From the NCBI GenBank assembly GCA_025358925.1, contig JANYHT010000044.1, forward strand, positions 62,001 to 126,000: a DNA stretch of 64,000 nucleotides. The letters are read 5' to 3'. The translations under genes were made by a program, and so were the position numbers. The notes beneath the pieces were generated by a model. That model searched no databases and had not been told where the DNA came from. It saw only the letters and a list, made by a program, of their open reading frames with translations. This document shows positions 1-64,000 of this stretch, in pieces. This DNA comes from Gemmatimonadaceae bacterium (lineage in GTDB: Bacteria > Gemmatimonadota > Gemmatimonadetes > Gemmatimonadales > Gemmatimonadaceae). The stretch's first letter is position 1, and the number at the start of each line of letters is the position of its first letter.

Positions 1-77
1 GTTCGAGCTACGACATGTTCCGCGATTACGAGGATCGTGGTCGACAGTTCGCCAGCCTTGCGCGACACGACACATGA
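1..77 (+). CDS. murD: MurD C-terminus (partial): UDP-N-acetylmuramoylalanine-D-glutamate ligase
   Basis: This is only the last 24 codons of a gene that starts before the window, read from base 3 to the TGA at 75-77. The peptide begins SSYDMFRDYEDRGRQF, which matches the conserved C-terminal tail of MurD, the cytoplasmic ligase that adds D-glutamate to UDP-MurNAc-L-alanine. The stop overlaps the ATG of ftsW (ATGA), and murD-ftsW-murG is the usual dcw order, so context supports the call. Nothing can be said about the catalytic part. Confidence 0.8.
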   Translation, partial: SSYDMFRDYEDRGRQFASLARHDT

Positions 78-1249
78 CGCGCATCCGTTGGCGCATGGGT
101 GTGGAAGCACGCGCGTTGGTGTTCGTCACATCGGTGCTCTGCGCATTTGGTCTTGCGGTGTTGTACAGCGCCAGTGCGTTTGTGGCCATTGGGCGCGGCG
201 TGCCAGGCTCGTTCTATTTTCTGAAACAGCTGAGTGGCGTTGCGGTTGGCGCGATTGGCTTTGCGATCGCCGCAAAGATGGATGCCGAACTGTGGAAGAA
301 GTTGGCTTGGCCAATCATGATTGTAAGTTTGCTGCTCATGCTGATTACCGTGCTTCCATTCACCGAAGGACTCGTGCCCCGCAAGGACGGATCGCGTCGC
401 TTTCTGTTGGGTGGGTCCATGCAACCGTCAGAATTTGCGAAGTTTGCGGTCTTGGTGTGGACGCCAATGTTGCTGGTGAAAAAAGGAGACGCCGTGCGAC
501 GACTCGGCAAAGGACTCCTCCCGTTCATCTTGGTTATCGGCGCACTGAGTGTCATGGCATTGAAGGAGCCGGATCTGTCGGTCGCGATGACATTTTGCTT
601 GCTGATGGCCGTGCTGCTATTTGTCGGCGGGGCGCGCGTTGCACATTTCATTTTTATCGGTGCGCTCGCGCTGCCGCTGTTGGCGCAACAAATACAAAGC
701 AGACCATATGCGAGCGCGCGGGTGCTCAGTTTTTGGAATCGTGAACAGTCTGATACGTCAAAGGCGAAGACGAACGGCATTGGCGACCAGCAAAAGCAGT
801 CGCTCATTGCGGCCGGCTCTGGCGGAATTTATGGCGTTGGGTTTGGACGGGGCAACCAACAGCGCGGGTGGTTGCCGCTCGCGTATAACGATTTCATTGC
901 GTCGGTGATCGGCGAAGAGTTCGGCTTTCTTGGGATTACCGGTCTCACGGCGGCGTTTGCCATTTACGCATGGCTTGGTTTTCGCATTGCGAAGCACGCG
1001 CGATCGCCATTTACGTCGCTGCTGGCGGTTGGGCTGACGTTCACTACCGTCCTCACGGCGTTCATTCACGTTGGTGTCGCGATTGGATTGCTACCGAACA
1101 CCGGACTCACGTTGCCCTTCGTATCGTATGGTCGATCCAACTTAGTGTTGACGTTGGTCATGACGGGCATTCTCGTCAATGTGGGCAGTGAACGCGAGCG
1201 CGTGTACGGCGAACACGCGACCGATCCGCTTATGGCGCGAACCGCATGA
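74..1249 (+). CDS. ftsW: FtsW, SEDS peptidoglycan glycosyltransferase of the divisome
   Basis: 391 aa, polytopic inner-membrane protein of the SEDS family, which polymerises lipid II at the septum together with a class B PBP. About ten hydrophobic segments are visible from residue 14 to 375. Family landmarks are the periplasmic stretch with GFGRGNQQRGWLPLAYNDF, the following GEEFGFLG, and GLLPNTGLTLPFVSYGRSN near the C-terminus. The usual SYGGSS is SYGRSN here. The ATG overlaps the murD stop, and the gene overlaps murG by 4 bp. FtsW is preferred over RodA because of its place in the dcw cluster. Confidence 0.93.
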   Translation: MTRIRWRMGVEARALVFVTSVLCAFGLAVLYSASAFVAIGRGVPGSFYFLKQLSGVAVGAIGFAIAAKMDAELWKKLAWPIMIVSLLLMLITVLPFTEGLVPRKDGSRRFLLGGSMQPSEFAKFAVLVWTPMLLVKKGDAVRRLGKGLLPFILVIGALSVMALKEPDLSVAMTFCLLMAVLLFVGGARVAHFIFIGALALPLLAQQIQSRPYASARVLSFWNREQSDTSKAKTNGIGDQQKQSLIAAGSGGIYGVGFGRGNQQRGWLPLAYNDFIASVIGEEFGFLGITGLTAAFAIYAWLGFRIAKHARSPFTSLLAVGLTFTTVLTAFIHVGVAIGLLPNTGLTLPFVSYGRSNLVLTLVMTGILVNVGSERERVYGEHATDPLMARTA

Positions 1250-2379
1250 TCGGCGGCCAGATATCGACGCGACGGATGCATGTCTTCTTTGCGGGCGGCG
1301 GTACGGGCGGTCACTTGTATCCCGGACTCGCGATTGCTCGTGCGTTGGTCCAACGTGCGCCCGAGATCGAGCCGTACTTTATCGGCGCACGTCGCGGGAT
1401 TGAGCGCGAGATTCTACCTACGACGGGCTTCCCGTACCAGCTCTTGTCGTTGCATCCGTTGTATCGGCGGACGCCATGGAGTAATTGGCGCACGCTGTTT
1501 GGGGCAATAAGTGCATGGCGAGCGCTCACGCGTGTAGCGGTGGCAGCGCCACCGTTGGCCGTTATTGGTACCGGTGGGTACGCTGCGGGTGTTGCACTCG
1601 CTTGGGCGCGCGCGCGCGGCGTCCCCACGGCGTTGCATGAGCCCGATAGTCATCCCGGGCTCACCACGCGCGCATTCGCCGGTGGCGCACGCGACATCTA
1701 TCTTGGTTTTCCTGAAGCTGCGTCACTCCTGCGCACCGGACCGCAGACGCGCGTGCTGCCGTTCGGGTGCCCGATTGAGCCGCCGCCTATCGTACGACGT
1801 TCTCGTGCCGACGCGCGACGTGCATGGGGTTTTGCGGATGACCTCTTCGTGCTCTTGGTATTTGGTGGAAGTCAAGGCGCGCGCGCGTTGAATGAGGCGA
1901 TCGCCGCATGGTGTCGTCACGGATTGCCGAGTAACGTGGCGCTTGTCTGGGCGACTGGCCGAGCGCAGGTTGCTGCTTATACGCAGTATGAAAGCGCGCG
2001 CGTTCGTGTGCGACCGTATCTCGCGCCGATCGCTGACGGGTATGCCGTTGCAGATCTTGCCGTTGCACGCGCGGGCGCCATGAGTATTGCGGAGTTGTGC
2101 GCGTGGGGCATTCCGTCGGTGCTTGTGCCGTTACCCACCGCAGCGCAAGATCATCAATCGCATAACGCGCGCACGCTCGCGGCGAGCGGTGCCGCCATCC
2201 ACCTTCCGCAAGCGCAGCTTTCCGTCAGCAGGCTCGAAGCGACGGTGCGTGAGTTGATCGCGCAGCCGCATGCCTTGCATGCGATGCACGTCGCGGCGTT
2301 GCGTCGCGCGCGACCGCAGGCCGCCGACGATATTGCACGGGCGATTCTCGAACTGCTGCAATCGCCGCGCGCGTCCTGA
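1246..2379 (+). CDS. murG: MurG, UDP-GlcNAc:lipid I N-acetylglucosaminyltransferase
   Basis: 377 aa, peripheral inner-membrane GT28 glycosyltransferase that turns lipid I into lipid II. The N-terminal glycine-rich loop FAGGGTGGHLYPG lies at about residues 15-27. The C-terminal UDP-GlcNAc site shows FGGSQGARALNE and then RAGAMSIAELCAWGIPSV followed by a conserved Q-D-HQ-NA cluster. The ATG at 1246 overlaps the ftsW stop. A second ATG ten codons later, just before HVFFAGGG, would give the more usual short N-terminus and cannot be excluded. Confidence 0.94.
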   Translation: MIGGQISTRRMHVFFAGGGTGGHLYPGLAIARALVQRAPEIEPYFIGARRGIEREILPTTGFPYQLLSLHPLYRRTPWSNWRTLFGAISAWRALTRVAVAAPPLAVIGTGGYAAGVALAWARARGVPTALHEPDSHPGLTTRAFAGGARDIYLGFPEAASLLRTGPQTRVLPFGCPIEPPPIVRRSRADARRAWGFADDLFVLLVFGGSQGARALNEAIAAWCRHGLPSNVALVWATGRAQVAAYTQYESARVRVRPYLAPIADGYAVADLAVARAGAMSIAELCAWGIPSVLVPLPTAAQDHQSHNARTLAASGAAIHLPQAQLSVSRLEATVRELIAQPHALHAMHVAALRRARPQAADDIARAILELLQSPRAS

Positions 2380-2405
2380 GCGACCAGCCTCACTTTCGGA
2401 AACCA

Positions 2406-3803
2406 ATGACGCTCGTTGATCCACTCGACTCTCGACCCGTGCATTTCATTGGCATCGCGGGCGCCGGCATGAGCGCGCTCGCGGAATTGCTGGCGCGTCG
2501 CGGCGTGCACATCACTGGCACAGATGCGAATCCGATGAGTGCCCCCGATCTTGCGGCGTATGGCATCCTTGTGTCACCACCTGATATCTCGCCAATGAAA
2601 GGGGCGCGTGCTGTGGTGTATTCATCGGCGATACCTGCCGCGCATCCCGAAATGGTTGCCGCGCGTGCCCTCGGGCTTCCGCTTGTGCGTCGCGCCGAAG
2701 CGCTCGCGGAAGCGGTGCAGGGCGGGACTTTGGTTGGCATTAGTGGCACGCATGGAAAGACCACCACTACGGTGATGTGTACCGAAGCACTTGCCGCAGC
2801 CGGACGTAATCCAACCGGCGTCGTAGGTGGACGCGTGGGACAATGGGGCGGCAATTTACGACTTGGTGGTGAAGTATTCGTTGTGGAGTCGGACGAGTAC
2901 GATCGCTCGTTTCTTGCGCTCACACCTGATGTGGCGGTCGTGCTCAACGTCGAAGCCGATCATCTCGATATTTATCGCGACTTGGACGATATCTCGCGCG
3001 CGTTCGAGCAGTTTGTCGCGCCTGCACGCGTCATTGTGCGTTGCGCCGATGATAGCGGCGCAATGGCGTTAGACATCGCCGGTGATCGCGAAATGATTGC
3101 GTATTCGGCAACGTCACCCGACGATGCGAACTCGACGCATGCCGCGCAGGCGAGACTTGTCGCGCGGGATATTGAGCTCACGGTGACCGGCGCGCGCTTT
3201 ATCGTCGTGTTCGATCAAGCGGCGCTTGGCGTTGTCACGCTGCGTGTGCCCGGCATTCACAATGTGCGCAACGCACTCGCGGCGATTGGCGCTGGTCTCG
3301 CCCTTGGGTGCACAGTCCCGGAGATGGTATCTGGCCTCGCGTCGTTTGGTGGAGTTGAGCGTCGCTTTCAACGTTTGGGTTCGGCCCGTGGCATTGATGT
3401 CGTCGATGACTATGCCCACCATCCAACAGAAGTGAGCGCCACCATCGCGGCTGCGCGACACATGTTCCCGGGACGACGACTCGTCGTGCTGTTTCAACCG
3501 CACTTGTACTCGCGCACACGTGACCTGGACATCGATTTCGCGTCGGCGCTGAGTGCGGCGGATGCATTGTTGCTCTGCGATATTTACGGTGCTCGCGAAA
3601 TGCCTGTGCCGAGCATCACGGCCGATCTCATTGGCGCGCGCGTGCGTGCGGGCGTGCTCCAGTGGCGTGGCGCACGAGATGACGCGTGTCGCGCGCTTTT
3701 TGATGTCGCGCGTGATGGCGACGTGGTGATCACCATGGGCGCTGGCGACGTGACGCGCACCGGTCCCGAACTCTTGAGCGCGTTGCGCGCCAACAGCGCG
3801 TGA
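2406..3803 (+). CDS. murC: MurC, UDP-N-acetylmuramate-L-alanine ligase
   Basis: 465 aa, cytoplasmic Mur ligase that adds L-alanine to UDP-MurNAc using ATP. Visible are the N-terminal nucleotide loop HFIGIAGAGMSALAE, the central P-loop GISGTHGKTTTT, the metal/ATP segment VVESDEYDRSF and the C-terminal DDYAHHPTE typical of MurC. Length is normal. A GGAAA-type ribosome site lies just before the ATG, 26 bp after murG. The stop overlaps the GTG start of ftsQ. No MurB or Ddl gene lies between murC and ftsQ, unlike in many dcw clusters. Confidence 0.95.
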   Translation: MTLVDPLDSRPVHFIGIAGAGMSALAELLARRGVHITGTDANPMSAPDLAAYGILVSPPDISPMKGARAVVYSSAIPAAHPEMVAARALGLPLVRRAEALAEAVQGGTLVGISGTHGKTTTTVMCTEALAAAGRNPTGVVGGRVGQWGGNLRLGGEVFVVESDEYDRSFLALTPDVAVVLNVEADHLDIYRDLDDISRAFEQFVAPARVIVRCADDSGAMALDIAGDREMIAYSATSPDDANSTHAAQARLVARDIELTVTGARFIVVFDQAALGVVTLRVPGIHNVRNALAAIGAGLALGCTVPEMVSGLASFGGVERRFQRLGSARGIDVVDDYAHHPTEVSATIAAARHMFPGRRLVVLFQPHLYSRTRDLDIDFASALSAADALLLCDIYGAREMPVPSITADLIGARVRAGVLQWRGARDDACRALFDVARDGDVVITMGAGDVTRTGPELLSALRANSA

Positions 3804-4510
3804 CGACGGAAACGCCGAGGCGCCCAGGATGGCGACGCATCGTGCGGGCGACGGTGCTCGCGGGTGGCAGTGTGGCCGCGGTCGGAAGTCCGTGGTGGGG
3901 GCCGCGTGTCCTCGCGCAACTTGACTACTTTCACGTGCGTCGCGTGGAGATCACCGGTGTGCGCTATGCGAAGGCCACGGAATTGGTTCGCGCGCTTGGT
4001 GTTGACACGACGCAATCGGTCTGGCAAGCCATGATCCCACTCGCGACTCGCGTCGCACGGCATCCCTTGGTCGCCAGCGCTGCGGTCGAGCGCAGACTAC
4101 CGGGAACGCTCATCGTCCATGTGGTGGAGCGTGTACCGGTCGCGCTCGTTGTCAGTGCCGGCATGCTGCGCCCCACCGATCTCACCGGCCAAGTGCTGCC
4201 GATTGATCCGGCACGCATTGCGGTGGATGCACCGGTGGCCGCGACAGCCGACACAATGCTCTTGCGACTGCTCGACGAACTACGCGTGGAGGCGCCGACG
4301 CTCTACGCGCGCGTCACCGAAGCACGCCGGGACGCCACCGGTCAAGTGCGACTGCAACTAGGGTTCACCACAGTTCGCGCGAATTCTGAGGTGACCGTAG
4401 CGCGCGTTCGCGACATATTACCTGTGGAAGCAGATCTCGCGCGGAATCATCTGCGCGCCGTTGAGTTAGATCTTCGCTTCCGCGACCAAGTGATCGCCAG
4501 ACAGCCATGA
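3800..4510 (+). CDS. ftsQ: FtsQ/DivIB-like cell division protein
   Basis: 236 aa bitopic membrane protein. FtsQ links the periplasmic FtsB-FtsL complex to the divisome. After a short basic N-terminus there is a weakly hydrophobic segment (about residues 12-35) and then a POTRA domain that starts FHVRRVEITGVRYA and runs to about residue 115 with its typical VERRLPGTLIVHVVER strand. The beta domain follows. Sequence identity in this family is low, so the call rests on the POTRA pattern and on the place between murC and ftsA. The GTG start overlaps murC by 4 bp, and the stop overlaps ftsA. Confidence 0.88.
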   Translation: MTTETPRRPGWRRIVRATVLAGGSVAAVGSPWWGPRVLAQLDYFHVRRVEITGVRYAKATELVRALGVDTTQSVWQAMIPLATRVARHPLVASAAVERRLPGTLIVHVVERVPVALVVSAGMLRPTDLTGQVLPIDPARIAVDAPVAATADTMLLRLLDELRVEAPTLYARVTEARRDATGQVRLQLGFTTVRANSEVTVARVRDILPVEADLARNHLRAVELDLRFRDQVIARQP

Positions 4511-5760
4511 CTTCCGACCCAATTGTTGCCGCGCTCGACATCGGAACCGCGCATACCACAGCCCTCGTTGCTGCGGTGCACGGTGATTTGCCGCGCGCGC
4601 CAGTGCTGCGTATCCTCGGTGTTGGTCGAACGCGGACGATGGGCTTACGACGGGGCGTCGTCTCGGATATTGAGGAGGCGACAACATCCATTCGAAAAGC
4701 CGTTGAAGAGGCGAGTCGTAACGCGGGGGTCGTGCCCGAATCGCTCTACGTGGGCATCGCTGGTGAGCATGTGCGCGCAATGTGCTCCACCGGTGTGGTG
4801 GCAATCAGTGGCGATGAAATCACGCGCGCTGATGTTGAGCGCGTGAACGAGGTCGCGCGCGCGATGGCGATTCCGCAAGATCGCGAACTGCTGCACGCTA
4901 TTCCGCAGGAGTATCGCGTCGATAAGGCCGAGGGCATCCGCGATCCTGTGGGGATGATCGGAACGCGCCTCGAAACGGAGATGTATCTCGTCACGATCGG
5001 GAGCTCGCCCGCGATGAACTTGCGCAAGAGCATCGAACGCGCAGGTTACAAGGTGCGCGAACTCGTGCTTGAGCCGATTGCCAGTGCGCTAGCCGTGCTC
5101 ACCGAAGAGGAGAAGGAACTTGGTGTGGCGCTCATTGAGTTGGGCGCCGGCACCACCGATGTTGCCGTCTTCCACGAAGGTAAAATTCGACATCTTGGTA
5201 CCGTGCCATACGGTGGACACGCGGTGACCGGTGATCTCGTGCAGGGGCTGGGCGTCACGCAGAATGACGCTGAACAATTGAAGGAAGCGTATGGGTGCGC
5301 GTATGAACCGTTGGTCGCGGCTGATCAACTCATTGCGCTCCCGGCTACCGCGTCGCACGCAGAGCGGCATCTCTCACGCGAGCTCATGACGCATATCATC
5401 CATCAACGCATGGATGAAATTTTTGATCGTGTGCAACGTGAAATTCAAACCGCCGGTTTTTCTGGCCGACTGAACGCGGGCATTGTGCTCACGGGCGGTG
5501 GGGCGGCTTTGGAAGGTATAGCCGATCTTGCAGCGGATGTCTTTGGCGTGGGCGTTCGCGTGGGCGTGCCGGGCGAGAAGCTCGGCGGTTTGGTCGAAGT
5601 CGTGTCCGAACCGCGCTTTTCCACGGCCGCGGGACTCGCGCTGTATGGTGCGCATCGCATGGCGCTTGGCGGTATCACGTCGCGACGGTCGTCGATGTCG
5701 GGGGTTGGCGTCGACAGGCTCGCGTCACGGGTAAAAACCTGGCTGCAGGATTTTTTCTAA
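4507..5760 (+). CDS. ftsA: FtsA, actin-like membrane anchor of the Z-ring
   Basis: 417 aa cytoplasmic actin-fold ATPase that ties FtsZ to the membrane. Phosphate-1 (ALDIGTAHTTALVA, residues 9-22), phosphate-2 (LIELGAGTTDVAVF) and the adenosine motif (VLTGGGAALEG) are present. The 1C (SHS2) domain lies at about residues 85-165. The C-terminus ends in WLQDFF, the amphipathic membrane-targeting helix of FtsA. The gene overlaps ftsQ by 4 bp. Unusually, ftsZ does not follow directly: a PEP-CTERM gene and a separate promoter region lie between them. Confidence 0.95.
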   Translation: MTSDPIVAALDIGTAHTTALVAAVHGDLPRAPVLRILGVGRTRTMGLRRGVVSDIEEATTSIRKAVEEASRNAGVVPESLYVGIAGEHVRAMCSTGVVAISGDEITRADVERVNEVARAMAIPQDRELLHAIPQEYRVDKAEGIRDPVGMIGTRLETEMYLVTIGSSPAMNLRKSIERAGYKVRELVLEPIASALAVLTEEEKELGVALIELGAGTTDVAVFHEGKIRHLGTVPYGGHAVTGDLVQGLGVTQNDAEQLKEAYGCAYEPLVAADQLIALPATASHAERHLSRELMTHIIHQRMDEIFDRVQREIQTAGFSGRLNAGIVLTGGGAALEGIADLAADVFGVGVRVGVPGEKLGGLVEVVSEPRFSTAAGLALYGAHRMALGGITSRRSSMSGVGVDRLASRVKTWLQDFF

Positions 5761-5788
5761 GTAGCTGGGTTTGATTGCAGGACGCGAA

Positions 5789-5798
5789 GGCACGTGCC
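5789..5798. promoter_or_regulatory. 10-bp perfect palindrome ahead of the PEP-CTERM gene
   Basis: GGCACGTGCC reads the same on both strands and sits 28 bp after the ftsA stop and 66 bp before the likely start of the PEP-CTERM gene. It may be a regulator site. No matching -35/-10 pair is convincing nearby. A hairpin with arms at 5811-5818 and 5827-5835 follows in the same leader, without a T-run. Confidence 0.3.
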
Positions 5799-5864
5799 AC
5801 GATAGCTGATGGGCGAGCCTCTTTTTGCTCGACCCGTTCATCGTGACCCGGTCAGGAGATGTCT

Positions 5865-6584
5865 ATGTATCGTCGCCTGCTTTATGCAGCATCGCTCGGC
5901 GCGTTGGTCGGCGTCATGCCAGCACGTGGTAGTGCGCAATCTGGTAGTGCCGCTGTGCCCACCACATTCAGCATCTACTTGGCTGGCGGAAATGTGTACA
6001 CTGTCGCACCGGCAAACGGTGGCGGACTATCACCGTTCTTGGTCACGCTCTTGGCCGGTACGGGTCGGGTGTTGCGAGTGAATGCGACGGGTACGGGAAG
6101 TTTCTGCCCCGACGCAACCTGCGCCACGACGTCACCTGATGGACCTGCGGCGACACTCCCCACCACCAACCTGAATGCGTCCGGCAAAATCTCCGGTATC
6201 ATTGCAGGTAATTCCGGATTTCTCGCGGGCGTGTTTCTAGGGCCGACGCTGCCGAGTGTTGCTCCGGCCACGCTGACATTTGGTTCGTTGGATTTCCTGA
6301 CACTATCACCGGTGCTCGGTCAACAGTTTTTTATCGGTGATGGATTTACGTCTACGGCGGTGCGGCAGCAATTTTTCATTCCCGACAACGCAACGGCATT
6401 GTACTTGGGCATCGCCGATGGCGGCGCGTTTTTCGGAAACCCGGATTTCTACGGCGATAATGCCGGCATGTACACGGCGCGTTACGATGTCACGTCCACG
6501 GTGCCCGAACCGGCTACGCTGCTGCTGCTCACCGCTGGACTTCTTGGTGTGGCAATGACTGCTCGTCGTCGCCGTTTGACCTAG
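5865..6584 (+). CDS. PEP-CTERM sorting domain protein
   Basis: 239 aa secreted protein of unknown function. It has an N-terminal signal peptide (basic MYRRLL, hydrophobic core, cleavage near ARGSAQ). The C-terminus from about residue 213 is a textbook PEP-CTERM signal: VPEP, a hydrophobic helix, then RRRR. In known systems this signal is recognised by exosortase (EpsH/XrtA type), which moves the protein to the cell surface or matrix. The body is rich in small residues and has one close Cys pair (FCPDATC). The ATG at 5865 is chosen because AGGAG at 5854-5858 would touch the ATG at 5859. No exosortase gene is in the window. Its place between ftsA and ftsZ is odd. Confidence 0.87.
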   Translation: MYRRLLYAASLGALVGVMPARGSAQSGSAAVPTTFSIYLAGGNVYTVAPANGGGLSPFLVTLLAGTGRVLRVNATGTGSFCPDATCATTSPDGPAATLPTTNLNASGKISGIIAGNSGFLAGVFLGPTLPSVAPATLTFGSLDFLTLSPVLGQQFFIGDGFTSTAVRQQFFIPDNATALYLGIADGGAFFGNPDFYGDNAGMYTARYDVTSTVPEPATLLLLTAGLLGVAMTARRRRLT

Positions 6585-6616
6585 CACTCGAGGTAATTTC
6601 GGCACACTTATTCCAG

Positions 6617-6641
6617 CGGCCACCGCAACTACAGGTGGCCG
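6617..6641 (+). terminator. Hairpin after the PEP-CTERM gene, weak terminator
   Basis: An 8-bp perfect stem (CGGCCACC at 6617-6624, GGTGGCCG at 6634-6641) with a 9-nt loop lies 32 bp behind the stop codon. Only three T follow, so termination may be weak. It would separate the ftsW-ftsA transcript from ftsZ. Confidence 0.5.
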
Positions 6642-6674
6642 TTTGCGATTGGCGGTCGGCCCTTTGCGGTTGTC

Positions 6675-6728
6675 CGTTTGCTGTTTGTCGTTTGCTGTTC
6701 CCTAATCCCTACTCCCTAATCCCTATCC
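6675..6728. repeat. Direct 11-mer repeat joined to a telomere-like heptamer array (copy 1)
   Basis: CGTTTGCTGTT occurs twice (6675-6685 and 6689-6699, period 14). Directly behind it, 6699-6728 is a CCCTAAT-type heptamer array. On the minus strand this gives four GGG runs split by 4-nt loops. A 27-nt part is identical, in opposite orientation, to the array behind miaB at 24497. The rest of the 6585-7007 gap holds the weak terminator and the ftsZ promoter, and I see no gene in it. Confidence 0.8.
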
Positions 6729-6822
6729 TGCATCACATTGCATTCACATCAATAGAAATGTGGACAACTCGTCGCGCGCGTGCGCTGTGTGAGATTAAGC
6801 CAACTCCATAACAAATCGCGGG

Positions 6823-6850
6823 TTGCATTCACCGATCGAACGTGTATTCT
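6823..6850 (+). promoter_or_regulatory. Candidate sigma-70-type promoter of ftsZ
   Basis: TTGCAT at 6823-6828 and TATTCT at 6845-6850 are separated by 16 bp. Transcription would start near 6857 and leave a leader of about 150 nt before the ftsZ ATG. This is judged by eye from consensus similarity only. Confidence 0.45.
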
Positions 6851-7007
6851 AGGCTGTAAGACTCCACGCAATCCACACACGCGTTTGCACGCGGACCATC
6901 GCCGCCGGTGGTGCTCGCGTCTGAATCAAGCGAATTGCTCACGGCGTCTCCGTGTCGATTCGTCTTCCACCCTGCGCCCGTCTAAGCCCCGTATGGAGCT
7001 ACCCCGG

Positions 7008-8255
7008 ATGACCTTCGAGTTCGAAGAGAGCGCCTCGCAGAACGCCCGCATGAAGGTCGTGGGCGTTGGCGGCGGCGGCGGTAACGCCGTCAATCGCATG
7101 ATTGAAGAACACCTGGAGGGTGTGGAGTTCATCTCCGTCAATACGGACGCGCAAGCACTGATGAATTCCAAGGCCGATGTCAAAATTCAGATCGGCAAAA
7201 AGCTCACGCGCGGGCTCGGCGCGGGAGCGCGACCGGAAATAGGTCGACAGGCGATCGAAGAAAATCGAGAAGATGCCAAGCGTGTCTTGGGCAACGCCGA
7301 TCTCGTCTTCGTCACCTGTGGTATGGGTGGCGGCACCGGCACGGGCGCCGCGCCTGTTATTTGTCAGCTCGCGCGTGAAGCCGGCGCCCTCACGGTTGGC
7401 ATTGTCACGCGACCATTCCTGTTTGAAGGTCGCAAGCGCATGCGTCAAGCCGAAGAGGGCATTGCCGAAATGCGGAAGCATGTGGACACGATGATTATCG
7501 TGCCCAACGAGCGACTGCTGGCGGTGGTGGGCAAGGGGATTCCGTTTCACGAATCGCTCAAGAAGGCCGACGAAGTGCTGCTGCACGCCACGCAGGGCAT
7601 CTCGGTGCTCATCAGCGAAACGGGACTAGTCAACGTCGACTTTGCCGACGTTCGCACTGTCATGCAAAACGGTGGCTCGGCGCTTATGGGCACCGGCATT
7701 GGTCGCGGCGAAAATCGCGCGATGGAAGCCGCGCAACAGGCCATTGCGTCGCCGTTGCTCGACAACGTCTCGATCTCGGGTGCGACGGGCGTGTTGGTAA
7801 ACATCACCGGCGGTGAAGACTTGACGCTTGGTGAAGTGCATCAGATCAACGACATCGTGCATGACGCCGTTGGTGATGATGCGGAAATCATTTTCGGGGC
7901 GGTACACGAACCAGCCATGATGGGCGAGATTCGCGTGACCGTTATCGCCACGGGATTTGATCGCCTTATGCAAGGCAGTTTAGGCAACGGCAGCAGCCAT
8001 GTTACAACGGGCAGCGGCACGGCGCATTCCACGTTTGGGCCACCGGCCAGCAACCCCGGTGGTGTGAAGTCGCCCGCCGTGCTACCGTTCCCATCAAGAG
8101 ATCGGCCTATCGTGAGACCAGTCGCCCCTGCGGCTCGTCCTGCTTGGGAAGGCGCGACGCCGCGCACCGCGCGGCCATCCGCCATCGAGCCTGTGAAGAG
8201 TATCGAACTCGACGACATGGAAATCCCGACGTTTATACGGAGACAGATGGATTGA
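7008..8255 (+). CDS. ftsZ: FtsZ, tubulin-like division GTPase
   Basis: 415 aa cytoplasmic GTPase that forms the Z-ring. Visible are the N-terminal [15 protein letters not shown], the tubulin signature [13 protein letters not shown], the T7-loop region with [11 protein letters not shown] and, after a Pro/Ala-rich linker (about residues 325-400), the conserved tail peptide [11 protein letters not shown] that binds FtsA. The frame is open far upstream, but GGAG at 6995-6998 stands 9 nt before the ATG at 7008, while the ATG at 6993 has no such site. The stop overlaps the TTG of the next gene. Confidence 0.96.
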
Positions 8256-9553
8256 ACCGGACGCGATGGAGTCTGCTACTTGCCGCTTTTTTTGTGGTTG
8301 TCGGCACTGAAGCCATTTCCCTCGGACGTCCGGTCCGTGCACGTCCCGCGGCGAGGGTTCTCGACGCGGGGCCACGCGTGTCCATTACCTCTCGCTGGCA
8401 CACGCGTACGGACACCGTGCAGCGCGGGGAAGCACTTTCCGCTGTGCTTCAACGCGCTGGTATTTCACGCGACGAAGCATCGCGTGCACTGCGCTCTGCC
8501 AGCGCTATCGACGCGCGACGAATTCGTCCCGGCACCACGATTACCACGCGACTCAATCCCGATTCCGGCGCGTCGGAAATTGTGTTTCACATGGCGATTG
8601 ATCGCTTGGTGCGACTCAGTCGAAGCGCGAGCGCATGGTCTGAATCTGAGGAACGTCTGCCGTGGACGACTGACACCGTTGTCATCGGTGGCGTCGTGCA
8701 ATCCACTCTCACTGCTGCGCTTGAGCAGGGTGCGGATGCATTTCCAGTAAGTGTTCGCGACGAGGTCGCGTATGCGCTCGCCGACATTCTCGAATATCGC
8801 GTTGACCTGAGTCGAGATTTGCACGTTGGCGATTCGATTCGCGTCCTCGTCGAGCGTCAACGTGCACCAACCGGAGCAGTGCGTCCCGGCAACATACTCG
8901 CCGCGCGGCTCACGGTCGACGGGAAAAAAGTTGAAACGATGCGTTTCGCCGGTACCGCGTTGCCCATGTCGTATTTCGACGGCGACGGTAAATCGATGCG
9001 CGCCGCATTCTTGCGCGCGCCGCTCGCGTTTCGACGTATTTCCAGCGTCTTCGGATTGCGTAAACACCCAATCCTTGGCATCTGGCGCGCGCATCAAGGT
9101 ACCGACTATGCGGCTGCATCCGGAACACCAGTGCGCGCGCTCGGTAACGGCACAGTGATCTTCGCTGGATGGAAGGGCGGCTACGGACGAGTGATCGAAA
9201 TTCGCCATCGCAACGGTTTCGTCACACGCTACGGACATCTGAGTGCATTCGCCGCTGGCATTCGATCAGGCGCCGCAGTGTCGATCTCACGCACCATTGG
9301 TTTTGTTGGACATTCCGGCCTTGCGACGGCGCCGCATCTGCATTTTGAAGTGCTCGTGGACGGTGTGCATCGTGATCCGAGACTGGCCTTGCGCAATGTT
9401 ACCGGTGAGCCGCTGGATAACGCGCAGCGCACCGCCTTCGGATCGGTCAAGGCACGATTGTTCGCCATACTCGATGCGTGGCCGATAGTCGCGACAACCG
9501 TGGGTATCAGTCCAGCACCGCACGTCGTCTCAACGCGGCACATCGGAGACTGA
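8252..9553 (+). CDS. M23-family peptidase (LytM/OapA-like murein endopeptidase)
   Basis: 433 aa exported protein. A TTG start at 8252 overlaps the ftsZ stop, has GGAG 9 nt upstream and gives a clean signal anchor ([11 protein letters not shown]). After a LysM/OapA-like region (about residues 45-120) comes a middle domain and then a zinc peptidase M23 domain. The zinc ligands fit HQGTD (H281, D285) and HLH (H362, H364). M23 enzymes cut peptide bridges in peptidoglycan, and the place right behind ftsZ suggests a role in septum splitting. All metal ligands are present, so an active enzyme is likelier than an EnvC-type activator. Confidence 0.88.
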
Positions 9554-9596
9554 TCGTCGCTGAGCGTCGCGCAATGGCGCGAGATGTCAACGCCCC

Positions 9597-11498
9597 GTGG
9601 ACAAGCCCGGTGTGCTCCGTGACCTTTCGCCCGTGATTCGCTGGACACTTGCCCTCGCACTCGGCGTCGCCGTGGCATGGCTCGCCTACGGGCGTGCCGG
9701 TGCGTCGCAGCGCGTGCTCGCACTGGTACTCGCCGCATTGCGCGCGGCCGCCGTGACATTGATTGCCGCGATGGTGTTCGGTGCATCGTCGGCTCCCGCA
9801 ACACCTCTCCCCCCACTCGTCGCGATTGACGTCTCGGCGTCGTGGCTTCGCGCCGCCGGTGACGACAGTGCGGCCGTACGGACGTTGCGCACGCTCGCGA
9901 CCGACGCCGCGTCGCTGAGCGAGCACGTGGTGTTTGTTGGGGATTCCCTCCGTGAAGCCACAGCGCGCGAGATTGCGACGGTCACGCCGAGCGATGGCGC
10001 GTCGCATGTGCGCGTTGCCATTGATCGCGCTGCGGCGTTGGGTCGCGCGTTGGTGTTGCTTACCGATGGAGAGTTGGACGATGCGGACGCGCTCGCTGAT
10101 GCGCCGCAAGGATCAGGTGTCCGCGTACCAGCTCGTGCCGCAAAGCGTGATGCGGCGGTTGGTGAACTTGCACTGCCCACCAGCGCAACGGCGGGCGACA
10201 CACTCCACGTCTCGACACTCGTCGTCGCGGGCGGCGCCGGATCAAGTGATGGTCAGCTGCAGCTGCTGTTGGACGGTGCACGCGTCGGCGCGGGCGCGGT
10301 GGCGGCGCTTGCACCGTACGCTTCGACCCGTGTGAATATTGCGTTCACGGTGCCGCGTGGCGCACGCATCGCCCTGGTACAAGCGGTATTGCGCGTGGCG
10401 GGTGACGTTGAATTGCGGAACGATACGCTCAGCGCGTCGCTCGAAATCGGTGATAAGCCGCCCGCAGTATTTATCTCAACGGCGCCTGATCTCGATGTGC
10501 GCGAAGCGCTCACCGTATTGCGCGGTGCGTTGCAGCTGCCAACGCGCGCGTACCTGCGCTTGGCACCAGGTGTGTGGCGCGAAGAAGGGTCGCTTGCGCC
10601 GATTCGCGAAGAAGATGTTCGCACTCGTGCCGCGGTAGCCGGTATGCTCATTCTGCACGGTGATACGAACTGGGTGCCCCGCACGATTGCGCGCGGTGCG
10701 CGTGCCCTCTGGACGCCCGCGCCGCCGACCGCGCTTGCCCGCGCTGGAGAAGTGGCGCGAACGCCGGAGTGGTACGCGTCGAGCGCACCAGCGTCCCCAC
10801 TCGTCGGCGCGCTCGGCGGCTTGCCGTTTGATTCGCTACCTCCGTTGACTATCGCGGGCCCAGCGCGCGGTGATTTTACCGTGCTCGCCGCAAAGCTTGG
10901 GAAGATGGGCGACGCAGTGCCCGCCATCAGCGGTCGTGAAGCGGCGGGCGCGCGAACGTTGATTATTTCAGGTTCAGGCTATGCCGGATGGGCCCTGCGC
11001 GGTGGTCGCAGTGGTGAAGCGTTCACGGCGTTGTGGGGTGCCATTTTTGACTGGCTATCCGTTGGCCGTGGTGATCTTCGCGCCGCGCGTCCGGTGTCCT
11101 CGTCCGTGCGTGCAGGTGAGGCAATCCGCTGGCGTCGCGGCGGTGCTGATTCCCTTGTCACTGTGTTGCTCACGCGTCGTTGGTCGGGCAGTACCACCAC
11201 CGGCGCGAACGTCGACACGATTCGACTGCACTTTGCCTCGACTGCGTTTGAAACGTCAGCGGCACCCATGGCCGCCGGGGTGTATGATGTGCGAACGAAC
11301 GGCGGTCCATCTGTGCTTGTTGTGAATCCGTCGCGCGAATGGGTGCCGCGCGCGCCCATGGTTCGGGACGGACCGCTATCGCGTGGTGCATTTTCGTCGG
11401 ATGCACCGCGGCTCTCTGATACGTGGTGGCCGTTCGTACTCGCGCTGCTGTTGTTGTGCGCAGAGTGGATTGGTCGGCGCTTCGCTGGACTCCGCTAA
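9597..11498 (+). CDS. VWA-like membrane protein of unknown function
   Basis: 633 aa. Two N-terminal membrane helices (about 12-32 and 39-62) are followed by a large, probably periplasmic part and a C-terminal helix (about 608-625). Just after helix 2, DVSAS (78-82) looks like the DxSxS MIDAS motif of von Willebrand factor A domains, and TDGE at 156-159 fits the later VWA strand. The topology recalls BatA/BatB or N-terminal double-TM proteins. I cannot name a function. A GTG start at 9597 is the best available, with only a poor ribosome site. It lies between an M23 peptidase and ftsY on the same strand. Confidence 0.6.
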   Translation: MDKPGVLRDLSPVIRWTLALALGVAVAWLAYGRAGASQRVLALVLAALRAAAVTLIAAMVFGASSAPATPLPPLVAIDVSASWLRAAGDDSAAVRTLRTLATDAASLSEHVVFVGDSLREATAREIATVTPSDGASHVRVAIDRAAALGRALVLLTDGELDDADALADAPQGSGVRVPARAAKRDAAVGELALPTSATAGDTLHVSTLVVAGGAGSSDGQLQLLLDGARVGAGAVAALAPYASTRVNIAFTVPRGARIALVQAVLRVAGDVELRNDTLSASLEIGDKPPAVFISTAPDLDVREALTVLRGALQLPTRAYLRLAPGVWREEGSLAPIREEDVRTRAAVAGMLILHGDTNWVPRTIARGARALWTPAPPTALARAGEVARTPEWYASSAPASPLVGALGGLPFDSLPPLTIAGPARGDFTVLAAKLGKMGDAVPAISGREAAGARTLIISGSGYAGWALRGGRSGEAFTALWGAIFDWLSVGRGDLRAARPVSSSVRAGEAIRWRRGGADSLVTVLLTRRWSGSTTTGANVDTIRLHFASTAFETSAAPMAAGVYDVRTNGGPSVLVVNPSREWVPRAPMVRDGPLSRGAFSSDAPRLSDTWWPFVLALLLLCAEWIGRRFAGLR

Positions 11499-11499
11499 T

Positions 11500-12432
11500 A
11501 TGGCTCGACTGTTTCGGAAGAAAGATGATGTACCCAAACGATCACTGTGGCAGCGCGTCAAGGACATCGTGCGCACCGATGTTGGTGTGCTGTTGCGCGG
11601 CGGCGTCGATGAAGGGTCGCTGGAAGCGTTGGAGCAACTGCTCATTGAGTCCGACTTCGGCGTGGCAACATCACTCGCGTTGGTGGCCGATGTGGAACGC
11701 TTGGCCAAGCGTGGTGACGTCAAGAGCGATGTGGAATTTCGCGATGCGCTCGCGGACGGTATCGCGCGCGCGTTGCGATCAGGGAATTCCGATGCCACCA
11801 TGAATGTTGCATCAGCGGGGCCAACGATCATCCTCGTCATCGGTGTGAATGGCGCCGGCAAAACAACGTTCATTGGCAAGCTTATCGCAGAGTACGTTGC
11901 GCAGGGCAAGAAAGTGTTGGTTGGTGCGGCCGATACGTTTCGCGCAGGGGCAATCGATCAATTGCGCGTCTGGGCACAACGCTCGCAAGTCGATTTCGTT
12001 GGCGGAGCACCTGGGAGTGATCCTGCATCCGTCGCATTTGATGCGGTCGACGCTGGTGTTAAGCGCGGTGTGGACATTGTGGTGATCGATACCGCCGGAC
12101 GATTGCACACCAGTGACGATCTGATGACGGAACTGCGCAAAATTCATCGCGTGATCGCCAAGCGACTTCCCGACGCACCGCACGAAGTGCTGCTCGTGCT
12201 CGACGGCACCATCGGCCAAAACGCACTCGCGCAAGCACGCACGTTTTCGGCGGCGGTTCCCGTCACTGGAATTGTCGTGACAAAACTCGACGGCACCGCG
12301 AAAGGCGGCATTGTCGTCGCCGTGCACGAGGCGCTCAACGTTCCAATCAAGTACGTTGGCCTCGGCGAACAGATTGGTGATCTTGCCCCGTTTGATGCCG
12401 CCGAATTTGCGAAGGAGCTTGTGGAAACGTGA
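11500..12432 (+). CDS. ftsY: FtsY, signal recognition particle receptor GTPase
   Basis: 310 aa. FtsY docks SRP-ribosome complexes at the membrane for co-translational insertion. The helical N domain fills about residues 1-95. G-domain motifs are GVNGAGKTTFIGKL (G1), ADTFRAGA, DTAGRLHT (G3) and TKLDGTAKGG (G4 and following). The acidic A domain of E. coli FtsY is missing: the protein starts almost directly with the N domain, as in many short FtsY proteins. The ATG at 11500 directly follows the previous stop, and the frame upstream is not coding. Overlaps recG by 4 bp. Confidence 0.95.
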   Translation: MARLFRKKDDVPKRSLWQRVKDIVRTDVGVLLRGGVDEGSLEALEQLLIESDFGVATSLALVADVERLAKRGDVKSDVEFRDALADGIARALRSGNSDATMNVASAGPTIILVIGVNGAGKTTFIGKLIAEYVAQGKKVLVGAADTFRAGAIDQLRVWAQRSQVDFVGGAPGSDPASVAFDAVDAGVKRGVDIVVIDTAGRLHTSDDLMTELRKIHRVIAKRLPDAPHEVLLVLDGTIGQNALAQARTFSAAVPVTGIVVTKLDGTAKGGIVVAVHEALNVPIKYVGLGEQIGDLAPFDAAEFAKELVET

Positions 12433-14546
12433 GCCAGCACGAGAGCGAGCGGCGTCGGCGTCCCGCATCGGGTCCGAAGCCAAAGCTCGCGCTCGATACG
12501 CCCGTGATGTACTTGAAGGGTGTTGGACCTGTGCGCGCTGAAATGTTGAAGCGACTCGGTATTGAAACCGCTGGCGATTTATTGCGACATATTCCGCATC
12601 GCTATGAAGACGCCACCACGGTCACGCGCATTGCGCACGCCGAGGTGGGCCTCGACATCACTGTCTTGGGACGTGTTATCGCGAAGGGGGTATTGCCGAC
12701 GCGCAAAGGGCTGCGCGTCTTTCAGGCAGTGTTGCAAGACGCGAGCGGAATGATAGAAGTGGCATGGCCTGGACAGCCATTTCTTGATCGCACGATCAAC
12801 AAAGCCGATTGGCTGCTCTGCACTGGTCCCGTGCGTTTTTTTCACGGCAGACGTTTGCAGCCGCGTGAGTACATCAATCTGGGTGCCGACGAAGAGGGAA
12901 CGAACGAAGGACGGGTGCTCGCGGTGTATGCAAGTACGGAAGGATTGTCAGTGCGAGTGTTGCGCGCGTTAGTGCAGGAGTATCTCGACGCACTGTTGCC
13001 GCTGGTGTTCGAGCCGTTATCGTTGGCGATGCTGCACGAGGCAGATGTGCCCGCGCTGCGTGACGCATTGCGCATGGTGCATCGTCCAACGTCTGTTGCC
13101 GACGCGCTGCGTGGACGTGCGCGACTCGTATTTGAAGAATTGCTCTGCGTGCAACTGTTGCATCGTCGCGCCAATCAACTTGCACGAGATGCGCGCGGTG
13201 GCACGGCGTTCGTGAGTCGACGCGATCTCACCACAAAGCTGCGCGCGGCGTTGCCATTCACGCTTACTGGGGCGCAGGTACGCGTCATTCGTGAAATTGT
13301 TGCGGACATGGGTAGTCCGCGGCGCATGCATCGGTTGCTCCAAGGTGATGTCGGCAGTGGTAAAACCGTAGTCGCATTATTTGCCGCACTCTTGGCGATG
13401 GAAAACGGCGCGCAGGTAGCGCTCATGGCACCGACCGAACTGTTGGCCGAACAGCATCTGCGGACGATTGGTGTCATGTTGGCGCCGCTTGGTATTGCGC
13501 CAGTGTTGTTAACGGGGCGGCTTGGTGCGAAGGAGCGTCGGCTCGCGCTCGCGCAACTCGCTTCGACGGAACCCTCGCTGGTGATTGGCACGCTCGCGTT
13601 GGTGCAGGAGGCAGTCGCGTTTGCGAATCTGGGTTTAGTCATCATCGATGAACAGCATCGATTTGGTGTGGAGCAACGTGCGGCATTAGGCGCGAAGGGA
13701 ACGGCGCCCGACGTGCTGTTGATGAGTGCTACCCCTATCCCGCGCTCACTCGCGCTCACGTTGTACGGCGATCTCGACGTGAGCGTCTTAGACGAGCGAC
13801 CGCCAGAACGCCAATCGATTACGACGGTGCATCGTCCGGGATCGGCGCGCGGTAAGGTGATGGAGTTTGCAAATACACAGCTCGACGAGGGACGCCAAGT
13901 GTACGTCGTGTATCCGCTCATCGAAACGTCGGAGAAGATCGACTTGCGTGCGGCGACTGCAATGTTTGACGAACTGGTGGCCGGACCGTTTGCGTCGCGA
14001 CGCGTCGCGCTGTTGCATGGACGGATGCCCTCGGAACAACGCGATGAGGTGATGCGCGGGTTCCGCGATGGTGCGCTGGAGGTCCTAGTCGCAACGACCG
14101 TGATTGAGGTTGGCATCGATGTGGCCAATGCAACCGTCATGATCATTGAACATCCCGAACGATTTGGACTCTCACAGCTACATCAATTGCGCGGCCGCGT
14201 GGGTCGTGGCGCTGCGCAGTCGTACTGCATTTTACTCGGAGATGTTGGCGCCGACGCGGCGGAACGTTTGACCATGTTTACGGAAACAGAAGACGGGTTC
14301 GAGATTGCGCGTGCAGACTTGTTGCTTCGAGGCATGGGCAATTTGTTCGGCGCGAAGCAGCACGGTCTTCCGGAATTTCGGTATGCGGATCTCCTTAACG
14401 ACGAGGCGTTGAACGAACGTGCCCGACAAATTGCCGATCGCGTGTTGGCGGCAGATCCGATATTGATCCAGCATGCCAACGTCGGGTTACGGGAGTTACT
14501 CTCGGTTGGTTACGCGCGCGCCTTGGAGTTGTTTCGCGTGGGTTAA
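12429..14546 (+). CDS. recG: RecG, ATP-dependent DNA helicase
   Basis: 705 aa monomeric superfamily 2 helicase that remodels stalled forks and Holliday junctions. The N-terminal wedge/OB domain includes VMYLKGVGPVRAEML. Helicase motifs are GDVGSGKTVVALFAA (Walker A), IIDEQHRFGVEQR (DEQH box), SATPIPRSLALT and TTVIEVGIDVANATVM with QLRGRVGRG. Length is typical. GTG start in a GTGA overlap with ftsY. The gene ends the long plus-strand run, and a minus-strand gene follows after 42 bp. Confidence 0.95.
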   Translation: MSQHESERRRRPASGPKPKLALDTPVMYLKGVGPVRAEMLKRLGIETAGDLLRHIPHRYEDATTVTRIAHAEVGLDITVLGRVIAKGVLPTRKGLRVFQAVLQDASGMIEVAWPGQPFLDRTINKADWLLCTGPVRFFHGRRLQPREYINLGADEEGTNEGRVLAVYASTEGLSVRVLRALVQEYLDALLPLVFEPLSLAMLHEADVPALRDALRMVHRPTSVADALRGRARLVFEELLCVQLLHRRANQLARDARGGTAFVSRRDLTTKLRAALPFTLTGAQVRVIREIVADMGSPRRMHRLLQGDVGSGKTVVALFAALLAMENGAQVALMAPTELLAEQHLRTIGVMLAPLGIAPVLLTGRLGAKERRLALAQLASTEPSLVIGTLALVQEAVAFANLGLVIIDEQHRFGVEQRAALGAKGTAPDVLLMSATPIPRSLALTLYGDLDVSVLDERPPERQSITTVHRPGSARGKVMEFANTQLDEGRQVYVVYPLIETSEKIDLRAATAMFDELVAGPFASRRVALLHGRMPSEQRDEVMRGFRDGALEVLVATTVIEVGIDVANATVMIIEHPERFGLSQLHQLRGRVGRGAAQSYCILLGDVGADAAERLTMFTETEDGFEIARADLLLRGMGNLFGAKQHGLPEFRYADLLNDEALNERARQIADRVLAADPILIQHANVGLRELLSVGYARALELFRVG

Positions 14547-14588
14547 GTACCGACGCGAAACAATACCTTGCTGTGAAACGGGTCGCCG

Positions 14589-14990
14589 CTATGCGCGTCC
14601 CTTTAGCGCGTTGATCAATTGCTCGAGATGCGTCAGGTAGTGATCAAACGCGCGACGGCCTACCGCCGTGAGCTTGTACGTCGTGCGCGGCATGCGTCCG
14701 GCAAATTCTTTGGTGCAACTCACATAGCCGGCGTCTTCGAGTTTGCGCGCGTGCACGCTGAGATTGCCGTCAGTGAGTTGCAAGAGCTCTCGCAACTCCG
14801 AGTGCGTGCGCGCATCGCCTGCGGCCAACGCCGTGATGATCGCGAGACGCGCGCGTTCGTGAATGACCGCATCGAGCAGCGGAATTGTTCCGGCCGCGTC
14901 ACCCGCGATGAGTTCAAACGCGCGCGCGTCGCGCACGGCGTGCTTCGGCGACGCGGGTGAAATCGGTTTGCGGCGTGGTTTGGCGGACAT
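14589..14990 (-). CDS. Winged-helix transcriptional regulator (MarR/ArsR-like)
   Basis: 133 aa. A winged-helix DNA-binding domain is seen at about residues 40-110, including RTHSELRELLQLTDGNLSVH, the recognition helix, and a wing with RMPRTTYKLT. This family often ends with the helix FDHYLTHLEQLI. The ATG at 14990 has GGAGG just upstream and starts 3 nt behind the stop of the membrane protein gene, so the two are co-translated. A likely target is the CTTTG palindrome at 15660-15674 in front of the pair, which would make it an autoregulator. Its signal is unknown. Confidence 0.82.
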   Translation of the reverse strand: MSAKPRRKPISPASPKHAVRDARAFELIAGDAAGTIPLLDAVIHERARLAIITALAAGDARTHSELRELLQLTDGNLSVHARKLEDAGYVSCTKEFAGRMPRTTYKLTAVGRRAFDHYLTHLEQLINALKGRA

Positions 14991-14992
14991 GG

Positions 14993-15565
14993 CTAGCCTC
15001 CGTGTTGTCGTACAACCACGAAGCCAGTCACGAGATGACCGCCGCCAAACGCGAGTGCCATCCACACGTCACTCCATCGCGCAGGCGTCCCAACAGCCAC
15101 GACACCCACAACGACAAATGCGACGCCGAGGGCGCGCAGGATCGGCGCCGACGACACGGCTGATCCGCCGAGGATGGCGACACCGAAACAACAAAGCCAC
15201 ACGGGCGCCAAGAGGGCCCATGCATTTCCCTGCACGCAACCCACGGTGAGCGCGGCGCCGACGATGAGCGGTGGCACCAATCCGAACGCGAACCGTCGCA
15301 CGGGCGCGGCGAGCATTGGGAGCGATGTGCGTCGGGCTTTGCGAACCATCGCGACGACGCCAATGGTGGCGGCGACGACTGCCTCGCCGAGCCACACGGC
15401 GAGCCATCGTTCGTGTGACGGCTGTTGCCACGCGAGGGCGGCAGCCGCCACGGCAGTAACGCCCATACCGATGCCGCCCCATCCGGGAACAGCCGTAAAC
15501 CGCGTGCTGCGCTCCATGACGTCGCGCACAAATGCAAGGTCAGCTTCGGCGCGCGTGTTCAGCAT
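14993..15565 (-). CDS. Membrane protein paired with the winged-helix regulator
   Basis: 190 aa, about five hydrophobic segments, and an N-terminus AEADLAFVRDVMERST before FTAVPGWGGIGMG. Such small membrane proteins paired with a winged-helix regulator are, from memory, widespread in Acidobacteriota and Gemmatimonadota, with no known function. The start at 15565 is preferred because a perfect minus-strand TTGACA at 15651-15656 would place transcription start near 15620, at the alternative ATG at 15622. The extra 19 residues of the longer form are low-complexity. Neither start has a good ribosome site. Confidence 0.72.
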   Translation of the reverse strand: MLNTRAEADLAFVRDVMERSTRFTAVPGWGGIGMGVTAVAAAALAWQQPSHERWLAVWLGEAVVAATIGVVAMVRKARRTSLPMLAAPVRRFAFGLVPPLIVGAALTVGCVQGNAWALLAPVWLCCFGVAILGGSAVSSAPILRALGVAFVVVGVVAVGTPARWSDVWMALAFGGGHLVTGFVVVRQHGG

Positions 15566-15650
15566 GGTGGGTGGAGCATCGGCCGACGTGCTGGGCCGTT
15601 GACGCCGTGTCGCGATGGTCATGGGCAGAACATGCGAGTCCGGAGTAGAT

Positions 15651-15674
15651 TGTCAAGTACTTTGCACTACAAAG
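15651..15674 (-). promoter_or_regulatory. TTGACA -35 box with CTTTG-N5-CAAAG operator
   Basis: On the minus strand TTGACA (15651-15656) is a perfect -35 box. Directly upstream of it lies an inverted repeat, CTTTG-N5-CAAAG (15660-15674). The -10 region is weak (near 15627-15633). The site fits an operator for the adjacent winged-helix regulator. Confidence 0.5.
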
Positions 15675-15701
15675 GGAGGCGATGCACCCGCGTCCCAACG
15701 G

Positions 15702-15730
15702 TTGAAGTCACAGTTGAGCGGGCCTAGCTT
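15702..15730 (+). promoter_or_regulatory. Candidate promoter of asnS
   Basis: TTGAAG at 15702-15707 and TAGCTT at 15725-15730 with a 17-bp spacer, leaving a leader of about 20 nt before the asnS ATG. Seen by eye only. Confidence 0.4.
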
Positions 15731-15757
15731 GCCTGTCCGTCCTCCCCAACGAGCCCC

Positions 15758-17059
15758 ATGATCGACTCCGCCGTTCGTATCGCCGACCTGAAGCACCATG
15801 CTGGCGCCATTGTCACCGTGCGCGGCTGGGTTACTCACGTGCGCTCCTCGGGAAAGGTGGCCTTCGTGGTCGCGCGCGATGGTTCGGGGACCCTGCAAGC
15901 GGTGCTCGTCAAGTCGCAAGTGCCGGTTGCATCGTGGGATGCGTTCGCGACGCTGACCCAAGAAACGTCTATCGAACTCGTGGGCGAGGTTCGTGCTGAC
16001 GCGCGACAGCCTGGTGGCTTCGAACTCGGCGTCCAAGCGCTCACCGTCATTGGCACGAGCCCCGTGGACTATCCCGTTCAGCCAAAAGAACACGGTGTCG
16101 ATTTCCTACTCGACAATCGACATTTTTGGCTGCGCACGCCGCGACAGACCGCGATCATGCGTGTGCGCTCTGAGCTCGAGCAGGCGGTGCACGATTTTTT
16201 CTACGCACGCGACTTTGTCCGCTGTGATACGCCTATCCTAACGGCCGCCATTGGTGAACGCGCGGGATTGTTTAGCACTGAATATTTCGAAGAAGGCACG
16301 GCGTATCTCGCACAAACGGGACAACTTTACGGCGAAGCACTCGCCGCATCACTCGGCAATATCTATACGTTTGGACCGACATTCCGCGCGGAAAAATCAA
16401 AGACACGTCGGCATCTGACGGAATTTTGGATGATCGAGCCTGAGATGGCGTGGTACGATCAAGACGACAATATGAATTTGCAAGAAGCGTTTGTTCGCTA
16501 TCTCGTGCAGCGCGTGCTGGAGCGACGTGGAGAAGAGCTCAAAGTGCTCGAGCGGGACACGTCAAAACTCGATTGCGTAGGCGAGCCCTTCGTACGACTC
16601 GACTATGGCGATGCCGTCGCGCTCGCGCAGTCGAAGGGCAGTGATGTGAAATGGGGTGAAGACCTCGGCGCGCCCGACGAAGCATTGATCGTCGATCATC
16701 ATCAGCGTCCTGTGTTTGTCGTGAATTATCCGAAGGAAGCGAAAGCCTTTTACATGAAAGAGAATCCGGCGGATCCACGCACGGTGCGCTGTGCGGATTT
16801 ACTGGCGCCGGAGGGTCGTGGTGAGATTATCGGCGGTTCACAGCGCGAAGATGACTACGACAAGATTCTTCGCCGCCTCACGGAAGAACGGCTACCGGTT
16901 GCCGCTTACGGTTGGTATCTCGATTTGCGAAAATACGGCACGTTTACACATTCGGGTTTCGGACTTGGGCTGGAGCGCACGATCGCGTGGATCTGTGGCA
17001 TCGAACACATTCGCGAAGTCATTCCGTTTCCTCGCATGATGGGGCGCCTGCATCCATAG
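15758..17059 (+). CDS. asnS: Asparaginyl-tRNA synthetase
   Basis: 433 aa class IIb aminoacyl-tRNA synthetase, cytoplasmic, charging tRNA-Asn. The N-terminal OB anticodon-binding domain (about 8-105) carries TVRGWVTHVRSSGKVAFV. Motif 2 is around TFRAEKSKTRRHLTEFWMIEPE, where the H-x-TEFWM pattern separates AsnRS from AspRS. Motif 3 is GFGLGLERTIAWICG, and the protein ends IPFPRMMGRLHP, as is normal for AsnRS. Length is typical. It has its own promoter region and is not in an obvious operon. Confidence 0.95.
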   Translation: MIDSAVRIADLKHHAGAIVTVRGWVTHVRSSGKVAFVVARDGSGTLQAVLVKSQVPVASWDAFATLTQETSIELVGEVRADARQPGGFELGVQALTVIGTSPVDYPVQPKEHGVDFLLDNRHFWLRTPRQTAIMRVRSELEQAVHDFFYARDFVRCDTPILTAAIGERAGLFSTEYFEEGTAYLAQTGQLYGEALAASLGNIYTFGPTFRAEKSKTRRHLTEFWMIEPEMAWYDQDDNMNLQEAFVRYLVQRVLERRGEELKVLERDTSKLDCVGEPFVRLDYGDAVALAQSKGSDVKWGEDLGAPDEALIVDHHQRPVFVVNYPKEAKAFYMKENPADPRTVRCADLLAPEGRGEIIGGSQREDDYDKILRRLTEERLPVAAYGWYLDLRKYGTFTHSGFGLGLERTIAWICGIEHIREVIPFPRMMGRLHP

Positions 17060-17073
17060 CAGAGAGCGCGGAT

Positions 17074-17847
17074 TTATTCTGCTCGCTTCACCGTGTCCCA
17101 CAGCTCGTCTTGTTCCGAGAGCGTGAGCGAACCAAAAAGCAAACCACGCTCCACCGCCAACCGTTCCATCGCTCCATACCGCTGCGTGAATTTTTGATTT
17201 GCACGATCAAGCGCCAGCGCACCATGCACGCCAGTTTTACGGCACAAGTTGACGACCGCGAATAGTAGATCGCCCAACTCCACTTCGATCGCGTCGGCAT
17301 TGATCACCGCACCATCCGCGTCGATGTGTTCGGCAACTTCGTTCACTTCTTCGCGCACTTTCACCAGTGGACCAATCGCATTCGGCCAATCAAACCCCAC
17401 GCCGGCCGCGCGATCTTGTAGTCGGTGTGCGCGATGCAGCGCCGGCAGTCCGGTGGGTAATCCTTCGTCCAACGATGCGCGATTGGTTTTTTCCGTTTTC
17501 ATCCCTTCCCATGATCGCTTAACGCCATCGCCAAACAAGTGCGGATGACGCGCGTGCATCTTGGCGACCAGCGCACCGGCGACGTCGTGCACACTGAACG
17601 CGCCGCGTTCCTCCGCGACCACGGAATGAAACAACACCTGCAGCAACAGATCGCCGAGTTCGTCGCGCAACAGCGCGTCGTTGCCATTCGCAATCGCGTC
17701 GTCGACCTCGTGCGCTTCTTCCAGCAGATACGGTCGCAACGAGGCATGTGTTTGTACACGATCCCAGTCGCATCGCAGGCGCAAGTCGCGCATCACGGCC
17801 AACGCGTCATCCAGCGCGCGAGGTACTGGACGTTCATCGTTCTGCAT
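17074..17847 (-). CDS. mazG: MazG nucleoside triphosphate pyrophosphohydrolase
   Basis: 257 aa, cytoplasmic. MazG cleaves NTPs/dNTPs to NMP and pyrophosphate (house-cleaning; it lowers ppGpp in E. coli). There are two tandem MazG domains. The first has LLEEAHEVDDAI and ELGDLLLQVLFH, the second KVREEVNEVAEHI and ELGDLLFAVVN, which are the EExxE and ExxD magnesium sites. The open frame runs on to 18261, but that part overlaps alr antisense and looks non-coding, so the ATG at 17847 is taken. Only 38 bp separate it from divergent alr. Confidence 0.93.
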   Translation of the reverse strand: MQNDERPVPRALDDALAVMRDLRLRCDWDRVQTHASLRPYLLEEAHEVDDAIANGNDALLRDELGDLLLQVLFHSVVAEERGAFSVHDVAGALVAKMHARHPHLFGDGVKRSWEGMKTEKTNRASLDEGLPTGLPALHRAHRLQDRAAGVGFDWPNAIGPLVKVREEVNEVAEHIDADGAVINADAIEVELGDLLFAVVNLCRKTGVHGALALDRANQKFTQRYGAMERLAVERGLLFGSLTLSEQDELWDTVKRAE

Positions 17848-17885
17848 CGTTGCTCCGCACCTGAATGTGTGCCTCCCGAGTTCGT

Positions 17886-19037
17886 ATGACGACGTCAATA
17901 TATCCAGACATCGCGCAGGCGATCGCTCGCTTGCCCGCGTGGGTCGCCGTTGACCTTGGTGCCATTCGTCGCAACATGGCGCGTCTGCACGCTCACGCTG
18001 GTGTACCGCTGGTGGCGATGGTGAAGGCGGATGCGTACGGACTCGGTCTGCTGCCTGTTGCCCGCGCACTTGGAGCGACGTTCGAGCCCGATCAACCCGC
18101 AGCGGGCGCGCTTTGGGCGCTCGGCATCGCGACACTCGACGAAGCGCGACAGTTGCGCGCCGCACAGTGCACGGCGCGCATTCTTTGCGTCGTACCACTG
18201 CTGCCGAGCGAGCTCGCGGAGGCGCACGCACTGCGTGTGCGGCCTGCACTGCACCGCGCAAGCGACATTGTTGCGTGGCGCGCGATGGGTGGTGGACCGT
18301 GGCATTTGTCGGTCGATACCGGCATGTCGCGCGCGGGGGCGCGGTGGGATGAGATGATTACCATTGCCGCACCGTTCGCGGAGGTCATCACAGCGCATCC
18401 GCCTGAAGGCATGTTTACGCATTTTCATAGTGCAGACGTCGACACGGCGGCATTTGCCGAACAAGCGCAACGCTTCGTCGCCGTGCGTAACGCACTCGCG
18501 ACTGTGTTGCCGGATAAACTGCTGACGCATACGGACAACAGCGCCGCGCTCGCGAGACATCACGGTTCGCCCGGCGCCCTCGCGCGCCCCGGTCTAGCCT
18601 TGTACGGTGCGGGTACGGTGGCCGAACACGCGCTTGAGAACGTTGTGCATGTTCGCGCACGTATTGTGGATACGCGCGAGGTACTCGCCGGCGAGTCCGT
18701 GAGTTACCGCGCAACGTGGACGGCCGCCGCCACGCGCCGCATCGCCACCATTCCGGTGGGGTATGCCGATGGATATCGCGTCGCGTTTTCTAATCGCGGT
18801 GAGGTGTTGATAGCTGGACGACGCTGCGCAGTGGTAGGGCGCGTCACGATGGACATGACGATGATCGATGTGACCGACGTGCCGTGCGAGGTGGGCGACG
18901 TCGTTACCCTCTTCGGTAACGAGGGCGACGCGCAGCTTTCACTGGATGAAATCGCCAGACGGAGTGGTTTGTTGTCATACGAACTTCTTATCGGCCTCAA
19001 ACTCAGATTGCCACGACTTTATTTCGGAGAGGCGTGA
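17886..19037 (+). CDS. alr: Alanine racemase
   Basis: 383 aa PLP enzyme making D-alanine for peptidoglycan. The PLP lysine lies in MVKADAYGLG (about K47). The C-terminal domain has the catalytic tyrosine in ESVSYRATWTA and the substrate-site GYADGYR. VGRVTMDMTMIDVTD is the conserved stretch around the racemase Met-Asp residues. The ATG at 17886 is preferred to one seven codons upstream, which would bring the start closer still to mazG. It is the first gene of a tightly spaced plus-strand run (alr-deoB-cdd and beyond). A GGAG before deoB lies inside its last codons. Confidence 0.94.
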   Translation: MTTSIYPDIAQAIARLPAWVAVDLGAIRRNMARLHAHAGVPLVAMVKADAYGLGLLPVARALGATFEPDQPAAGALWALGIATLDEARQLRAAQCTARILCVVPLLPSELAEAHALRVRPALHRASDIVAWRAMGGGPWHLSVDTGMSRAGARWDEMITIAAPFAEVITAHPPEGMFTHFHSADVDTAAFAEQAQRFVAVRNALATVLPDKLLTHTDNSAALARHHGSPGALARPGLALYGAGTVAEHALENVVHVRARIVDTREVLAGESVSYRATWTAAATRRIATIPVGYADGYRVAFSNRGEVLIAGRRCAVVGRVTMDMTMIDVTDVPCEVGDVVTLFGNEGDAQLSLDEIARRSGLLSYELLIGLKLRLPRLYFGEA

Positions 19038-20239
19038 TGGCAGCGGACACACTACGCGTCGCGACGACGGCCAATCGACGCGCACTCGTTCTGATTCTCG
19101 ATGGTGTCGGGTGCGGCGCCGCTTGGGACGCCGATGTATACGGCGATGCTGGTAGTGATACCCTTGGTCATGTCGCGCACGCCGTTGGTGGACTGCATCT
19201 GCCCACTATGGCGCGGTTGGGATTGGGCAACATCGCACCCATTGACGGCGTCGCCCCGCAGCCGCACGCGATCGGCGCGTGGGGCACGATGCAACCGCAA
19301 TCGGCCGGGAAAGACTCCACGACCGGCCATTGGGAAATTGCGGGTCTGCATTTGGCGAAGGCGTTTCCCACCTATCCGCACGGCTTTCCTCCTGACGTCA
19401 TCGAGGCATTTAGTCGAGCCACCGGACGTCCGGTCATTGCGAACACGGTGTCGAGCGGCACGACAGTAATCGACGAATTCGCGGAACAACAGCAAAGCAC
19501 CGGCGCGTGGATTGTGTACACATCAGCCGATTCGGTCTTTCAAATTGCAGCCCATGAGGCGTGGATTCCCCTCGAAGAACTCTATCGCGCGTGCGAGACG
19601 GCCCGAGCGCTTTTGGTCGCACCGAATGACGCGTCCCGCGTTATTGCTCGGCCGTTTATTGGAACTCCCGGAGCGTGGAAGCGTACCGGCAATCGTCGCG
19701 ATTACTCCATACAGCCGCCGGGTGAAACGTTGCTTGACGCGCTGTCACAGGCAGGCGTTGCTCGCGTCGGTGTGGGCAAAGTGGATGATCTCTTTGCCGG
19801 TCGCAGCATCTCGGCACGGCACACGGCAGACAACGCCCAAGGCATCGCGGATATTCGGGAATGGCTTTCTGGCCAAACGCGTGGGTTCTGCTTTGCCAAT
19901 CTGGTAGATTTCGATCAATTGTTTGGGCATCGCAACGATGTCGTGGGTTTTCAAGGAGCGCTCGAGGCATTTGACCGCGCCCTGCCAGCCTTGCTGTCTG
20001 CACTTCGGGAGGACGACCTGCTGTTTATCACCGCCGATCATGGGAACGACCCCACTACACCGTCCACCGACCACGCACGGGAGCGTGTGCCGTTGTTGGT
20101 CGCCGGCGCGCGTGTGCGCGGCGGATCGCTCGGTGAGCGGTCGTCGTTCTCCGATCTCGGTGCAACCGTAGCGGAGTGGTTCGGTCTCACGTGGCGAGGG
20201 CAGGGCACGTCGTTCTTGCCGCAGCTTGTGGTTGCATGA
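19037..20239 (+). CDS. deoB: Phosphopentomutase
   Basis: 400 aa. DeoB interconverts (deoxy)ribose 1-phosphate and 5-phosphate, linking nucleoside salvage with the pentose phosphate pool. As in the alkaline phosphatase-like superfamily, metal ligands sit in LILDGVGCG and ITADHGND, and the phospho-acceptor Thr is in GKDSTTGHWE. NLVDFDQLFGHRND is also typical. The ATG at 19037 overlaps the alr stop by one base and has GGAG 7 nt upstream; a GTG three bases earlier is possible. Overlaps cdd by 4 bp, which fits a nucleoside salvage unit. Confidence 0.94.
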   Translation: MAADTLRVATTANRRALVLILDGVGCGAAWDADVYGDAGSDTLGHVAHAVGGLHLPTMARLGLGNIAPIDGVAPQPHAIGAWGTMQPQSAGKDSTTGHWEIAGLHLAKAFPTYPHGFPPDVIEAFSRATGRPVIANTVSSGTTVIDEFAEQQQSTGAWIVYTSADSVFQIAAHEAWIPLEELYRACETARALLVAPNDASRVIARPFIGTPGAWKRTGNRRDYSIQPPGETLLDALSQAGVARVGVGKVDDLFAGRSISARHTADNAQGIADIREWLSGQTRGFCFANLVDFDQLFGHRNDVVGFQGALEAFDRALPALLSALREDDLLFITADHGNDPTTPSTDHARERVPLLVAGARVRGGSLGERSSFSDLGATVAEWFGLTWRGQGTSFLPQLVVA

Positions 20240-20667
20240 GTGCGGCCGCGTCACCCACACCGATGCTGACACAACTCGATGCGCTTCGTGTAATCGCAGA
20301 AGCAGCGCGAGCGAACGCGTGGTGTCCGTACTCGCATTTTCCTGTTGGCGCAGCATTAGAGAGTGACGACGGACGAATCTTTGCGGGCTGTAACGTCGAG
20401 AATGCATCCTATCCCGCTGGAACCTGCGCCGAACGTGTAGCATTAGGTGCGGCCGTTAGTGCTGGGGCTCGTCGCTTTACTCGTGTTGTTATCACGTCGG
20501 CGGCGCTTGAACCGACGCCGCCCTGCGGTATTTGTCGGCAAGCGCTCGTTGAGTTTGCGCCGATGCTTGAGGTCATTGCTATTACTCCGCACGGGCTCAT
20601 CGCTCGTTGGTCGCTCGCTGACCTCCTTCCTGTTCCCTTTACGCCTGCGTCGCTCGAGAATGCCTGA
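20236..20667 (+). CDS. cdd: Cytidine deaminase
   Basis: 143 aa, homotetrameric-type cytidine deaminase turning cytidine or deoxycytidine into uridine or deoxyuridine. Zinc motif 1 is CNVENASYPAGTCAERVA (Cys with catalytic Glu nearby), and motif 2 is PPCGICRQAL. PYSHFPVGAAL is the typical N-terminal segment. The ATG overlaps the deoB stop (ATGA). An 8-bp overlap joins it to the following lipoprotein gene. Together with deoB it forms a pyrimidine nucleoside salvage pair. Confidence 0.94.
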   Translation: MSAAASPTPMLTQLDALRVIAEAARANAWCPYSHFPVGAALESDDGRIFAGCNVENASYPAGTCAERVALGAAVSAGARRFTRVVITSAALEPTPPCGICRQALVEFAPMLEVIAITPHGLIARWSLADLLPVPFTPASLENA

Positions 20668-21958
20668 GCGTTTCCCTTCTGCATCGCGGTTCCGGCGCGT
20701 TCGCGCCCAACTCGCATTGCTCCTTGTGTGTAGCGTGGCGATCGTTGCCGCGGCGTGCACCGAGTCGTTTGATGGCGGCGGTGCCTGCCCATCTCTGTGT
20801 CCGGCCAAGCCCAGCACGTTCCGCGACACCACGTTCGAGGCCGTTATTCTCGATACGTCGCTCGCCGGTTTTCCTTCGCTTGGACTCTCACCAACTCTGC
20901 TGTTGGCAAATCGACCCGATACGTTGGTGACCGTTGGCGTTATTCGGTTTGACGTGTTGCCGACCACGTTCTTGCCGAATAAGGGCAGCGTGTCAGCGAA
21001 CATCACGGCCATCGATTCCGTCTATCTTAAGCTACCACTTGATAGTACTGGCCGACTCGGCACGCTGCCGGTCACGCTTGATGTGTTCGATGTCGACTCC
21101 TCAGACGCAGACACGTCGAGCGTCGTCCTTGCCAAGCTATTCCGTGCGGATCGTCGTATCGGGTCGTTGACCTTCACGCCATCGGCGACAAGCGATTCAT
21201 TGCGCGTACCAATTTCGGCAGCCAAGCTGCTCGCAAAGATTACCGCAGCAACGCGCCTTCGTGTTGGCCTCAAATTGAGCGGCGCTAGCGGTCAGTTGCG
21301 TGTCGTTGCTTTCATCTCGGGTTCCGGTGCACCAACGCTGAGCTTCGAACCCACGTCGGACGACTCGATTTCTCGTGTGACGATTTCGCCGAGTACCACG
21401 ATTTCGGGCGTGACGGACGATGTGCAGTTGGCGTTTCAAGTATATGGCATCACGATGCTGGGATCGAAGCCGCCCGACGCAACCACGCTTATCGTCGGCG
21501 GCTATCCTGCGTATCGCACATATCTTCGCTTTTCCATCCCGACCAGCATCACCGATTCGAGTACCATCGTTCGCGCCGAAGTGTTGTTGACACAGCGGCC
21601 TTCCAGTTTCGCAAGTGCTGCCGATTCGGTGACTATCGTGCCATTGGTGCCGACAACAACGAATGTGGTGTCGGATCTTCGGCGCATTCTCGATCTGTCA
21701 GCGGAAGGTGTGTTCGCGAGTCTTGATACGGCGCGGTTGGTGCCGCGCGATAGCGGATTGCGTGCGCTCAACGTGTTGCGCCTCGCGCGCACGTGGCCCT
21801 CGCTACCGGCTACGGTACCGCGCGCGCTTGCGTTTCGGATTGGCAAGGAAGGCGGGCAGCCTGCGGAGCTTCGGTTCTTTTCCAGCGAGGCGGCGGCGTC
21901 ACTCCGTCCGCGGCTCCGCATCACTTATCTCCCACGTTCGGAGTTTGCAATCCCGTGA
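20660..21958 (+). CDS. Predicted lipoprotein of unknown function
   Basis: 432 aa exported protein. A signal peptide (LALLLVCSVAIVAAAC) ends in a lipobox cysteine at about residue 34, so a lipidated envelope protein is expected. The rest is Ser/Thr/Asp-rich beta-type sequence with two similar halves. RTYLRFSIP and RAEVLLTQRP recall DNRLRE-like surface modules, but I cannot assign a family firmly. The ATG at 20660 lies inside the last codons of cdd. The next gene starts on its stop codon and encodes a likely outer-membrane barrel, so the two products probably work together. Confidence 0.65.
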   Translation: MPERFPSASRFRRVRAQLALLLVCSVAIVAAACTESFDGGGACPSLCPAKPSTFRDTTFEAVILDTSLAGFPSLGLSPTLLLANRPDTLVTVGVIRFDVLPTTFLPNKGSVSANITAIDSVYLKLPLDSTGRLGTLPVTLDVFDVDSSDADTSSVVLAKLFRADRRIGSLTFTPSATSDSLRVPISAAKLLAKITAATRLRVGLKLSGASGQLRVVAFISGSGAPTLSFEPTSDDSISRVTISPSTTISGVTDDVQLAFQVYGITMLGSKPPDATTLIVGGYPAYRTYLRFSIPTSITDSSTIVRAEVLLTQRPSSFASAADSVTIVPLVPTTTNVVSDLRRILDLSAEGVFASLDTARLVPRDSGLRALNVLRLARTWPSLPATVPRALAFRIGKEGGQPAELRFFSSEAAASLRPRLRITYLPRSEFAIP

Positions 21959-23148
21959 TGAGCTCTTTAAATCTGCTCGCCGGGCTACTGTGTCCGCCGC
22001 GTGCGCGAACGATGCGCTGCGTGCGAATTGCGGTTAGCGTGATGGCGCTGTTGAGTACGCGTGCGTCGGCGCAGGGCACGTTGAGCGGCCTTGGCTTCGG
22101 CTATCCCGTTGGGGGCACGAGTATACGCACGGCGGGCACGGCAGGCGCATTCGCGGAGTTTGACGTGTTAAGTCCCGTCAATCCAGCATCACTCGGTGGA
22201 TTACAGCGCACCTTTATCACCGCGCAAACCGAACCAGAATTTCGCACGTTGCAACTCGGCGGGACCAGGGAGCGCACAACGGCGCAGCGTGTGCCACTGT
22301 TGATGTTGGCGTTCCCGTATGCGCACGGGCTCGGGATTGCACTGAGCGCATCGACCTTTCTGGATCGAAGTTATAGCACCGTCACGCAGGGTTCGGTCTT
22401 GGTGGAAGGCAACACGCTCACGACGGTCGATAAAAATGATGTGCGCGGTTCGATCGGGGACCTACGTGCCGCGATCGGTTGGCAAGCCAATCGGTATTTG
22501 CGCGTGGGCATTGCCGGGCACCTCTTTACGGGAGACAACGTGGTGAGTCGCTCGCGCACATTTGCTGACTCGCTTGCGTTTGGCAACGTGCTCGATACAT
22601 CGCGGGTCACATATTACGGCAGTGCGTTTTCGGTTGGTGGCGAGGTGCAACTGCTGAAGGGATTGGCCGCGTTGGCCTCTTTTCGCGCGGGTGGTTCGCT
22701 CGAATCACGCATTCGTGATACGGTGCGTTCGCGGGGCAGTGTGCCAAATCGCGTAGGCGTGGCCCTGCGGTACGATGGCATTCCGGGATCGACGTTTGCG
22801 GTCGGCATTGAACAGCAATCGTGGTCAAAGATGACGGGGCTTGGATCGGTATTAGTACAAGCGCATGACGGGATGAACTGGCACGCCGGCGCCGAAGTGG
22901 CGGGGCCAAAAATTCGTGGAGTTCCGTTACAACTGCGCGTCGGCGCCGCAAAAAACGATTTGCCGTTTGGCGTGGATGGAAAAACGTCGAGTGAGACTCG
23001 GTTCAGCGGTGGTTTTGGGCTGCCCGTTGCGGCGGAACGCGCAACGCTGGACTTCTCACTGCAACGTGCGAAACGCTCGCTGAGCGGAAGTGGCGGCGCA
23101 AAAGAATCTGCGTGGATGCTCGGTGTCGGCATGCACATCCGTCCATAA
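21958..23148 (+). CDS. Putative outer-membrane beta-barrel protein (FadL/PorV-like)
   Basis: 396 aa. A signal peptide ends near TRASAQ. Then come amphipathic beta strands, a region GTAGAFAEFDVLSPVNPASLG near residue 65 that resembles the N-terminal start of FadL/PorV-type barrels with their Asn-Pro-Ala motif, and an end VGMHIRP. Function is unknown. The ATG at 21958 overlaps the upstream lipoprotein stop by one base; a second ATG at 22012 (MRCVRIAV) would give a shorter, more typical signal peptide. It sits between a lipoprotein and miaB. Confidence 0.6.
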   Translation: MSSLNLLAGLLCPPRARTMRCVRIAVSVMALLSTRASAQGTLSGLGFGYPVGGTSIRTAGTAGAFAEFDVLSPVNPASLGGLQRTFITAQTEPEFRTLQLGGTRERTTAQRVPLLMLAFPYAHGLGIALSASTFLDRSYSTVTQGSVLVEGNTLTTVDKNDVRGSIGDLRAAIGWQANRYLRVGIAGHLFTGDNVVSRSRTFADSLAFGNVLDTSRVTYYGSAFSVGGEVQLLKGLAALASFRAGGSLESRIRDTVRSRGSVPNRVGVALRYDGIPGSTFAVGIEQQSWSKMTGLGSVLVQAHDGMNWHAGAEVAGPKIRGVPLQLRVGAAKNDLPFGVDGKTSSETRFSGGFGLPVAAERATLDFSLQRAKRSLSGSGGAKESAWMLGVGMHIRP

Positions 23149-23160
23149 TTCGACGGCTGC

Positions 23161-24513
23161 ATGATGACACCGCCCACGAAGCCAACGGTCTATATCGAGA
23201 CGTACGGCTGCCAGATGAACGTCTCGGATTCGGAGTTGATGTACGGGACGTTAGCGGCGCATGGTTACGAGGCGGTTCCTGGTCCCGAGGGCGCGGACGT
23301 GATTCTGGTCAACACGTGCGCCATTCGGGAAAACGCCGAGACGCGCGTGATTGGTCGTTTGGGCGAATTGAAGCGACACATGGGTCCGAAAACTATTGTC
23401 GGCGTTACGGGGTGCATGGCGCAGCGACTTGGACCGCGCTTGCTCAAGACGAAGCATGTCTCGCTTGTGGTCGGCCCGGACAGTTATCGCGCCCTCCCTT
23501 CGCTGATTGACGGAGCACGTCGTGGGGAGCGATTCACCGCCACAGACTTTGATCTTGAAGAGCATTATGAAGACGTCGCCGCCCGTCGCTTTGAAGGCGT
23601 GAAAGCGTGGATTCCGGTGCAGCGCGGATGCAATTATCGGTGCACATATTGCATCGTACCCTACACGCGCGGCTCTGAGCGCAGTCGTCAATTGGCGGAT
23701 GTGGTGCGCGAGACACACGAGGTTGTCGCGCAAGGCCTCACCGAGGTTGTGCTGCTCGGTCAAACGGTCAATTCGTACAACGACGGTACGCACGATTTCG
23801 CCGACTTACTCCGCGCCGTCGGTGCGGTGAAAGGTATTCGTCGCGTGCGATACACGAGCCCGCACCCGAACGATTTCAGTGATCGTGTGATCGCGGCGAT
23901 GGCCGAGGTCCCGACGGTGTGCGAGCATGTGCATTTGCCGATGCAGAGCGGTTCGACCTCGATGCTGAAGCGTATGTTGCGGCGATATTCACGCGAAGAC
24001 TATCTCGCGTGCGTTGCACGATTGCGCGCGGGCATTCCCGGCCTCGCGCTCACCACCGATATCATTGTGGGTTTTCCGGGCGAAACAGACGCCGAGTTTG
24101 AAGACACCTTGTCACTCTGTCGTGAAGTGCTATTTCACGATGCCTTCATGTTCAAATTCTCGATGCGCGAAGGGACCCCTGCGGAACGCATGCCGGTTGA
24201 ATGGAAAGTGCCCGATGATGTTGTCACGGAGCGGTTTAACCGTCTCGTCACCACGGTGCGAGGCCTCAGCCGCGACGGGAATCTCACCCGACTCGGGCTC
24301 AAGACCGAAGTGCTGATCGAAAAAATTGCGCGCGATGGCGAGATGTTTCAGGCGCGCACGCGGGATTTCAAAACGGTGATGGTGCCGGCAGAGGCGGGTC
24401 GCATTGGTGATTATTTGATGGTTGAAATTACCGGGACAACGGGCGCGACATTTACAGGGACTCCAGTGAAGGTGGAGCGGAAGATGCTGCCGTTGGTAGG
24501 GATTAGGGAGTAG
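23161..24513 (+). CDS. miaB: MiaB, tRNA-2-methylthio-N6-dimethylallyladenosine synthase
   Basis: 450 aa radical SAM methylthiotransferase modifying A37 of tRNAs. The N-terminal cluster cysteines are C17, C53 and C85 (TYGCQMN, NTCAIRENAE, VTGCMAQR). The radical SAM cysteines are C157, C161 and C164 in GCNYRCTYCIVPYTRG. A C-terminal TRAM domain follows from about residue 380. The order of motifs is that of MiaB rather than RimO or MtaB. The last residues (GIRE) and the stop TAG at 24511-24513 are made by a GGGATTA-type repeat array, so the end of this gene has been shaped by the repeat. Confidence 0.95.
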   Translation: MMTPPTKPTVYIETYGCQMNVSDSELMYGTLAAHGYEAVPGPEGADVILVNTCAIRENAETRVIGRLGELKRHMGPKTIVGVTGCMAQRLGPRLLKTKHVSLVVGPDSYRALPSLIDGARRGERFTATDFDLEEHYEDVAARRFEGVKAWIPVQRGCNYRCTYCIVPYTRGSERSRQLADVVRETHEVVAQGLTEVVLLGQTVNSYNDGTHDFADLLRAVGAVKGIRRVRYTSPHPNDFSDRVIAAMAEVPTVCEHVHLPMQSGSTSMLKRMLRRYSREDYLACVARLRAGIPGLALTTDIIVGFPGETDAEFEDTLSLCREVLFHDAFMFKFSMREGTPAERMPVEWKVPDDVVTERFNRLVTTVRGLSRDGNLTRLGLKTEVLIEKIARDGEMFQARTRDFKTVMVPAEAGRIGDYLMVEITGTTGATFTGTPVKVERKMLPLVGIRE

Positions 24514-24529
24514 GGATTAGGGATTAGGG
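24497..24529 (+). repeat. Telomere-like GGGATTA heptamer array (copy 2)
   Basis: Five GGG runs are each separated by four bases (ATTA or AGTA), overlapping the last codons and the stop of miaB and running 16 bp beyond. The plus strand fits the simple G-quadruplex pattern. A 27-nt part is identical to copy 1 (6699-6728) in inverse orientation. Confidence 0.88.
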
Positions 24530-24605
24530 CATTCGGCGCATTCAATTGCGCCGCCGTGAAATAGAACGATGACGAGGCACGCCACACGCGATCATAACGT
24601 GCGAC

Positions 24606-26948
24606 GTGCCTTTGCTCATTCATGCGGTTTCGTGTTGGCTGCTGGGACTCTTCGTTGCGGCGTTGGCGCATGCAACGGGCGGACCGTGGCCAGTGTCTGC
24701 GCTGGTGATCATCACTCGCGGGTGTTGCCTTGCACTCGTGCTCTGTGGCATTGCGGCATGGCGACGGGTGTTGTCGTCGAGAGTGCCGACACTCATCGCG
24801 GTAGTGCTTGCCGCCGTGCTCCTGAGTGATAGCGACGCGCGACAGCGCACTCGATGCATTGCGTCGCTGGTCAATGTGCAAACACTGCGGCCGACGCTCA
24901 CTCTCGCGCTCGATGATCGCGCCGCAGCGGGACGTCGCGTGCTCGGGGTGGCCACCGGCAACGGTACGCTGGCGCATTGCACCGTCCTCGCATCGCTGCG
25001 CGTTCAGGAAGGCGATGCGCCACCGGGGGCCATTGTGTCGTTCGCCGGTACGGTGCGCGCAACCGACGTTGGCGTGCGACTCGATGGCGTCATTACGCCG
25101 ACTGGGCGTGTTGACGTCTTACGGTCATGGCGCGGTCGAACGGGCGAGCGCATTGACACACTGTTTCGCCGCAACGCATCGTTGGTGCGCGCGCTCCTCA
25201 TCGCGGATCAACGTGGGATCGCACCAGATGTGCGCGATCGGTTCGCAGATGCGGGGTTGGTGCATATGCTGTCAATCTCTGGTCTGCATGTCGCAATCAT
25301 CGCCACGGCGTTGCTCACACTTGGCAGCGCGCTGCGTCTGTCGCGCCGTTTGGCGAGTATCGCCGCGCTGGTCGTTGTCGTCGTGTACGTCGCCATTCTT
25401 GGCGCACCAGCACCTGCCGTACGCAGTGCGGTTATGCTGGCTACCGTGGCGCTCACCGAGCGTTGGCAGCGACCGGTACACCCGTGGACCGCACTTGCAC
25501 TCGGCGCCGCTATTCCTACGGTTCAGCCGAGCGTCGTACTCGATCTTGGCTGGCAACTGAGTGTTGCTGGGATGGCGGCACTCGTTGCGGCTGGTGCGCT
25601 GTTCCGGCGCGTGCGGCATGGTGAGCTCCCCGTGCGCGCGCATCGCCACACCACGCGCGTGTTGCGGTGGGTCCGGGCACTGAAGGGATGGCGCTGGACC
25701 CTCACACGCGAATGCTGCACTGGCGTCATTGCAACGGTCGTCACGGCGCCCATCATCGCGTGGACGTTCGGCCGCGTCAGCCTCATCGCGCCACTCTCAA
25801 ATCTCGCAGCGGGTCCCGTCGTGGCGTTTGTACAGCCCGCACTGTTTGTGGCCATGCTGCTTTCGCCGTGGCCCCGTGTTGCGAAGGTGGCGGCCGATGC
25901 ATGTGTTGCACCACTCGCGTTGCTTGATCGTATCGCCAGTGTGTCCGCAGCGATACCGTGGGCGTCGTTGCATGTGGCGCCCACATTGCCCGCGGCGCTG
26001 TGCGCGGGCTTTGCCTCTGCATTGTTTGTGCGCGCCACCGCATCACGTCGCTGGATGTCCGGCTTTCTGCTCGCTGCGGCTGCGTTATGCGTGGCCGTGT
26101 GGACGCCGGTGCTTCAACGCGGGGCTGGTCAGCTCGAATTGCACATGATAGATGTGGGGCAGGGTGATGCGTTGGCATTGCGAACGCCGCGTGGACGTTG
26201 GGTGCTGATTGATGCCGGCCGAAGATGGGAAGGCGGTGATGCAGGTCGCCGCGTTGTGGTGCCCTACGTGCAACGACGCGGCGGTGCGGTGGCCGCGTTT
26301 GTCCTCACGCACGCACACGATGATCATGCGGGAGGCGCGGCAAGTGTTGTTGAAGCATTGCATCCGTCGCAATGGTGGGAACCCGCATTCGTAACTGGAA
26401 GCGACGGCTATCGCCGAGCCCTTGAGGCCGTACGTCACCGTGCGGTCCCGTGGCATCGCGTGCAGCCAGGGGATGCGTTACAGCTCGATGGCGTGCGCAT
26501 TGAGGTGTTGGCGCCGGACGCTACATGGACCGCCGCACAGCATGACGCCAACGAAACATCGGTTGTGTTGCGGGTCACCTATGGCGATGTGGTCTTCATT
26601 CTCACCGGGGACGCGCAGGCGCAAGAAGAAGCGTGGATCGTCGCCCACGCGTCGCAATTGCGTGCCGATGTCCTGAAGGTCGGACATCACGGTAGTCGCA
26701 CAAGCTCAAGCGCGGCGTTCGTAGATGCGGTTCAACCCGTCTTGGCACTCGTGTCGGTTGGAGCGGACAATCGGTATGGGCATCCTTCGCCAGAAACCGT
26801 ACAGGCCTTCGCGCTGCGTGGTATCCCACTGCTCCGGACGGATCGCGACGGTACAGTGATGGTGGCCACTGACGGCCACGTGCTGCACGTGCAAGCTCAT
26901 CGCGAGCAGTTTACGCTCGATCCGGCCGTGGCACGTCGGTCACCATGA
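24606..26948 (+). CDS. comEC: ComEC/Rec2 family DNA uptake channel
   Basis: 780 aa polytopic membrane protein that carries single-stranded DNA across the inner membrane in natural transformation. N-terminal helices come first (about 1-75), then a soluble OB-like part (85-180). The Competence domain holds HMLSISGLHVAIIATALL. The C-terminal metallo-beta-lactamase domain starts MIDVGQGDALALRTP and has THAHDDHAGG and KVGHHGSRTSSS. All expected domains are there, so the protein looks complete. The GTG at 24606 has no clear ribosome site. It follows miaB after the repeat array. Confidence 0.92.
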   Translation: MPLLIHAVSCWLLGLFVAALAHATGGPWPVSALVIITRGCCLALVLCGIAAWRRVLSSRVPTLIAVVLAAVLLSDSDARQRTRCIASLVNVQTLRPTLTLALDDRAAAGRRVLGVATGNGTLAHCTVLASLRVQEGDAPPGAIVSFAGTVRATDVGVRLDGVITPTGRVDVLRSWRGRTGERIDTLFRRNASLVRALLIADQRGIAPDVRDRFADAGLVHMLSISGLHVAIIATALLTLGSALRLSRRLASIAALVVVVVYVAILGAPAPAVRSAVMLATVALTERWQRPVHPWTALALGAAIPTVQPSVVLDLGWQLSVAGMAALVAAGALFRRVRHGELPVRAHRHTTRVLRWVRALKGWRWTLTRECCTGVIATVVTAPIIAWTFGRVSLIAPLSNLAAGPVVAFVQPALFVAMLLSPWPRVAKVAADACVAPLALLDRIASVSAAIPWASLHVAPTLPAALCAGFASALFVRATASRRWMSGFLLAAAALCVAVWTPVLQRGAGQLELHMIDVGQGDALALRTPRGRWVLIDAGRRWEGGDAGRRVVVPYVQRRGGAVAAFVLTHAHDDHAGGAASVVEALHPSQWWEPAFVTGSDGYRRALEAVRHRAVPWHRVQPGDALQLDGVRIEVLAPDATWTAAQHDANETSVVLRVTYGDVVFILTGDAQAQEEAWIVAHASQLRADVLKVGHHGSRTSSSAAFVDAVQPVLALVSVGADNRYGHPSPETVQAFALRGIPLLRTDRDGTVMVATDGHVLHVQAHREQFTLDPAVARRSP

Positions 26949-27089
26949 AAAGGCGCGCGTGAATCGGCTCTTGCACGAGGTGGGACAGGTGCTTCACTTT
27001 CCCGTGACGCGATCCTTCCAGTTCAGTCCCATTCGGACGTAGGTATTGCGGCCACCGGTAGTTTAAATCCCGCCCCGAGGAGCTGCAAC

Positions 27090-28166
<1,077 letters not shown>

Positions 28167-28193
28167 TGATGTCCATGTCGTTAGTTTTGGCGC

Positions 28194-29795
28194 ATGTCCA
28201 CGACTGAACGATTCTCTCCTTCCGGCATTCCGATCGCTGCGGTCATTCGTCCGAGCGACGTCACAGTCGACTACGAACACGACCTCGGCGATCCCGGCGT
28301 GTTTCCATTTACGCGCGGTGTGCAGCCCACCATGTATCGTGGTCGGCTGTGGACCATGCGACAGTATGCGGGATTCGGTACAGCGCGATCTACCAACGAG
28401 CGCTTTAAGCTTTTGCTCGCGGCGGGTCAGACTGGGCTGTCAGTCGCGTTCGATTTGCCGACGCAAATGGGAATTGACTCAGATTCCCCGCGCGCGGCGG
28501 GCGAAGTAGGGCGTGTTGGCGTGGCAATCGATACGGTGGACGACATGCACGTGCTGCTCGACGAACTACCGCTCGACAAAGTCTCCACGAGTATGACGAT
28601 TAATTCCACGGCGTCCACGTTGCTCGCGATGTATATCGTGGTGGCGGAGGAGCGCGGAATGGCGCGCGATGTGCTGTCCGGTACCGTGCAAAACGATATT
28701 CTGAAAGAGTATATCGCGCGCGGTACCTACATCTATCCGCCCGCACCATCGCTCGCGCTCACCGCAGAAATGTTTCGCTTCTGTGCCGCTGAGGTGCCGC
28801 AGTGGAATCCGATTTCTATTTCGGGTTACCATATTCGCGAAGCCGGATCGACGGCCGTGCAGGAGGTCGCGTTTACGTTTGCGGATGCGCTGGCGTATGT
28901 ACAGCAAGCGCTTGACGCTGGCTTAGCCATTGACGTGTTCGCTCCGCGCCTCTCGTTCTTTTTCGCCGCGCACAGTGACTTGTTTGAGGAAGTGGCGAAA
29001 TTTCGCGCGGCACGTCGCCTGTGGGCTCGCCTTATGCGGGACCGATTTGGTGGCAACGAACAGAGTTGCAAGTTGCGGTTTCATACGCAGACAGGAGGTG
29101 TGACACTTACCGCACAGCAGCCGCTCAACAATGTTGTGCGCGTGACGATACAGGCGTTAGCCGCCGCGCTCGGTGGCACACAATCGCTGCACACCAACGG
29201 ATACGATGAAGCGTTGGCGCTACCCACGGCGGCGGCCGCCACGCTCGCGCTGCGTACGCAACAAATTGTCGGTTTCGAATCTGGTGTGGCGCAAACCGTC
29301 GACCCATTGGCTGGCAGTTGGTATGTCGAGCAACTCACCGACGCGATCGAAGCCCGCGCTGTCGAACTTATCGCGCGCGTTGACGAACTTGGCGGTGCGG
29401 CAGAGGCCATTCGCGCTGGCTTCTTCCAGGAAGAAATCGGGCGGAGCGCGTACGCGCATCAGCTCCGCGTTGAGGCTGGCGAAACGGTAGTGGTTGGCGT
29501 GAACACATTCAGCGACGGGCAGGATCCGCCAATTATTCCTGCGCCAAATTTTTCGGAGCTCGAACGCGGGCAAGTGGCATACCTCACGCACGTGAAAGCC
29601 ACTCGCGATCATTCGGCAGTGCAAACGGCGTTGCGCGCGCTGACGCATACGGCTGCGCAATATCTACCGGCACACGTTGGCGAGCGCGTGCCGCTCATGC
29701 CGCTGATCATTGACGCCGTACGTGCGAGGGCGTCTGTGGGAGAAATTGCTGACACGTTTGAGCGCATCTGGGGCCGTTACCAGCCATCGATGTGA
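28194..29795 (+). CDS. Methylmalonyl-CoA mutase-type acyl-CoA mutase, large (catalytic) subunit
   Basis: 533 aa. It covers the TIM-barrel substrate domain of the B12-dependent acyl-CoA mutases: [52 protein letters not shown] and [18 protein letters not shown]. The C-terminal cobalamin-binding domain (DxHxxG) is missing, so a separate small subunit must supply it, as in the split archaeal and bacterial enzymes. I see no small subunit in the window. The product may act on methylmalonyl-CoA, 2-hydroxyisobutyryl-CoA or a related ester, and the exact substrate is not decided here. ATG start. Confidence 0.88.
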
Positions 29796-29838
29796 TGAAG
29801 GCTGCTGCGATGATCCACGCTCCTGCGAATTGGTCGTG

Positions 29839-31227
29839 ATGCTACGCGCGGGGCGCGCACTGTGTGTGCTCGCCGTGTCTGTCGCGCCTGCCGCGCTATA
29901 TGCGCAGCGTCCTGACTACAAAAACTTGCGGTTTGACGAATTGTGGAAACGGACGGACCGCACATCGCATTGGGACGATAAGATTAAAGCTATTCCCATC
30001 GCGCCGGGGGTCTCGCTGACGATTGGTGGTCAGGCTCGTTGGCGCGAAGAGTTCGCGCACGCATTTAATTTGAGCGCCACGAGCGCTACGTACGGTCAGT
30101 CACGGCTGCTCGTGAATGCTGACCTGCAAATGGGCGATACACGACGTGTGCACGGACGCGTATTCGTCGAGCTACGGGATGCGCAGTCGTACCATCGGAC
30201 GTTGCCGGGTGGCACGCGCGCTGGTGACGCGGATCGAAGCGATATCCAGAATCTGTTTGCGGATATCTCATATGAAAAATCGTGGGTGCGTGTTGGTCGG
30301 CAGGAGATTGTTATGGGTCGAGAGCGCCTCATCGGCGTGCCTGACTGGACCAATACGCGTCGCGGTTTTGAAGGGGTACGCGCGCTATTCGTGCGCGGCG
30401 CGTTGGCGATTGATGCGTTTGATGCGCGACCAGTGGTGGTTCGATTGAGTGCGCCAAACATTGGTGACACGACCACGCGGGTTCGCGCATTTTCGCTTGG
30501 CAGTGCTGTGGGCGCCAAGGCGGCGCTTCGTGCGTTGCCGGCGACGTGGCAAGCGTACTGGTACGAGCAGGTGACGTCGACAAGTACGCCCACGCGTCGA
30601 CTGACTAGTGGAGCACGTGCGGCATGGGCGTTCACTGCCGCCGCAAAAACGGGACCGAGTGTCAGCATCGAAACAGAAGCGGCCGTGCAACGCGGTGCGA
30701 CGGGCGCTCGTGCACTGCACGCATGGTTTTGGACTGCGGAATGGCAAACGCAATGGCGGCGTGTGCGGGGTATGCCAACGATTGCCGTGGGGCTTGAGGA
30801 GGCGAGCGGTGATCGTAATGCATCGGACACACGACTTGAAACGTTCAACACGCTCTACGCGGCAGCGCACGCACACGGTGGCTATGCGGATGTGTTTGGT
30901 CGAGCGAACGAACGAGAGGTGCACATAATCACGACGTGGGATGTCACGAAGAAAGCGTCGGTGCGCGGTGCGTGGCATCGGTACAATCGGTTGCAATTGG
31001 CAGATGGTGTGTACACCAAACAGAACACGGTCCTGCGCGCCGCGTCTGGCTCGCAAGACCGTCATGTCGGCGATGAAATCGATCTCTCGACCACGATTAA
31101 CGTGTCCCGACATTTGCGCCTGACCGGCGGGCAATTTCTCGTCGAGCCCGGCGCGTTTTTACGCAATACGCCGGGCGGTGCGGTGCAAGAACGACTCAGC
31201 TATCTTGGAACGACCTTTACGTTTTAG
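29839..31227 (+). CDS. Alginate-export-type outer-membrane barrel protein
   Basis: 462 aa. A signal peptide (LCVLAVSVAPAALYAQ) is followed by an AlgE-like (alginate_exp) pattern: YKNLRFDELWKRT, WDDKIKAIPI, SLTIGGQARWREE, then WVRVGRQEIVMGRERLIG and RGFEGVRA. The last residue is Phe, as in outer-membrane barrels. Many such proteins in bacteria without alginate are simply outer-membrane channels, so the substrate is open. The ATG at 29839 starts the signal peptide. Convergent with the LVIVD protein 10 bp downstream, without a visible terminator. Confidence 0.75.
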   Translation: MLRAGRALCVLAVSVAPAALYAQRPDYKNLRFDELWKRTDRTSHWDDKIKAIPIAPGVSLTIGGQARWREEFAHAFNLSATSATYGQSRLLVNADLQMGDTRRVHGRVFVELRDAQSYHRTLPGGTRAGDADRSDIQNLFADISYEKSWVRVGRQEIVMGRERLIGVPDWTNTRRGFEGVRALFVRGALAIDAFDARPVVVRLSAPNIGDTTTRVRAFSLGSAVGAKAALRALPATWQAYWYEQVTSTSTPTRRLTSGARAAWAFTAAAKTGPSVSIETEAAVQRGATGARALHAWFWTAEWQTQWRRVRGMPTIAVGLEEASGDRNASDTRLETFNTLYAAAHAHGGYADVFGRANEREVHIITTWDVTKKASVRGAWHRYNRLQLADGVYTKQNTVLRAASGSQDRHVGDEIDLSTTINVSRHLRLTGGQFLVEPGAFLRNTPGGAVQERLSYLGTTFTF

Positions 31228-31237
31228 TGGGCGGTGG

Positions 31238-33280
31238 TTAGGGCGTGACAAGTTTTGTTTTCGGTTCCAATTTCGCCGACCACAGTCCCGAATTGAAATC
31301 GGTGAACAACACATGGCCCTTCCACGGCATGGCGTTCATGACAAACGGCGCATTGGGCGTGTAGCCGTCCGGATCATATGACTTGAACACGGCGATTTCG
31401 CGATGCTGATCGGCGAGGTTGCCCATCAATTCGCCCGAGACGTCAACGACGCGTACTCCACCATCGTAGTACGCCTGATATAAAATGTCGTCTTCGACAA
31501 TGATGTCGTGCGAGCCGTAATCCTCGAGGTGATAGCGACCAACTTTGCGTGGATGTAACGGATCGGTGGCGTCCACAATGTGGGTGTATCCACCAGACGT
31601 TTGTGCGATACCGTTTTTGGGTGGCTTCCCGTCCGGACCTGCCAGCGAATACTTGGTGCCTTCCCATACTCGACCGGTGCGACTCATTTCTTCGTCGCCA
31701 ATAAACAAATACGTGCGACCCGTTGATTTCTGATAGTACGGATAGATCTCGTGGCCGGAATTGATCTTGAACACGCTGATGAGCTTGGGCTTCTCGATCG
31801 TGCCGCCGTACTTGCCGTTGCCGACATCGACGATCACCGTGCCCACACCGCCTTGCGCTGAGTACGCGATGCCGTCGCGCACCCACAGATCGTGAATGCG
31901 TGCGTTCGGATACTGATATTCGCTCACATACGTGGGCTTCTTCAGATCTTTGACATCAATGATCACATACTTCTGCCCGCCCGAGATGGCGAACAGATGA
32001 TCGTTCGTGGCGAACATGTTGTGCACACCACCCGTCAGCTCCTGGTCAAACGTTGACGCCACCTTCGGATGTGCGGGTACGGCTAGATCGAGAATCACGA
32101 CACCGTTTATGCGGTTGGATGCGCCTTCGCGAGAGAGCGCGGCATATCGAGCGTCTGGCGAGACCGTGACGTCGTTGATCGTACGCGCATCCACCTTGAT
32201 CGAATCGGTCTTGATGATGTTGCTCAAGTCGGTAATGTCGAAAATCAACGCATATCCATCACCACCCCACGTGCCAACAACACAATAATCGCGACCATCT
32301 TTCCCGGTCCACGGCCATAAATCGGACGTGTGCGTGTTGTTGATCGATCCGCGTCCCGTAACGGTGATGCGACGCACGACATCGCGTGGCTTCACTTCAA
32401 GCACCTTGCGCGCCGTGACGTTGCCCGATGATGCGAGCAGCGTAAAGCGACCGGGCGCGTTGGCGGTGAAACGACCCCAATCAATGATGCCAGGACCACC
32501 CGGTGCGACGGTGGTATCGTCCGGCGTGTAGGTGTAACTCCACGTCATCGCCGCGTCCTTCACGGGGGTACCTGCCGCATTTTTCGCGACGGCGACAAGA
32601 TGAATCACATCGCCCGTGTTAATCACTTCTTCCGCGATGCCCATCGCAATGGACGTGACCGGATTTGTCGTAATCACATATCTCCGCGTGGCCTTCAGCC
32701 CTTCCGCTTCCGCGGTGATAGCGACCGCACCGCTTCTCAGTGCGGTCACGTTACCAAAACGATCTACGGTCGCGATGGCGGCATCACTGCTGCGCCAGGT
32801 GACGACAAGTCCGCTGCGCGGGCTGCCATCCGCGTGGGAACCACGGGCCGTGTGCGCGAGCGTGATGCCGGTGTACAAATGTCCGGAGTCGGCGGTAATG
32901 TCGAGCGTACTCAGCGCCGGCCACGTGATGAGCACCGGAATGTCCAAGGTGATCGGCCCGTTTGCACCGGCCGCCGTCGCAACAGCGGTGTACGACCCGG
33001 CCTTGTATGCGAGCACCTGGCCGTTGTTAAATGCGACAGCCAAGCGCGGCCCTCCAACACGTACCTGCGCGTCCGGAATCACTTTCCCTTGCGCGTCATA
33101 CGCCATGATATTGTAGGTCTGGGTTTCGCCCGCGCGCATCGTAATGCGACTGGGTTCAGACACCAGTTTCGCAACGGCCACCGGTTGCTGTGCCCGCAAG
33201 AGTGCGGATGGCACCCATAGGGCGCATGCGCCGACGATCAGCGCGGTCGTGACGAATTGGAAATTTCGCGCTACGTTCAT
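31238..33280 (-). CDS. Secreted LVIVD-repeat beta-propeller protein with Ig-like domains
   Basis: 680 aa. A signal peptide (cleavage near LLRAQ) leads to a bacterial Ig-like region (about 35-290, with TMRAGETQTYNIMAYDAQG and SSDAAIATVDRFGNVTAL) and then an LVIVD-type beta-propeller (about 310-670). Repeated blades show GVVILDL, KYVIIDVKDL, GTVIVDVG and GGVRVVDVSG. Such proteins bind surfaces or partners outside the cell. Enzyme activity cannot be claimed. Divergent from another propeller protein that starts 111 bp away. Confidence 0.8.
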   Translation of the reverse strand: MNVARNFQFVTTALIVGACALWVPSALLRAQQPVAVAKLVSEPSRITMRAGETQTYNIMAYDAQGKVIPDAQVRVGGPRLAVAFNNGQVLAYKAGSYTAVATAAGANGPITLDIPVLITWPALSTLDITADSGHLYTGITLAHTARGSHADGSPRSGLVVTWRSSDAAIATVDRFGNVTALRSGAVAITAEAEGLKATRRYVITTNPVTSIAMGIAEEVINTGDVIHLVAVAKNAAGTPVKDAAMTWSYTYTPDDTTVAPGGPGIIDWGRFTANAPGRFTLLASSGNVTARKVLEVKPRDVVRRITVTGRGSINNTHTSDLWPWTGKDGRDYCVVGTWGGDGYALIFDITDLSNIIKTDSIKVDARTINDVTVSPDARYAALSREGASNRINGVVILDLAVPAHPKVASTFDQELTGGVHNMFATNDHLFAISGGQKYVIIDVKDLKKPTYVSEYQYPNARIHDLWVRDGIAYSAQGGVGTVIVDVGNGKYGGTIEKPKLISVFKINSGHEIYPYYQKSTGRTYLFIGDEEMSRTGRVWEGTKYSLAGPDGKPPKNGIAQTSGGYTHIVDATDPLHPRKVGRYHLEDYGSHDIIVEDDILYQAYYDGGVRVVDVSGELMGNLADQHREIAVFKSYDPDGYTPNAPFVMNAMPWKGHVLFTDFNSGLWSAKLEPKTKLVTP

Positions 33281-33391
33281 AGGGTGTTGACTCCGATCAA
33301 ATCGCGACGAGCGTCGCTAGCCGGGTACGGTCGCAAGACCGCGTTGTTTTCCTTCTCGCCGGGATCGATCCCGGGGTCGAGTACGCCCATC

Positions 33392-34768
33392 ATGTCTCGT
33401 GTTCTCGAGCATCGCAAGTCGCACATCGTGTCGCGTCGGTGTTCGACGCAGTCTGTGCTTCGTGCACTCGCGTTAGCGGCCACACTCACCGCGACGACCG
33501 GCGCGCTCTCCGCACAAGAGAAAGTTGCGCCCACGATGATGCCGGTCATCACACCAGCCAAGCCGACGCACGACTATTGGATCTACGTTGGTGCAGAATC
33601 GGCGGACAAGATTTACCGCGTCCGCTTCGGCCCGTCGGGCACCGTGGTCGAACGAAGCATCGACATCGGCGAACTCGCCGCGGAGATGGAAGGACCACAC
33701 GGCCTCGCGATTTCGGCCGACGGAAAATATTTGTACATGACCACCGGCCACGGCGCCCCCGACGGAAAGTATTGGCGCTACGCACTCGGCCCCGACACAC
33801 TCGTGGGACCCGGCATTTTCCTCGGCAATTTTCCTGCGTCGATCGACGTAACGCCGGATGGTCTTTACACGTTTTCGGCAAATTTTAATTTGCATGGCGA
33901 TATGATTCCGTCCACCGTGTCGGTCGTGTATACGCAAAACAATACCGAAGTGGCGCGCATTGTTACGTGCACCATGCCGCACGGCAGTCGCGTGTCACCA
34001 GATGGCGCGCATCAATACTCGACGTGCATGATGGATGATCAGCTGGTTGAAATCGACACACGCAGCTTCTCCGTGTCGCGTCGATTTTCGCTGGCAAAAG
34101 GAAAAGAAGCGCCGCTCGCGGTCGACAACACCGGCGCGATGGGTGGCGGAGGTGCGATGGCAGGCATGGAGCACGGCGCGCCTGACATGGCCGACATGAA
34201 AGGCATGAAGGAAATGACAGGCATGCCGATGCCTTCGGCCAAACCGAAGCCGACACTCGGCCCAACCGTCGACCCAGCGCAGGCCGGACGTGCCGCCATG
34301 GGCATCGAAAAGCACGCGATGGAACCCGTCAGTTGCTCGCCAACATGGGCGCAACCATCCATAAAGGGTGAGCGCATTTTCGTCGCCTGCAATAAAGCCG
34401 ACGAGATTCTTGAAATCGACACAAAGTCGTGGTCAATCGCGCGTCGACTGAAAACGGGACGCGGTGTGTACAACTTGGCGGTGACGGCCGACGGGAAATT
34501 GCTTGTCGCCTCACTCAAGCAGGGTGCTGCCGTTGAGATTTTTGATTTGGCCAGCGGAAAGAGTCTCGCGCAAGTCAAAACATCGAACACCATCGCGCAC
34601 GGCGTCACACTCAGTCCAGATTCGCGATATGCGTTTGTCAGCAGCGAAGGCGTGGGAGCCGCCGCCGGAAAGGTTGACGTGATTGATCTGTGGGCGTTGG
34701 CGAAGGTCGGGAACGTCAATGTTGGACAGCAGGCCAGTGGCATCGCGTTTTGGAAAATGAGTAAGTAG
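33392..34768 (+). CDS. Secreted YncE-like beta-propeller protein with Met-rich insert
   Basis: 458 aa. A signal peptide ends near GALSAQ. Propeller blades of the YVTN/YncE kind follow, for example GLAISADGKYLYMTTG, NLAVTADGKLLVAS and GVTLSPDSRYAFVSS. Between blades, at about residues 247-275, lies a Met/Gly/His-rich loop (GMEHGAPDMADMKGMKEM), like Met-rich copper or silver binding loops in periplasmic proteins. Metal binding is inference. The ATG at 33392 begins the signal peptide; the frame is open further up, but that part overlaps the divergent gene. tyrA follows after 9 bp. Confidence 0.72.
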   Translation: MSRVLEHRKSHIVSRRCSTQSVLRALALAATLTATTGALSAQEKVAPTMMPVITPAKPTHDYWIYVGAESADKIYRVRFGPSGTVVERSIDIGELAAEMEGPHGLAISADGKYLYMTTGHGAPDGKYWRYALGPDTLVGPGIFLGNFPASIDVTPDGLYTFSANFNLHGDMIPSTVSVVYTQNNTEVARIVTCTMPHGSRVSPDGAHQYSTCMMDDQLVEIDTRSFSVSRRFSLAKGKEAPLAVDNTGAMGGGGAMAGMEHGAPDMADMKGMKEMTGMPMPSAKPKPTLGPTVDPAQAGRAAMGIEKHAMEPVSCSPTWAQPSIKGERIFVACNKADEILEIDTKSWSIARRLKTGRGVYNLAVTADGKLLVASLKQGAAVEIFDLASGKSLAQVKTSNTIAHGVTLSPDSRYAFVSSEGVGAAAGKVDVIDLWALAKVGNVNVGQQASGIAFWKMSK

Positions 34769-34777
34769 CCAGCGCAC

Positions 34778-35929
34778 GTGAACACCTCGGATGTGGCGGC
34801 ATCGCCGACGCGCTCTCTCGCTGTCCTGCGTAGCATGATCGATGCGCTTGATCGTGATTTGTTGCAAACAATGGCGCGACGAATGTCACTCGTTGCCGAA
34901 GTGGCGGCGTATAAACGCGAACACAGCGTGCGAATTCGCGATGCGCAACGCGAGCACGATGTGATCACCGATCGACGGCAGCGCGCGGAAGAGCTTGGGT
35001 TGCCTGTTGGCGAAATCGAATCGATTTTCCGTGTGCTCTTGCGTTCGAGTCGCGACCACCAAGCATCACTGCGCGCGGAGGTGCCGCTCCATGCGGAGCC
35101 GCGCACCATTGCAATTGTTGGCGGCGGTGGACAAGTCGGTTCGTTGCTGGCGCGCATGTTTGGCGACCTTGGTCATCGTATACTGATTGCTGATACGCGT
35201 ACGGAGTTGCGTGCGGCCGAAGCGGCGGCCGCGGCGGACGTCACGGTCATTAGCGTGCCAATCGACGTCACCGAGCGCGTCATTGCGGACGTTGGACCGT
35301 ACGTGCGCGACGACGCACTCTTGATGGACGTGACGAGTATCAAAGAAGCACCAGTCGCGGCGATGTTGGCGGCAACGCGCGGCAGTGTGGTCGGCACGCA
35401 TCCGATGTTTGGACCCAGCGTACATACGCTGCAAGGACAGCGTGTGGTGCTCTGTCGCGCCCGTGGCGACGCGTGGGCCGATTGGCTCTCGCAAACCCTC
35501 TCAGCGCGCGGTCTCGTCATTACCGAAGCCACGGCGGTGCAGCATGATCGCGCGATGTCGATTGTGCAGGTGCTCACACACTTTCAAACACAAGTGCTTG
35601 GCCTCACACTGGCGCGGCTCGGCGTACCGCTCGAAGAAACGAAACCATTTACCTCGCCGGCTTACCTCTTAGAACTCTACGTCACAGCGCGACATTTTGC
35701 GCAAGATGCATCGTTGTACGGACCGATCGAAATGCGGAATCCGCGAACGAGCGACGTCACAACCGCATTTGCCGACGCCACACGTGAGATCAGCGGCGTC
35801 TTAGCAAGCGGCGATCAAGCGGCGTTCACACGCGTATTCAGCGACGTGCGCGAATTCTTTGGTGACTTCACCGATGAAGCACTGGAGCAATCAAGTTTTC
35901 TCATCGATCGGATTGTCGAGCGGATGTAG
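34778..35929 (+). CDS. tyrA: TyrA, fused chorismate mutase/prephenate dehydrogenase
   Basis: 383 aa bifunctional enzyme of tyrosine synthesis, chorismate to prephenate to 4-hydroxyphenylpyruvate. Residues 12-95 form an AroQ chorismate mutase (MIDALDRDLLQTMARRMSLV, VAAYKREHSVRIRDAQRE). The dehydrogenase begins at about 108 with the NAD loop IAIVGGGGQVGSLLARMF and has THPMFGPSV, EATAVQHDRAMS and FTSPAYLLELYVTARHFAQD. This layout and sequence resemble the E. coli T-protein closely. GTG start. No other aromatic pathway gene is near. Confidence 0.93.
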   Translation: MNTSDVAASPTRSLAVLRSMIDALDRDLLQTMARRMSLVAEVAAYKREHSVRIRDAQREHDVITDRRQRAEELGLPVGEIESIFRVLLRSSRDHQASLRAEVPLHAEPRTIAIVGGGGQVGSLLARMFGDLGHRILIADTRTELRAAEAAAAADVTVISVPIDVTERVIADVGPYVRDDALLMDVTSIKEAPVAAMLAATRGSVVGTHPMFGPSVHTLQGQRVVLCRARGDAWADWLSQTLSARGLVITEATAVQHDRAMSIVQVLTHFQTQVLGLTLARLGVPLEETKPFTSPAYLLELYVTARHFAQDASLYGPIEMRNPRTSDVTTAFADATREISGVLASGDQAAFTRVFSDVREFFGDFTDEALEQSSFLIDRIVERM

Positions 35930-35935
35930 CAGTGT

Positions 35936-36725
35936 TTATCGCGTCCAGATCAGCACGACGCACGGCGCTTGAATGTCTTTCGCGCGCGGCTTGAAGTCCG
36001 GCGGAATTTGCGCGGGACCGGCATAGACGTCCATTCCTAACGATGCGTGCGGGAATCTGACCGATCGGCGCGGGGAGTGGCATACGTGCAAACGCACCTG
36101 GTGGCGTGCCCGGTGAAGACGGATTAAGCACATCGCTGGACAGCGAGCCTTGCAAGACGCCGTCAATGAAAATGCTCGCCTCCTTGACACATCCGCGCGC
36201 ACGCGCGCCCATGCGAAAAAACATACTACTCAAATCGATAGCGCCGTGCTTTTCTATGTCTGCACGTGTCACAAACTGGGACGACGACACACTGGATGTC
36301 ATACGCCGTCGATCAAAACCCACGTCGAAAAGTCGCTGAGAGCTATAGACCCCCTTCACAAGCACCGGCGCAATTAGCGTACCCTGCGGCACAATACCAA
36401 ACCACAGCGCCAGCGTATCGTTGTCCTGCACATCCACGGATGTGGTGAGGACGGCTAATCCGATGCATCGAACCTGCAGCTCGTATCGCCCCGCTTGTGC
36501 CATCGCAATTCGAAATTCACCGCGTTCGTTGGTGATGCCCGCGATACGCGTGCCATTGAGCGCAATCTGCGCTGCAGAAACGGGCGCACCGGTCGTGTCT
36601 TCAACAACGCCCCGAATCACGGCAATTTGTGCGTTCGCGGTTGTTGTAACCGTGCTTGTCACAACCGCCGCCACAAGGGCATATCGCGCCCACTCGGCTT
36701 GTAAGCTCGCGCGGGCGCGCATCAC
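35936..36725 (-). pseudogene. Frameshifted small carboxypeptidase-like/TonB-plug protein
   Basis: The 5' part codes for a signal peptide (TTTANAQ), a carboxypeptidase regulatory-like domain (GVVEDTTGAPVSAAQIALNG to about residue 105) and a plug-like part with FIDGVLQGSL. The frame then changes near 36040-36085. The +1 frame goes on with GMDVYAGPAQIPPDF and ends VVLIWTR (stop at 35936-35938), which matches the end of the intact relative at 38338-39159 (VEVYSGPATVPPQF, IAVWTR). A one-base insertion or two-base deletion explains it, possibly in the C-run around 36071. It could be real decay or a sequencing error. The start (GTG 36725 or ATG 36722) overlaps the stop of the S51 peptidase gene. Confidence 0.75.
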
Positions 36726-37675
36726 TTCACCGGCGGCACCATCGCCGTCCCCAATAGTACTTTCCGATCGTGCATGTCATACGCATCGCCTGCCTTCAAC
36801 AAAATGTACGGCTTCGCGCCCGCTGCATACGTCTTTGTGTTGTCATGAATGGCCACCTGCGCTTTCCCGATAATATCAAATCGATCTCCGGTAACCACGA
36901 TCGCTGTCCCCTCAGACAACCCGATACCAAGTAACGTCGGAAAACGAGCAATCACCGCGTCAAGATCATCCCACCGATTGCGCGTGTTGATATGCTGATC
37001 GATCGCCGAACGGCGGAGAAATCCGAACGCGTTTTGATGCTCGGGTTCTGGCGCCATCATGACGTCGGCGCCGCTGATGGCACCGCGCACCAAATACGCG
37101 CCTTGAATGGTTGCACCAGCGGAGCTACCGCCAATCACACCGCCGCGCATCAGCACATTGTGAAACTCGCGAAACGTGCGCGTCCCTGCATAGGAGTCGA
37201 CAATGTTCCACTGACGACCACCGTTGAACCAGACACCTGTTGCGTCACGCAAGATGTTCGCGAACTCCTCCGTGTCCGCCACTTTTGGATCGGCCGTATG
37301 CAGCATGCGCACGTTCGTGACGCCTAACTTTCGCCACGACGCCAGCACCACCGAATCGACGTACGGAATAAGCGAGCCATCGGCCTTCCGATTACCGCCA
37401 GCGGTCGGCACCACCACAATGCGCGCGTCCGCACCGCCTGCCATCGCAATAAATTTCTCCGAGATGCCGGTGCCTTCGAGATTGCCGCCACCAACAATGA
37501 CGAGCGAACCGTTCGTCGGTCCATACTCGGACATTGTAGCGGTCAGAGCGACGGTCGGACGCGGTTGTGCGACCGCGGTGAACACGACTGGGGACGCAAA
37601 TGCCATCACGATCACTGCGCGCATCACGCCAATAAAACCGTACGGTGAGCTGCGGAATCGACGCGGATGAGTCAT
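36722..37675 (-). CDS. Cyanophycinase-like serine peptidase (family S51), exported
   Basis: 317 aa. A signal peptide or anchor lies at about residues 15-38. The S51 fold is marked by LVIVGGGNLEGTG, VVPTAGG, WFNGGRQWN and the nucleophile elbow GGVIGGSSAGATIQG, with the later GIGLSEGTAIVV. Known members cut cyanophycin or remove terminal Asp/Glu residues. No cyanophycin synthetase is present here, so the substrate is open and a role in peptide breakdown outside the cytoplasm is more likely. The ATG at 37675 gives a normal signal peptide. Translationally coupled to the frameshifted plug gene behind it. Confidence 0.82.
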   Translation of the reverse strand: MTHPRRFRSSPYGFIGVMRAVIVMAFASPVVFTAVAQPRPTVALTATMSEYGPTNGSLVIVGGGNLEGTGISEKFIAMAGGADARIVVVPTAGGNRKADGSLIPYVDSVVLASWRKLGVTNVRMLHTADPKVADTEEFANILRDATGVWFNGGRQWNIVDSYAGTRTFREFHNVLMRGGVIGGSSAGATIQGAYLVRGAISGADVMMAPEPEHQNAFGFLRRSAIDQHINTRNRWDDLDAVIARFPTLLGIGLSEGTAIVVTGDRFDIIGKAQVAIHDNTKTYAAGAKPYILLKAGDAYDMHDRKVLLGTAMVPPVK

Positions 37676-37804
37676 GGATAGCTCGGTAAGGGAACCTTCT
37701 GGCGACACGCTACATCAACATATCGCGCGAATCTTGCCCCGGAACCATCGCACCGCCATCCTCCATTTATCCCGCAAATTTCGATTCCCCAAAACTCTGC
37801 TCGC

Positions 37805-38263
37805 ATGCCCGGCGCTCTCGAACACATCTGGATCAAGCGCGCCAAACGCGGTCCGATGGATGCCACCGTGCTTGCCTCGCTACGCGCGGACCGCGGGTTA
37901 GTTGGCAACGCGAATCAGGGCGGACGCCGACAGATCACCATCCTCGAAGCCGAGCGTTGGAGCGCGCACACGTCCGCACTCGGTACCACGCTCGATCCGT
38001 CCGTGCGGCGTGCGAATTTGTTGGTGCGCGGCGTCACGCTTTCCAATTCGCGAGGCCGTGTCCTGCGCATTGGAGTGGTGCGTGTCCGTATTGCGGGAGA
38101 GACGAAACCGTGCCATCAGATGGATGAGGTCCACGACGGCCTGCAAGCGATCATGCGCGATGACTGGGGCGGCGGTGCGTTTGCGGTGGTCTTGGACGAC
38201 GGTGCGATCGCGGTAGGCGATGTCGTGGCGTGGGAAACGGACGACGTCAGCGTACCGTTGTGA
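37805..38263 (+). CDS. MOSC domain protein
   Basis: 152 aa, single MOSC (molybdenum cofactor sulfurase C-terminal) domain. It shows the IWIKRAKRGPMD start, ANLLVRGVTL in mid-domain and the conserved cysteine in ETKPCHQMDE near residue 103. Related small proteins (YiiM/YuaD type) use this Cys in Moco-dependent hydroxylamine-type reductions or carry sulfur, but the reaction of this one is unknown. No Moco genes are near. It is separated from the divergent S51 peptidase by 129 bp. Confidence 0.85.
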   Translation: MPGALEHIWIKRAKRGPMDATVLASLRADRGLVGNANQGGRRQITILEAERWSAHTSALGTTLDPSVRRANLLVRGVTLSNSRGRVLRIGVVRVRIAGETKPCHQMDEVHDGLQAIMRDDWGGGAFAVVLDDGAIAVGDVVAWETDDVSVPL

Positions 38264-38337
38264 TTCCGCGTCCAGCCTGGTGATTCGTAGCGCGCGAAAA
38301 AATGTGTCACCGGAAGCCGAGCGGGGTATTTTACTGA

Positions 38338-39159
38338 ATGCGAACTCTCACACGTCCCGTCTTAAAAGTGTTCCTCGTCGCCGCGCTCATCGCGATGGGC
38401 ACAGCGTCATCGGCATCCGCGCAACGTACGACCGGCATCAAGGAACGTGCGGCGGCAGAAGCGGTGCGCCCGCCGAGCGCGTATGGCGTCATTGATGGTG
38501 TGGTCACGGACACGCTGCTGCGTCCGCTTGAATCGGCGGACATTTCTGTGGTCGGCGTTGGCGCGCACGTGGTGACGTCCACCAATGGGCGTTTCCGCAT
38601 GCTGCAGGTGCCACCAGGACAATATCTGCTGGTCGCGAGACGCATTGGTTACGCGCCAACGTCGGGCATCATTCAGGTGCCAGCAGTGGACACGGTGCGA
38701 CTCTCATACGCGCTCCTGCGCTCGAACAACATGCTGGACACCATGAAGGTGCAGGCGCGTCGAGTGTCGTTGCGTATGGCGGAATTTGAGGGACGACGTA
38801 GACAAGGAGTTGGCCAGTTCATTACGCAGGAAGATTTGGAGCGGCGCGGCTCGCCCCAAGTCGCAGACTTCCTGCGAAACATTCGCGGTATCGAACTCCT
38901 TCGCAACACCAGTCAGGCGTTCGGCGATATGGTGGCGATTTCGCGTCGCGAAGGTGATCCGCTGCAGGGAGGATGTCCGATGCAAGTGGTGCTCGACGGC
39001 ATTGTGTTACCGGGAAAATTCAATCTCGACTTACTGCCTTCGCCAAAACAAATCGCAGGCGTTGAGGTGTACAGCGGACCGGCGACCGTGCCACCGCAGT
39101 TCGGTGGAAACGATCGTCGCTGCGGGTTAATCGCCGTGTGGACGAGGGAAGGATACTGA
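38338..39159 (+). CDS. Small carboxypeptidase-like/TonB-plug protein without barrel
   Basis: 273 aa. A signal peptide ends near SASAQ (29). A carboxypeptidase regulatory-like domain fills about 50-130 (GVVTDTLLRPLESADISVVG, RRIGYAP). The rest (about 155-270) looks like the plug domain of TonB-dependent receptors (FITQEDLERRGSPQVADFLRN, QVVLDGIVLPG, IAGVEVYSGPATVP), yet no 22-strand barrel follows and the protein simply ends. C213 and C262 could form a disulfide. It is a complete relative of the frameshifted gene at 35936-36725. Role unknown. Confidence 0.75.
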   Translation: MRTLTRPVLKVFLVAALIAMGTASSASAQRTTGIKERAAAEAVRPPSAYGVIDGVVTDTLLRPLESADISVVGVGAHVVTSTNGRFRMLQVPPGQYLLVARRIGYAPTSGIIQVPAVDTVRLSYALLRSNNMLDTMKVQARRVSLRMAEFEGRRRQGVGQFITQEDLERRGSPQVADFLRNIRGIELLRNTSQAFGDMVAISRREGDPLQGGCPMQVVLDGIVLPGKFNLDLLPSPKQIAGVEVYSGPATVPPQFGGNDRRCGLIAVWTREGY

Positions 39160-39165
39160 ACAGCA

Positions 39166-39190
39166 GGAATTAGGGGATAGGGATTAGGGA
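39166..39190 (+). repeat. GGGATTA-type array (copy 3, left of terminator)
   Basis: Degenerate heptamer array with G-runs on the plus strand, starting 6 bp behind the stop codon of the small plug gene. It forms the left arm of an inverted pair with 39241-39268 around the strong terminator. Confidence 0.8.
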
Positions 39191-39204
39191 ACGGCATCGG
39201 AGTA

Positions 39205-39240
39205 AAAAGCCCCCGCGAGCAACTGCTCGCGGGGGCTTTT
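39205..39240. terminator. Strong bidirectional rho-independent terminator
   Basis: A perfect 16-bp stem (39205-39220 pairing with 39225-39240) with loop AACT. The arms begin AAAAGCCCCC and end GGGGGCTTTT, so each strand has T-residues after a GC-rich stem. It lies between the convergent plug gene (+) and susD (-) and should end both transcripts. Confidence 0.92.
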
Positions 39241-39268
39241 CCCCAGTCCCTAATCCCTAATCCCTACC
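39241..39268 (-). repeat. GGGATTA-type array (copy 4, right of terminator)
   Basis: On the minus strand this reads as four G-runs with ATTA/ACT loops and begins one base behind the stop codon of susD. Inverted with respect to copy 3. Confidence 0.85.
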
Positions 39269-39269
39269 A

Positions 39270-40742
39270 TCAGCACCCTGGACCTGCCAACGCGCCCGTC
39301 TTACCCGCTCGCACAAGGCATTCTGCCTGTGGAATGGGTTGTACCTTGGCCACAAAGTGTGCATTTGTGCCCGTGCTGATGTCCAACGGCAACGTGCTCA
39401 GGCGACCGTATCGACGCAAGTCGATCCAACGCAACCCTTCCAACATGGTTGAGTAGCGCTTCTCGTAGAGCAGCGCCGTCAGAACGGTTGCGTCGTCAGA
39501 CGCGGCGGTGACGGTCGACGCCGGCAGTCCCCCCGAACCCGTGCGAACCTGATTGATAATGGCAACCGCACCCGCCTTGTCGCCCGTGGCCAACAACGCC
39601 TCCGCGCGAAGCAGCAACAGCTCTTCGTTGCGGATGATGGCAATGCTGTTCGAAATCGACGGATACAGATTGAAACCGATCGACGATGCAATGCCCAGCG
39701 CGTTCGGCGCTGATCGCGTTGGCCGCGTCCCAATCTTCGCGGTGTAGCGATCATCCAGCGCGCCATTCGTTTTGAGCTGCGCGTCGGTGGTAAACGACGG
39801 ATGCGCGTACAAGTCCGTGTTGGTCGTCAAGTTCAACGGATTGTTGACATCGGGTGCCGCCGCATACGGATGCGACGGTCCAACATCAAACGCAGCGCGT
39901 GTCGATGCTGCCGTGTTGATGAATGACGCGGACAACGCGGTCAGCGCACGCTGCCACGCAGCGGTTCCACCACCGGAAGTTGCATAGTACGCCGCTGCAC
40001 GAGCGGCAATGGCGCGATTAAACGTGCGGAACGTGGTCGGTGTGTTGAAGCCCGCGAATCCCGAATGCAGCGTGATCGGAAACGCAGCGCCACCAGCCGA
40101 AAGGTTGGCCGCACCGTCATCCAACGTGGCCAGGATGTACTTGTACACCGAATCTCGTGACACAAACGGCGCGAGATCCGACGCGTTTTGCTTGATCTCG
40201 ACCACCGCACCGATGGTGTCGCGGGTGGAAATCACGTACAGCAGTTCCAACCCTTCAAGCGTCTTCGCAAGGCCGAGACCAGCGCTTTTCTGTTCCGCGC
40301 TTAACGCGGTCGAAGCGGAGACGGTGTTCTTGAAGTTGAAAATGTCGCGCAAATTGCCGTACTGCGTGCCCCAATTTTCAACCGCAAATCCGGTTGGATC
40401 GAGTTTGTTCTGACCGGCGATACCGATCAGATACGCGGACGTGTTGCGCCCTTCTTGCGGCGTGTAAATGTACAGCTCGCGACCGAAGCGGCCGGTCGAC
40501 GTGATGTTGGCCGCACGACCATTGCGCAGTTGGCGCAGCAAGCCTGTTGCTTGAAGCTGCAAGGCCTGCTGGTCCGCCGATGCTGCCGCAACGGTGGGGG
40601 TATTAGGATTGGTGATGGAGAGCTGGTCGGCGCTGCACGCCGCTAAGACGCCCATCGCCGCGAGCAACGCACCGGCGTTTCGAAGCGTGTTCAAGGAAAT
40701 CCTCATCGCGATACGGCGAGAAATTATAGGAGTCGTCGTCAT
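39270..40742 (-). CDS. SusD/RagB-family outer-membrane lipoprotein
   Basis: 490 aa. The signal peptide ends in a lipobox (GVLAAC, Cys at about 36), as expected for a surface lipoprotein that lids a SusC-type channel and binds its nutrient. Mostly helical TPR-like sequence follows. Family landmarks are RNEELLLLRAEALLATGDKAGA with INQVRTGSGGL, and near the end LLYEKRYSTMLEGLRWIDLRRYG. The ATG at 40742 lies 4 nt behind the susC stop, while a second ATG at 40706 would still keep the signal peptide. No glycoside hydrolase is close, so the substrate cannot be told. Confidence 0.9.
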   Translation of the reverse strand: MTTTPIISRRIAMRISLNTLRNAGALLAAMGVLAACSADQLSITNPNTPTVAAASADQQALQLQATGLLRQLRNGRAANITSTGRFGRELYIYTPQEGRNTSAYLIGIAGQNKLDPTGFAVENWGTQYGNLRDIFNFKNTVSASTALSAEQKSAGLGLAKTLEGLELLYVISTRDTIGAVVEIKQNASDLAPFVSRDSVYKYILATLDDGAANLSAGGAAFPITLHSGFAGFNTPTTFRTFNRAIAARAAAYYATSGGGTAAWQRALTALSASFINTAASTRAAFDVGPSHPYAAAPDVNNPLNLTTNTDLYAHPSFTTDAQLKTNGALDDRYTAKIGTRPTRSAPNALGIASSIGFNLYPSISNSIAIIRNEELLLLRAEALLATGDKAGAVAIINQVRTGSGGLPASTVTAASDDATVLTALLYEKRYSTMLEGLRWIDLRRYGRLSTLPLDISTGTNAHFVAKVQPIPQAECLVRAGKTGALAGPGC

Positions 40743-40746
40743 GGGA

Positions 40747-43740
40747 TTAGAACCCGATGTCGACGCTGAAGAAGAACTGGCGGCTCGACGGGAACGGTGC
40801 GAGGTCGATGAAGCGATTGAAGTTCGAGTTGCCGAAGTTACTGAATTCCGGGTCGAAGCCCCAATACTTCGAGAACAGCGCGAGGTTACGGCCGCTCAAG
40901 TTGAAACGCAGGCTGCGCGCGCCCGGAATTTTGGACGCCCAAGAATCTGGCGCCTGATAATTCAGGGTCACTTCGCGAAGCTTCACGTACGTGCCGGCTT
41001 GGATGTACGGACGGCTGTCGCCCTTGCTGAACGTGTTGTAATTCGCAGCGCCGTTCGCGACGTAATCGCGTGACTGACCGCCTTCATCGTACAGATTGTT
41101 CGTCATGTCGGCCACGTAGCCGCCGTTGCGCCAATCCGCCAAGAACGACAACGTGAGTTTCTTGTACGTGAAATCGTTATTGAACGTCGTGGTGTGCACC
41201 GGGTTCGCATCGGCAACGATGGTATCACGTACGGCGTTGTTCAGACCGAGTGGCGCGTTGGCCCAAATATACGTCGAACGTGTGTTGGTGGCGATACGGT
41301 TACGACCGTACGTCGCACCAAAGCTGCCTGGCACGGCAAACGACGGCACCGGAATGTTATCGGTACGCTGAATGTTGGTGTTGTAAATGATGCGCGACGT
41401 CCACTCGAAGTTGCGCGAGCGAATCGGTACCATCGACAGCACGCCTTCCGAGCCGAGCACCGACAACTGTCCACCGTTGATGATCTGATTGCCCAAGCCC
41501 GACGATGGCGGCAGCGGGAACGTCAGCAACAGGTCGGTGATCTTGCGCTGATACCGCGTGACTTCAAGTCCGATGCGCGAGCCGAAGAACGAACCGTCAA
41601 AGCCATACTCCAACTCGTTCATGATTTCCGGCTTAATGCCAGTGTTGCCAAGCAGTGCATTGGAGACCAGCGAACCGTTGCCGCCAATCAACCCGCCGTC
41701 GGCGTACAAAATGTCGCGATCGCCATAACGCGGACGATTACCGGACTTGCCGTAAGCTGCGCGAAACTTGAACTCGTCAATCTTGCTCGTGAGTGGCTTC
41801 GTTAAACGGTACGACGCGGAGAACTTTGGATATTGGTAGAATTTCGCGCGATCACCGTCGGCACTGGAGCGGTCATTGCGCACGCCCGCATTCAACGCGA
41901 GATGGTCGTCGAGCATCAACAACTGTTCGTTCACGTAGTACGACTGATCACGAAACTCGGCGATGTCGTTCGAAATCAAAATATCTTGCGCGCCGGTTGG
42001 CACTTTGCGAGTTGGCAGCAACCCACGTCCGCGCAAACGGTACGTGTTAATCCGTTGCGTTTCGTATGACGTGCCCGCAGACGTTGTTGCCGACGTCAGG
42101 AATCTTGTGCTCGGCGACCACGTGTGTACCGCGTTGAAGCCTTGATTAAACTGATAGCTGTCAACGCTGTTCTGTTGCGCAGTACCTAAGAAGCCGTCAG
42201 CGGGCTCGTACTGCAGGAAGTTTGGCGAGTATTGATTGGCCGACTGCTGGAATCGATCCATACCGACAAGATACGACAACTGAATGGTATTCTTGGCCGT
42301 GCTCAAGAGCGCGTATCCAACGCGGATGTTGCCCGACTGACGCCACACATCTTCGTTGTTCTCAATGTTGTTAAACACTTCGAACGGGTTGGATGTGCCG
42401 GACCCACCACCGTTAAACGGCATGGAGACAAAACGTCCTGACGCATCCTTGGCTTGGAGATCGATCACGGCGGGCGAGTATCCGAACGTATAAATGGGAC
42501 TCGTGCCGGAATTGTCGTTACCACCAACGCCGCGCTTAAAGCCGTTGTGCGTGACATCAACACCAAGGCTTACCGTCAGCTTGGTGCCGAGCGTCTGATC
42601 AATGTTGATACGACCGCCGGTGCGCCGCGCGCCGGTGTTCAACGCAATGCCGCTTTCCTGGCGATCGCTCAGCGAGGCAAAGAACCGCGTGTTATTCACA
42701 CCACCAGAAGCGGACAACAGCGTTTCCCATGACGGATCGGTGCGGCCATACAACTGCCCCTGCCAGTCATAGAACGGGCACGTGGGCGCGCACGCCTTTT
42801 GCGCCGCTGCCAACCCGATTGGACCACCCGTAAAATTCACATTATTCGCGGGATCGTAAATATCGGTGATCGTATTGTTATGCCGCGAGCTGAGCGAGCG
42901 CAGCAGCGATTGCGTGCCGGCGCGCTGCGTAATATTCCACGTCGCGCGACCCTGCTTGCCGCGTTTGGTTGTGATGACGACCACGCCGTTGGTGGCCCGG
43001 GACCCGTAAATGGCCGTTGCCGCCGCCGACTTCAGCACTTCAATGTTTTCGACGTCGTTCGGGTTCAGGTCGGCCAAGCGGTTGACCACTTGGTCTTGGC
43101 TAGACGCCGTCGTGCCCGACGCGCGCGAGATGGATGCCAATCCTGATGAAACCGAGGCGTTCGAGACGATGATGCCATCAACGACGTACAGCGGATCGCC
43201 TTGACCAAGCACGGATGTGGCGCCGCGAATCTGAATTTGCGAACCGCCACCAGGCGCTCCGCTATTTTCAAACATACGAGCACCGGCAACCTTACCGGCC
43301 AAATTGCCTTCGATTGAACGGGCTGGGACTCGATTGAGCTCGGCCGTGTTGACGGTGGCAACAGCCGTCGCAGCAGACTTTCGGTCAATGGTCGTCGCCG
43401 CACCAGTGACCGTCACGCCTTCAAGCTGCAGGACGTCGCGTTCGAGCACGAAGTCGGCCGTAGAGACCGTTGGAGCCAAACGCACCGTCTGGCGCTTAAA
43501 ACCGAGCTGGCGCGCCATAATCGTGACATCGCCGTTCGGGACACGAATGCGATATTCGCCTTTTTCATTTGTCCGGACGCCAACTTGCTGTCCGACAATG
43601 TTGACGGTCACTTCGAGAATTGGCGCACCAGAACCAGCCTGCGTCACCTTACCCGTAATTTCCCGGGTCTGCGCATCCGCACGAAGCGGCAGCAAGGCGA
43701 CGATAGCGGCAGTGGCAACAAACTGGAAAAGCCTGCCCAT
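40747..43740 (-). CDS. SusC/RagA-family TonB-dependent outer-membrane receptor
   Basis: 997 aa. After a signal peptide (cleavage near LRADAQ) come a carboxypeptidase-like domain (about 28-105, EITGKVTQAGSGAPILEVTVN), a plug domain (SIEGNLAGKVAGARM, GDPLYVVDGIIV, NDVENIEVLKSAAATAIYGS with RATNGVVVITTKRGK) and a long barrel ending FFFSVDIGF. These are the SusC signatures. It imports oligomers with its SusD partner and TonB energy. The ATG at 43740 has GGAGA 6 nt upstream. The open frame continues to 43845, but that part covers the leader hairpin and looks untranslated. Confidence 0.93.
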   Translation of the reverse strand: MGRLFQFVATAAIVALLPLRADAQTREITGKVTQAGSGAPILEVTVNIVGQQVGVRTNEKGEYRIRVPNGDVTIMARQLGFKRQTVRLAPTVSTADFVLERDVLQLEGVTVTGAATTIDRKSAATAVATVNTAELNRVPARSIEGNLAGKVAGARMFENSGAPGGGSQIQIRGATSVLGQGDPLYVVDGIIVSNASVSSGLASISRASGTTASSQDQVVNRLADLNPNDVENIEVLKSAAATAIYGSRATNGVVVITTKRGKQGRATWNITQRAGTQSLLRSLSSRHNNTITDIYDPANNVNFTGGPIGLAAAQKACAPTCPFYDWQGQLYGRTDPSWETLLSASGGVNNTRFFASLSDRQESGIALNTGARRTGGRINIDQTLGTKLTVSLGVDVTHNGFKRGVGGNDNSGTSPIYTFGYSPAVIDLQAKDASGRFVSMPFNGGGSGTSNPFEVFNNIENNEDVWRQSGNIRVGYALLSTAKNTIQLSYLVGMDRFQQSANQYSPNFLQYEPADGFLGTAQQNSVDSYQFNQGFNAVHTWSPSTRFLTSATTSAGTSYETQRINTYRLRGRGLLPTRKVPTGAQDILISNDIAEFRDQSYYVNEQLLMLDDHLALNAGVRNDRSSADGDRAKFYQYPKFSASYRLTKPLTSKIDEFKFRAAYGKSGNRPRYGDRDILYADGGLIGGNGSLVSNALLGNTGIKPEIMNELEYGFDGSFFGSRIGLEVTRYQRKITDLLLTFPLPPSSGLGNQIINGGQLSVLGSEGVLSMVPIRSRNFEWTSRIIYNTNIQRTDNIPVPSFAVPGSFGATYGRNRIATNTRSTYIWANAPLGLNNAVRDTIVADANPVHTTTFNNDFTYKKLTLSFLADWRNGGYVADMTNNLYDEGGQSRDYVANGAANYNTFSKGDSRPYIQAGTYVKLREVTLNYQAPDSWASKIPGARSLRFNLSGRNLALFSKYWGFDPEFSNFGNSNFNRFIDLAPFPSSRQFFFSVDIGF

Positions 43741-44149
43741 AAAGGGTCTCCGAAAGGAGGGAAGCGGAGTACTGAGAGAATCGTTTTGATTCGTCGCAGG
43801 GACCGACCACCCGCGACCGTGAAAAACGGTGCGGGTCTGTAACAACGGTGTCTCGGTTAGTAACGGTACAAACTATGAGAAGAACAGCGAGCGTCTAGTT
43901 CTCGTCACTGATCTTCGTTGGGACCGGACGACTTGACGCGTTGCGTCGCGCGACAGAGTGGGACGATCAGATTCATCGGGGCCGCACCCAGGGCCAAACG
44001 TCCGCAGCTTGATGGGCCGAGTCTCGCCGCAACTTGCGATCACCTGCCGCAGACGCGGGTCGGATTCTGCGTAACGCCGCCGCCGACCTCCAACTGCTCG
44101 AAACACGTATTGTGTGTCCCGATCATTTCCCGCACTCAGTGGCGTCGCG
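43741..44149. other. Non-coding gap with susC leader and hairpin
   Basis: This 409-bp gap separates susC from the M1 peptidase gene, both on the minus strand. On the susC side, 43809-43836 forms an 11-bp stem with one bulge and a 5-nt loop, without a T-run, about 70-96 nt before the start codon. A 9-bp palindrome (GTTAGTAAC) lies at 43856-43864. Short open frames here on both strands have no recognisable protein features. I see nothing else. Confidence 0.5.
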
Positions 44150-46807
44150 TTACATCGCGCGTGAACCGAACGCACGGCGGATGGCGACCGTCCGCTCCAG
44201 TTCATCGCGTGACTGCAAGATCTTTTGCGTGAGATCGGGTGCGAGGTCGCGATGCGTCGCCATCCATCGATCAATGTCCTGCAACGCTTGCTCGCTTGCC
44301 TGTCCGCCAATCGCGGCACCCAACCAACTGCCAAGAAAAAAGATGCGACGATTCCGTTGAATCCATGGCAGTGTGTCCAGCGCGGGAACCAAAAATCGAC
44401 GTGTTAACTCCGCACGCTCCGGATCATTGAATGCGCGCAAGCTGGATGTCACCCATTCCTCATTCAACTCCTTGTCTGCAAACCACCGCGCGAAATACGC
44501 TTGCTTTGCCTCGCTCGTCGGTCGAGCCGCACCAGCAACAAAGGCGAGACGTTTTCCTTCCGACGTAGAATCCCGCCGCATTTCCGCACCCAACCGTGCA
44601 TCGGCTGATGCCGCACCGCGCGCCATCAAGCGCGTGACAATCGACCATCGCGATGGTGCGCGCAACGGCAATCCGGCAGCGGTCGTGCTGTCCAGCCACG
44701 CGTCCAATCGATGCAGCGCGTCATCCGTGCGTGCGAGACCAATCACAGCATCTAATTGCGATTTGCGTTGTCCGTACGGTCGTGTGCTATCCGTCGCACC
44801 GGCCAGTAAGATGCGCTCCACGTTCGGCAGCAATGAATCACGCACCGACGGCGCGGCGTATCGCGTCAGCACGGTCGACAAGCGTCCAACAATACTGCCC
44901 GACAACTGCTCATCGCGCTCGTTCGGAAGTTCGCGCAAGGCAACCGCAGCGAAACGCTCGGGAGCGATTCGCGCATCACGGACGAGATCCCACAACGCGC
45001 CCCACAGCATCGCACGTTGAAAGTCGTCGTGCACCTGTCCGAGATGTGCTTCAATCCACCGAACACTCCCAGTATCCGGCAGCACGAGTGCGTAGCCGTA
45101 GTCACCATCGTTAGCAAACACAAATGCCGGCGCCGCTTTGCCCGCCGCCGCCGGGACTACAACCGTGTCGGCGCTGAATTCCACCGGCAGCCGCACGGAT
45201 GGACGTCCGTCGGCGTAGTACAGCAACACTTGCATCTTGAGCGGCCACGCCCCGCCGCCCGAGACGCTCCGTTGTGCGGGATGCTGCGCCAAGGCGAGTC
45301 GCGTAATGCGTCCGTTGCGCACGTTCAGCTGCTGCTCAACGACGGGCATGCCTGGTCGCAAAATCCACTGCTTTCCCCATGACGTCAGATCACGCCCACT
45401 GGCGTGTCCGACGGCGCGCAACAACTCCTGCCATGTCGCATTTGCATACGCATGGGCGCCAAGAAATTCGCGAATACCGGTCTGGAACGCACGCTCCCCA
45501 ACCAAAAACTCCAACTGCCGTAAGACGCCCGGCGCCTTGTTGTACACGATCGGACCGTAGTTGCTCTTGGCCTGATCCAAGTTGGCAAGTGCTTGCCAGA
45601 CCGGCGTGGTGCCGCGCGTCGCATCAGTGGCGTAGGCGACAGGCTTGTTGCGGAGATAAAACGTTTTCCACGCGTTCGACCGCGGTTCGAGCGATGCCTG
45701 CATTTTTGCTGCCATGTACGTCGCAAAACCTTCTTTCAGCCACAGATCATCAAACCAACGCATCGTGACGTAGTCACCGAACCATTGATGCGCGACCTCG
45801 TGAAACGCGGTGGCTTGTCGACCAAGTAATTGCGAGACCGTCGGACGTTCCCGATAAATGAAACTCTCTTCGTTGTAAAAAATCGCCCCCGGATGTTCCA
45901 TTCCACCGAAAGGGAACGCTGGTGCGAGGAGAAATTCAAATTTGCTAAAAGGGTAGGGCACACCAAACCAGTTGCCAAGCCAAACGAGGGCACGCGCATT
46001 CATGGCGAGCAAGGTGTCGGCTTCTACCTCACTCGCGCGTGAGCGACGAGACCATAGCGTGATCGGCACGGCGGATGTGCCGGATGCAATTGCGAATGAT
46101 CGCGTTATCGTACTCCACGGCCCCGCCGCAAACGCAATCAGATACGTACTGATGGGTTGTGTTTCGCTAAAAGAATGTGTTCGCGTGTTGGCGGTGCTGT
46201 CGACACGAGTTGGTATACCGTTTCCAAGCGCGCGCCACGCGCTTGTTGTGGTGAGTGCGAACGTGATGCGGGCTTTGAGATCAGGCTGGTCGAAGCACGG
46301 AAAGAGCAGGTTCGCATCGGAGGGCACGAGGAGCGTATACAGATAGTCGTTGCCGTCCGTCGCATCGTGCGCGCGAATGATGCTGGCGCCGGCTGGTGCA
46401 ATGGGTGAAGCAAATGCCACCTCAATCCGATTGAGATCGATATGCAGTCGGGCTGCAGGCACACGAATATGCGCGCCGTTCCACACCTTTGCGTTCACGT
46501 CAATCGCCACGCCATTCGCGACAACGCTCGTAACGGCGAGTCCGCGAAAATCCAAAATCGCATCGCCAGCCTGTAGTTGCGTGAAGGCAACGACGACACG
46601 ACCTATGGCGGTGTCGCGTCGCGTGACGTCAAGATGCAGATCGTATCGCACGTCGCGCAGGTGCGCGGCGCGATACGAGGCCAATATTTTCGGCACGCCG
46701 ACGGCGTCGAGTGTTTGGGCGCCGATCGTGGGGCGGCAGCCGAGCAGGAGTGTGGCGCCAAGGCCGACACGAGCGGTCTGCGAGGAGATGAGGCTAGCAA
46801 GGTTCAT
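44150..46807 (-). CDS. M1-family zinc metallopeptidase (aminopeptidase N-like), exported
   Basis: 885 aa. An N-terminal signal with LLLGC (C24) suggests a lipoprotein. The beta-sandwich domain (about 50-255) leads to the thermolysin-like catalytic domain with HEVAHQ (H336, E337, H340) and the third ligand E359 in WLKEGFATYM. The exopeptidase motif, normally GAMEN or GGMEN, reads GGMEH at 301-305. A helical C-terminal domain ends the chain, as in full M1 enzymes. It probably trims peptides outside the cytoplasm, maybe feeding importers such as the nearby SusCD pair. The His in place of Asn may change amino-terminus recognition. Confidence 0.9.
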   Translation of the reverse strand: MNLASLISSQTARVGLGATLLLGCRPTIGAQTLDAVGVPKILASYRAAHLRDVRYDLHLDVTRRDTAIGRVVVAFTQLQAGDAILDFRGLAVTSVVANGVAIDVNAKVWNGAHIRVPAARLHIDLNRIEVAFASPIAPAGASIIRAHDATDGNDYLYTLLVPSDANLLFPCFDQPDLKARITFALTTTSAWRALGNGIPTRVDSTANTRTHSFSETQPISTYLIAFAAGPWSTITRSFAIASGTSAVPITLWSRRSRASEVEADTLLAMNARALVWLGNWFGVPYPFSKFEFLLAPAFPFGGMEHPGAIFYNEESFIYRERPTVSQLLGRQATAFHEVAHQWFGDYVTMRWFDDLWLKEGFATYMAAKMQASLEPRSNAWKTFYLRNKPVAYATDATRGTTPVWQALANLDQAKSNYGPIVYNKAPGVLRQLEFLVGERAFQTGIREFLGAHAYANATWQELLRAVGHASGRDLTSWGKQWILRPGMPVVEQQLNVRNGRITRLALAQHPAQRSVSGGGAWPLKMQVLLYYADGRPSVRLPVEFSADTVVVPAAAGKAAPAFVFANDGDYGYALVLPDTGSVRWIEAHLGQVHDDFQRAMLWGALWDLVRDARIAPERFAAVALRELPNERDEQLSGSIVGRLSTVLTRYAAPSVRDSLLPNVERILLAGATDSTRPYGQRKSQLDAVIGLARTDDALHRLDAWLDSTTAAGLPLRAPSRWSIVTRLMARGAASADARLGAEMRRDSTSEGKRLAFVAGAARPTSEAKQAYFARWFADKELNEEWVTSSLRAFNDPERAELTRRFLVPALDTLPWIQRNRRIFFLGSWLGAAIGGQASEQALQDIDRWMATHRDLAPDLTQKILQSRDELERTVAIRRAFGSRAM

Positions 46808-46960
46808 GGGGGAGGCTACATTCGGAAACGCGACAATGGCAAGCGGCAGAGTCCGACGCGCACGACCTGCGTCCCGCGGGTGGGAATGAAATCGCTACTG
46901 CCGCCGTCCCCACAAGTGTCGTCTTCACCCGCCGAGACCACCAACCATATTGGAGCATGC

Positions 46961-48253
46961 ATGCGCCGAGCTGTACGTAGTGTCGTTTTCGCCCTCTTCG
47001 CCGCAGGTGCGACGGCGTGCGGCAAGAGTGATTCTGGCAGCACGCCGCCGACGCCAGTGGCCGCGACCATCACGCTGACCCCCGCGAGCACGGCCTCGTT
47101 GGTTTCGATTGGAGAGACACGAGCGATGACGGCGGTAGCGAAGGATGCCAGCGGAACGGTGCTCGCCGCTCCAACGGTCACCTTTGCGTCGAGCAACGCG
47201 GCGGTGCTGAGCGTCGTAGGCTCGGGCACGACTGCCACCGCGACCTCCACGGGGAACGGCTCAGCCACAATCACGGCAACAAGCGGCACAGCAACGTCGA
47301 GTGTGAATTTTGTGGTCGCGCAAGCGTTCGCGACCGTTGCGGTCACGTCCGCCACGCCCTCGGTGCCAATTGGCGGTACCACTGCGCTCACCGCGACAGC
47401 GCGTGATGCCAAGGGTGTTGCGATCACCGGAACGACTGGCTTCACCTTCGCATCCGCCACACCGACCGCCGCAATCGTCAGCGCGAGCGGTATAGTGACG
47501 GGTATTGCGCCAGGTGCTTCAGTCATCACGACGTCGCTGACAAAAGACGGCGTCACGTCCACCGGTACGGCAACGGTGACGGTGATTGCACCCGCGCCGA
47601 CTCCGAGCAGCGCGACAATCGCGGCAACGGTGGGCAGTCAGTTTACTCCCCCGAGCGTGAGCATCGCCGCAGGTGGTACGGCGACGTGGGATTTCGCATC
47701 GCTCACGCACAACGTGACGTTTAGCACGGCCGGATCGCCGACGAATATTGCAAACTCCGCCAGTGCGTCAGTGTCACGTACCTTTCCCACCGCCGGCACC
47801 TACGCGTACATCTGCACGATCCATGGCTCGGGCATGTCCGGGACAGTCACAGTCGGAGCGCTGGGCTTCGTGGCCCCGACGATGAATGGTGCGAACGAGC
47901 GTCCAGCGGCCAACACGACAACTGGCAATGGTAGCGCGGTGTTTTCCGTTGCCGGTTCGACGGTTTCGTATACGGTTGCCTTCCAAGGACTCACCAGCGC
48001 ACCCACGGGTCTGCACATTCACGCGCCCGGCAATGCGAACGCGGCCGCAGCGGTCATTGTCGACCTGCTCACGACGCCGCAAACGAATACGAGCGGAGTG
48101 CTCACGGGCACCTTCTCGGCAACCAATATTCGTAACGCTGGCGTCTCGCTCGACTCCTTGTTTGTACTGATGCGTAACGGCAACGCCTACGTCAACATTC
48201 ATACGACGGCCAACCCAGGTGGCGAAGTGCGCGGCACACTCGGCTCGCCATAA
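46961..48253 (+). CDS. Lipoprotein with Ig-like, cupredoxin and CHRD domains
   Basis: 430 aa. The lipobox AGATAC gives C20. Two bacterial Ig-like (Big-type) domains (about 33-120 and 122-210) are Thr/Ala-rich. A blue-copper (cupredoxin) domain follows (about 218-298) with all type 1 ligands: H250 (LTHNV), C285, H288 and M292 (YICTIHGSGMSG). A CHRD domain closes the protein (about 303-430, GANERPAANTTTGNGSAVF, GLHIHAPG, NPGGEVRGTL). It is a membrane-held copper protein, probably electron-carrying. The ATG at 46961 has GGAG 5 nt upstream. Divergent from the M1 gene. The ECF sigma gene follows after 38 bp. Confidence 0.82.
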   Translation: MRRAVRSVVFALFAAGATACGKSDSGSTPPTPVAATITLTPASTASLVSIGETRAMTAVAKDASGTVLAAPTVTFASSNAAVLSVVGSGTTATATSTGNGSATITATSGTATSSVNFVVAQAFATVAVTSATPSVPIGGTTALTATARDAKGVAITGTTGFTFASATPTAAIVSASGIVTGIAPGASVITTSLTKDGVTSTGTATVTVIAPAPTPSSATIAATVGSQFTPPSVSIAAGGTATWDFASLTHNVTFSTAGSPTNIANSASASVSRTFPTAGTYAYICTIHGSGMSGTVTVGALGFVAPTMNGANERPAANTTTGNGSAVFSVAGSTVSYTVAFQGLTSAPTGLHIHAPGNANAAAAVIVDLLTTPQTNTSGVLTGTFSATNIRNAGVSLDSLFVLMRNGNAYVNIHTTANPGGEVRGTLGSP

Positions 48254-48291
48254 CGCGTGCCTCACGAACGACTGGTCTTGCACGGAGCCTG

Positions 48292-48915
48292 ATGGCTATA
48301 TCGGCCGATGTGCTGCTGGCGGAGCGACAAGCGCGCTTTCACCTGCTTGTGCTGCCGCACCTCGATCGGTTGCTGGGGTTTGCCCAGCGACGGACCGATG
48401 GCAACGGTGATGCCGAAGACGCCGTGCAAGACGCATGCATGCGCGCGTGGAGCGCGTTCGACGAACTGCGTGATGAATCTCGTGTGCGCGCTTGGCTGTA
48501 TCGCATTCTGCGCACCGTCCTTAGCGATGCGTTCGAGAAAGAGGGGAGGCGTCGTCAGCTGGTGTCCATCACGCGACTTGAAGACGCGCACGAAACGATG
48601 GTTGGTACTGACACCGATTTTGTCTTCACCGAAGTTGTCGCGCGCATGGATCGCGAACAATTGCGCGATGCCTTATCCAATATTCCCGAAGATTTTGCCA
48701 CGGCGGTTGAACTTCATGATATCGATGGCTTCAAATATCACGAGATTGCGGACATCACCAGCGTGCCGATCGGCACCGTGATGAGTCGTATTTCGCGCGG
48801 GCGTCGATTGCTGGCTGGCGCAATTGTCGAGAGTCGCGCCGCTTGGCCGTTGGGCGTCCACGTTGAAGTTGACCAACATGTCGGCGTGCACGCTGTACAT
48901 CGGAAGCGGACATGA
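48292..48915 (+). CDS. ECF-type RNA polymerase sigma factor
   Basis: 207 aa. Region 2 (about 18-85) has DAEDAVQDACMRAWSAFDEL and RAWLYRILRTVLSDAF. Region 4 (about 122-175) is a helix-turn-helix with FKYHEIADITSVPIGTVMSR. About 30 extra residues at the C-terminus are rich in Val and His (HVEVDQHVGVHAVH), not usual for small ECF factors. Its stop overlaps the ATG of an anti-sigma factor gene, so the two form a sigma/anti-sigma switch that should respond to an envelope signal. The target promoter is not known, and no matching repeated promoter stands out by eye. Confidence 0.92.
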   Translation: MAISADVLLAERQARFHLLVLPHLDRLLGFAQRRTDGNGDAEDAVQDACMRAWSAFDELRDESRVRAWLYRILRTVLSDAFEKEGRRRQLVSITRLEDAHETMVGTDTDFVFTEVVARMDREQLRDALSNIPEDFATAVELHDIDGFKYHEIADITSVPIGTVMSRISRGRRLLAGAIVESRAAWPLGVHVEVDQHVGVHAVHRKRT

Positions 48916-49802
48916 CGCGCGACGGGCGAACAGCGACTGGGCGCGATTCGCGCGATCTGTCTCCTGGGCAGGCCACGCGAGAAGAACGACATCAGCTATT
49001 GGCAACGCTGCTTGGTGCGTATGCCGATGGTGAGTTGCCGTCGGAAACGGCGTCACAAATCGACGCGCATCTCCTCGGGTGCACGCGATGTCGTCACGAA
49101 TTGGAGGTGCAGAGCGCGCTGCGGCACGCGTTGGACAGTATGCCGCGTGTGCGTGCCTCCAACGCCTTGCGTGAACGCGTGATCGCGCTGATCGCTGCGG
49201 CGCCGCATGTCGTGGTGACGGCCGCACCATCACGCGTGCCATCGGCGATGCGATCGCCACGCACGCGTGTCGCCCTGACGGCGCTCACCGTGTGCGTTGT
49301 TGTCGCGGTTGCGCTGATCTGGCAACGCGACGCTGCGAAGGGCGCGGCCGCATCAGCACCCACGACGATGGTTTCGCTGCCGTCGGTGGATCTTTTTTCG
49401 GCTGTACTCGTCGACTATCGTCGCGTCACGTCTACAGATTTGCCCGGACGCGCCCGCGACCTTGCGTCGGTTCGAGCCGCGCTGCCGTTTCCAGTGGAGC
49501 CGCTGACGTCCGCGCAGCTTCGTCTCTTGGCCGTGTGGACCACCGATTTACGTGGAGAACCCGCCGCCGTGCTGGCGTACCGCTGGCGTGATCAGCTGGT
49601 GGTGCAATATGTCGTATCGGAACAAGTGCTCTTCCGGCCCTCCGAAGTACGTCGTGTGTTCGCCGCCGGTCATCCGCTCGGTGCGGTCGACGGCGCGCAA
49701 GGGTTGCTCGCATGGCCAGCACGAGAAAGCGGCGAATTTCTCATTGGCGAAGCGACGCCCTCGCAGCTTGCCTCGTTGCGGGAGCGCGCGAGTCGTCGCT
49801 GA
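48912..49802 (+). CDS. Transmembrane anti-sigma factor with zf-HC2 domain
   Basis: 296 aa. The cytoplasmic N-terminus has the HxxxCxxC zinc motif of anti-sigma factors (H53, C57, C60 in DAHLLGCTRCRHEL). One membrane helix lies at about 119-136 (VALTALTVCVVVAVALIW). The periplasmic part (about 140-296) ends with RSGEF-like strand sequence and probably senses a signal or is cut. It would hold the ECF sigma factor encoded directly upstream (4-bp overlap) at the membrane. The next gene begins 8 bp later. Confidence 0.9.
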   Translation: MTRDGRTATGRDSRDLSPGQATREERHQLLATLLGAYADGELPSETASQIDAHLLGCTRCRHELEVQSALRHALDSMPRVRASNALRERVIALIAAAPHVVVTAAPSRVPSAMRSPRTRVALTALTVCVVVAVALIWQRDAAKGAAASAPTTMVSLPSVDLFSAVLVDYRRVTSTDLPGRARDLASVRAALPFPVEPLTSAQLRLLAVWTTDLRGEPAAVLAYRWRDQLVVQYVVSEQVLFRPSEVRRVFAAGHPLGAVDGAQGLLAWPARESGEFLIGEATPSQLASLRERASRR

Positions 49803-49810
49803 TTTGTTTC

Positions 49811-51181
49811 ATGCGTTGTCCTTTCAAAACATTCGTTGTTCGAGTACTGGTCGTGATGCTGGCGGTGGCGGTGCCGATGATGGTACGAGCGCAAGCTGGG
49901 TCGTCCGGCGCCGCGCAACTTGATACGTCCGCCGCATCCGTTGACTCGCTGGCCGCGCGTCTCGCGCGTGCAGAGGCAGCTATCGAAATGCTCCGGCGCC
50001 AACTGGCCATCGAAGCAAGCTCCGTCGTAAAAACGCGCTCGCGACTGCAGCTGGAGTTATCCGGCCGAGTGCTCACCAACGCGTATTACGACAACACACG
50101 ATTTAACAGCAGTGAGGTGCCATTGTTTGTGCGCGAGGGGTCGGCTCCTTCGTCGGGCACGCGCAATGGCACCGCAGGTAGCCGCGTCTTCGGCGCCTCC
50201 ATTCGACAAACCATGCTCGGTGCGTCGCTCGGTGTCGATAGTGTCCTCGGAGGCAGCTTCGTCGGCGATATCGATATTGATTTCTTTGCTGCGGCAACGC
50301 CGGGCGTGGATGCGTTTCCAACGCCGCGCCCACGACTCCGCACGCTACGCGCGCAAATCACGTGGCCGAAAACCGAAATCATGGTGGGATCGGATGGACC
50401 GTTGATCGCCGATGTCGATCCCGCGAGTGTTGCGACGGTCGGATTGCCAGGATTCACCGCAGCGGGCAATCTGTGGAATTGGATCCCGCAAGCGCGGGTG
50501 TCGCGAGAGCTCTTGGCCACAAGGATTGGCGTAACGCAACTGCGATGGAGTGCGCAGCTTGCACTGCTCGCTCCGACAACAGGCGACGTGCATCCGTCGG
50601 AACTCGATGGCGTCGATGCGGGAGATCGCTCGGCACGTCCGTCAATCGAAGGACGTCTTCGCGTGCGGTGGGGTACGGACGATGCGCCGGATGACCAACA
50701 CGGAGAAATTGGAATCGGCACGCATCGTGGATGGCTCCGCATATCGGGCGATACGTTGACCACTGCTAGCGCGACCGCCATAAGCGTGCGCATGGGTTTA
50801 ACGCATGGTCTCTCACTGCGCGGCGAAGCGTATCGCGGTCGCGCTGTTCGTGGCCTTGGTGGCGGCGCCATTGGTCAGAATTTTGGTGTCGCCGCAGTTG
50901 GGCAAACACTTGGCGCGCCACTACGAAATACCGCCGGTTGGGCGCAGCTGCTCGCGCAGGTTCGGCCTACAATCGCGACGGGCCTTGGATGTGGTGTCGA
51001 CGTGGTGAACGTCGCCGACCGGCCGGACCGACAGCGCAATGCCAGTTGCGCCGGGAATATTGCGTGGCACCCCACGCAACCGGTGGTTCTTGGATTTGAG
51101 ATTCGGACGCTGGCCACGCACTACGCGAGTGGCACGCGTCGTGGAACGCAGTTCAACCTTGCCGCCGGATTCGAGTGGTGA
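49811..51181 (+). CDS. Putative porin-like outer-membrane protein with N-terminal coiled coil
   Basis: 456 aa. A signal peptide ends near MMVRAQ. A short coiled coil (VDSLAARLARAEAAIEMLRRQL, about 36-60) is typical for porins that hold on to peptidoglycan or partners. After it come alternating strands with LRAQITWPKTEIMVGSDGPL, RWGTDDAP and a final FNLAAGFEW ending in an aromatic residue. No family is certain. The ATG at 49811 starts the signal peptide. The stop overlaps the cupredoxin gene by 4 bp, which suggests that the two products share a task. Confidence 0.68.
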   Translation: MRCPFKTFVVRVLVVMLAVAVPMMVRAQAGSSGAAQLDTSAASVDSLAARLARAEAAIEMLRRQLAIEASSVVKTRSRLQLELSGRVLTNAYYDNTRFNSSEVPLFVREGSAPSSGTRNGTAGSRVFGASIRQTMLGASLGVDSVLGGSFVGDIDIDFFAAATPGVDAFPTPRPRLRTLRAQITWPKTEIMVGSDGPLIADVDPASVATVGLPGFTAAGNLWNWIPQARVSRELLATRIGVTQLRWSAQLALLAPTTGDVHPSELDGVDAGDRSARPSIEGRLRVRWGTDDAPDDQHGEIGIGTHRGWLRISGDTLTTASATAISVRMGLTHGLSLRGEAYRGRAVRGLGGGAIGQNFGVAAVGQTLGAPLRNTAGWAQLLAQVRPTIATGLGCGVDVVNVADRPDRQRNASCAGNIAWHPTQPVVLGFEIRTLATHYASGTRRGTQFNLAAGFEW

Positions 51182-51879
51182 GGGATATTCAACGCGTGCG
51201 TCGGTGGTTGGCACTCTGCATTGTCAGCAGCCTGAGCATCCGCGGCGACGTATTGGCGCAGGGATCGGTAAGCGGTCGCCTGACGATCGTGGATCGGGTC
51301 GACGCTGTCGCTCGCGATGTTGGTAGTGCGATTATCCAACTCGAATCGCTTGATCCAACACGACGCGAGCGTAGCGATGCACTGGCCGCAACGCAGATCG
51401 ACATGCGCGGACGTGAATTTCTGCCGCATGTACAAATCGTCCGCGTTGGCGGCAAAGTCACGTTTCCGAACAGCGATCCATTCAGCCACAACGTGTTCTC
51501 GAATAGTGCGCTCGGAACGTTCGACTTAGGACTCTACCGATCGCGCGTTTCGCGATCGTCCACGTTTGATCGCCCGGGCACCTACGCGATCTACTGTAAC
51601 ATTCACGCCCGCATGGTGAGTTTCGTCGTCGTTGTCAACACGCCGTATGTGACCAAGGTCAGAAGCGATGGGCGCTTTGTGATGAGCGGCGTGCCCGCAG
51701 GCAGCTATCGATTGCGCGTGTGGCACGAACGCGCGCCAGAGCTGCTGCGGACCATTGATGTGCCGGCAGGCGGACTTGTGGACGTGGCGGTAGCACTCGA
51801 CGCGCGAAGCTACGTGGAGAAACCGCATTTAAATAAATTCGGCGTTCCGTACATCGCGACACGTGCTGATCGCTACTGA
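51178..51879 (+). CDS. Exported cupredoxin protein ('methylamine utilization protein'-like)
   Basis: 233 aa. The signal peptide ends near DVLAQG. The central domain is a cupredoxin with a full set of type 1 copper ligands: His in FSHNVFS (about 104), then Cys, His and Met in YCNIHARM (about 140, 143, 146). Before it lies the segment MRGREFLPHVQIVRVGG. A carboxypeptidase-like beta domain follows (RFVMSGVPAGSYRLRVWHE). Proteins of this layout are often labelled methylamine utilization proteins, though no methylamine genes are here. GTG start in a GTGA overlap with the porin gene. Overlaps the kinase gene by 17 bp. Confidence 0.8.
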   Translation: MRDIQRVRRWLALCIVSSLSIRGDVLAQGSVSGRLTIVDRVDAVARDVGSAIIQLESLDPTRRERSDALAATQIDMRGREFLPHVQIVRVGGKVTFPNSDPFSHNVFSNSALGTFDLGLYRSRVSRSSTFDRPGTYAIYCNIHARMVSFVVVVNTPYVTKVRSDGRFVMSGVPAGSYRLRVWHERAPELLRTIDVPAGGLVDVAVALDARSYVEKPHLNKFGVPYIATRADRY

Positions 51880-54025
51880 GGGTACGCGACGTCGTATTGG
51901 GTTCACGGGGCGAGTTTTTCTCGTGACCGCAACGCTCGTCGGCGTTGTCGTGGCGATCGCGCTCTTGATCGCTTCTAACTCCGTTCAACGCAGTAGTGAA
52001 GCGACCGCACGTCGCGGGCTTGAGCAGTCCGCCGATTTAGTGGCGCAATTTCTCTCCGGCCGCGAGCGCAGTTTGGCGGGCGGTGCTAGTGTGTTTGTGC
52101 AGGGACCGTACTTTCGGACGCTGGTCTCCGAACGACGCTCCGACGATATACTCGATCAAACATTCGAAGCGGTGTCGCAGTTGGAGTCGCAGTGGGTCTC
52201 CATCACCGACGCGCGAGGCGTGTTACTCGCGAAGTCCGACGAACCTGCAGTACGGGGCGACGAACTCGGGGGCGTTCCGCTCATTGCAGGCGCGTTACGA
52301 GGGAAGGTCACGGCAGGGTTTGGTGTGTCGCACGACTCGCTACTCTTTCAAGCGGTGGCTGTGCCCATTGTCATTCCCGGCGGTATTCTGGTCGGTGCGC
52401 TTATTGCTACTCGATTGGTCGACTCGTTGCTGGCCCATGATGTTCGTGCCGCAACGGCAAGTGAGGTGGTGTTTTTCACGCGCGCGGTTGATGGCACGAT
52501 ACGCGTCGCCGCATCTACACTCGGTCGCGACGCTGCGGTGCTGTCCGCCGTCCGCAGACTGACGGCGCTGCCGAGTGGCGGCATGGCGTCCAATGTGCCG
52601 CAACCGGGCTTGCGCGTGGATAGCATCGACTACCTCGCTCAGCGCGCCTCGCTCACCACGGCGGGAGGCGAAGTCGTGGGCGGATTTGTCGTCCTGCGTT
52701 CGCGCGACGTCGAGCGCAGTGGCCTGGCTGGCGTGCAACGATCTATCGTGCTGGCAGGCGTGATTGGATTTCTCTTAACACTCGTTGTTGCGTACGCTGC
52801 GGCGCGGCGTATCGCGCGGCCCGTCCGCGTCCTGGCTGATGCGGTGCAACGGGCTGCTGACGGAGACTATCACGGCACTGTCGCGCATTCGGTGCTGGGT
52901 TCCAGCGCGGGCGCGGAGGTGACAGAATTGGCCGAAGCGTTCGATTCGCTGTTGACCGACTTGCGCGATAAGGAAGCCTTGATCGCCATGCGGGTTGCTA
53001 ACGTCGCGGTGCGATCCGAGGCGCTATCACCAGCGGACGACCCCGGCGCTCGCCGTGGGCGACGGTTGCGTTTAGCCGGAGGAATATTCAGCATTCCGGA
53101 TCCACATCCGCACGCAGGTGCGCGACCGGGCATCGTCATGCAACCGGGAAGCATCCTCGCCAATCGATATCGTATCGATGCATTGCTTGGCAGCGGTGGC
53201 ATGGGCATGGTCTATCGTGCGTTTGATCGCACGCTCAGCGACACCGTCGCCGTGAAATTGTTGCGACCGGAAGTTGTGGTAGCGGATGCGGACGCCTATG
53301 CGCACTTCAAGCAAGAGCTTCGCCTTGCGCGGCGCGTCACGCATCGTAATGTCGTTCGCACGCATGACTTGGGCGAATCTGACGGTGTGCCGTTCATTAC
53401 GATGGAATTCGTTGACGGCAAATCACTTGCCGAAATCATTCGCGCGCGCGGTGCGCTCTCCACCACGGTAGTGGTCGCAATCGCCAAACAGCTGCTGCGC
53501 GCGTTGGTCGCGGCGCATGCGCAACAGGTGGTACACGGCGATCTGAAGCCGCAAAACCTGCTCATCGGACCCAACGGTGTGCTCAAGGTGAGCGACTTTG
53601 GGGTCGCGCGTTTGGTCCGCGATCCATGGCGCGGTGCGCTTCCGCGTGATGCGAATGATGCGGCGGAAAATACGTCGCGATTGCGCGGTGCCGTGATTGG
53701 CACACCAGAGTACATGGCACCCGAGCAGTTAATCGGTGGTAGCGCGACGGTGCAAAGTGACATATACGCCGCCGGTATTGTGTTGCATGAATGTGTATCC
53801 GGAACAACGCCATACCGTGCTGACACGCCGATGGCGTTTTTCGCGCACAAGCTCGATACGCCCGTATCCACTGTCACACCAGATAGTCACGCGCCAACGA
53901 TGCGCGCTCCGCGCGCATCGAACAGCGTGGTCAAACAAATAATTGCACATATGACCGCGCATGACGTGGGCAGTCGACCGATTTCTGCGTCTGTGCTATT
54001 GGCGCGCTTTAGCAGAGTGCTTTAA
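51863..54025 (+). CDS. Transmembrane Ser/Thr protein kinase with Cache-like sensor and HAMP
   Basis: 720 aa. TM1 lies at about 18-38. A periplasmic double-Cache-like sensor spans about 41-290 (VSITDARGVLLAKSDEP). TM2 is about 295-316 and a HAMP domain about 317-370. A Hanks-type kinase fills about 436-720: GSGGMG (443-448), VAVK (K465), VVHGDLKPQN, SDFG (578-580) and GTPEYMAPEQ. The usual HRD is HGD (558-560), so it is a non-RD kinase that need not be switched on by activation-loop phosphorylation. Cache-HAMP is more usual before histidine kinases or GGDEF domains. GTG start within the cupredoxin gene. Confidence 0.9.
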   Translation: MLIATEGTRRRIGFTGRVFLVTATLVGVVVAIALLIASNSVQRSSEATARRGLEQSADLVAQFLSGRERSLAGGASVFVQGPYFRTLVSERRSDDILDQTFEAVSQLESQWVSITDARGVLLAKSDEPAVRGDELGGVPLIAGALRGKVTAGFGVSHDSLLFQAVAVPIVIPGGILVGALIATRLVDSLLAHDVRAATASEVVFFTRAVDGTIRVAASTLGRDAAVLSAVRRLTALPSGGMASNVPQPGLRVDSIDYLAQRASLTTAGGEVVGGFVVLRSRDVERSGLAGVQRSIVLAGVIGFLLTLVVAYAAARRIARPVRVLADAVQRAADGDYHGTVAHSVLGSSAGAEVTELAEAFDSLLTDLRDKEALIAMRVANVAVRSEALSPADDPGARRGRRLRLAGGIFSIPDPHPHAGARPGIVMQPGSILANRYRIDALLGSGGMGMVYRAFDRTLSDTVAVKLLRPEVVVADADAYAHFKQELRLARRVTHRNVVRTHDLGESDGVPFITMEFVDGKSLAEIIRARGALSTTVVVAIAKQLLRALVAAHAQQVVHGDLKPQNLLIGPNGVLKVSDFGVARLVRDPWRGALPRDANDAAENTSRLRGAVIGTPEYMAPEQLIGGSATVQSDIYAAGIVLHECVSGTTPYRADTPMAFFAHKLDTPVSTVTPDSHAPTMRAPRASNSVVKQIIAHMTAHDVGSRPISASVLLARFSRVL

Positions 54026-54037
54026 CCGCTGCATCGA

Positions 54038-55048
54038 CTACTCATCGAGAAACATGTTGTCCGCGATCGCGGCGATTTCTTCCGCATCACGCCACGCGTC
54101 TTCCAACGCTGTCAGCTCGCCCTGCATCGCCTGGCGTTCGGCGTCCTCGTGCACGGCAATTTCAAGTGCCATGCGTTCCACGGCGGTCAGGCCAAGTACG
54201 CCTACGTCATCGTCCCAAAAGATGCTGTTCTTGCGCCGCCGCGTCACCCGTAACGCGCTGCTGTTTCGGATGTATCGTTCGGCATCGCCCACCTCTGTAA
54301 TGCGTTTCGTTGCTTCGCGAATTTGCATGGTGGATCCGGACTGATGATTGACGCGGGCTAGGAGCTGGCCCGCCACGTGCACCGCCTGTGCGCCCTGTAA
54401 GTCAGTCACACCGGACTGGTGCGCGACGCGCAACATCCACGCCTGCTGGTCATACGCTGTGATAATCTCGAGTCGAGCCAAATGATTAAATTGCAACGCA
54501 TGCACTGTACCGTCCGGCGTGCGTATACGCGCGAGCACGCGATCGTAGCTGATCCGCGCCTCCGCTTGCTCGAGGGCGAACAAGAGCGAGTCGCGCACGA
54601 CGCGACTGCCGGACGCCGTGACTGCGAGACCGACCACGGACGCTGCGGCGCCGACCAACATAGCAGCGCCCGTGTGTAAGCCTGTAGTCGCTATAGCGCG
54701 CGCACTACGCAGTCGACGCCGTCGGAGGCGCGCACCATATCGCCACGCTGCGAATTCCGGTCGTAACGGTTTACCAACGCGGACAAGGTCGAGCCCACCG
54801 TCTAACGTCGCGAGACCGATATTTTCCGTCGAAACGCGCACCGTCGTATCACGATATTGTCGCTCGCACGCTTCGACGGCTTCCCATCGCGACTCAATCG
54901 GCGAGAGGTTCCAGTTAAAGCAATGTCGGCACACAACCCATAAGCGACCGCGCGAAGCGTCAAAGGCGAGCCGACGTCCTATCGGAAACGCTTCGAGCAC
55001 GTCATTGCGCCCAAGTCCCTTATGACAAAACAAACACGTTGAGTACAT
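54038..55048 (-). CDS. CxxC membrane protein, uncharacterised
   Basis: 336 aa. The N-terminus has two CxxC pairs (C5/C8 in TCLFCHKGLGRNDV and C40/C43 in VCRHCFNW), as for a zinc ribbon or HNH-like zinc site. Then come STENIGLATLDGGLDLVRVG and LRPEFAAWRYG. A hydrophobic stretch (about 118-145) gives one or two membrane helices. The C-terminal half is charged and ends with long helices (TALEDAWRDAEEIAAIAD). From memory, close relatives recur in Gemmatimonadota genomes as unnamed proteins. Convergent with the kinase gene (12-bp gap). Function unknown. Confidence 0.65.
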   Translation of the reverse strand: MYSTCLFCHKGLGRNDVLEAFPIGRRLAFDASRGRLWVVCRHCFNWNLSPIESRWEAVEACERQYRDTTVRVSTENIGLATLDGGLDLVRVGKPLRPEFAAWRYGARLRRRRLRSARAIATTGLHTGAAMLVGAAASVVGLAVTASGSRVVRDSLLFALEQAEARISYDRVLARIRTPDGTVHALQFNHLARLEIITAYDQQAWMLRVAHQSGVTDLQGAQAVHVAGQLLARVNHQSGSTMQIREATKRITEVGDAERYIRNSSALRVTRRRKNSIFWDDDVGVLGLTAVERMALEIAVHEDAERQAMQGELTALEDAWRDAEEIAAIADNMFLDE

Positions 55049-55249
55049 AACATCCTCGCAAGCGTTGCCCGTTACGACTGAATTAAGATCCCGCGAGCCG
55101 CCATTCAGTTATACCAATTGGACCGGCACTTGGCGAACGTTCGCTCAAAGGGTGCGTCTCACGCTCTACTGTAACGCAACCGCGGCGAACGCAATCGTGG
55201 CACGCTGCGTCGAAATTGCCCGTCCTTTCCCCTCTTTTGCCTTCCCCTG

Positions 55250-56755
55250 ATGATCAACTCGCATTTGCCACGATACCCTACGGTTGAGCCAGAAAACGCG
55301 CCGGCATCCCGCGGAAGCTGTGTCGACTGCGCGCGTTTTGATCGTCGTGGGTTTTTGTCAACTGCGTCGCTTGTCTCACTGGGGATGCTTGTCGCCGCGT
55401 GCGGTGACGGCACCATTGGCGGGCCGAGAGACATTCCAGGGATTGCGCTGACGCCGCTCCGTGTCGACCCGAAGCTGCTGCCCGCTTTGACGGAAATTGG
55501 CGGACGCGCCGTGGTGATGCCGATTGATGGTGCGCCGATGGTGGTGGAGCGCCTGAGCACATCGAAATACCGTGCATTTCTTTTAGCCTGTCCGCACAAG
55601 GGCACGACGGTCGATCTCACGCCCTCGGGTTTCTTGTGCCCAAATCACGGCGCGCGCTTCTCACGTGATGGACTTTGGCTTGGCGGTCAAGATACAACGG
55701 ATCTCGTGCCGATCGGCGTCACGGTGCAAGCCGATGGAGTACTGCTCGTAGGCGGGCTGGCTTCGCCCGATCTACCGCCCGCGTTGATCCTCTCAACGAA
55801 AACGCTCTCGTATGTAGTGGCGACCCCGGGTGCCGACCCAGCCGCACAAATCATTTCGCTGACAAATGGCGGCGACGGCACGCTGACCGGTTTGTCGGTG
55901 TCGCTCACGTACGGCGCCGATCAGCCTACTGGATGGCTCACAATCGCCCTCTCGCAGAGCGCCGCGCCATCAGCAGTTGCTGTTACCGCACGACGCGGTG
56001 CGCTGGCGGCAGGCACATACACTGCCACGATTCGAGTCAACAGCGCGATCACAACCGATGCACAAAACGTCTCGGTGTCGCTCATCGTGCAAGATCCGTC
56101 AAAAGCGGCCGCACTACAACTCTCTGCGTCATCACTAGCATTTGCGGCATCGAGTACTGCCTCTCCTGCTGCGCAAACGGTGCAAGTACTGAACTCGGGT
56201 GGTGGAGTGCTCGGTGGTCTCGCGTTTACCGTAAGCTATGGCAATGGCGCGACCGGTTGGCTCGCAACATCCGCGTTGAGTTCGTCAACAGCGCCGGCAA
56301 CGCTTACCATCAAGCCCATCACCGCCGCGCTTGCGGTAGGCATTTATACGGCCACGGTGCAAGTCACAGGTGTGGGCGTCACCGCGCGCTCAATCACAAT
56401 CACGGTAACGATTGCGACGCTGGGCCTCGCGGTCACGCTCGCCAATTTCCCTTCGCTGGCGAACGTTGGCGGCGTTGCGGGCAGTGTGGGTCTGGTCAAC
56501 GGCGGACCGGTCGCACTGGTACGCGCCACTGCCACAACATTTGTCGCTTTTTCGATGCGTTGCACACATGCAGGTACAACGGTTCGCGTAGAGAATTACG
56601 CGAGCAGCGGATCTGCATTTCATTGTCCCAACCACGGAGCGCTCTTTAGTAACAGCGGAGCCGTGCTCGCCAGTTCACCGATTCGCACGTCGCCACTCAC
56701 GATGCTGCAAGTTTCCTATAAGTCGGGTGAACCAATATTGTACATCAGCGGCTAA
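55250..56755 (+). CDS. Tat-exported lipoprotein with two Rieske domains
   Basis: 501 aa. A twin-arginine signal (DRRGFLSTAS, RR at 32-33) runs into a lipobox (LVAAC, C51). Rieske domain 1 has its [2Fe-2S] ligands in CPH (C114, H116) and CPNH (C130, H133). Rieske domain 2 has CTH (C438, H440) and CPNH (C459, H462). Between them (about 185-400) lie two BACON/Ig-like repeats with related phrases (AAGTYTATIRVN, AVGIYTATVQVTG). Tat export suits folded Fe-S proteins. Two Rieske centres at the ends of one lipoprotein are unusual. A CxxC (C24, C27) precedes the signal. ATG start, probably its own promoter in the 201-bp gap. Confidence 0.85.
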   Translation: MINSHLPRYPTVEPENAPASRGSCVDCARFDRRGFLSTASLVSLGMLVAACGDGTIGGPRDIPGIALTPLRVDPKLLPALTEIGGRAVVMPIDGAPMVVERLSTSKYRAFLLACPHKGTTVDLTPSGFLCPNHGARFSRDGLWLGGQDTTDLVPIGVTVQADGVLLVGGLASPDLPPALILSTKTLSYVVATPGADPAAQIISLTNGGDGTLTGLSVSLTYGADQPTGWLTIALSQSAAPSAVAVTARRGALAAGTYTATIRVNSAITTDAQNVSVSLIVQDPSKAAALQLSASSLAFAASSTASPAAQTVQVLNSGGGVLGGLAFTVSYGNGATGWLATSALSSSTAPATLTIKPITAALAVGIYTATVQVTGVGVTARSITITVTIATLGLAVTLANFPSLANVGGVAGSVGLVNGGPVALVRATATTFVAFSMRCTHAGTTVRVENYASSGSAFHCPNHGALFSNSGAVLASSPIRTSPLTMLQVSYKSGEPILYISG

Positions 56756-56854
56756 CGAGACGAGACGGCACGCAATACGGTAAACGCTGTTGAACCGGCG
56801 CACGAACGTGGCTATCTTGCAAAGCTTCTCGTACCCTAGCCAAGTGTCGTAGCC

Positions 56855-57220
56855 ATGCCAACTTACGAGTTCCGCTGTCCCGATGGCACCATCATCGAGC
56901 GGATGTTCAGAATCTCCGAAGTACCGCAAGAAATTCCCGTGCCCAACGGCGAAGGAATGGCCACGCGTATCATCTCGGGGGGAGCGTCCCTGCTGTTTAA
57001 AGGCAGCGGGTTCTACATCACCGACTACGGAAAAGACGGAAAAAAAGATCAACGGGCTGCGGCGGGCGGTGAAGGAAAATCCGGCGAAGGATCGTCGGGT
57101 GAGTCCAAGTCCAGCGACAGTAAGTCAACCGACAGCAAGCCTGCCACCGAGAGCAAACCGGCAAGCGCGCCAGCGTCAACGAAATCCGAATCGAAGCCTG
57201 AATCAAAGTCCGACGGATGA
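56855..57220 (+). CDS. FmdB-like small protein with degenerate zinc ribbon
   Basis: 121 aa. The start MPTYEFRCPDGTIIERMF is that of FmdB-family zinc ribbons (MPTYEYRC..C), and SGGASLLFKGSGFYITDYG is the usual family end. Only one cysteine (C8) remains. The second CxxC, normally around residues 28-32, reads VPNGEG. Metal binding is therefore doubtful. A hydrophilic Ser/Lys/Pro-rich tail (about 65-121) follows. Related proteins regulate amidase or formamidase genes, but a role here is unknown. It heads the argS-rib run, with argS starting 37 bp later. Confidence 0.78.
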   Translation: MPTYEFRCPDGTIIERMFRISEVPQEIPVPNGEGMATRIISGGASLLFKGSGFYITDYGKDGKKDQRAAAGGEGKSGEGSSGESKSSDSKSTDSKPATESKPASAPASTKSESKPESKSDG

Positions 57221-57257
57221 CCACAACCGCGCATTGCGTACACGCGAGTTTGCGTTC

Positions 57258-58910
57258 GTGAATCATGCAGAATCGTTGCGCACCGAAGTCGCGCGAGCGG
57301 CACTCGCACTCGGCGCACCACAGGACGTGACGCCGGTGTTGGAACGTCCGCGCGACCCCACATTCGGCGATTGGGCCACCAACGTGGCGATGACGTTAGC
57401 AAAGCCACTCGGCAAAAAGCCACGCGAGATTGCCGAGGCGCTCATTGCCGAGATGGACTTGCCGAGCGTTGGCGTGACGCACGCAGAAATTGCAGGCCCA
57501 GGGTTTCTCAATTTCCGCCTTGATGCGGGATTCCTTGCACGTGGGTTACTGCCGATTCTCGCACATCCAGCAGACTGGGGACGGTCCGACGTTGGCAAAG
57601 GTGCGCGCGTGGTCGTGGAGTTCGTATCGGCCAATCCCACAGGCCCGCTGCATGTTGGCCACGGTCGCCAGGCGGCGCTCGGTGATGCGATTAGCACGTT
57701 GCTCGCGTACACGGGGTGGACGGTAGAGCGCGAGTTTTATTACAACGATGCTGGCGTACAAATCGCGAATCTCGCGAAGAGTGTGCAAGCGCGCGTGTAC
57801 GAGCTCGCGGGACAGACGCTGGCAATTCCCGACGGCGGATATCACGGCGAGTACATCGCCGAAATTGCGCAGCGATACGTGGCGGAACATCCAGCCGACG
57901 CAGTCGGCGCTGATCTCATCGCGATGCAAGCGTTTGGCGTCGCGGCACTCCGTCACGAGCAAGATCTTGATTTGCAAACGTTCGGTGTGAAGTTCGACAC
58001 GTACTACCTCGAGAGTTCGCTGTATAGCGATGGACGCGTCGACAAAACCGTGTCCGCACTGTGCGCGTCGGGGCACACGTACGAAAAAGATGGTGCGCTG
58101 TTCTTACGCACTACCGATTTTGGTGACGACAAAGATCGCGTGATGAAAAAAAGCGCCGCGAAAGGCGGTGACTACACCTACTTTGTGCCCGACGTTGCCT
58201 ACCACGTCACCAAATGGGAGCGCGGCTATCATCGCGCCGTCAATGTGCAGGGGGCCGATCATCACAGCACCACCACGCGTGTGCGCGCCGGACTGCAGGC
58301 GTTGAACATGGGCATCCCGATAGGCTATCCCGAGTACGTGTTACATCAGATGGTGACGGTGATGAAATCCGGTGAGGAGATGAAAATCTCCAAGCGCGCC
58401 GGTGCCTATGTCACCGTGCGAGACCTCATCGACGAAGTCGGGCGCGACGCGGTGCGTTTCTTTTTCCTGATGCGCAAAGGTGACTCGCAGCTCGTGTTTG
58501 ATGTGGATTTGGCGCGCAGTCAATCGGAGGAGAATCCGGTGTACTACGCACAAATGGCGCATGCGCGAATGTGTGGCATTTTTCGCGTGGGCGACGTAGA
58601 CGCGGCATCGGTGAGTGCGCATGGCGTTGATCTCGCCGTGCTGTCCGAGCCGGCGGAGCAGGAGCTGATCAAACAGTTGCTGGATTTTCCGGCGATGGTG
58701 CGTTCTGCCGCCGACCACCTCGAGCCGCATCGTATTGCGGGCTGGCTCTTAGAAACGGCGCGTGCCGCGCACACTTGGTATCACAAGCATCATGTCCTCG
58801 GAGAACCCGAGGCGATCACGCGTGCGCGTCTCGTGTTGGCGCGCGCCACGCAGCTCGGCCTCTCGGCCGGTCTGCGCGTCCTTGGACTTTCCGCGCCGGA
58901 GCGCATGTGA
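57258..58910 (+). CDS. argS: Arginyl-tRNA synthetase
   Basis: 550 aa class Ia synthetase. The N-terminal additional domain (about 1-105) ends before FVSANPTGPLHVGHGRQA, whose HVGH is the HIGH motif. NDAGVQIANLAKSV follows. The KMSKS region reads GEEMKISKRAGAYVT, and an anticodon-binding domain (about 420-550) ends LSAPERM, as normal for ArgRS. The frame is open far upstream over fmdB; GTG 57258 (VNHAESLRTEVARAA) is taken because it gives the usual N-terminus, with TTG 57234 as an alternative. Overlaps the kinase gene by 4 bp. Confidence 0.93.
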   Translation: MNHAESLRTEVARAALALGAPQDVTPVLERPRDPTFGDWATNVAMTLAKPLGKKPREIAEALIAEMDLPSVGVTHAEIAGPGFLNFRLDAGFLARGLLPILAHPADWGRSDVGKGARVVVEFVSANPTGPLHVGHGRQAALGDAISTLLAYTGWTVEREFYYNDAGVQIANLAKSVQARVYELAGQTLAIPDGGYHGEYIAEIAQRYVAEHPADAVGADLIAMQAFGVAALRHEQDLDLQTFGVKFDTYYLESSLYSDGRVDKTVSALCASGHTYEKDGALFLRTTDFGDDKDRVMKKSAAKGGDYTYFVPDVAYHVTKWERGYHRAVNVQGADHHSTTTRVRAGLQALNMGIPIGYPEYVLHQMVTVMKSGEEMKISKRAGAYVTVRDLIDEVGRDAVRFFFLMRKGDSQLVFDVDLARSQSEENPVYYAQMAHARMCGIFRVGDVDAASVSAHGVDLAVLSEPAEQELIKQLLDFPAMVRSAADHLEPHRIAGWLLETARAAHTWYHKHHVLGEPEAITRARLVLARATQLGLSAGLRVLGLSAPERM

Positions 58911-59842
58911 CCGTTTTGACTCCTAGTGCTGTGCTCGTCGTTGGCTCGGTCGCACTGGATTCGGTAGAGACACCGTTTGGCAGAGCCGACGATGTCCTTG
59001 GTGGATCCGGAACATTTTTTTCGTCGTCGGCATCGCACTTCGCACCGGTGCAATTGGTGGGTGTAGTCGGCGACGACTATCCGGTAGACAAGCTGCAACC
59101 GCTCGCCGATCGAGGCGTCGACCTCGCCGGTCTTGAGCATGCCACCGGTACGAGCTTTCGCTGGCGTGGACGATATCGTCACGACTTAAATTCTGCCGAA
59201 ACATTGGAAACACATCTTGGCGTCTTCTCAAATTTTCGTCCAAAAATTCCAGAACAGTTTAAGAATGCGCCGTTTGTTTTTCTGGCCAATATCGATCCAC
59301 GTTTACAACTGCAGGTGTTGGAGCAAGTGAACAAACCGCGGTTGGTGGCCTGTGACACGATGAATTTCTGGATTGAATCGCGCCGCCCAGAACTCGTTGA
59401 ACTGCTTGGACACGTTGACCTCATTACGCTCAACGATGGCGAAGCGCGGCAGCTCACCGAACGCAACAACTTGGTCCAGGCCGCCCGCTGGATCATGGAG
59501 CGAGGCCCACGCTATGTGCTCATCAAAAAAGGCGAGCACGGCGCCTTCATGTTCACGCCGAGCAGCATCTTTTTTGCCCCCGCGTTTCCTCTCGAATCTG
59601 TCTTCGATCCAACGGGTGCCGGTGATTCATTTGCCGGCGGATTTATCGGCTATCTCGCCGCGACCGGCGACTTAAGCGAACGTTCGATGCGGCGCGCCGT
59701 TGTGGTGGGATCGGCGATGGGTTCGTTCGCGGTCGAAAAGTTTTCGAATGCGCGTCTCCTCGAAATTACCCGCGCCGACATTGAGGCGCGCGTGCAAGAG
59801 ATTGCACAACTCGTCGCGTTCGACGCGAAGCTCGAAGAGTGA
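58907..59842 (+). CDS. PfkB-family sugar/nucleoside kinase
   Basis: 311 aa ribokinase-fold kinase. Signature 1 region: DDVLGGSGTFFSSSASHF. Signature 2: DPTGAGDSFAGGFIGYLA with the catalytic Asp. NDGEARQLT and VLIKKGEHGAFMF are also typical. The substrate is not clear; adenosine, ribose, or a related sugar would fit its neighbours in purine and riboflavin synthesis. The GTG start lies in a GTGA overlap with argS, and the stop is 2 nt before the purM ATG. Confidence 0.88.
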   Translation: MTVLTPSAVLVVGSVALDSVETPFGRADDVLGGSGTFFSSSASHFAPVQLVGVVGDDYPVDKLQPLADRGVDLAGLEHATGTSFRWRGRYRHDLNSAETLETHLGVFSNFRPKIPEQFKNAPFVFLANIDPRLQLQVLEQVNKPRLVACDTMNFWIESRRPELVELLGHVDLITLNDGEARQLTERNNLVQAARWIMERGPRYVLIKKGEHGAFMFTPSSIFFAPAFPLESVFDPTGAGDSFAGGFIGYLAATGDLSERSMRRAVVVGSAMGSFAVEKFSNARLLEITRADIEARVQEIAQLVAFDAKLEE

Positions 59843-59844
59843 CG

Positions 59845-60906
59845 ATGTCAGGTGGCGATACTGCGTCGCATCACGCCATGGACTATAAATCCGCCGGTGT
59901 CGACATTGACGCAGCGGAAGAATCAAAGCATCGGTTAGCAGCGCACGTACAATCAACGCTCACGGCGGGAGCGCGTGGGGCCTTTGGCGGATTTGGCGGC
60001 ATGTTTCGCGTGCCTGAGGGTTACCGCGCACCGTTGCTCGTGTCGAGTGCCGATGGTGTGGGTACAAAAATCAAAGTGGCGATCGAAAGTGCACGTCACG
60101 ATACGATCGGACACTGCCTTGTGAATCATTGCACCAATGACATTCTCGTGCAGGGTGCCATTCCGATGTTTTTTCTCGACTATGTAGCTTTTGGGAAACT
60201 CCATCCGCACGTCGTTGAAGCCGTTGTGGCGGGCGTGGCCGCCGGGTGTCGCGAGAATGGATGCGCGTTGATTGGTGGTGAAACGGCAGAAATGCCTGGT
60301 GTGTACACGCCGCCCGACTACGATCTTGCCGGCTTCATCACGGGAATCGTCGAAGAAGAGGCCGTGCTCGGCAGTGCGCGTGTGCGAGACGGAGATTCAC
60401 TCGTCGCACTCGCGAGCGATGGTCTGCATACCAACGGCTATTCGCTCGCGCGTCGCATCATCGCAGAACGCCTGTGCCTCGGTGTGCATGATGCGTTCCC
60501 CGATGCAGATGGCGCAACGGTGGCCGATGTGTTGCTCCGGGTGCACCGATCCTATCTCGCGTGTTTGCGACCCGTGCTCAACAGTATTCATGCGATGGCG
60601 CACATCACCGGCGGCGGCTTACCCGGCAATTTAAATCGCGCGCTGCCCGAGTTTCTCGACGCCGATGTCGACACTACGTCATGGACCATCCCATCAACGT
60701 TCAGGGTACTTGCTGACGCAGGCGCGGTCTCGCGTCATGAGATGTTTCGTGCGTTCAACATGGGGGTTGGCATGGTGGTCATCACGGCGCCAGAATTCGT
60801 CCGCAGCATTCGCGCACGCGCAACAGCGTGCGGCATTGCAGCGTGGGAGCTCGGTCGCGTGGTTCGCGGCTCCGGCAAGGTCCGTCTCGATGGGGTCGTT
60901 GCATGA
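59845..60906 (+). CDS. purM: PurM, phosphoribosylformylglycinamidine cyclo-ligase (AIR synthetase)
   Basis: 353 aa. PurM closes the imidazole ring (FGAM to AIR) with ATP in purine synthesis. Landmarks are MDYKSAGVDIDAAE, VSSADGVGTKIKVA, LVNHCTNDILVQGA, LIGGETAEMPGVY, SDGLHTNGYSLAR, HITGGGLPGNLNRAL and the end FNMGVGMVV. Length is normal. The ATG at 59845 has GAAGAG 5 nt upstream; GTG 59839 is also possible. Overlaps the next gene by 4 bp (ATGA). Confidence 0.95.
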   Translation: MSGGDTASHHAMDYKSAGVDIDAAEESKHRLAAHVQSTLTAGARGAFGGFGGMFRVPEGYRAPLLVSSADGVGTKIKVAIESARHDTIGHCLVNHCTNDILVQGAIPMFFLDYVAFGKLHPHVVEAVVAGVAAGCRENGCALIGGETAEMPGVYTPPDYDLAGFITGIVEEEAVLGSARVRDGDSLVALASDGLHTNGYSLARRIIAERLCLGVHDAFPDADGATVADVLLRVHRSYLACLRPVLNSIHAMAHITGGGLPGNLNRALPEFLDADVDTTSWTIPSTFRVLADAGAVSRHEMFRAFNMGVGMVVITAPEFVRSIRARATACGIAAWELGRVVRGSGKVRLDGVVA

Positions 60907-61934
60907 GCGCCGAACGACGCCTGCGCACAGGCATCGGCCTCGCGATGTCGATGATGAGTATGGCGACGCCAATCATCGCCGCGCGCGCTCAAACTGCCGC
61001 GAACTGCACGGTCACGCCCTCCACATTTGGTAACGGTCGCGACCTCTGTCAAAAGGCCACGGATCTCTTCTCATTTGTCGTACCGCAAGTGGGTGTGGCC
61101 GTTGCCGGCGGCAACGTACTGCTCGGCGAAGGTGGGACGTTAGGCGGTTGGGGGAAACGCGCGGTCTCGCTGCGCATTTTGGCCGTTGATGGTCGACTAC
61201 CACGCAACTCGGTACCGTTGACTGTGTCTAGCAGCACGGCGGTCTCAAGCGATTTCGGTGCGGCGCGCACGCCCATCCCCATGCCGTCCGTTGACCTAGG
61301 CATCGGCTTTCTAAAAGGCGTTCCACTTGGCCTCACTAACGTTGGTGGCGTCGACCTCTTGGTTGGTGCGATGGCGTTGCCGAGCGTTTCGCAAAATGCA
61401 TTGCGACTAAAACCTCGCGGAGGTGGGGTGGCGTTTTCGTATGGGGTTCGCGTGGGCGCGCTTCAGGAATCAACTTTGATCCCCGGCGTCAGCGCGAGCT
61501 ATATGCGGCGGCGGATGCCCACACTCGACTTCGCGTATACGCCGAGCGACGACACGTTGCAGATCACGAACGCGTCCGTCACGTCAAATTCATTTCGACT
61601 GACCGTCAGCAAGCGCGTGGTGCTCTTCGGGCTTGCGCTCGGAGTTGGTCAAGATCAAATCGTTGGAACGAGCGGCGTGAGTGCGGTAGTCAACGAGGCC
61701 ACTGCGCCGGTCGGCTTACGTCGCGCGGCGGTCGCGCTACCCAGTCTTGAGGACAAAGTCACGCGGAGCACGGCGTTCGTGAATGCATCGCTGGGACTTA
61801 TTGTAGCGCGCATTGTGGCAGAATTTGGGTGGTCCAGTGCGGGTACGGTTCGGCAGACGGTAAACACGTTTGCCGGGCGGCAGGCCAATGAGGGCTATCG
61901 GTACGGCTCGATCGGCATCACTGCTCGATTCTGA
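60903..61934 (+). CDS. Putative envelope/outer-membrane protein in the purM-rib operon
   Basis: 343 aa. A signal peptide (cleavage near AARAQ) is followed by Gly/Val/Ser-rich beta-type sequence, with one close Cys pair after the signal (NCTVTP, LCQKATD). It ends YGSIGITARF with a terminal Phe, as outer-membrane barrels do. I do not recognise a family. The ATG overlaps the purM stop, and ribD starts 40 bp later, so it is co-transcribed with housekeeping genes. Confidence 0.6.
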   Translation: MSAERRLRTGIGLAMSMMSMATPIIAARAQTAANCTVTPSTFGNGRDLCQKATDLFSFVVPQVGVAVAGGNVLLGEGGTLGGWGKRAVSLRILAVDGRLPRNSVPLTVSSSTAVSSDFGAARTPIPMPSVDLGIGFLKGVPLGLTNVGGVDLLVGAMALPSVSQNALRLKPRGGGVAFSYGVRVGALQESTLIPGVSASYMRRRMPTLDFAYTPSDDTLQITNASVTSNSFRLTVSKRVVLFGLALGVGQDQIVGTSGVSAVVNEATAPVGLRRAAVALPSLEDKVTRSTAFVNASLGLIVARIVAEFGWSSAGTVRQTVNTFAGRQANEGYRYGSIGITARF

Positions 61935-61974
61935 TGGAGCGTTGGGTGTGGCGCTGCATAGGGCGCGCACGGTG

Positions 61975-63105
61975 ATGTCCGAGCATGCGATAGTAGATGC
62001 GCGATTTATGTCGCGCGCTCTGGAGATCGCTGAATATGGATCAGGACAGGTGGCGCCGAACCCGAAAGTAGGTGCGGTGATTGTGCGCGATGGTGTGATT
62101 GTTGGGGAAGGATGGCACGCGAGCTATGGCGGCGCGCACGCAGAAGTTGCGGCGCTCATGGTGGCCGGCGAAGCGGCGCGTGGTGCTACTGCGTACGTCA
62201 CGTTGGAACCGTGTAATCATCACGGGAAGACTGCGCCATGTACCGATGCACTCATCGCGGCGGGTGTTCGACGTGTCGTGTACGCTGTGGCGGATCCTAA
62301 TCCTGTCGCGCGCGGTGGCGCCGAACAGTTACGCGCGCATGGCGTTGAAGTGACCAGCGAGGTAATGCGAGATGAAGCGTGCGAACTCAACGCGCCATTT
62401 TTCTTCGCGACGCGCACGGAGAGTCGACCATTCGTGACGCTCAAGCTCGCGGTGTCGATCGACGGCGCGATCGTCGATACACGTCGTGTGCGCGGTTGGC
62501 TCACCGGACCGGAGTCGCGATGTGAAGTGCACCGGATGCGCAGCGAGGCCGACGCCATTGCGGTTGGCATAAATACCGTACTGGTGGACGACCCGGTGCT
62601 CACCGTTCGGGAGGTCGCTCGTCCACGTGTCGCTCCTGTCCGCGTTGTCTTCGATCGCCATGCACGACTGCCGACGAAGAGTGCGCTCGCGACGTCATCC
62701 ACCTTGGTTCCGGTGATTGTGATTGTTGATCCCGCGCACATCGGGGCCAGTGCGAACCTCGCCCAACTCGGCATTAGCGTCATCGAAGCAAGCTCACTCC
62801 ATGAAGCGCTCCAAGCGCTCCGAAACCGCAATGTGCGACACCTCCTTGTCGAAGGCGGGGCAGGGCTAGCCTCCGCGTTCCTCGCTGCGGGATTGCTTGA
62901 TCGCCTGGTTATCTTTCAAGCACCTGTCATTTTGGGTGCGGGAGCGCTGGCGGCATTTGCTGCATTTTCACCACAGTCCGCCACAGTGGCACCCACGTTT
63001 CGCGTCGTGAGCCGAGCCGTGTTCGGCCAAGATTTGAAAACCGTCTACGCTGTTTCACATGTCGATTCTGGAGACGAAGCACCGGATGTTCACAGGACTC
63101 GTTGA
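61975..63105 (+). CDS. ribD: RibD, riboflavin-specific deaminase/reductase
   Basis: 376 aa bifunctional enzyme for steps 2 and 3 of riboflavin synthesis. The N-terminal deaminase (about 5-145) has the zinc motif GAHAEVAAL and EPCNHHGKTAPC. The C-terminal reductase (about 150-370) shows RPFVTLKLAVSIDG, GINTVLVDDP and HLLVEGGAGLASAFL. The ATG at 61975 gives the normal short N-terminus (FMSRALEIA). Overlaps ribE by 20 bp. No FMN riboswitch fits in the 40-bp gap ahead. Confidence 0.95.
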   Translation: MSEHAIVDARFMSRALEIAEYGSGQVAPNPKVGAVIVRDGVIVGEGWHASYGGAHAEVAALMVAGEAARGATAYVTLEPCNHHGKTAPCTDALIAAGVRRVVYAVADPNPVARGGAEQLRAHGVEVTSEVMRDEACELNAPFFFATRTESRPFVTLKLAVSIDGAIVDTRRVRGWLTGPESRCEVHRMRSEADAIAVGINTVLVDDPVLTVREVARPRVAPVRVVFDRHARLPTKSALATSSTLVPVIVIVDPAHIGASANLAQLGISVIEASSLHEALQALRNRNVRHLLVEGGAGLASAFLAAGLLDRLVIFQAPVILGAGALAAFAAFSPQSATVAPTFRVVSRAVFGQDLKTVYAVSHVDSGDEAPDVHRTR

Positions 63106-63706
63106 CGACGTCGGCATTATCGAGCAGGTCGCCAACACGGCGGCTGGTCGCGAATTACGCGTGCGATGTCGGTATCACGACCTCGTCGACGGTGAGAGTA
63201 TCGCGATCAACGGGGCCTGTCTCACGGTGCGTGAGCGCGGGGTCGATGATCGCGGGCGCGGCTGGTTTACCGTTGCCGCAGTCGTGACAACGCTCGAACG
63301 CACGAATATCGGTGAATGGCGCGCCAACAATCGCATCAATCTCGAGCGTGCGATGCGCCTCGGCGATCGATTGGGAGGACATCTCGTGCTGGGTCACGTC
63401 GACGATATTGGAACGGTCATGGGTGTCGTGCAGCATGGCGATGCGCTGCTCATTGACGTTGCATTACCGGTCCCTTTACAATCGCTCACGGTGGCGCAAG
63501 GATCGATCACAGTAAACGGCGTGAGTCTGACGGTGAATGCATTGATCGAAAATGGCGTGCAATTGTCGATTATCGACTACACGCAACGACACACCACGTT
63601 GGGAGAGCTTGCGGTCGGCGATGCGGTGCATATCGAGGCCGACGTACTCGCCAAACATGTTGAACGATTACTGGCGCCACAGTTGGCGCAACGAGAGACG
63701 AGATGA
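63086..63706 (+). CDS. ribE: RibE, riboflavin synthase alpha chain
   Basis: 206 aa. It joins two lumazine molecules into riboflavin. It shows the family's two repeated lumazine-binding domains: MFTGLVDDVGIIEQ, then GHLVLGHVDDIGTV at about residue 103. SIAINGACLTV and SITVNGVSLTV are the paired ligand loops. The start MFTGLV is near universal in this family, so ATG 63086 is preferred to one 27 bp upstream. The gene lies partly inside the end of ribD and overlaps ribB by 4 bp. Confidence 0.95.
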   Translation: MFTGLVDDVGIIEQVANTAAGRELRVRCRYHDLVDGESIAINGACLTVRERGVDDRGRGWFTVAAVVTTLERTNIGEWRANNRINLERAMRLGDRLGGHLVLGHVDDIGTVMGVVQHGDALLIDVALPVPLQSLTVAQGSITVNGVSLTVNALIENGVQLSIIDYTQRHTTLGELAVGDAVHIEADVLAKHVERLLAPQLAQRETR

Positions 63707-64000
63707 TGGCGCGCGAGGCACTGGATACGCAGAGTATGGGATTTGGAACAGTGGAGCAGGCGCTCGCCGATATCGCGGCGGGAAAGTTTGTGGTGGTGGC
63801 GGATGATGAAGATCGCGAAAACGAAGGGGATCTCGTCTGCGCGGCGGAATCTGTCACGCCGGAGATGGTCAACTTCATGCTCGATGCAAAAGGCATGATC
63901 TGTCTCGCGATGACGAATGCGTGGGCCGATCATCTGGGTCTCGTGCCGCAAGTGGAACACAACACCGATGCGATGTCTACGGCCTTCACGGTCAGCATCG
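63703..64000 (+). CDS. ribB: RibB/RibBA, 3,4-dihydroxy-2-butanone 4-phosphate synthase (partial)
   Basis: The first 99 codons are in the window and the gene runs off the end. The protein reads FGTVEQALADIAAGKFVVV and then DDEDRENEGDLVCAAE, the acidic metal/substrate loop of DHBP synthase, with MICLAMT after it. It makes the four-carbon unit of lumazine from ribulose 5-phosphate. Whether a GTP cyclohydrolase II domain (RibA) is fused behind cannot be seen, though a ribD-ribE-ribBA order is common. The ATG overlaps the ribE stop; a second ATG follows at 63706. Confidence 0.93.
   Translation, partial: MMAREALDTQSMGFGTVEQALADIAAGKFVVVADDEDRENEGDLVCAAESVTPEMVNFMLDAKGMICLAMTNAWADHLGLVPQVEHNTDAMSTAFTVSI

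Follow-up and report, generated by a model that had tools for sequence, protein, structure and literature searches.

A conserved cupredoxin and Cache receptor gene pair with varied cytoplasmic outputs in Gemmatimonadota and Proteobacteria: a candidate redox or copper sensor

Five co-directional open reading frames occupy positions 48292-54025 of the window, as we call the whole 64-kb stretch of DNA that was analysed, from a soil-type bacterium of the Gemmatimonadaceae. They encode an ECF sigma factor, an anti-sigma factor, a porin, a cupredoxin and a receptor kinase (Table 1). The coordinates and overlaps given in a preliminary description of the sequence were confirmed to the base: the sigma and anti-sigma genes overlap by 4 bp, the anti-sigma and porin genes are separated by an 8-bp gap, and the cupredoxin gene overlaps the porin gene by 4 bp and the kinase gene by 17 bp. 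Its domain calls (ECF sigma, zf-HC2, cupredoxin, Cache-HAMP Ser/Thr kinase) were borne out by Pfam scans and the ligand motif, and the protein described as porin-like is a 16-strand barrel in the predicted fold. A sixth gene, overlooked there together with the putative promoter at 46882, is on sequence grounds a member of the same module; encoding a plastocyanin-CHRD protein, it would be the first gene of the operon and specify its second cupredoxin. We count it in the operon because the best match of the window to the promoter motif described below lies directly upstream of it.

Table 1. Positions of genes, domains and the putative promoter in the window
Feature	Position	Strand	Evidence
Plastocyanin-like + CHRD protein, predicted secreted or lipid-anchored	46961..48253	+	Copper-bind 36 bits, CHRD 80 bits
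Putative ECF promoter GGGAATG-N16-CGTC	46882..46913	+	Weight matrix from 19 other loci
ECF sigma factor	48292..48915	+	Sigma70_r2 and r4_2 above cut-off; TIGR02937 74 bits vs 42.9
zf-HC2 anti-sigma factor	48912..49802	+	zf-HC2 39.6 bits; one predicted TM helix, conserved periplasmic domain
Porin, predicted 16-strand with N-terminal coiled coil, DcaP-like fold	49811..51181	+	AlphaFold, Foldseek, conserved neighbour
Exported cupredoxin with CarboxypepD_reg-like domain and HxNKxG tail	51178..51879	+	Ligands invariant; profile matches
Receptor kinase, TM-dCache_3-TM-HAMP-Ser/Thr kinase	51863..54025	+	Pkinase 161 bits, HAMP 35 bits
Periplasmic dCache_3 ectodomain	51980..52738	+	dCache_3 29.4 bits vs 25.7; AlphaFold; Foldseek
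Kinase domain, HRD reads HGD	53168..53995	+	Lys, Glu, catalytic Asp, Asn, DFG kept

The cupredoxin has four predicted type 1 copper ligands, H104, C140, H143 and M146 (in order His, Cys, His, Met), which are invariant in an alignment of 21 Gemmatimonadota sequences and intact in every aligned full-length relative, whatever the output type of the locus. Its score for the Pfam family Copper-bind falls just short of the cut-off (20.2 and 21.2 bits, respectively), and comparison of its profile with structures returned plastocyanin and amicyanin (E 1e-5 to 3e-3) and copper nitrite reductase (2e-6). The ligand spacing, C-x2-H-x2-M, is that of amicyanin; membership of the amicyanin family was rejected because the score for NCBIfam TIGR02657 is too low (25.1 bits vs an equivalog cut-off of 110.2).

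When scanned alone, the receptor ectodomain exceeds the cut-off for dCache_3 (PF14827). Its AlphaFold model (mean pLDDT 91.8) has a double Cache fold, with DctB, LuxQ and Mlp24 as the nearest folds in Foldseek and PctA also near. A metal site within this domain was considered and rejected, since no conserved His/Cys/Met cluster is apparent in the dCache alignment. The cytoplasmic domain keeps the Hanks-type Ser/Thr kinase residues listed in Table 1 and lacks the RD-type catalytic loop; the window kinase is probably active. For the porin, which has no Pfam match, the AlphaFold model reaches a mean pLDDT of 68, and the top Foldseek match is DcaP (6eus, E 1e-13, 15% identity).

A search with the cupredoxin retrieved 20 Gemmatimonadota-type loci, one of them labelled Kuenenia and probably a mislabelled bin. 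The porin is present in all, and a Cache kinase adjoins unless the contig ends. Two gene orders were found: sigma, anti-sigma, porin, cupredoxin and kinase in one direction, as in the window, or a porin divergent from the cupredoxin and kinase genes, with no sigma gene. The five-gene arrangement is not due to chance: each of the 20 loci shows one order or the other, contig-end losses aside. The sigma/anti-sigma pair, which had been placed in the core module, does not belong there, being missing from the loci where the porin faces away from the cupredoxin. Synteny in Gemmatimonadota reaches further and takes in an M1 peptidase gene and a Rieske gene, which probably have nothing to do with the module. 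At sigma-type loci, the HRD triplet reads HG- in nearly all kinases and catalytic residues are lost in 7 of 21, the window kinase being spared; the complete kinases of sigma-free loci are all intact. In the sigma-bearing lineage of the window, the kinase is degenerating.

At E 1e-10, a cupredoxin relative was detected in 193 of 298 sampled Gemmatimonadota genomes, a count that takes in more distant cupredoxin groups. We then scored, as the preliminary description had proposed, the neighbours and outputs of collected homologues. Full-length cupredoxin relatives (>105 bits) were found at 107 loci, a non-random set in which the best-scoring matches were fetched first, near relatives were kept and eight duplicates were removed. 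Cupredoxin and Cache receptor proved to be conserved neighbours: a membrane receptor with one of four outputs lies within 3 kb at 100 of the 107 loci, and no such receptor accompanies any of the 24 cupredoxins that scored lower in these searches, which come from the same two phyla. A profile of the ectodomain only recognised the dCache domain in 91 of the 100 receptors, including members outside the set used to build it; the ectodomains of the other nine, all Gemmatimonadota histidine-kinase and cyclase types, are not recognised as this dCache. The earlier idea of an output swapped for a Ser/Thr kinase was upheld and widened, as cyclases and histidine kinases occur too. Among the 100 receptors, those of Gemmatimonadota comprise 59 kinases (with three more cut short or split), 11 histidine kinases and 6 cyclases, and those of Proteobacteria 12 GGDEF-EAL proteins, 5 kinases, 3 cyclases and 1 histidine kinase. 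In Gemmatimonadota, lower-scoring cupredoxins adjoin histidine kinases or cyclases.

A separate search of Gemmatimonadota genomes with a profile of the receptor N-terminus and Cache domain gave 67 strong matches (E < 1e-60). When the Cache and cupredoxin tables were compared, a cupredoxin was adjacent to 60 of these and absent from 5, while two matches lay at a contig end. The cupredoxin is thus not strictly required. One of the five receptors without it adjoins a probable FAD-dependent oxidoreductase gene. No fusion of cupredoxin and receptor was seen among the long open frames checked.

On plasmids of Comamonas, Caballeronia and Novosphingobium, the cupredoxin gene lies directly 5′ of a gene annotated 'EAL domain-containing protein', whose product has dCache_3, HAMP, GGDEF and EAL domains by Pfam; 'methylamine utilization protein' is the usual annotation of the cupredoxin itself. 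Three of the four plasmid loci also encode DUF3034 and an exported truncated globin of group 1. A globin of this kind at Proteobacterial loci hints at oxygen or NO chemistry. Loci sampled from the class of Albitalea have GGDEF-EAL, class III cyclase, histidine kinase and Ser/Thr kinase receptors, and the kinase output also occurs in some Gammaproteobacteria. Small cupredoxins of Ramlibacter- and Albitalea-like genomes (L022-L025) form a separate group with no Cache neighbours and were set aside. The Proteobacterial parallel drawn in the preliminary description holds for the cupredoxin/Cache pair with a GGDEF-EAL output, and fails for the porin: homology of the Gemmatimonadota porin to DUF3034 was rejected (hhalign probability 2%), so the outer-membrane partner differs between the phyla.

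While porin type, globin and output vary, no partner accompanies the receptor as constantly as the cupredoxin, whose gene usually lies immediately 5′ of the receptor gene. The tree of the cupredoxins correlates with that of the dCache domains (r = 0.82 for 57 pairs, a value reached in none of 2000 permutations; 0.86 within Gemmatimonadota kinases); part of this correlation comes from shared species history, and shared descent predicts the same. Several changes of output type are required on the cupredoxin tree. In the alignment, cupredoxins of the kinase type carry the HxNKxG tail in both phyla, and none of those paired with another output has it, which suggests that the kinase version arose once and then moved between phyla.

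We next examined the sigma-bearing branch. At 19 loci of other genomes, the sigma gene is preceded by the motif GGGAATA-N16-C[G/C]TC. A weight matrix trained on these motifs, with the window excluded, has its best match in the window at 46882 (16.7 bits; next best 14.7). A near relative (L002) has the same promoter site, and in many relatives the plastocyanin-CHRD gene lies 3′ of the kinase gene with a promoter copy of its own. The matrix gave 37 matches in 327 kb of sigma-type loci, about half of them training sites and those at CHRD genes independent, versus 3 in 1283 kb of other loci. Of 13 exact pattern matches in the window genome, the window site scores highest. A wider regulon was not accepted: one other site (15.9 bits, 264 bp before an ORF in L216) is not convincing.

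The sigma factor has regions 2 and 4, the anti-sigma factor carries the zinc motif HxxxCxxC (His53, Cys57 and Cys60 invariant in 12 relatives), and the promoter motif precedes their own operon, as expected for an ECF sigma factor with a ZAS anti-sigma. A metal site in the periplasmic domain of the anti-sigma factor was rejected, no conserved His/Cys/Met cluster being apparent. Kinase-activated sigma factors of the ECF43 type (EcfP/PknT) have no anti-sigma and lack acidic residues in region 2.2. Such a reading was rejected here because an anti-sigma gene overlaps the sigma gene and region 2.2 contains the acidic stretch DAED. The sigma pair, as these comparisons portray it, is a lineage-specific element with its own putative autoregulated promoter.

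At the sequence level, the neighbourhood, the copper ligands and the promoter are conserved, the ectodomain is shared and the outputs vary. As the most economical reading we propose, with a probability of about one half, that the cupredoxin relays redox or copper state to the dCache receptor and that the cytoplasmic output is interchangeable. The exported cupredoxin would bind copper at its single predicted type 1 site and contact the dCache ectodomain of the receptor encoded by the neighbouring gene. If the cupredoxin were oxidised, reduced or stripped of its metal, its engagement or occupancy of that domain would alter, and the change would travel along the second TM helix and HAMP to switch the output: in the window a Ser/Thr kinase acting on a presumed substrate, in relatives GGDEF-EAL, a class III nucleotide cyclase or a histidine kinase. 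The window lineage would have gained the ECF pair, whose sigma factor may recognise the promoters of its own operon and the plastocyanin-CHRD gene, so that copper proteins, porin and receptor would be made together with positive feedback. Tentatively, the proposal may be taken further: the blue copper protein could itself be the direct dCache ligand, converting the redox state of an electron carrier into phosphorylation, c-di-GMP, a cyclic mononucleotide or a phosphorelay, as a general redox sensor pair of at least two phyla.

It is quite possible that the cupredoxin is instead co-regulated cargo, the dCache domain sensing an ordinary small molecule while the cupredoxin, as electron carrier, and the porin, in nutrient uptake, act as effectors outside sensing. 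dCache domains typically bind small molecules, and the nearest folds include DctB, Mlp24 and PctA; the porin and, in Proteobacteria, the exported globin co-occur with the pair as well, and a few Cache kinases do without the cupredoxin. A cargo gene, however, should differ between bacteria of different physiology, whereas the cupredoxin keeps its place beside the receptor and the two trees correlate. Copper homeostasis, with the cupredoxin as a copper store or carrier and the receptor reading copper status and adjusting uptake or tolerance accordingly, would fit the fully conserved predicted ligands and the promoter shared with a second plastocyanin-like protein. It is improbable nonetheless: type 1 copper sites serve redox rather than transport functions, none of the Pfam-scanned genes around the window module was recognised as encoding a copper pump, a multicopper oxidase or a copper chaperone, and the dCache alignment has no metal-ligand cluster of the kind sought above. 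That the pair is merely a lineage-specific operon inherited together, functionally uncoupled, fits the synteny with M1 peptidase and Rieske genes but is very hard to credit, as the pair is kept across two phyla and output swaps while all other neighbours change.

The signals of most dCache receptors are unknown. Under the proposed relay from cupredoxin to receptor, a constant partner with a defined cofactor would offer a concrete candidate signal for a receptor family spanning Gemmatimonadota and Proteobacteria, and a single input joined to four outputs provides a natural experiment. The same copper-protein/sensor pair in two phyla, linked to different internal signals, suggests a widespread mode of redox or copper sensing. 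A function would also follow for a family whose present name refers to methylamine utilization and beside whose genes nothing points to that pathway. The ECF branch would add a second regulatory circuit on top, alongside repeated loss of kinase residues. In the open-access literature we found no description of a cupredoxin-Cache receptor pair, which is weak evidence of absence, and no functional study of the Proteobacterial 'methylamine utilization protein' and EAL loci; a review of c-di-GMP sensory systems makes no mention of copper or cupredoxins.

Several known systems resemble parts of the module. In LuxP-LuxQ and TorT-TorS, a soluble periplasmic protein sets the activity of a membrane receptor encoded alongside, and the Cache-fold domain of LuxQ is served by periplasmic LuxP. 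The window likewise has the gene of a periplasmic protein beside that of a membrane receptor, with the LuxQ ectodomain among the nearest folds; but the partner in those systems is a periplasmic binding protein and the receptors are histidine kinases only, whereas here the partner is a cupredoxin, which sets the pair apart from the LuxP-LuxQ type, and the outputs are several. PknB-type receptor kinases are also membrane Ser/Thr kinases with an external sensor, and NCBIfam NF033483 matches partially, below its cut-off; they have PASTA repeats, however, in contrast to the dCache and HAMP domains and HGD catalytic loop of the window kinase. The porin model resembles DcaP of Acinetobacter in its predicted 16-strand barrel and N-terminal coiled coil, although model confidence is moderate and membership of that sequence family is not detectable. 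The Proteobacterial EAL loci, known from annotation only as 'methylamine utilization protein', EAL, DUF3034 and globin genes, share the cupredoxin family and dCache_3 ectodomain, but their output is GGDEF-EAL, DUF3034 and an exported globin replace the porin, and there is no ECF pair. In HmsC-HmsD of Yersinia pestis, a periplasmic redox-sensitive protein, acting through disulphides and abundance, controls a membrane diguanylate cyclase (PMC8846402). HmsC is a periplasmic redox controller, as is proposed for the cupredoxin, but it has no copper site and output swaps have not been described for it (PMC8846402). Compared with these periplasmic-partner/receptor systems, what appears to be new is that the partner is a cupredoxin and that the outputs span such a range.

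In the lineage whose operons contain the sigma/anti-sigma pair, 7 of 21 receptor kinases (those of the relative loci L007, L175-L178, L187 and L189) have lost the Lys, the catalytic Asp or the DFG motif. In the remaining kinases of this lineage HRD is replaced by HGD, with HG- found in nearly all sigma-type loci. Judging by these residues, predicted pseudokinases arose repeatedly in the ECF-containing lineage, with retention of the sensor and the cupredoxin.

Downstream of the module in the window, two genes (see table) display synteny in relatives. In L014 (9897-10514) and in L191, an additional ECF sigma gene lies 3′ of the kinase and has a copy of the putative promoter motif to itself.

Genes downstream of the module in the window
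Feature	Coordinates
336-aa ORF	54038-55048
Protein with two Rieske-type domain matches	55250-56755

Inspection of the neighbourhoods of L153-L174, which carry a second group of cupredoxins, many of the C-D-x-H-G-W-M type, with the predicted copper ligands retained, revealed no adjoining Cache gene. Cache receptors similar to that of the module occur without a cupredoxin in L195, L197 and L198; the receptors of L195 and L198 each adjoin a gene for a probable FAD-dependent oxidoreductase, and the Cache ORF of L197 and L198 lacks a kinase domain.

In the sample of the class to which Albitalea belongs, named Gammaproteobacteria by GTDB, five loci (L135-L139) encode the cupredoxin together with a dCache Ser/Thr kinase, suggesting transfer of the kinase version between phyla; one of them additionally carries DUF3034. 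The GGDEF-EAL version is accompanied by both DUF3034 and an exported group 1 truncated globin in L132-L134, L142, L144, L148, L150 and L151, hinting at oxygen or NO chemistry.
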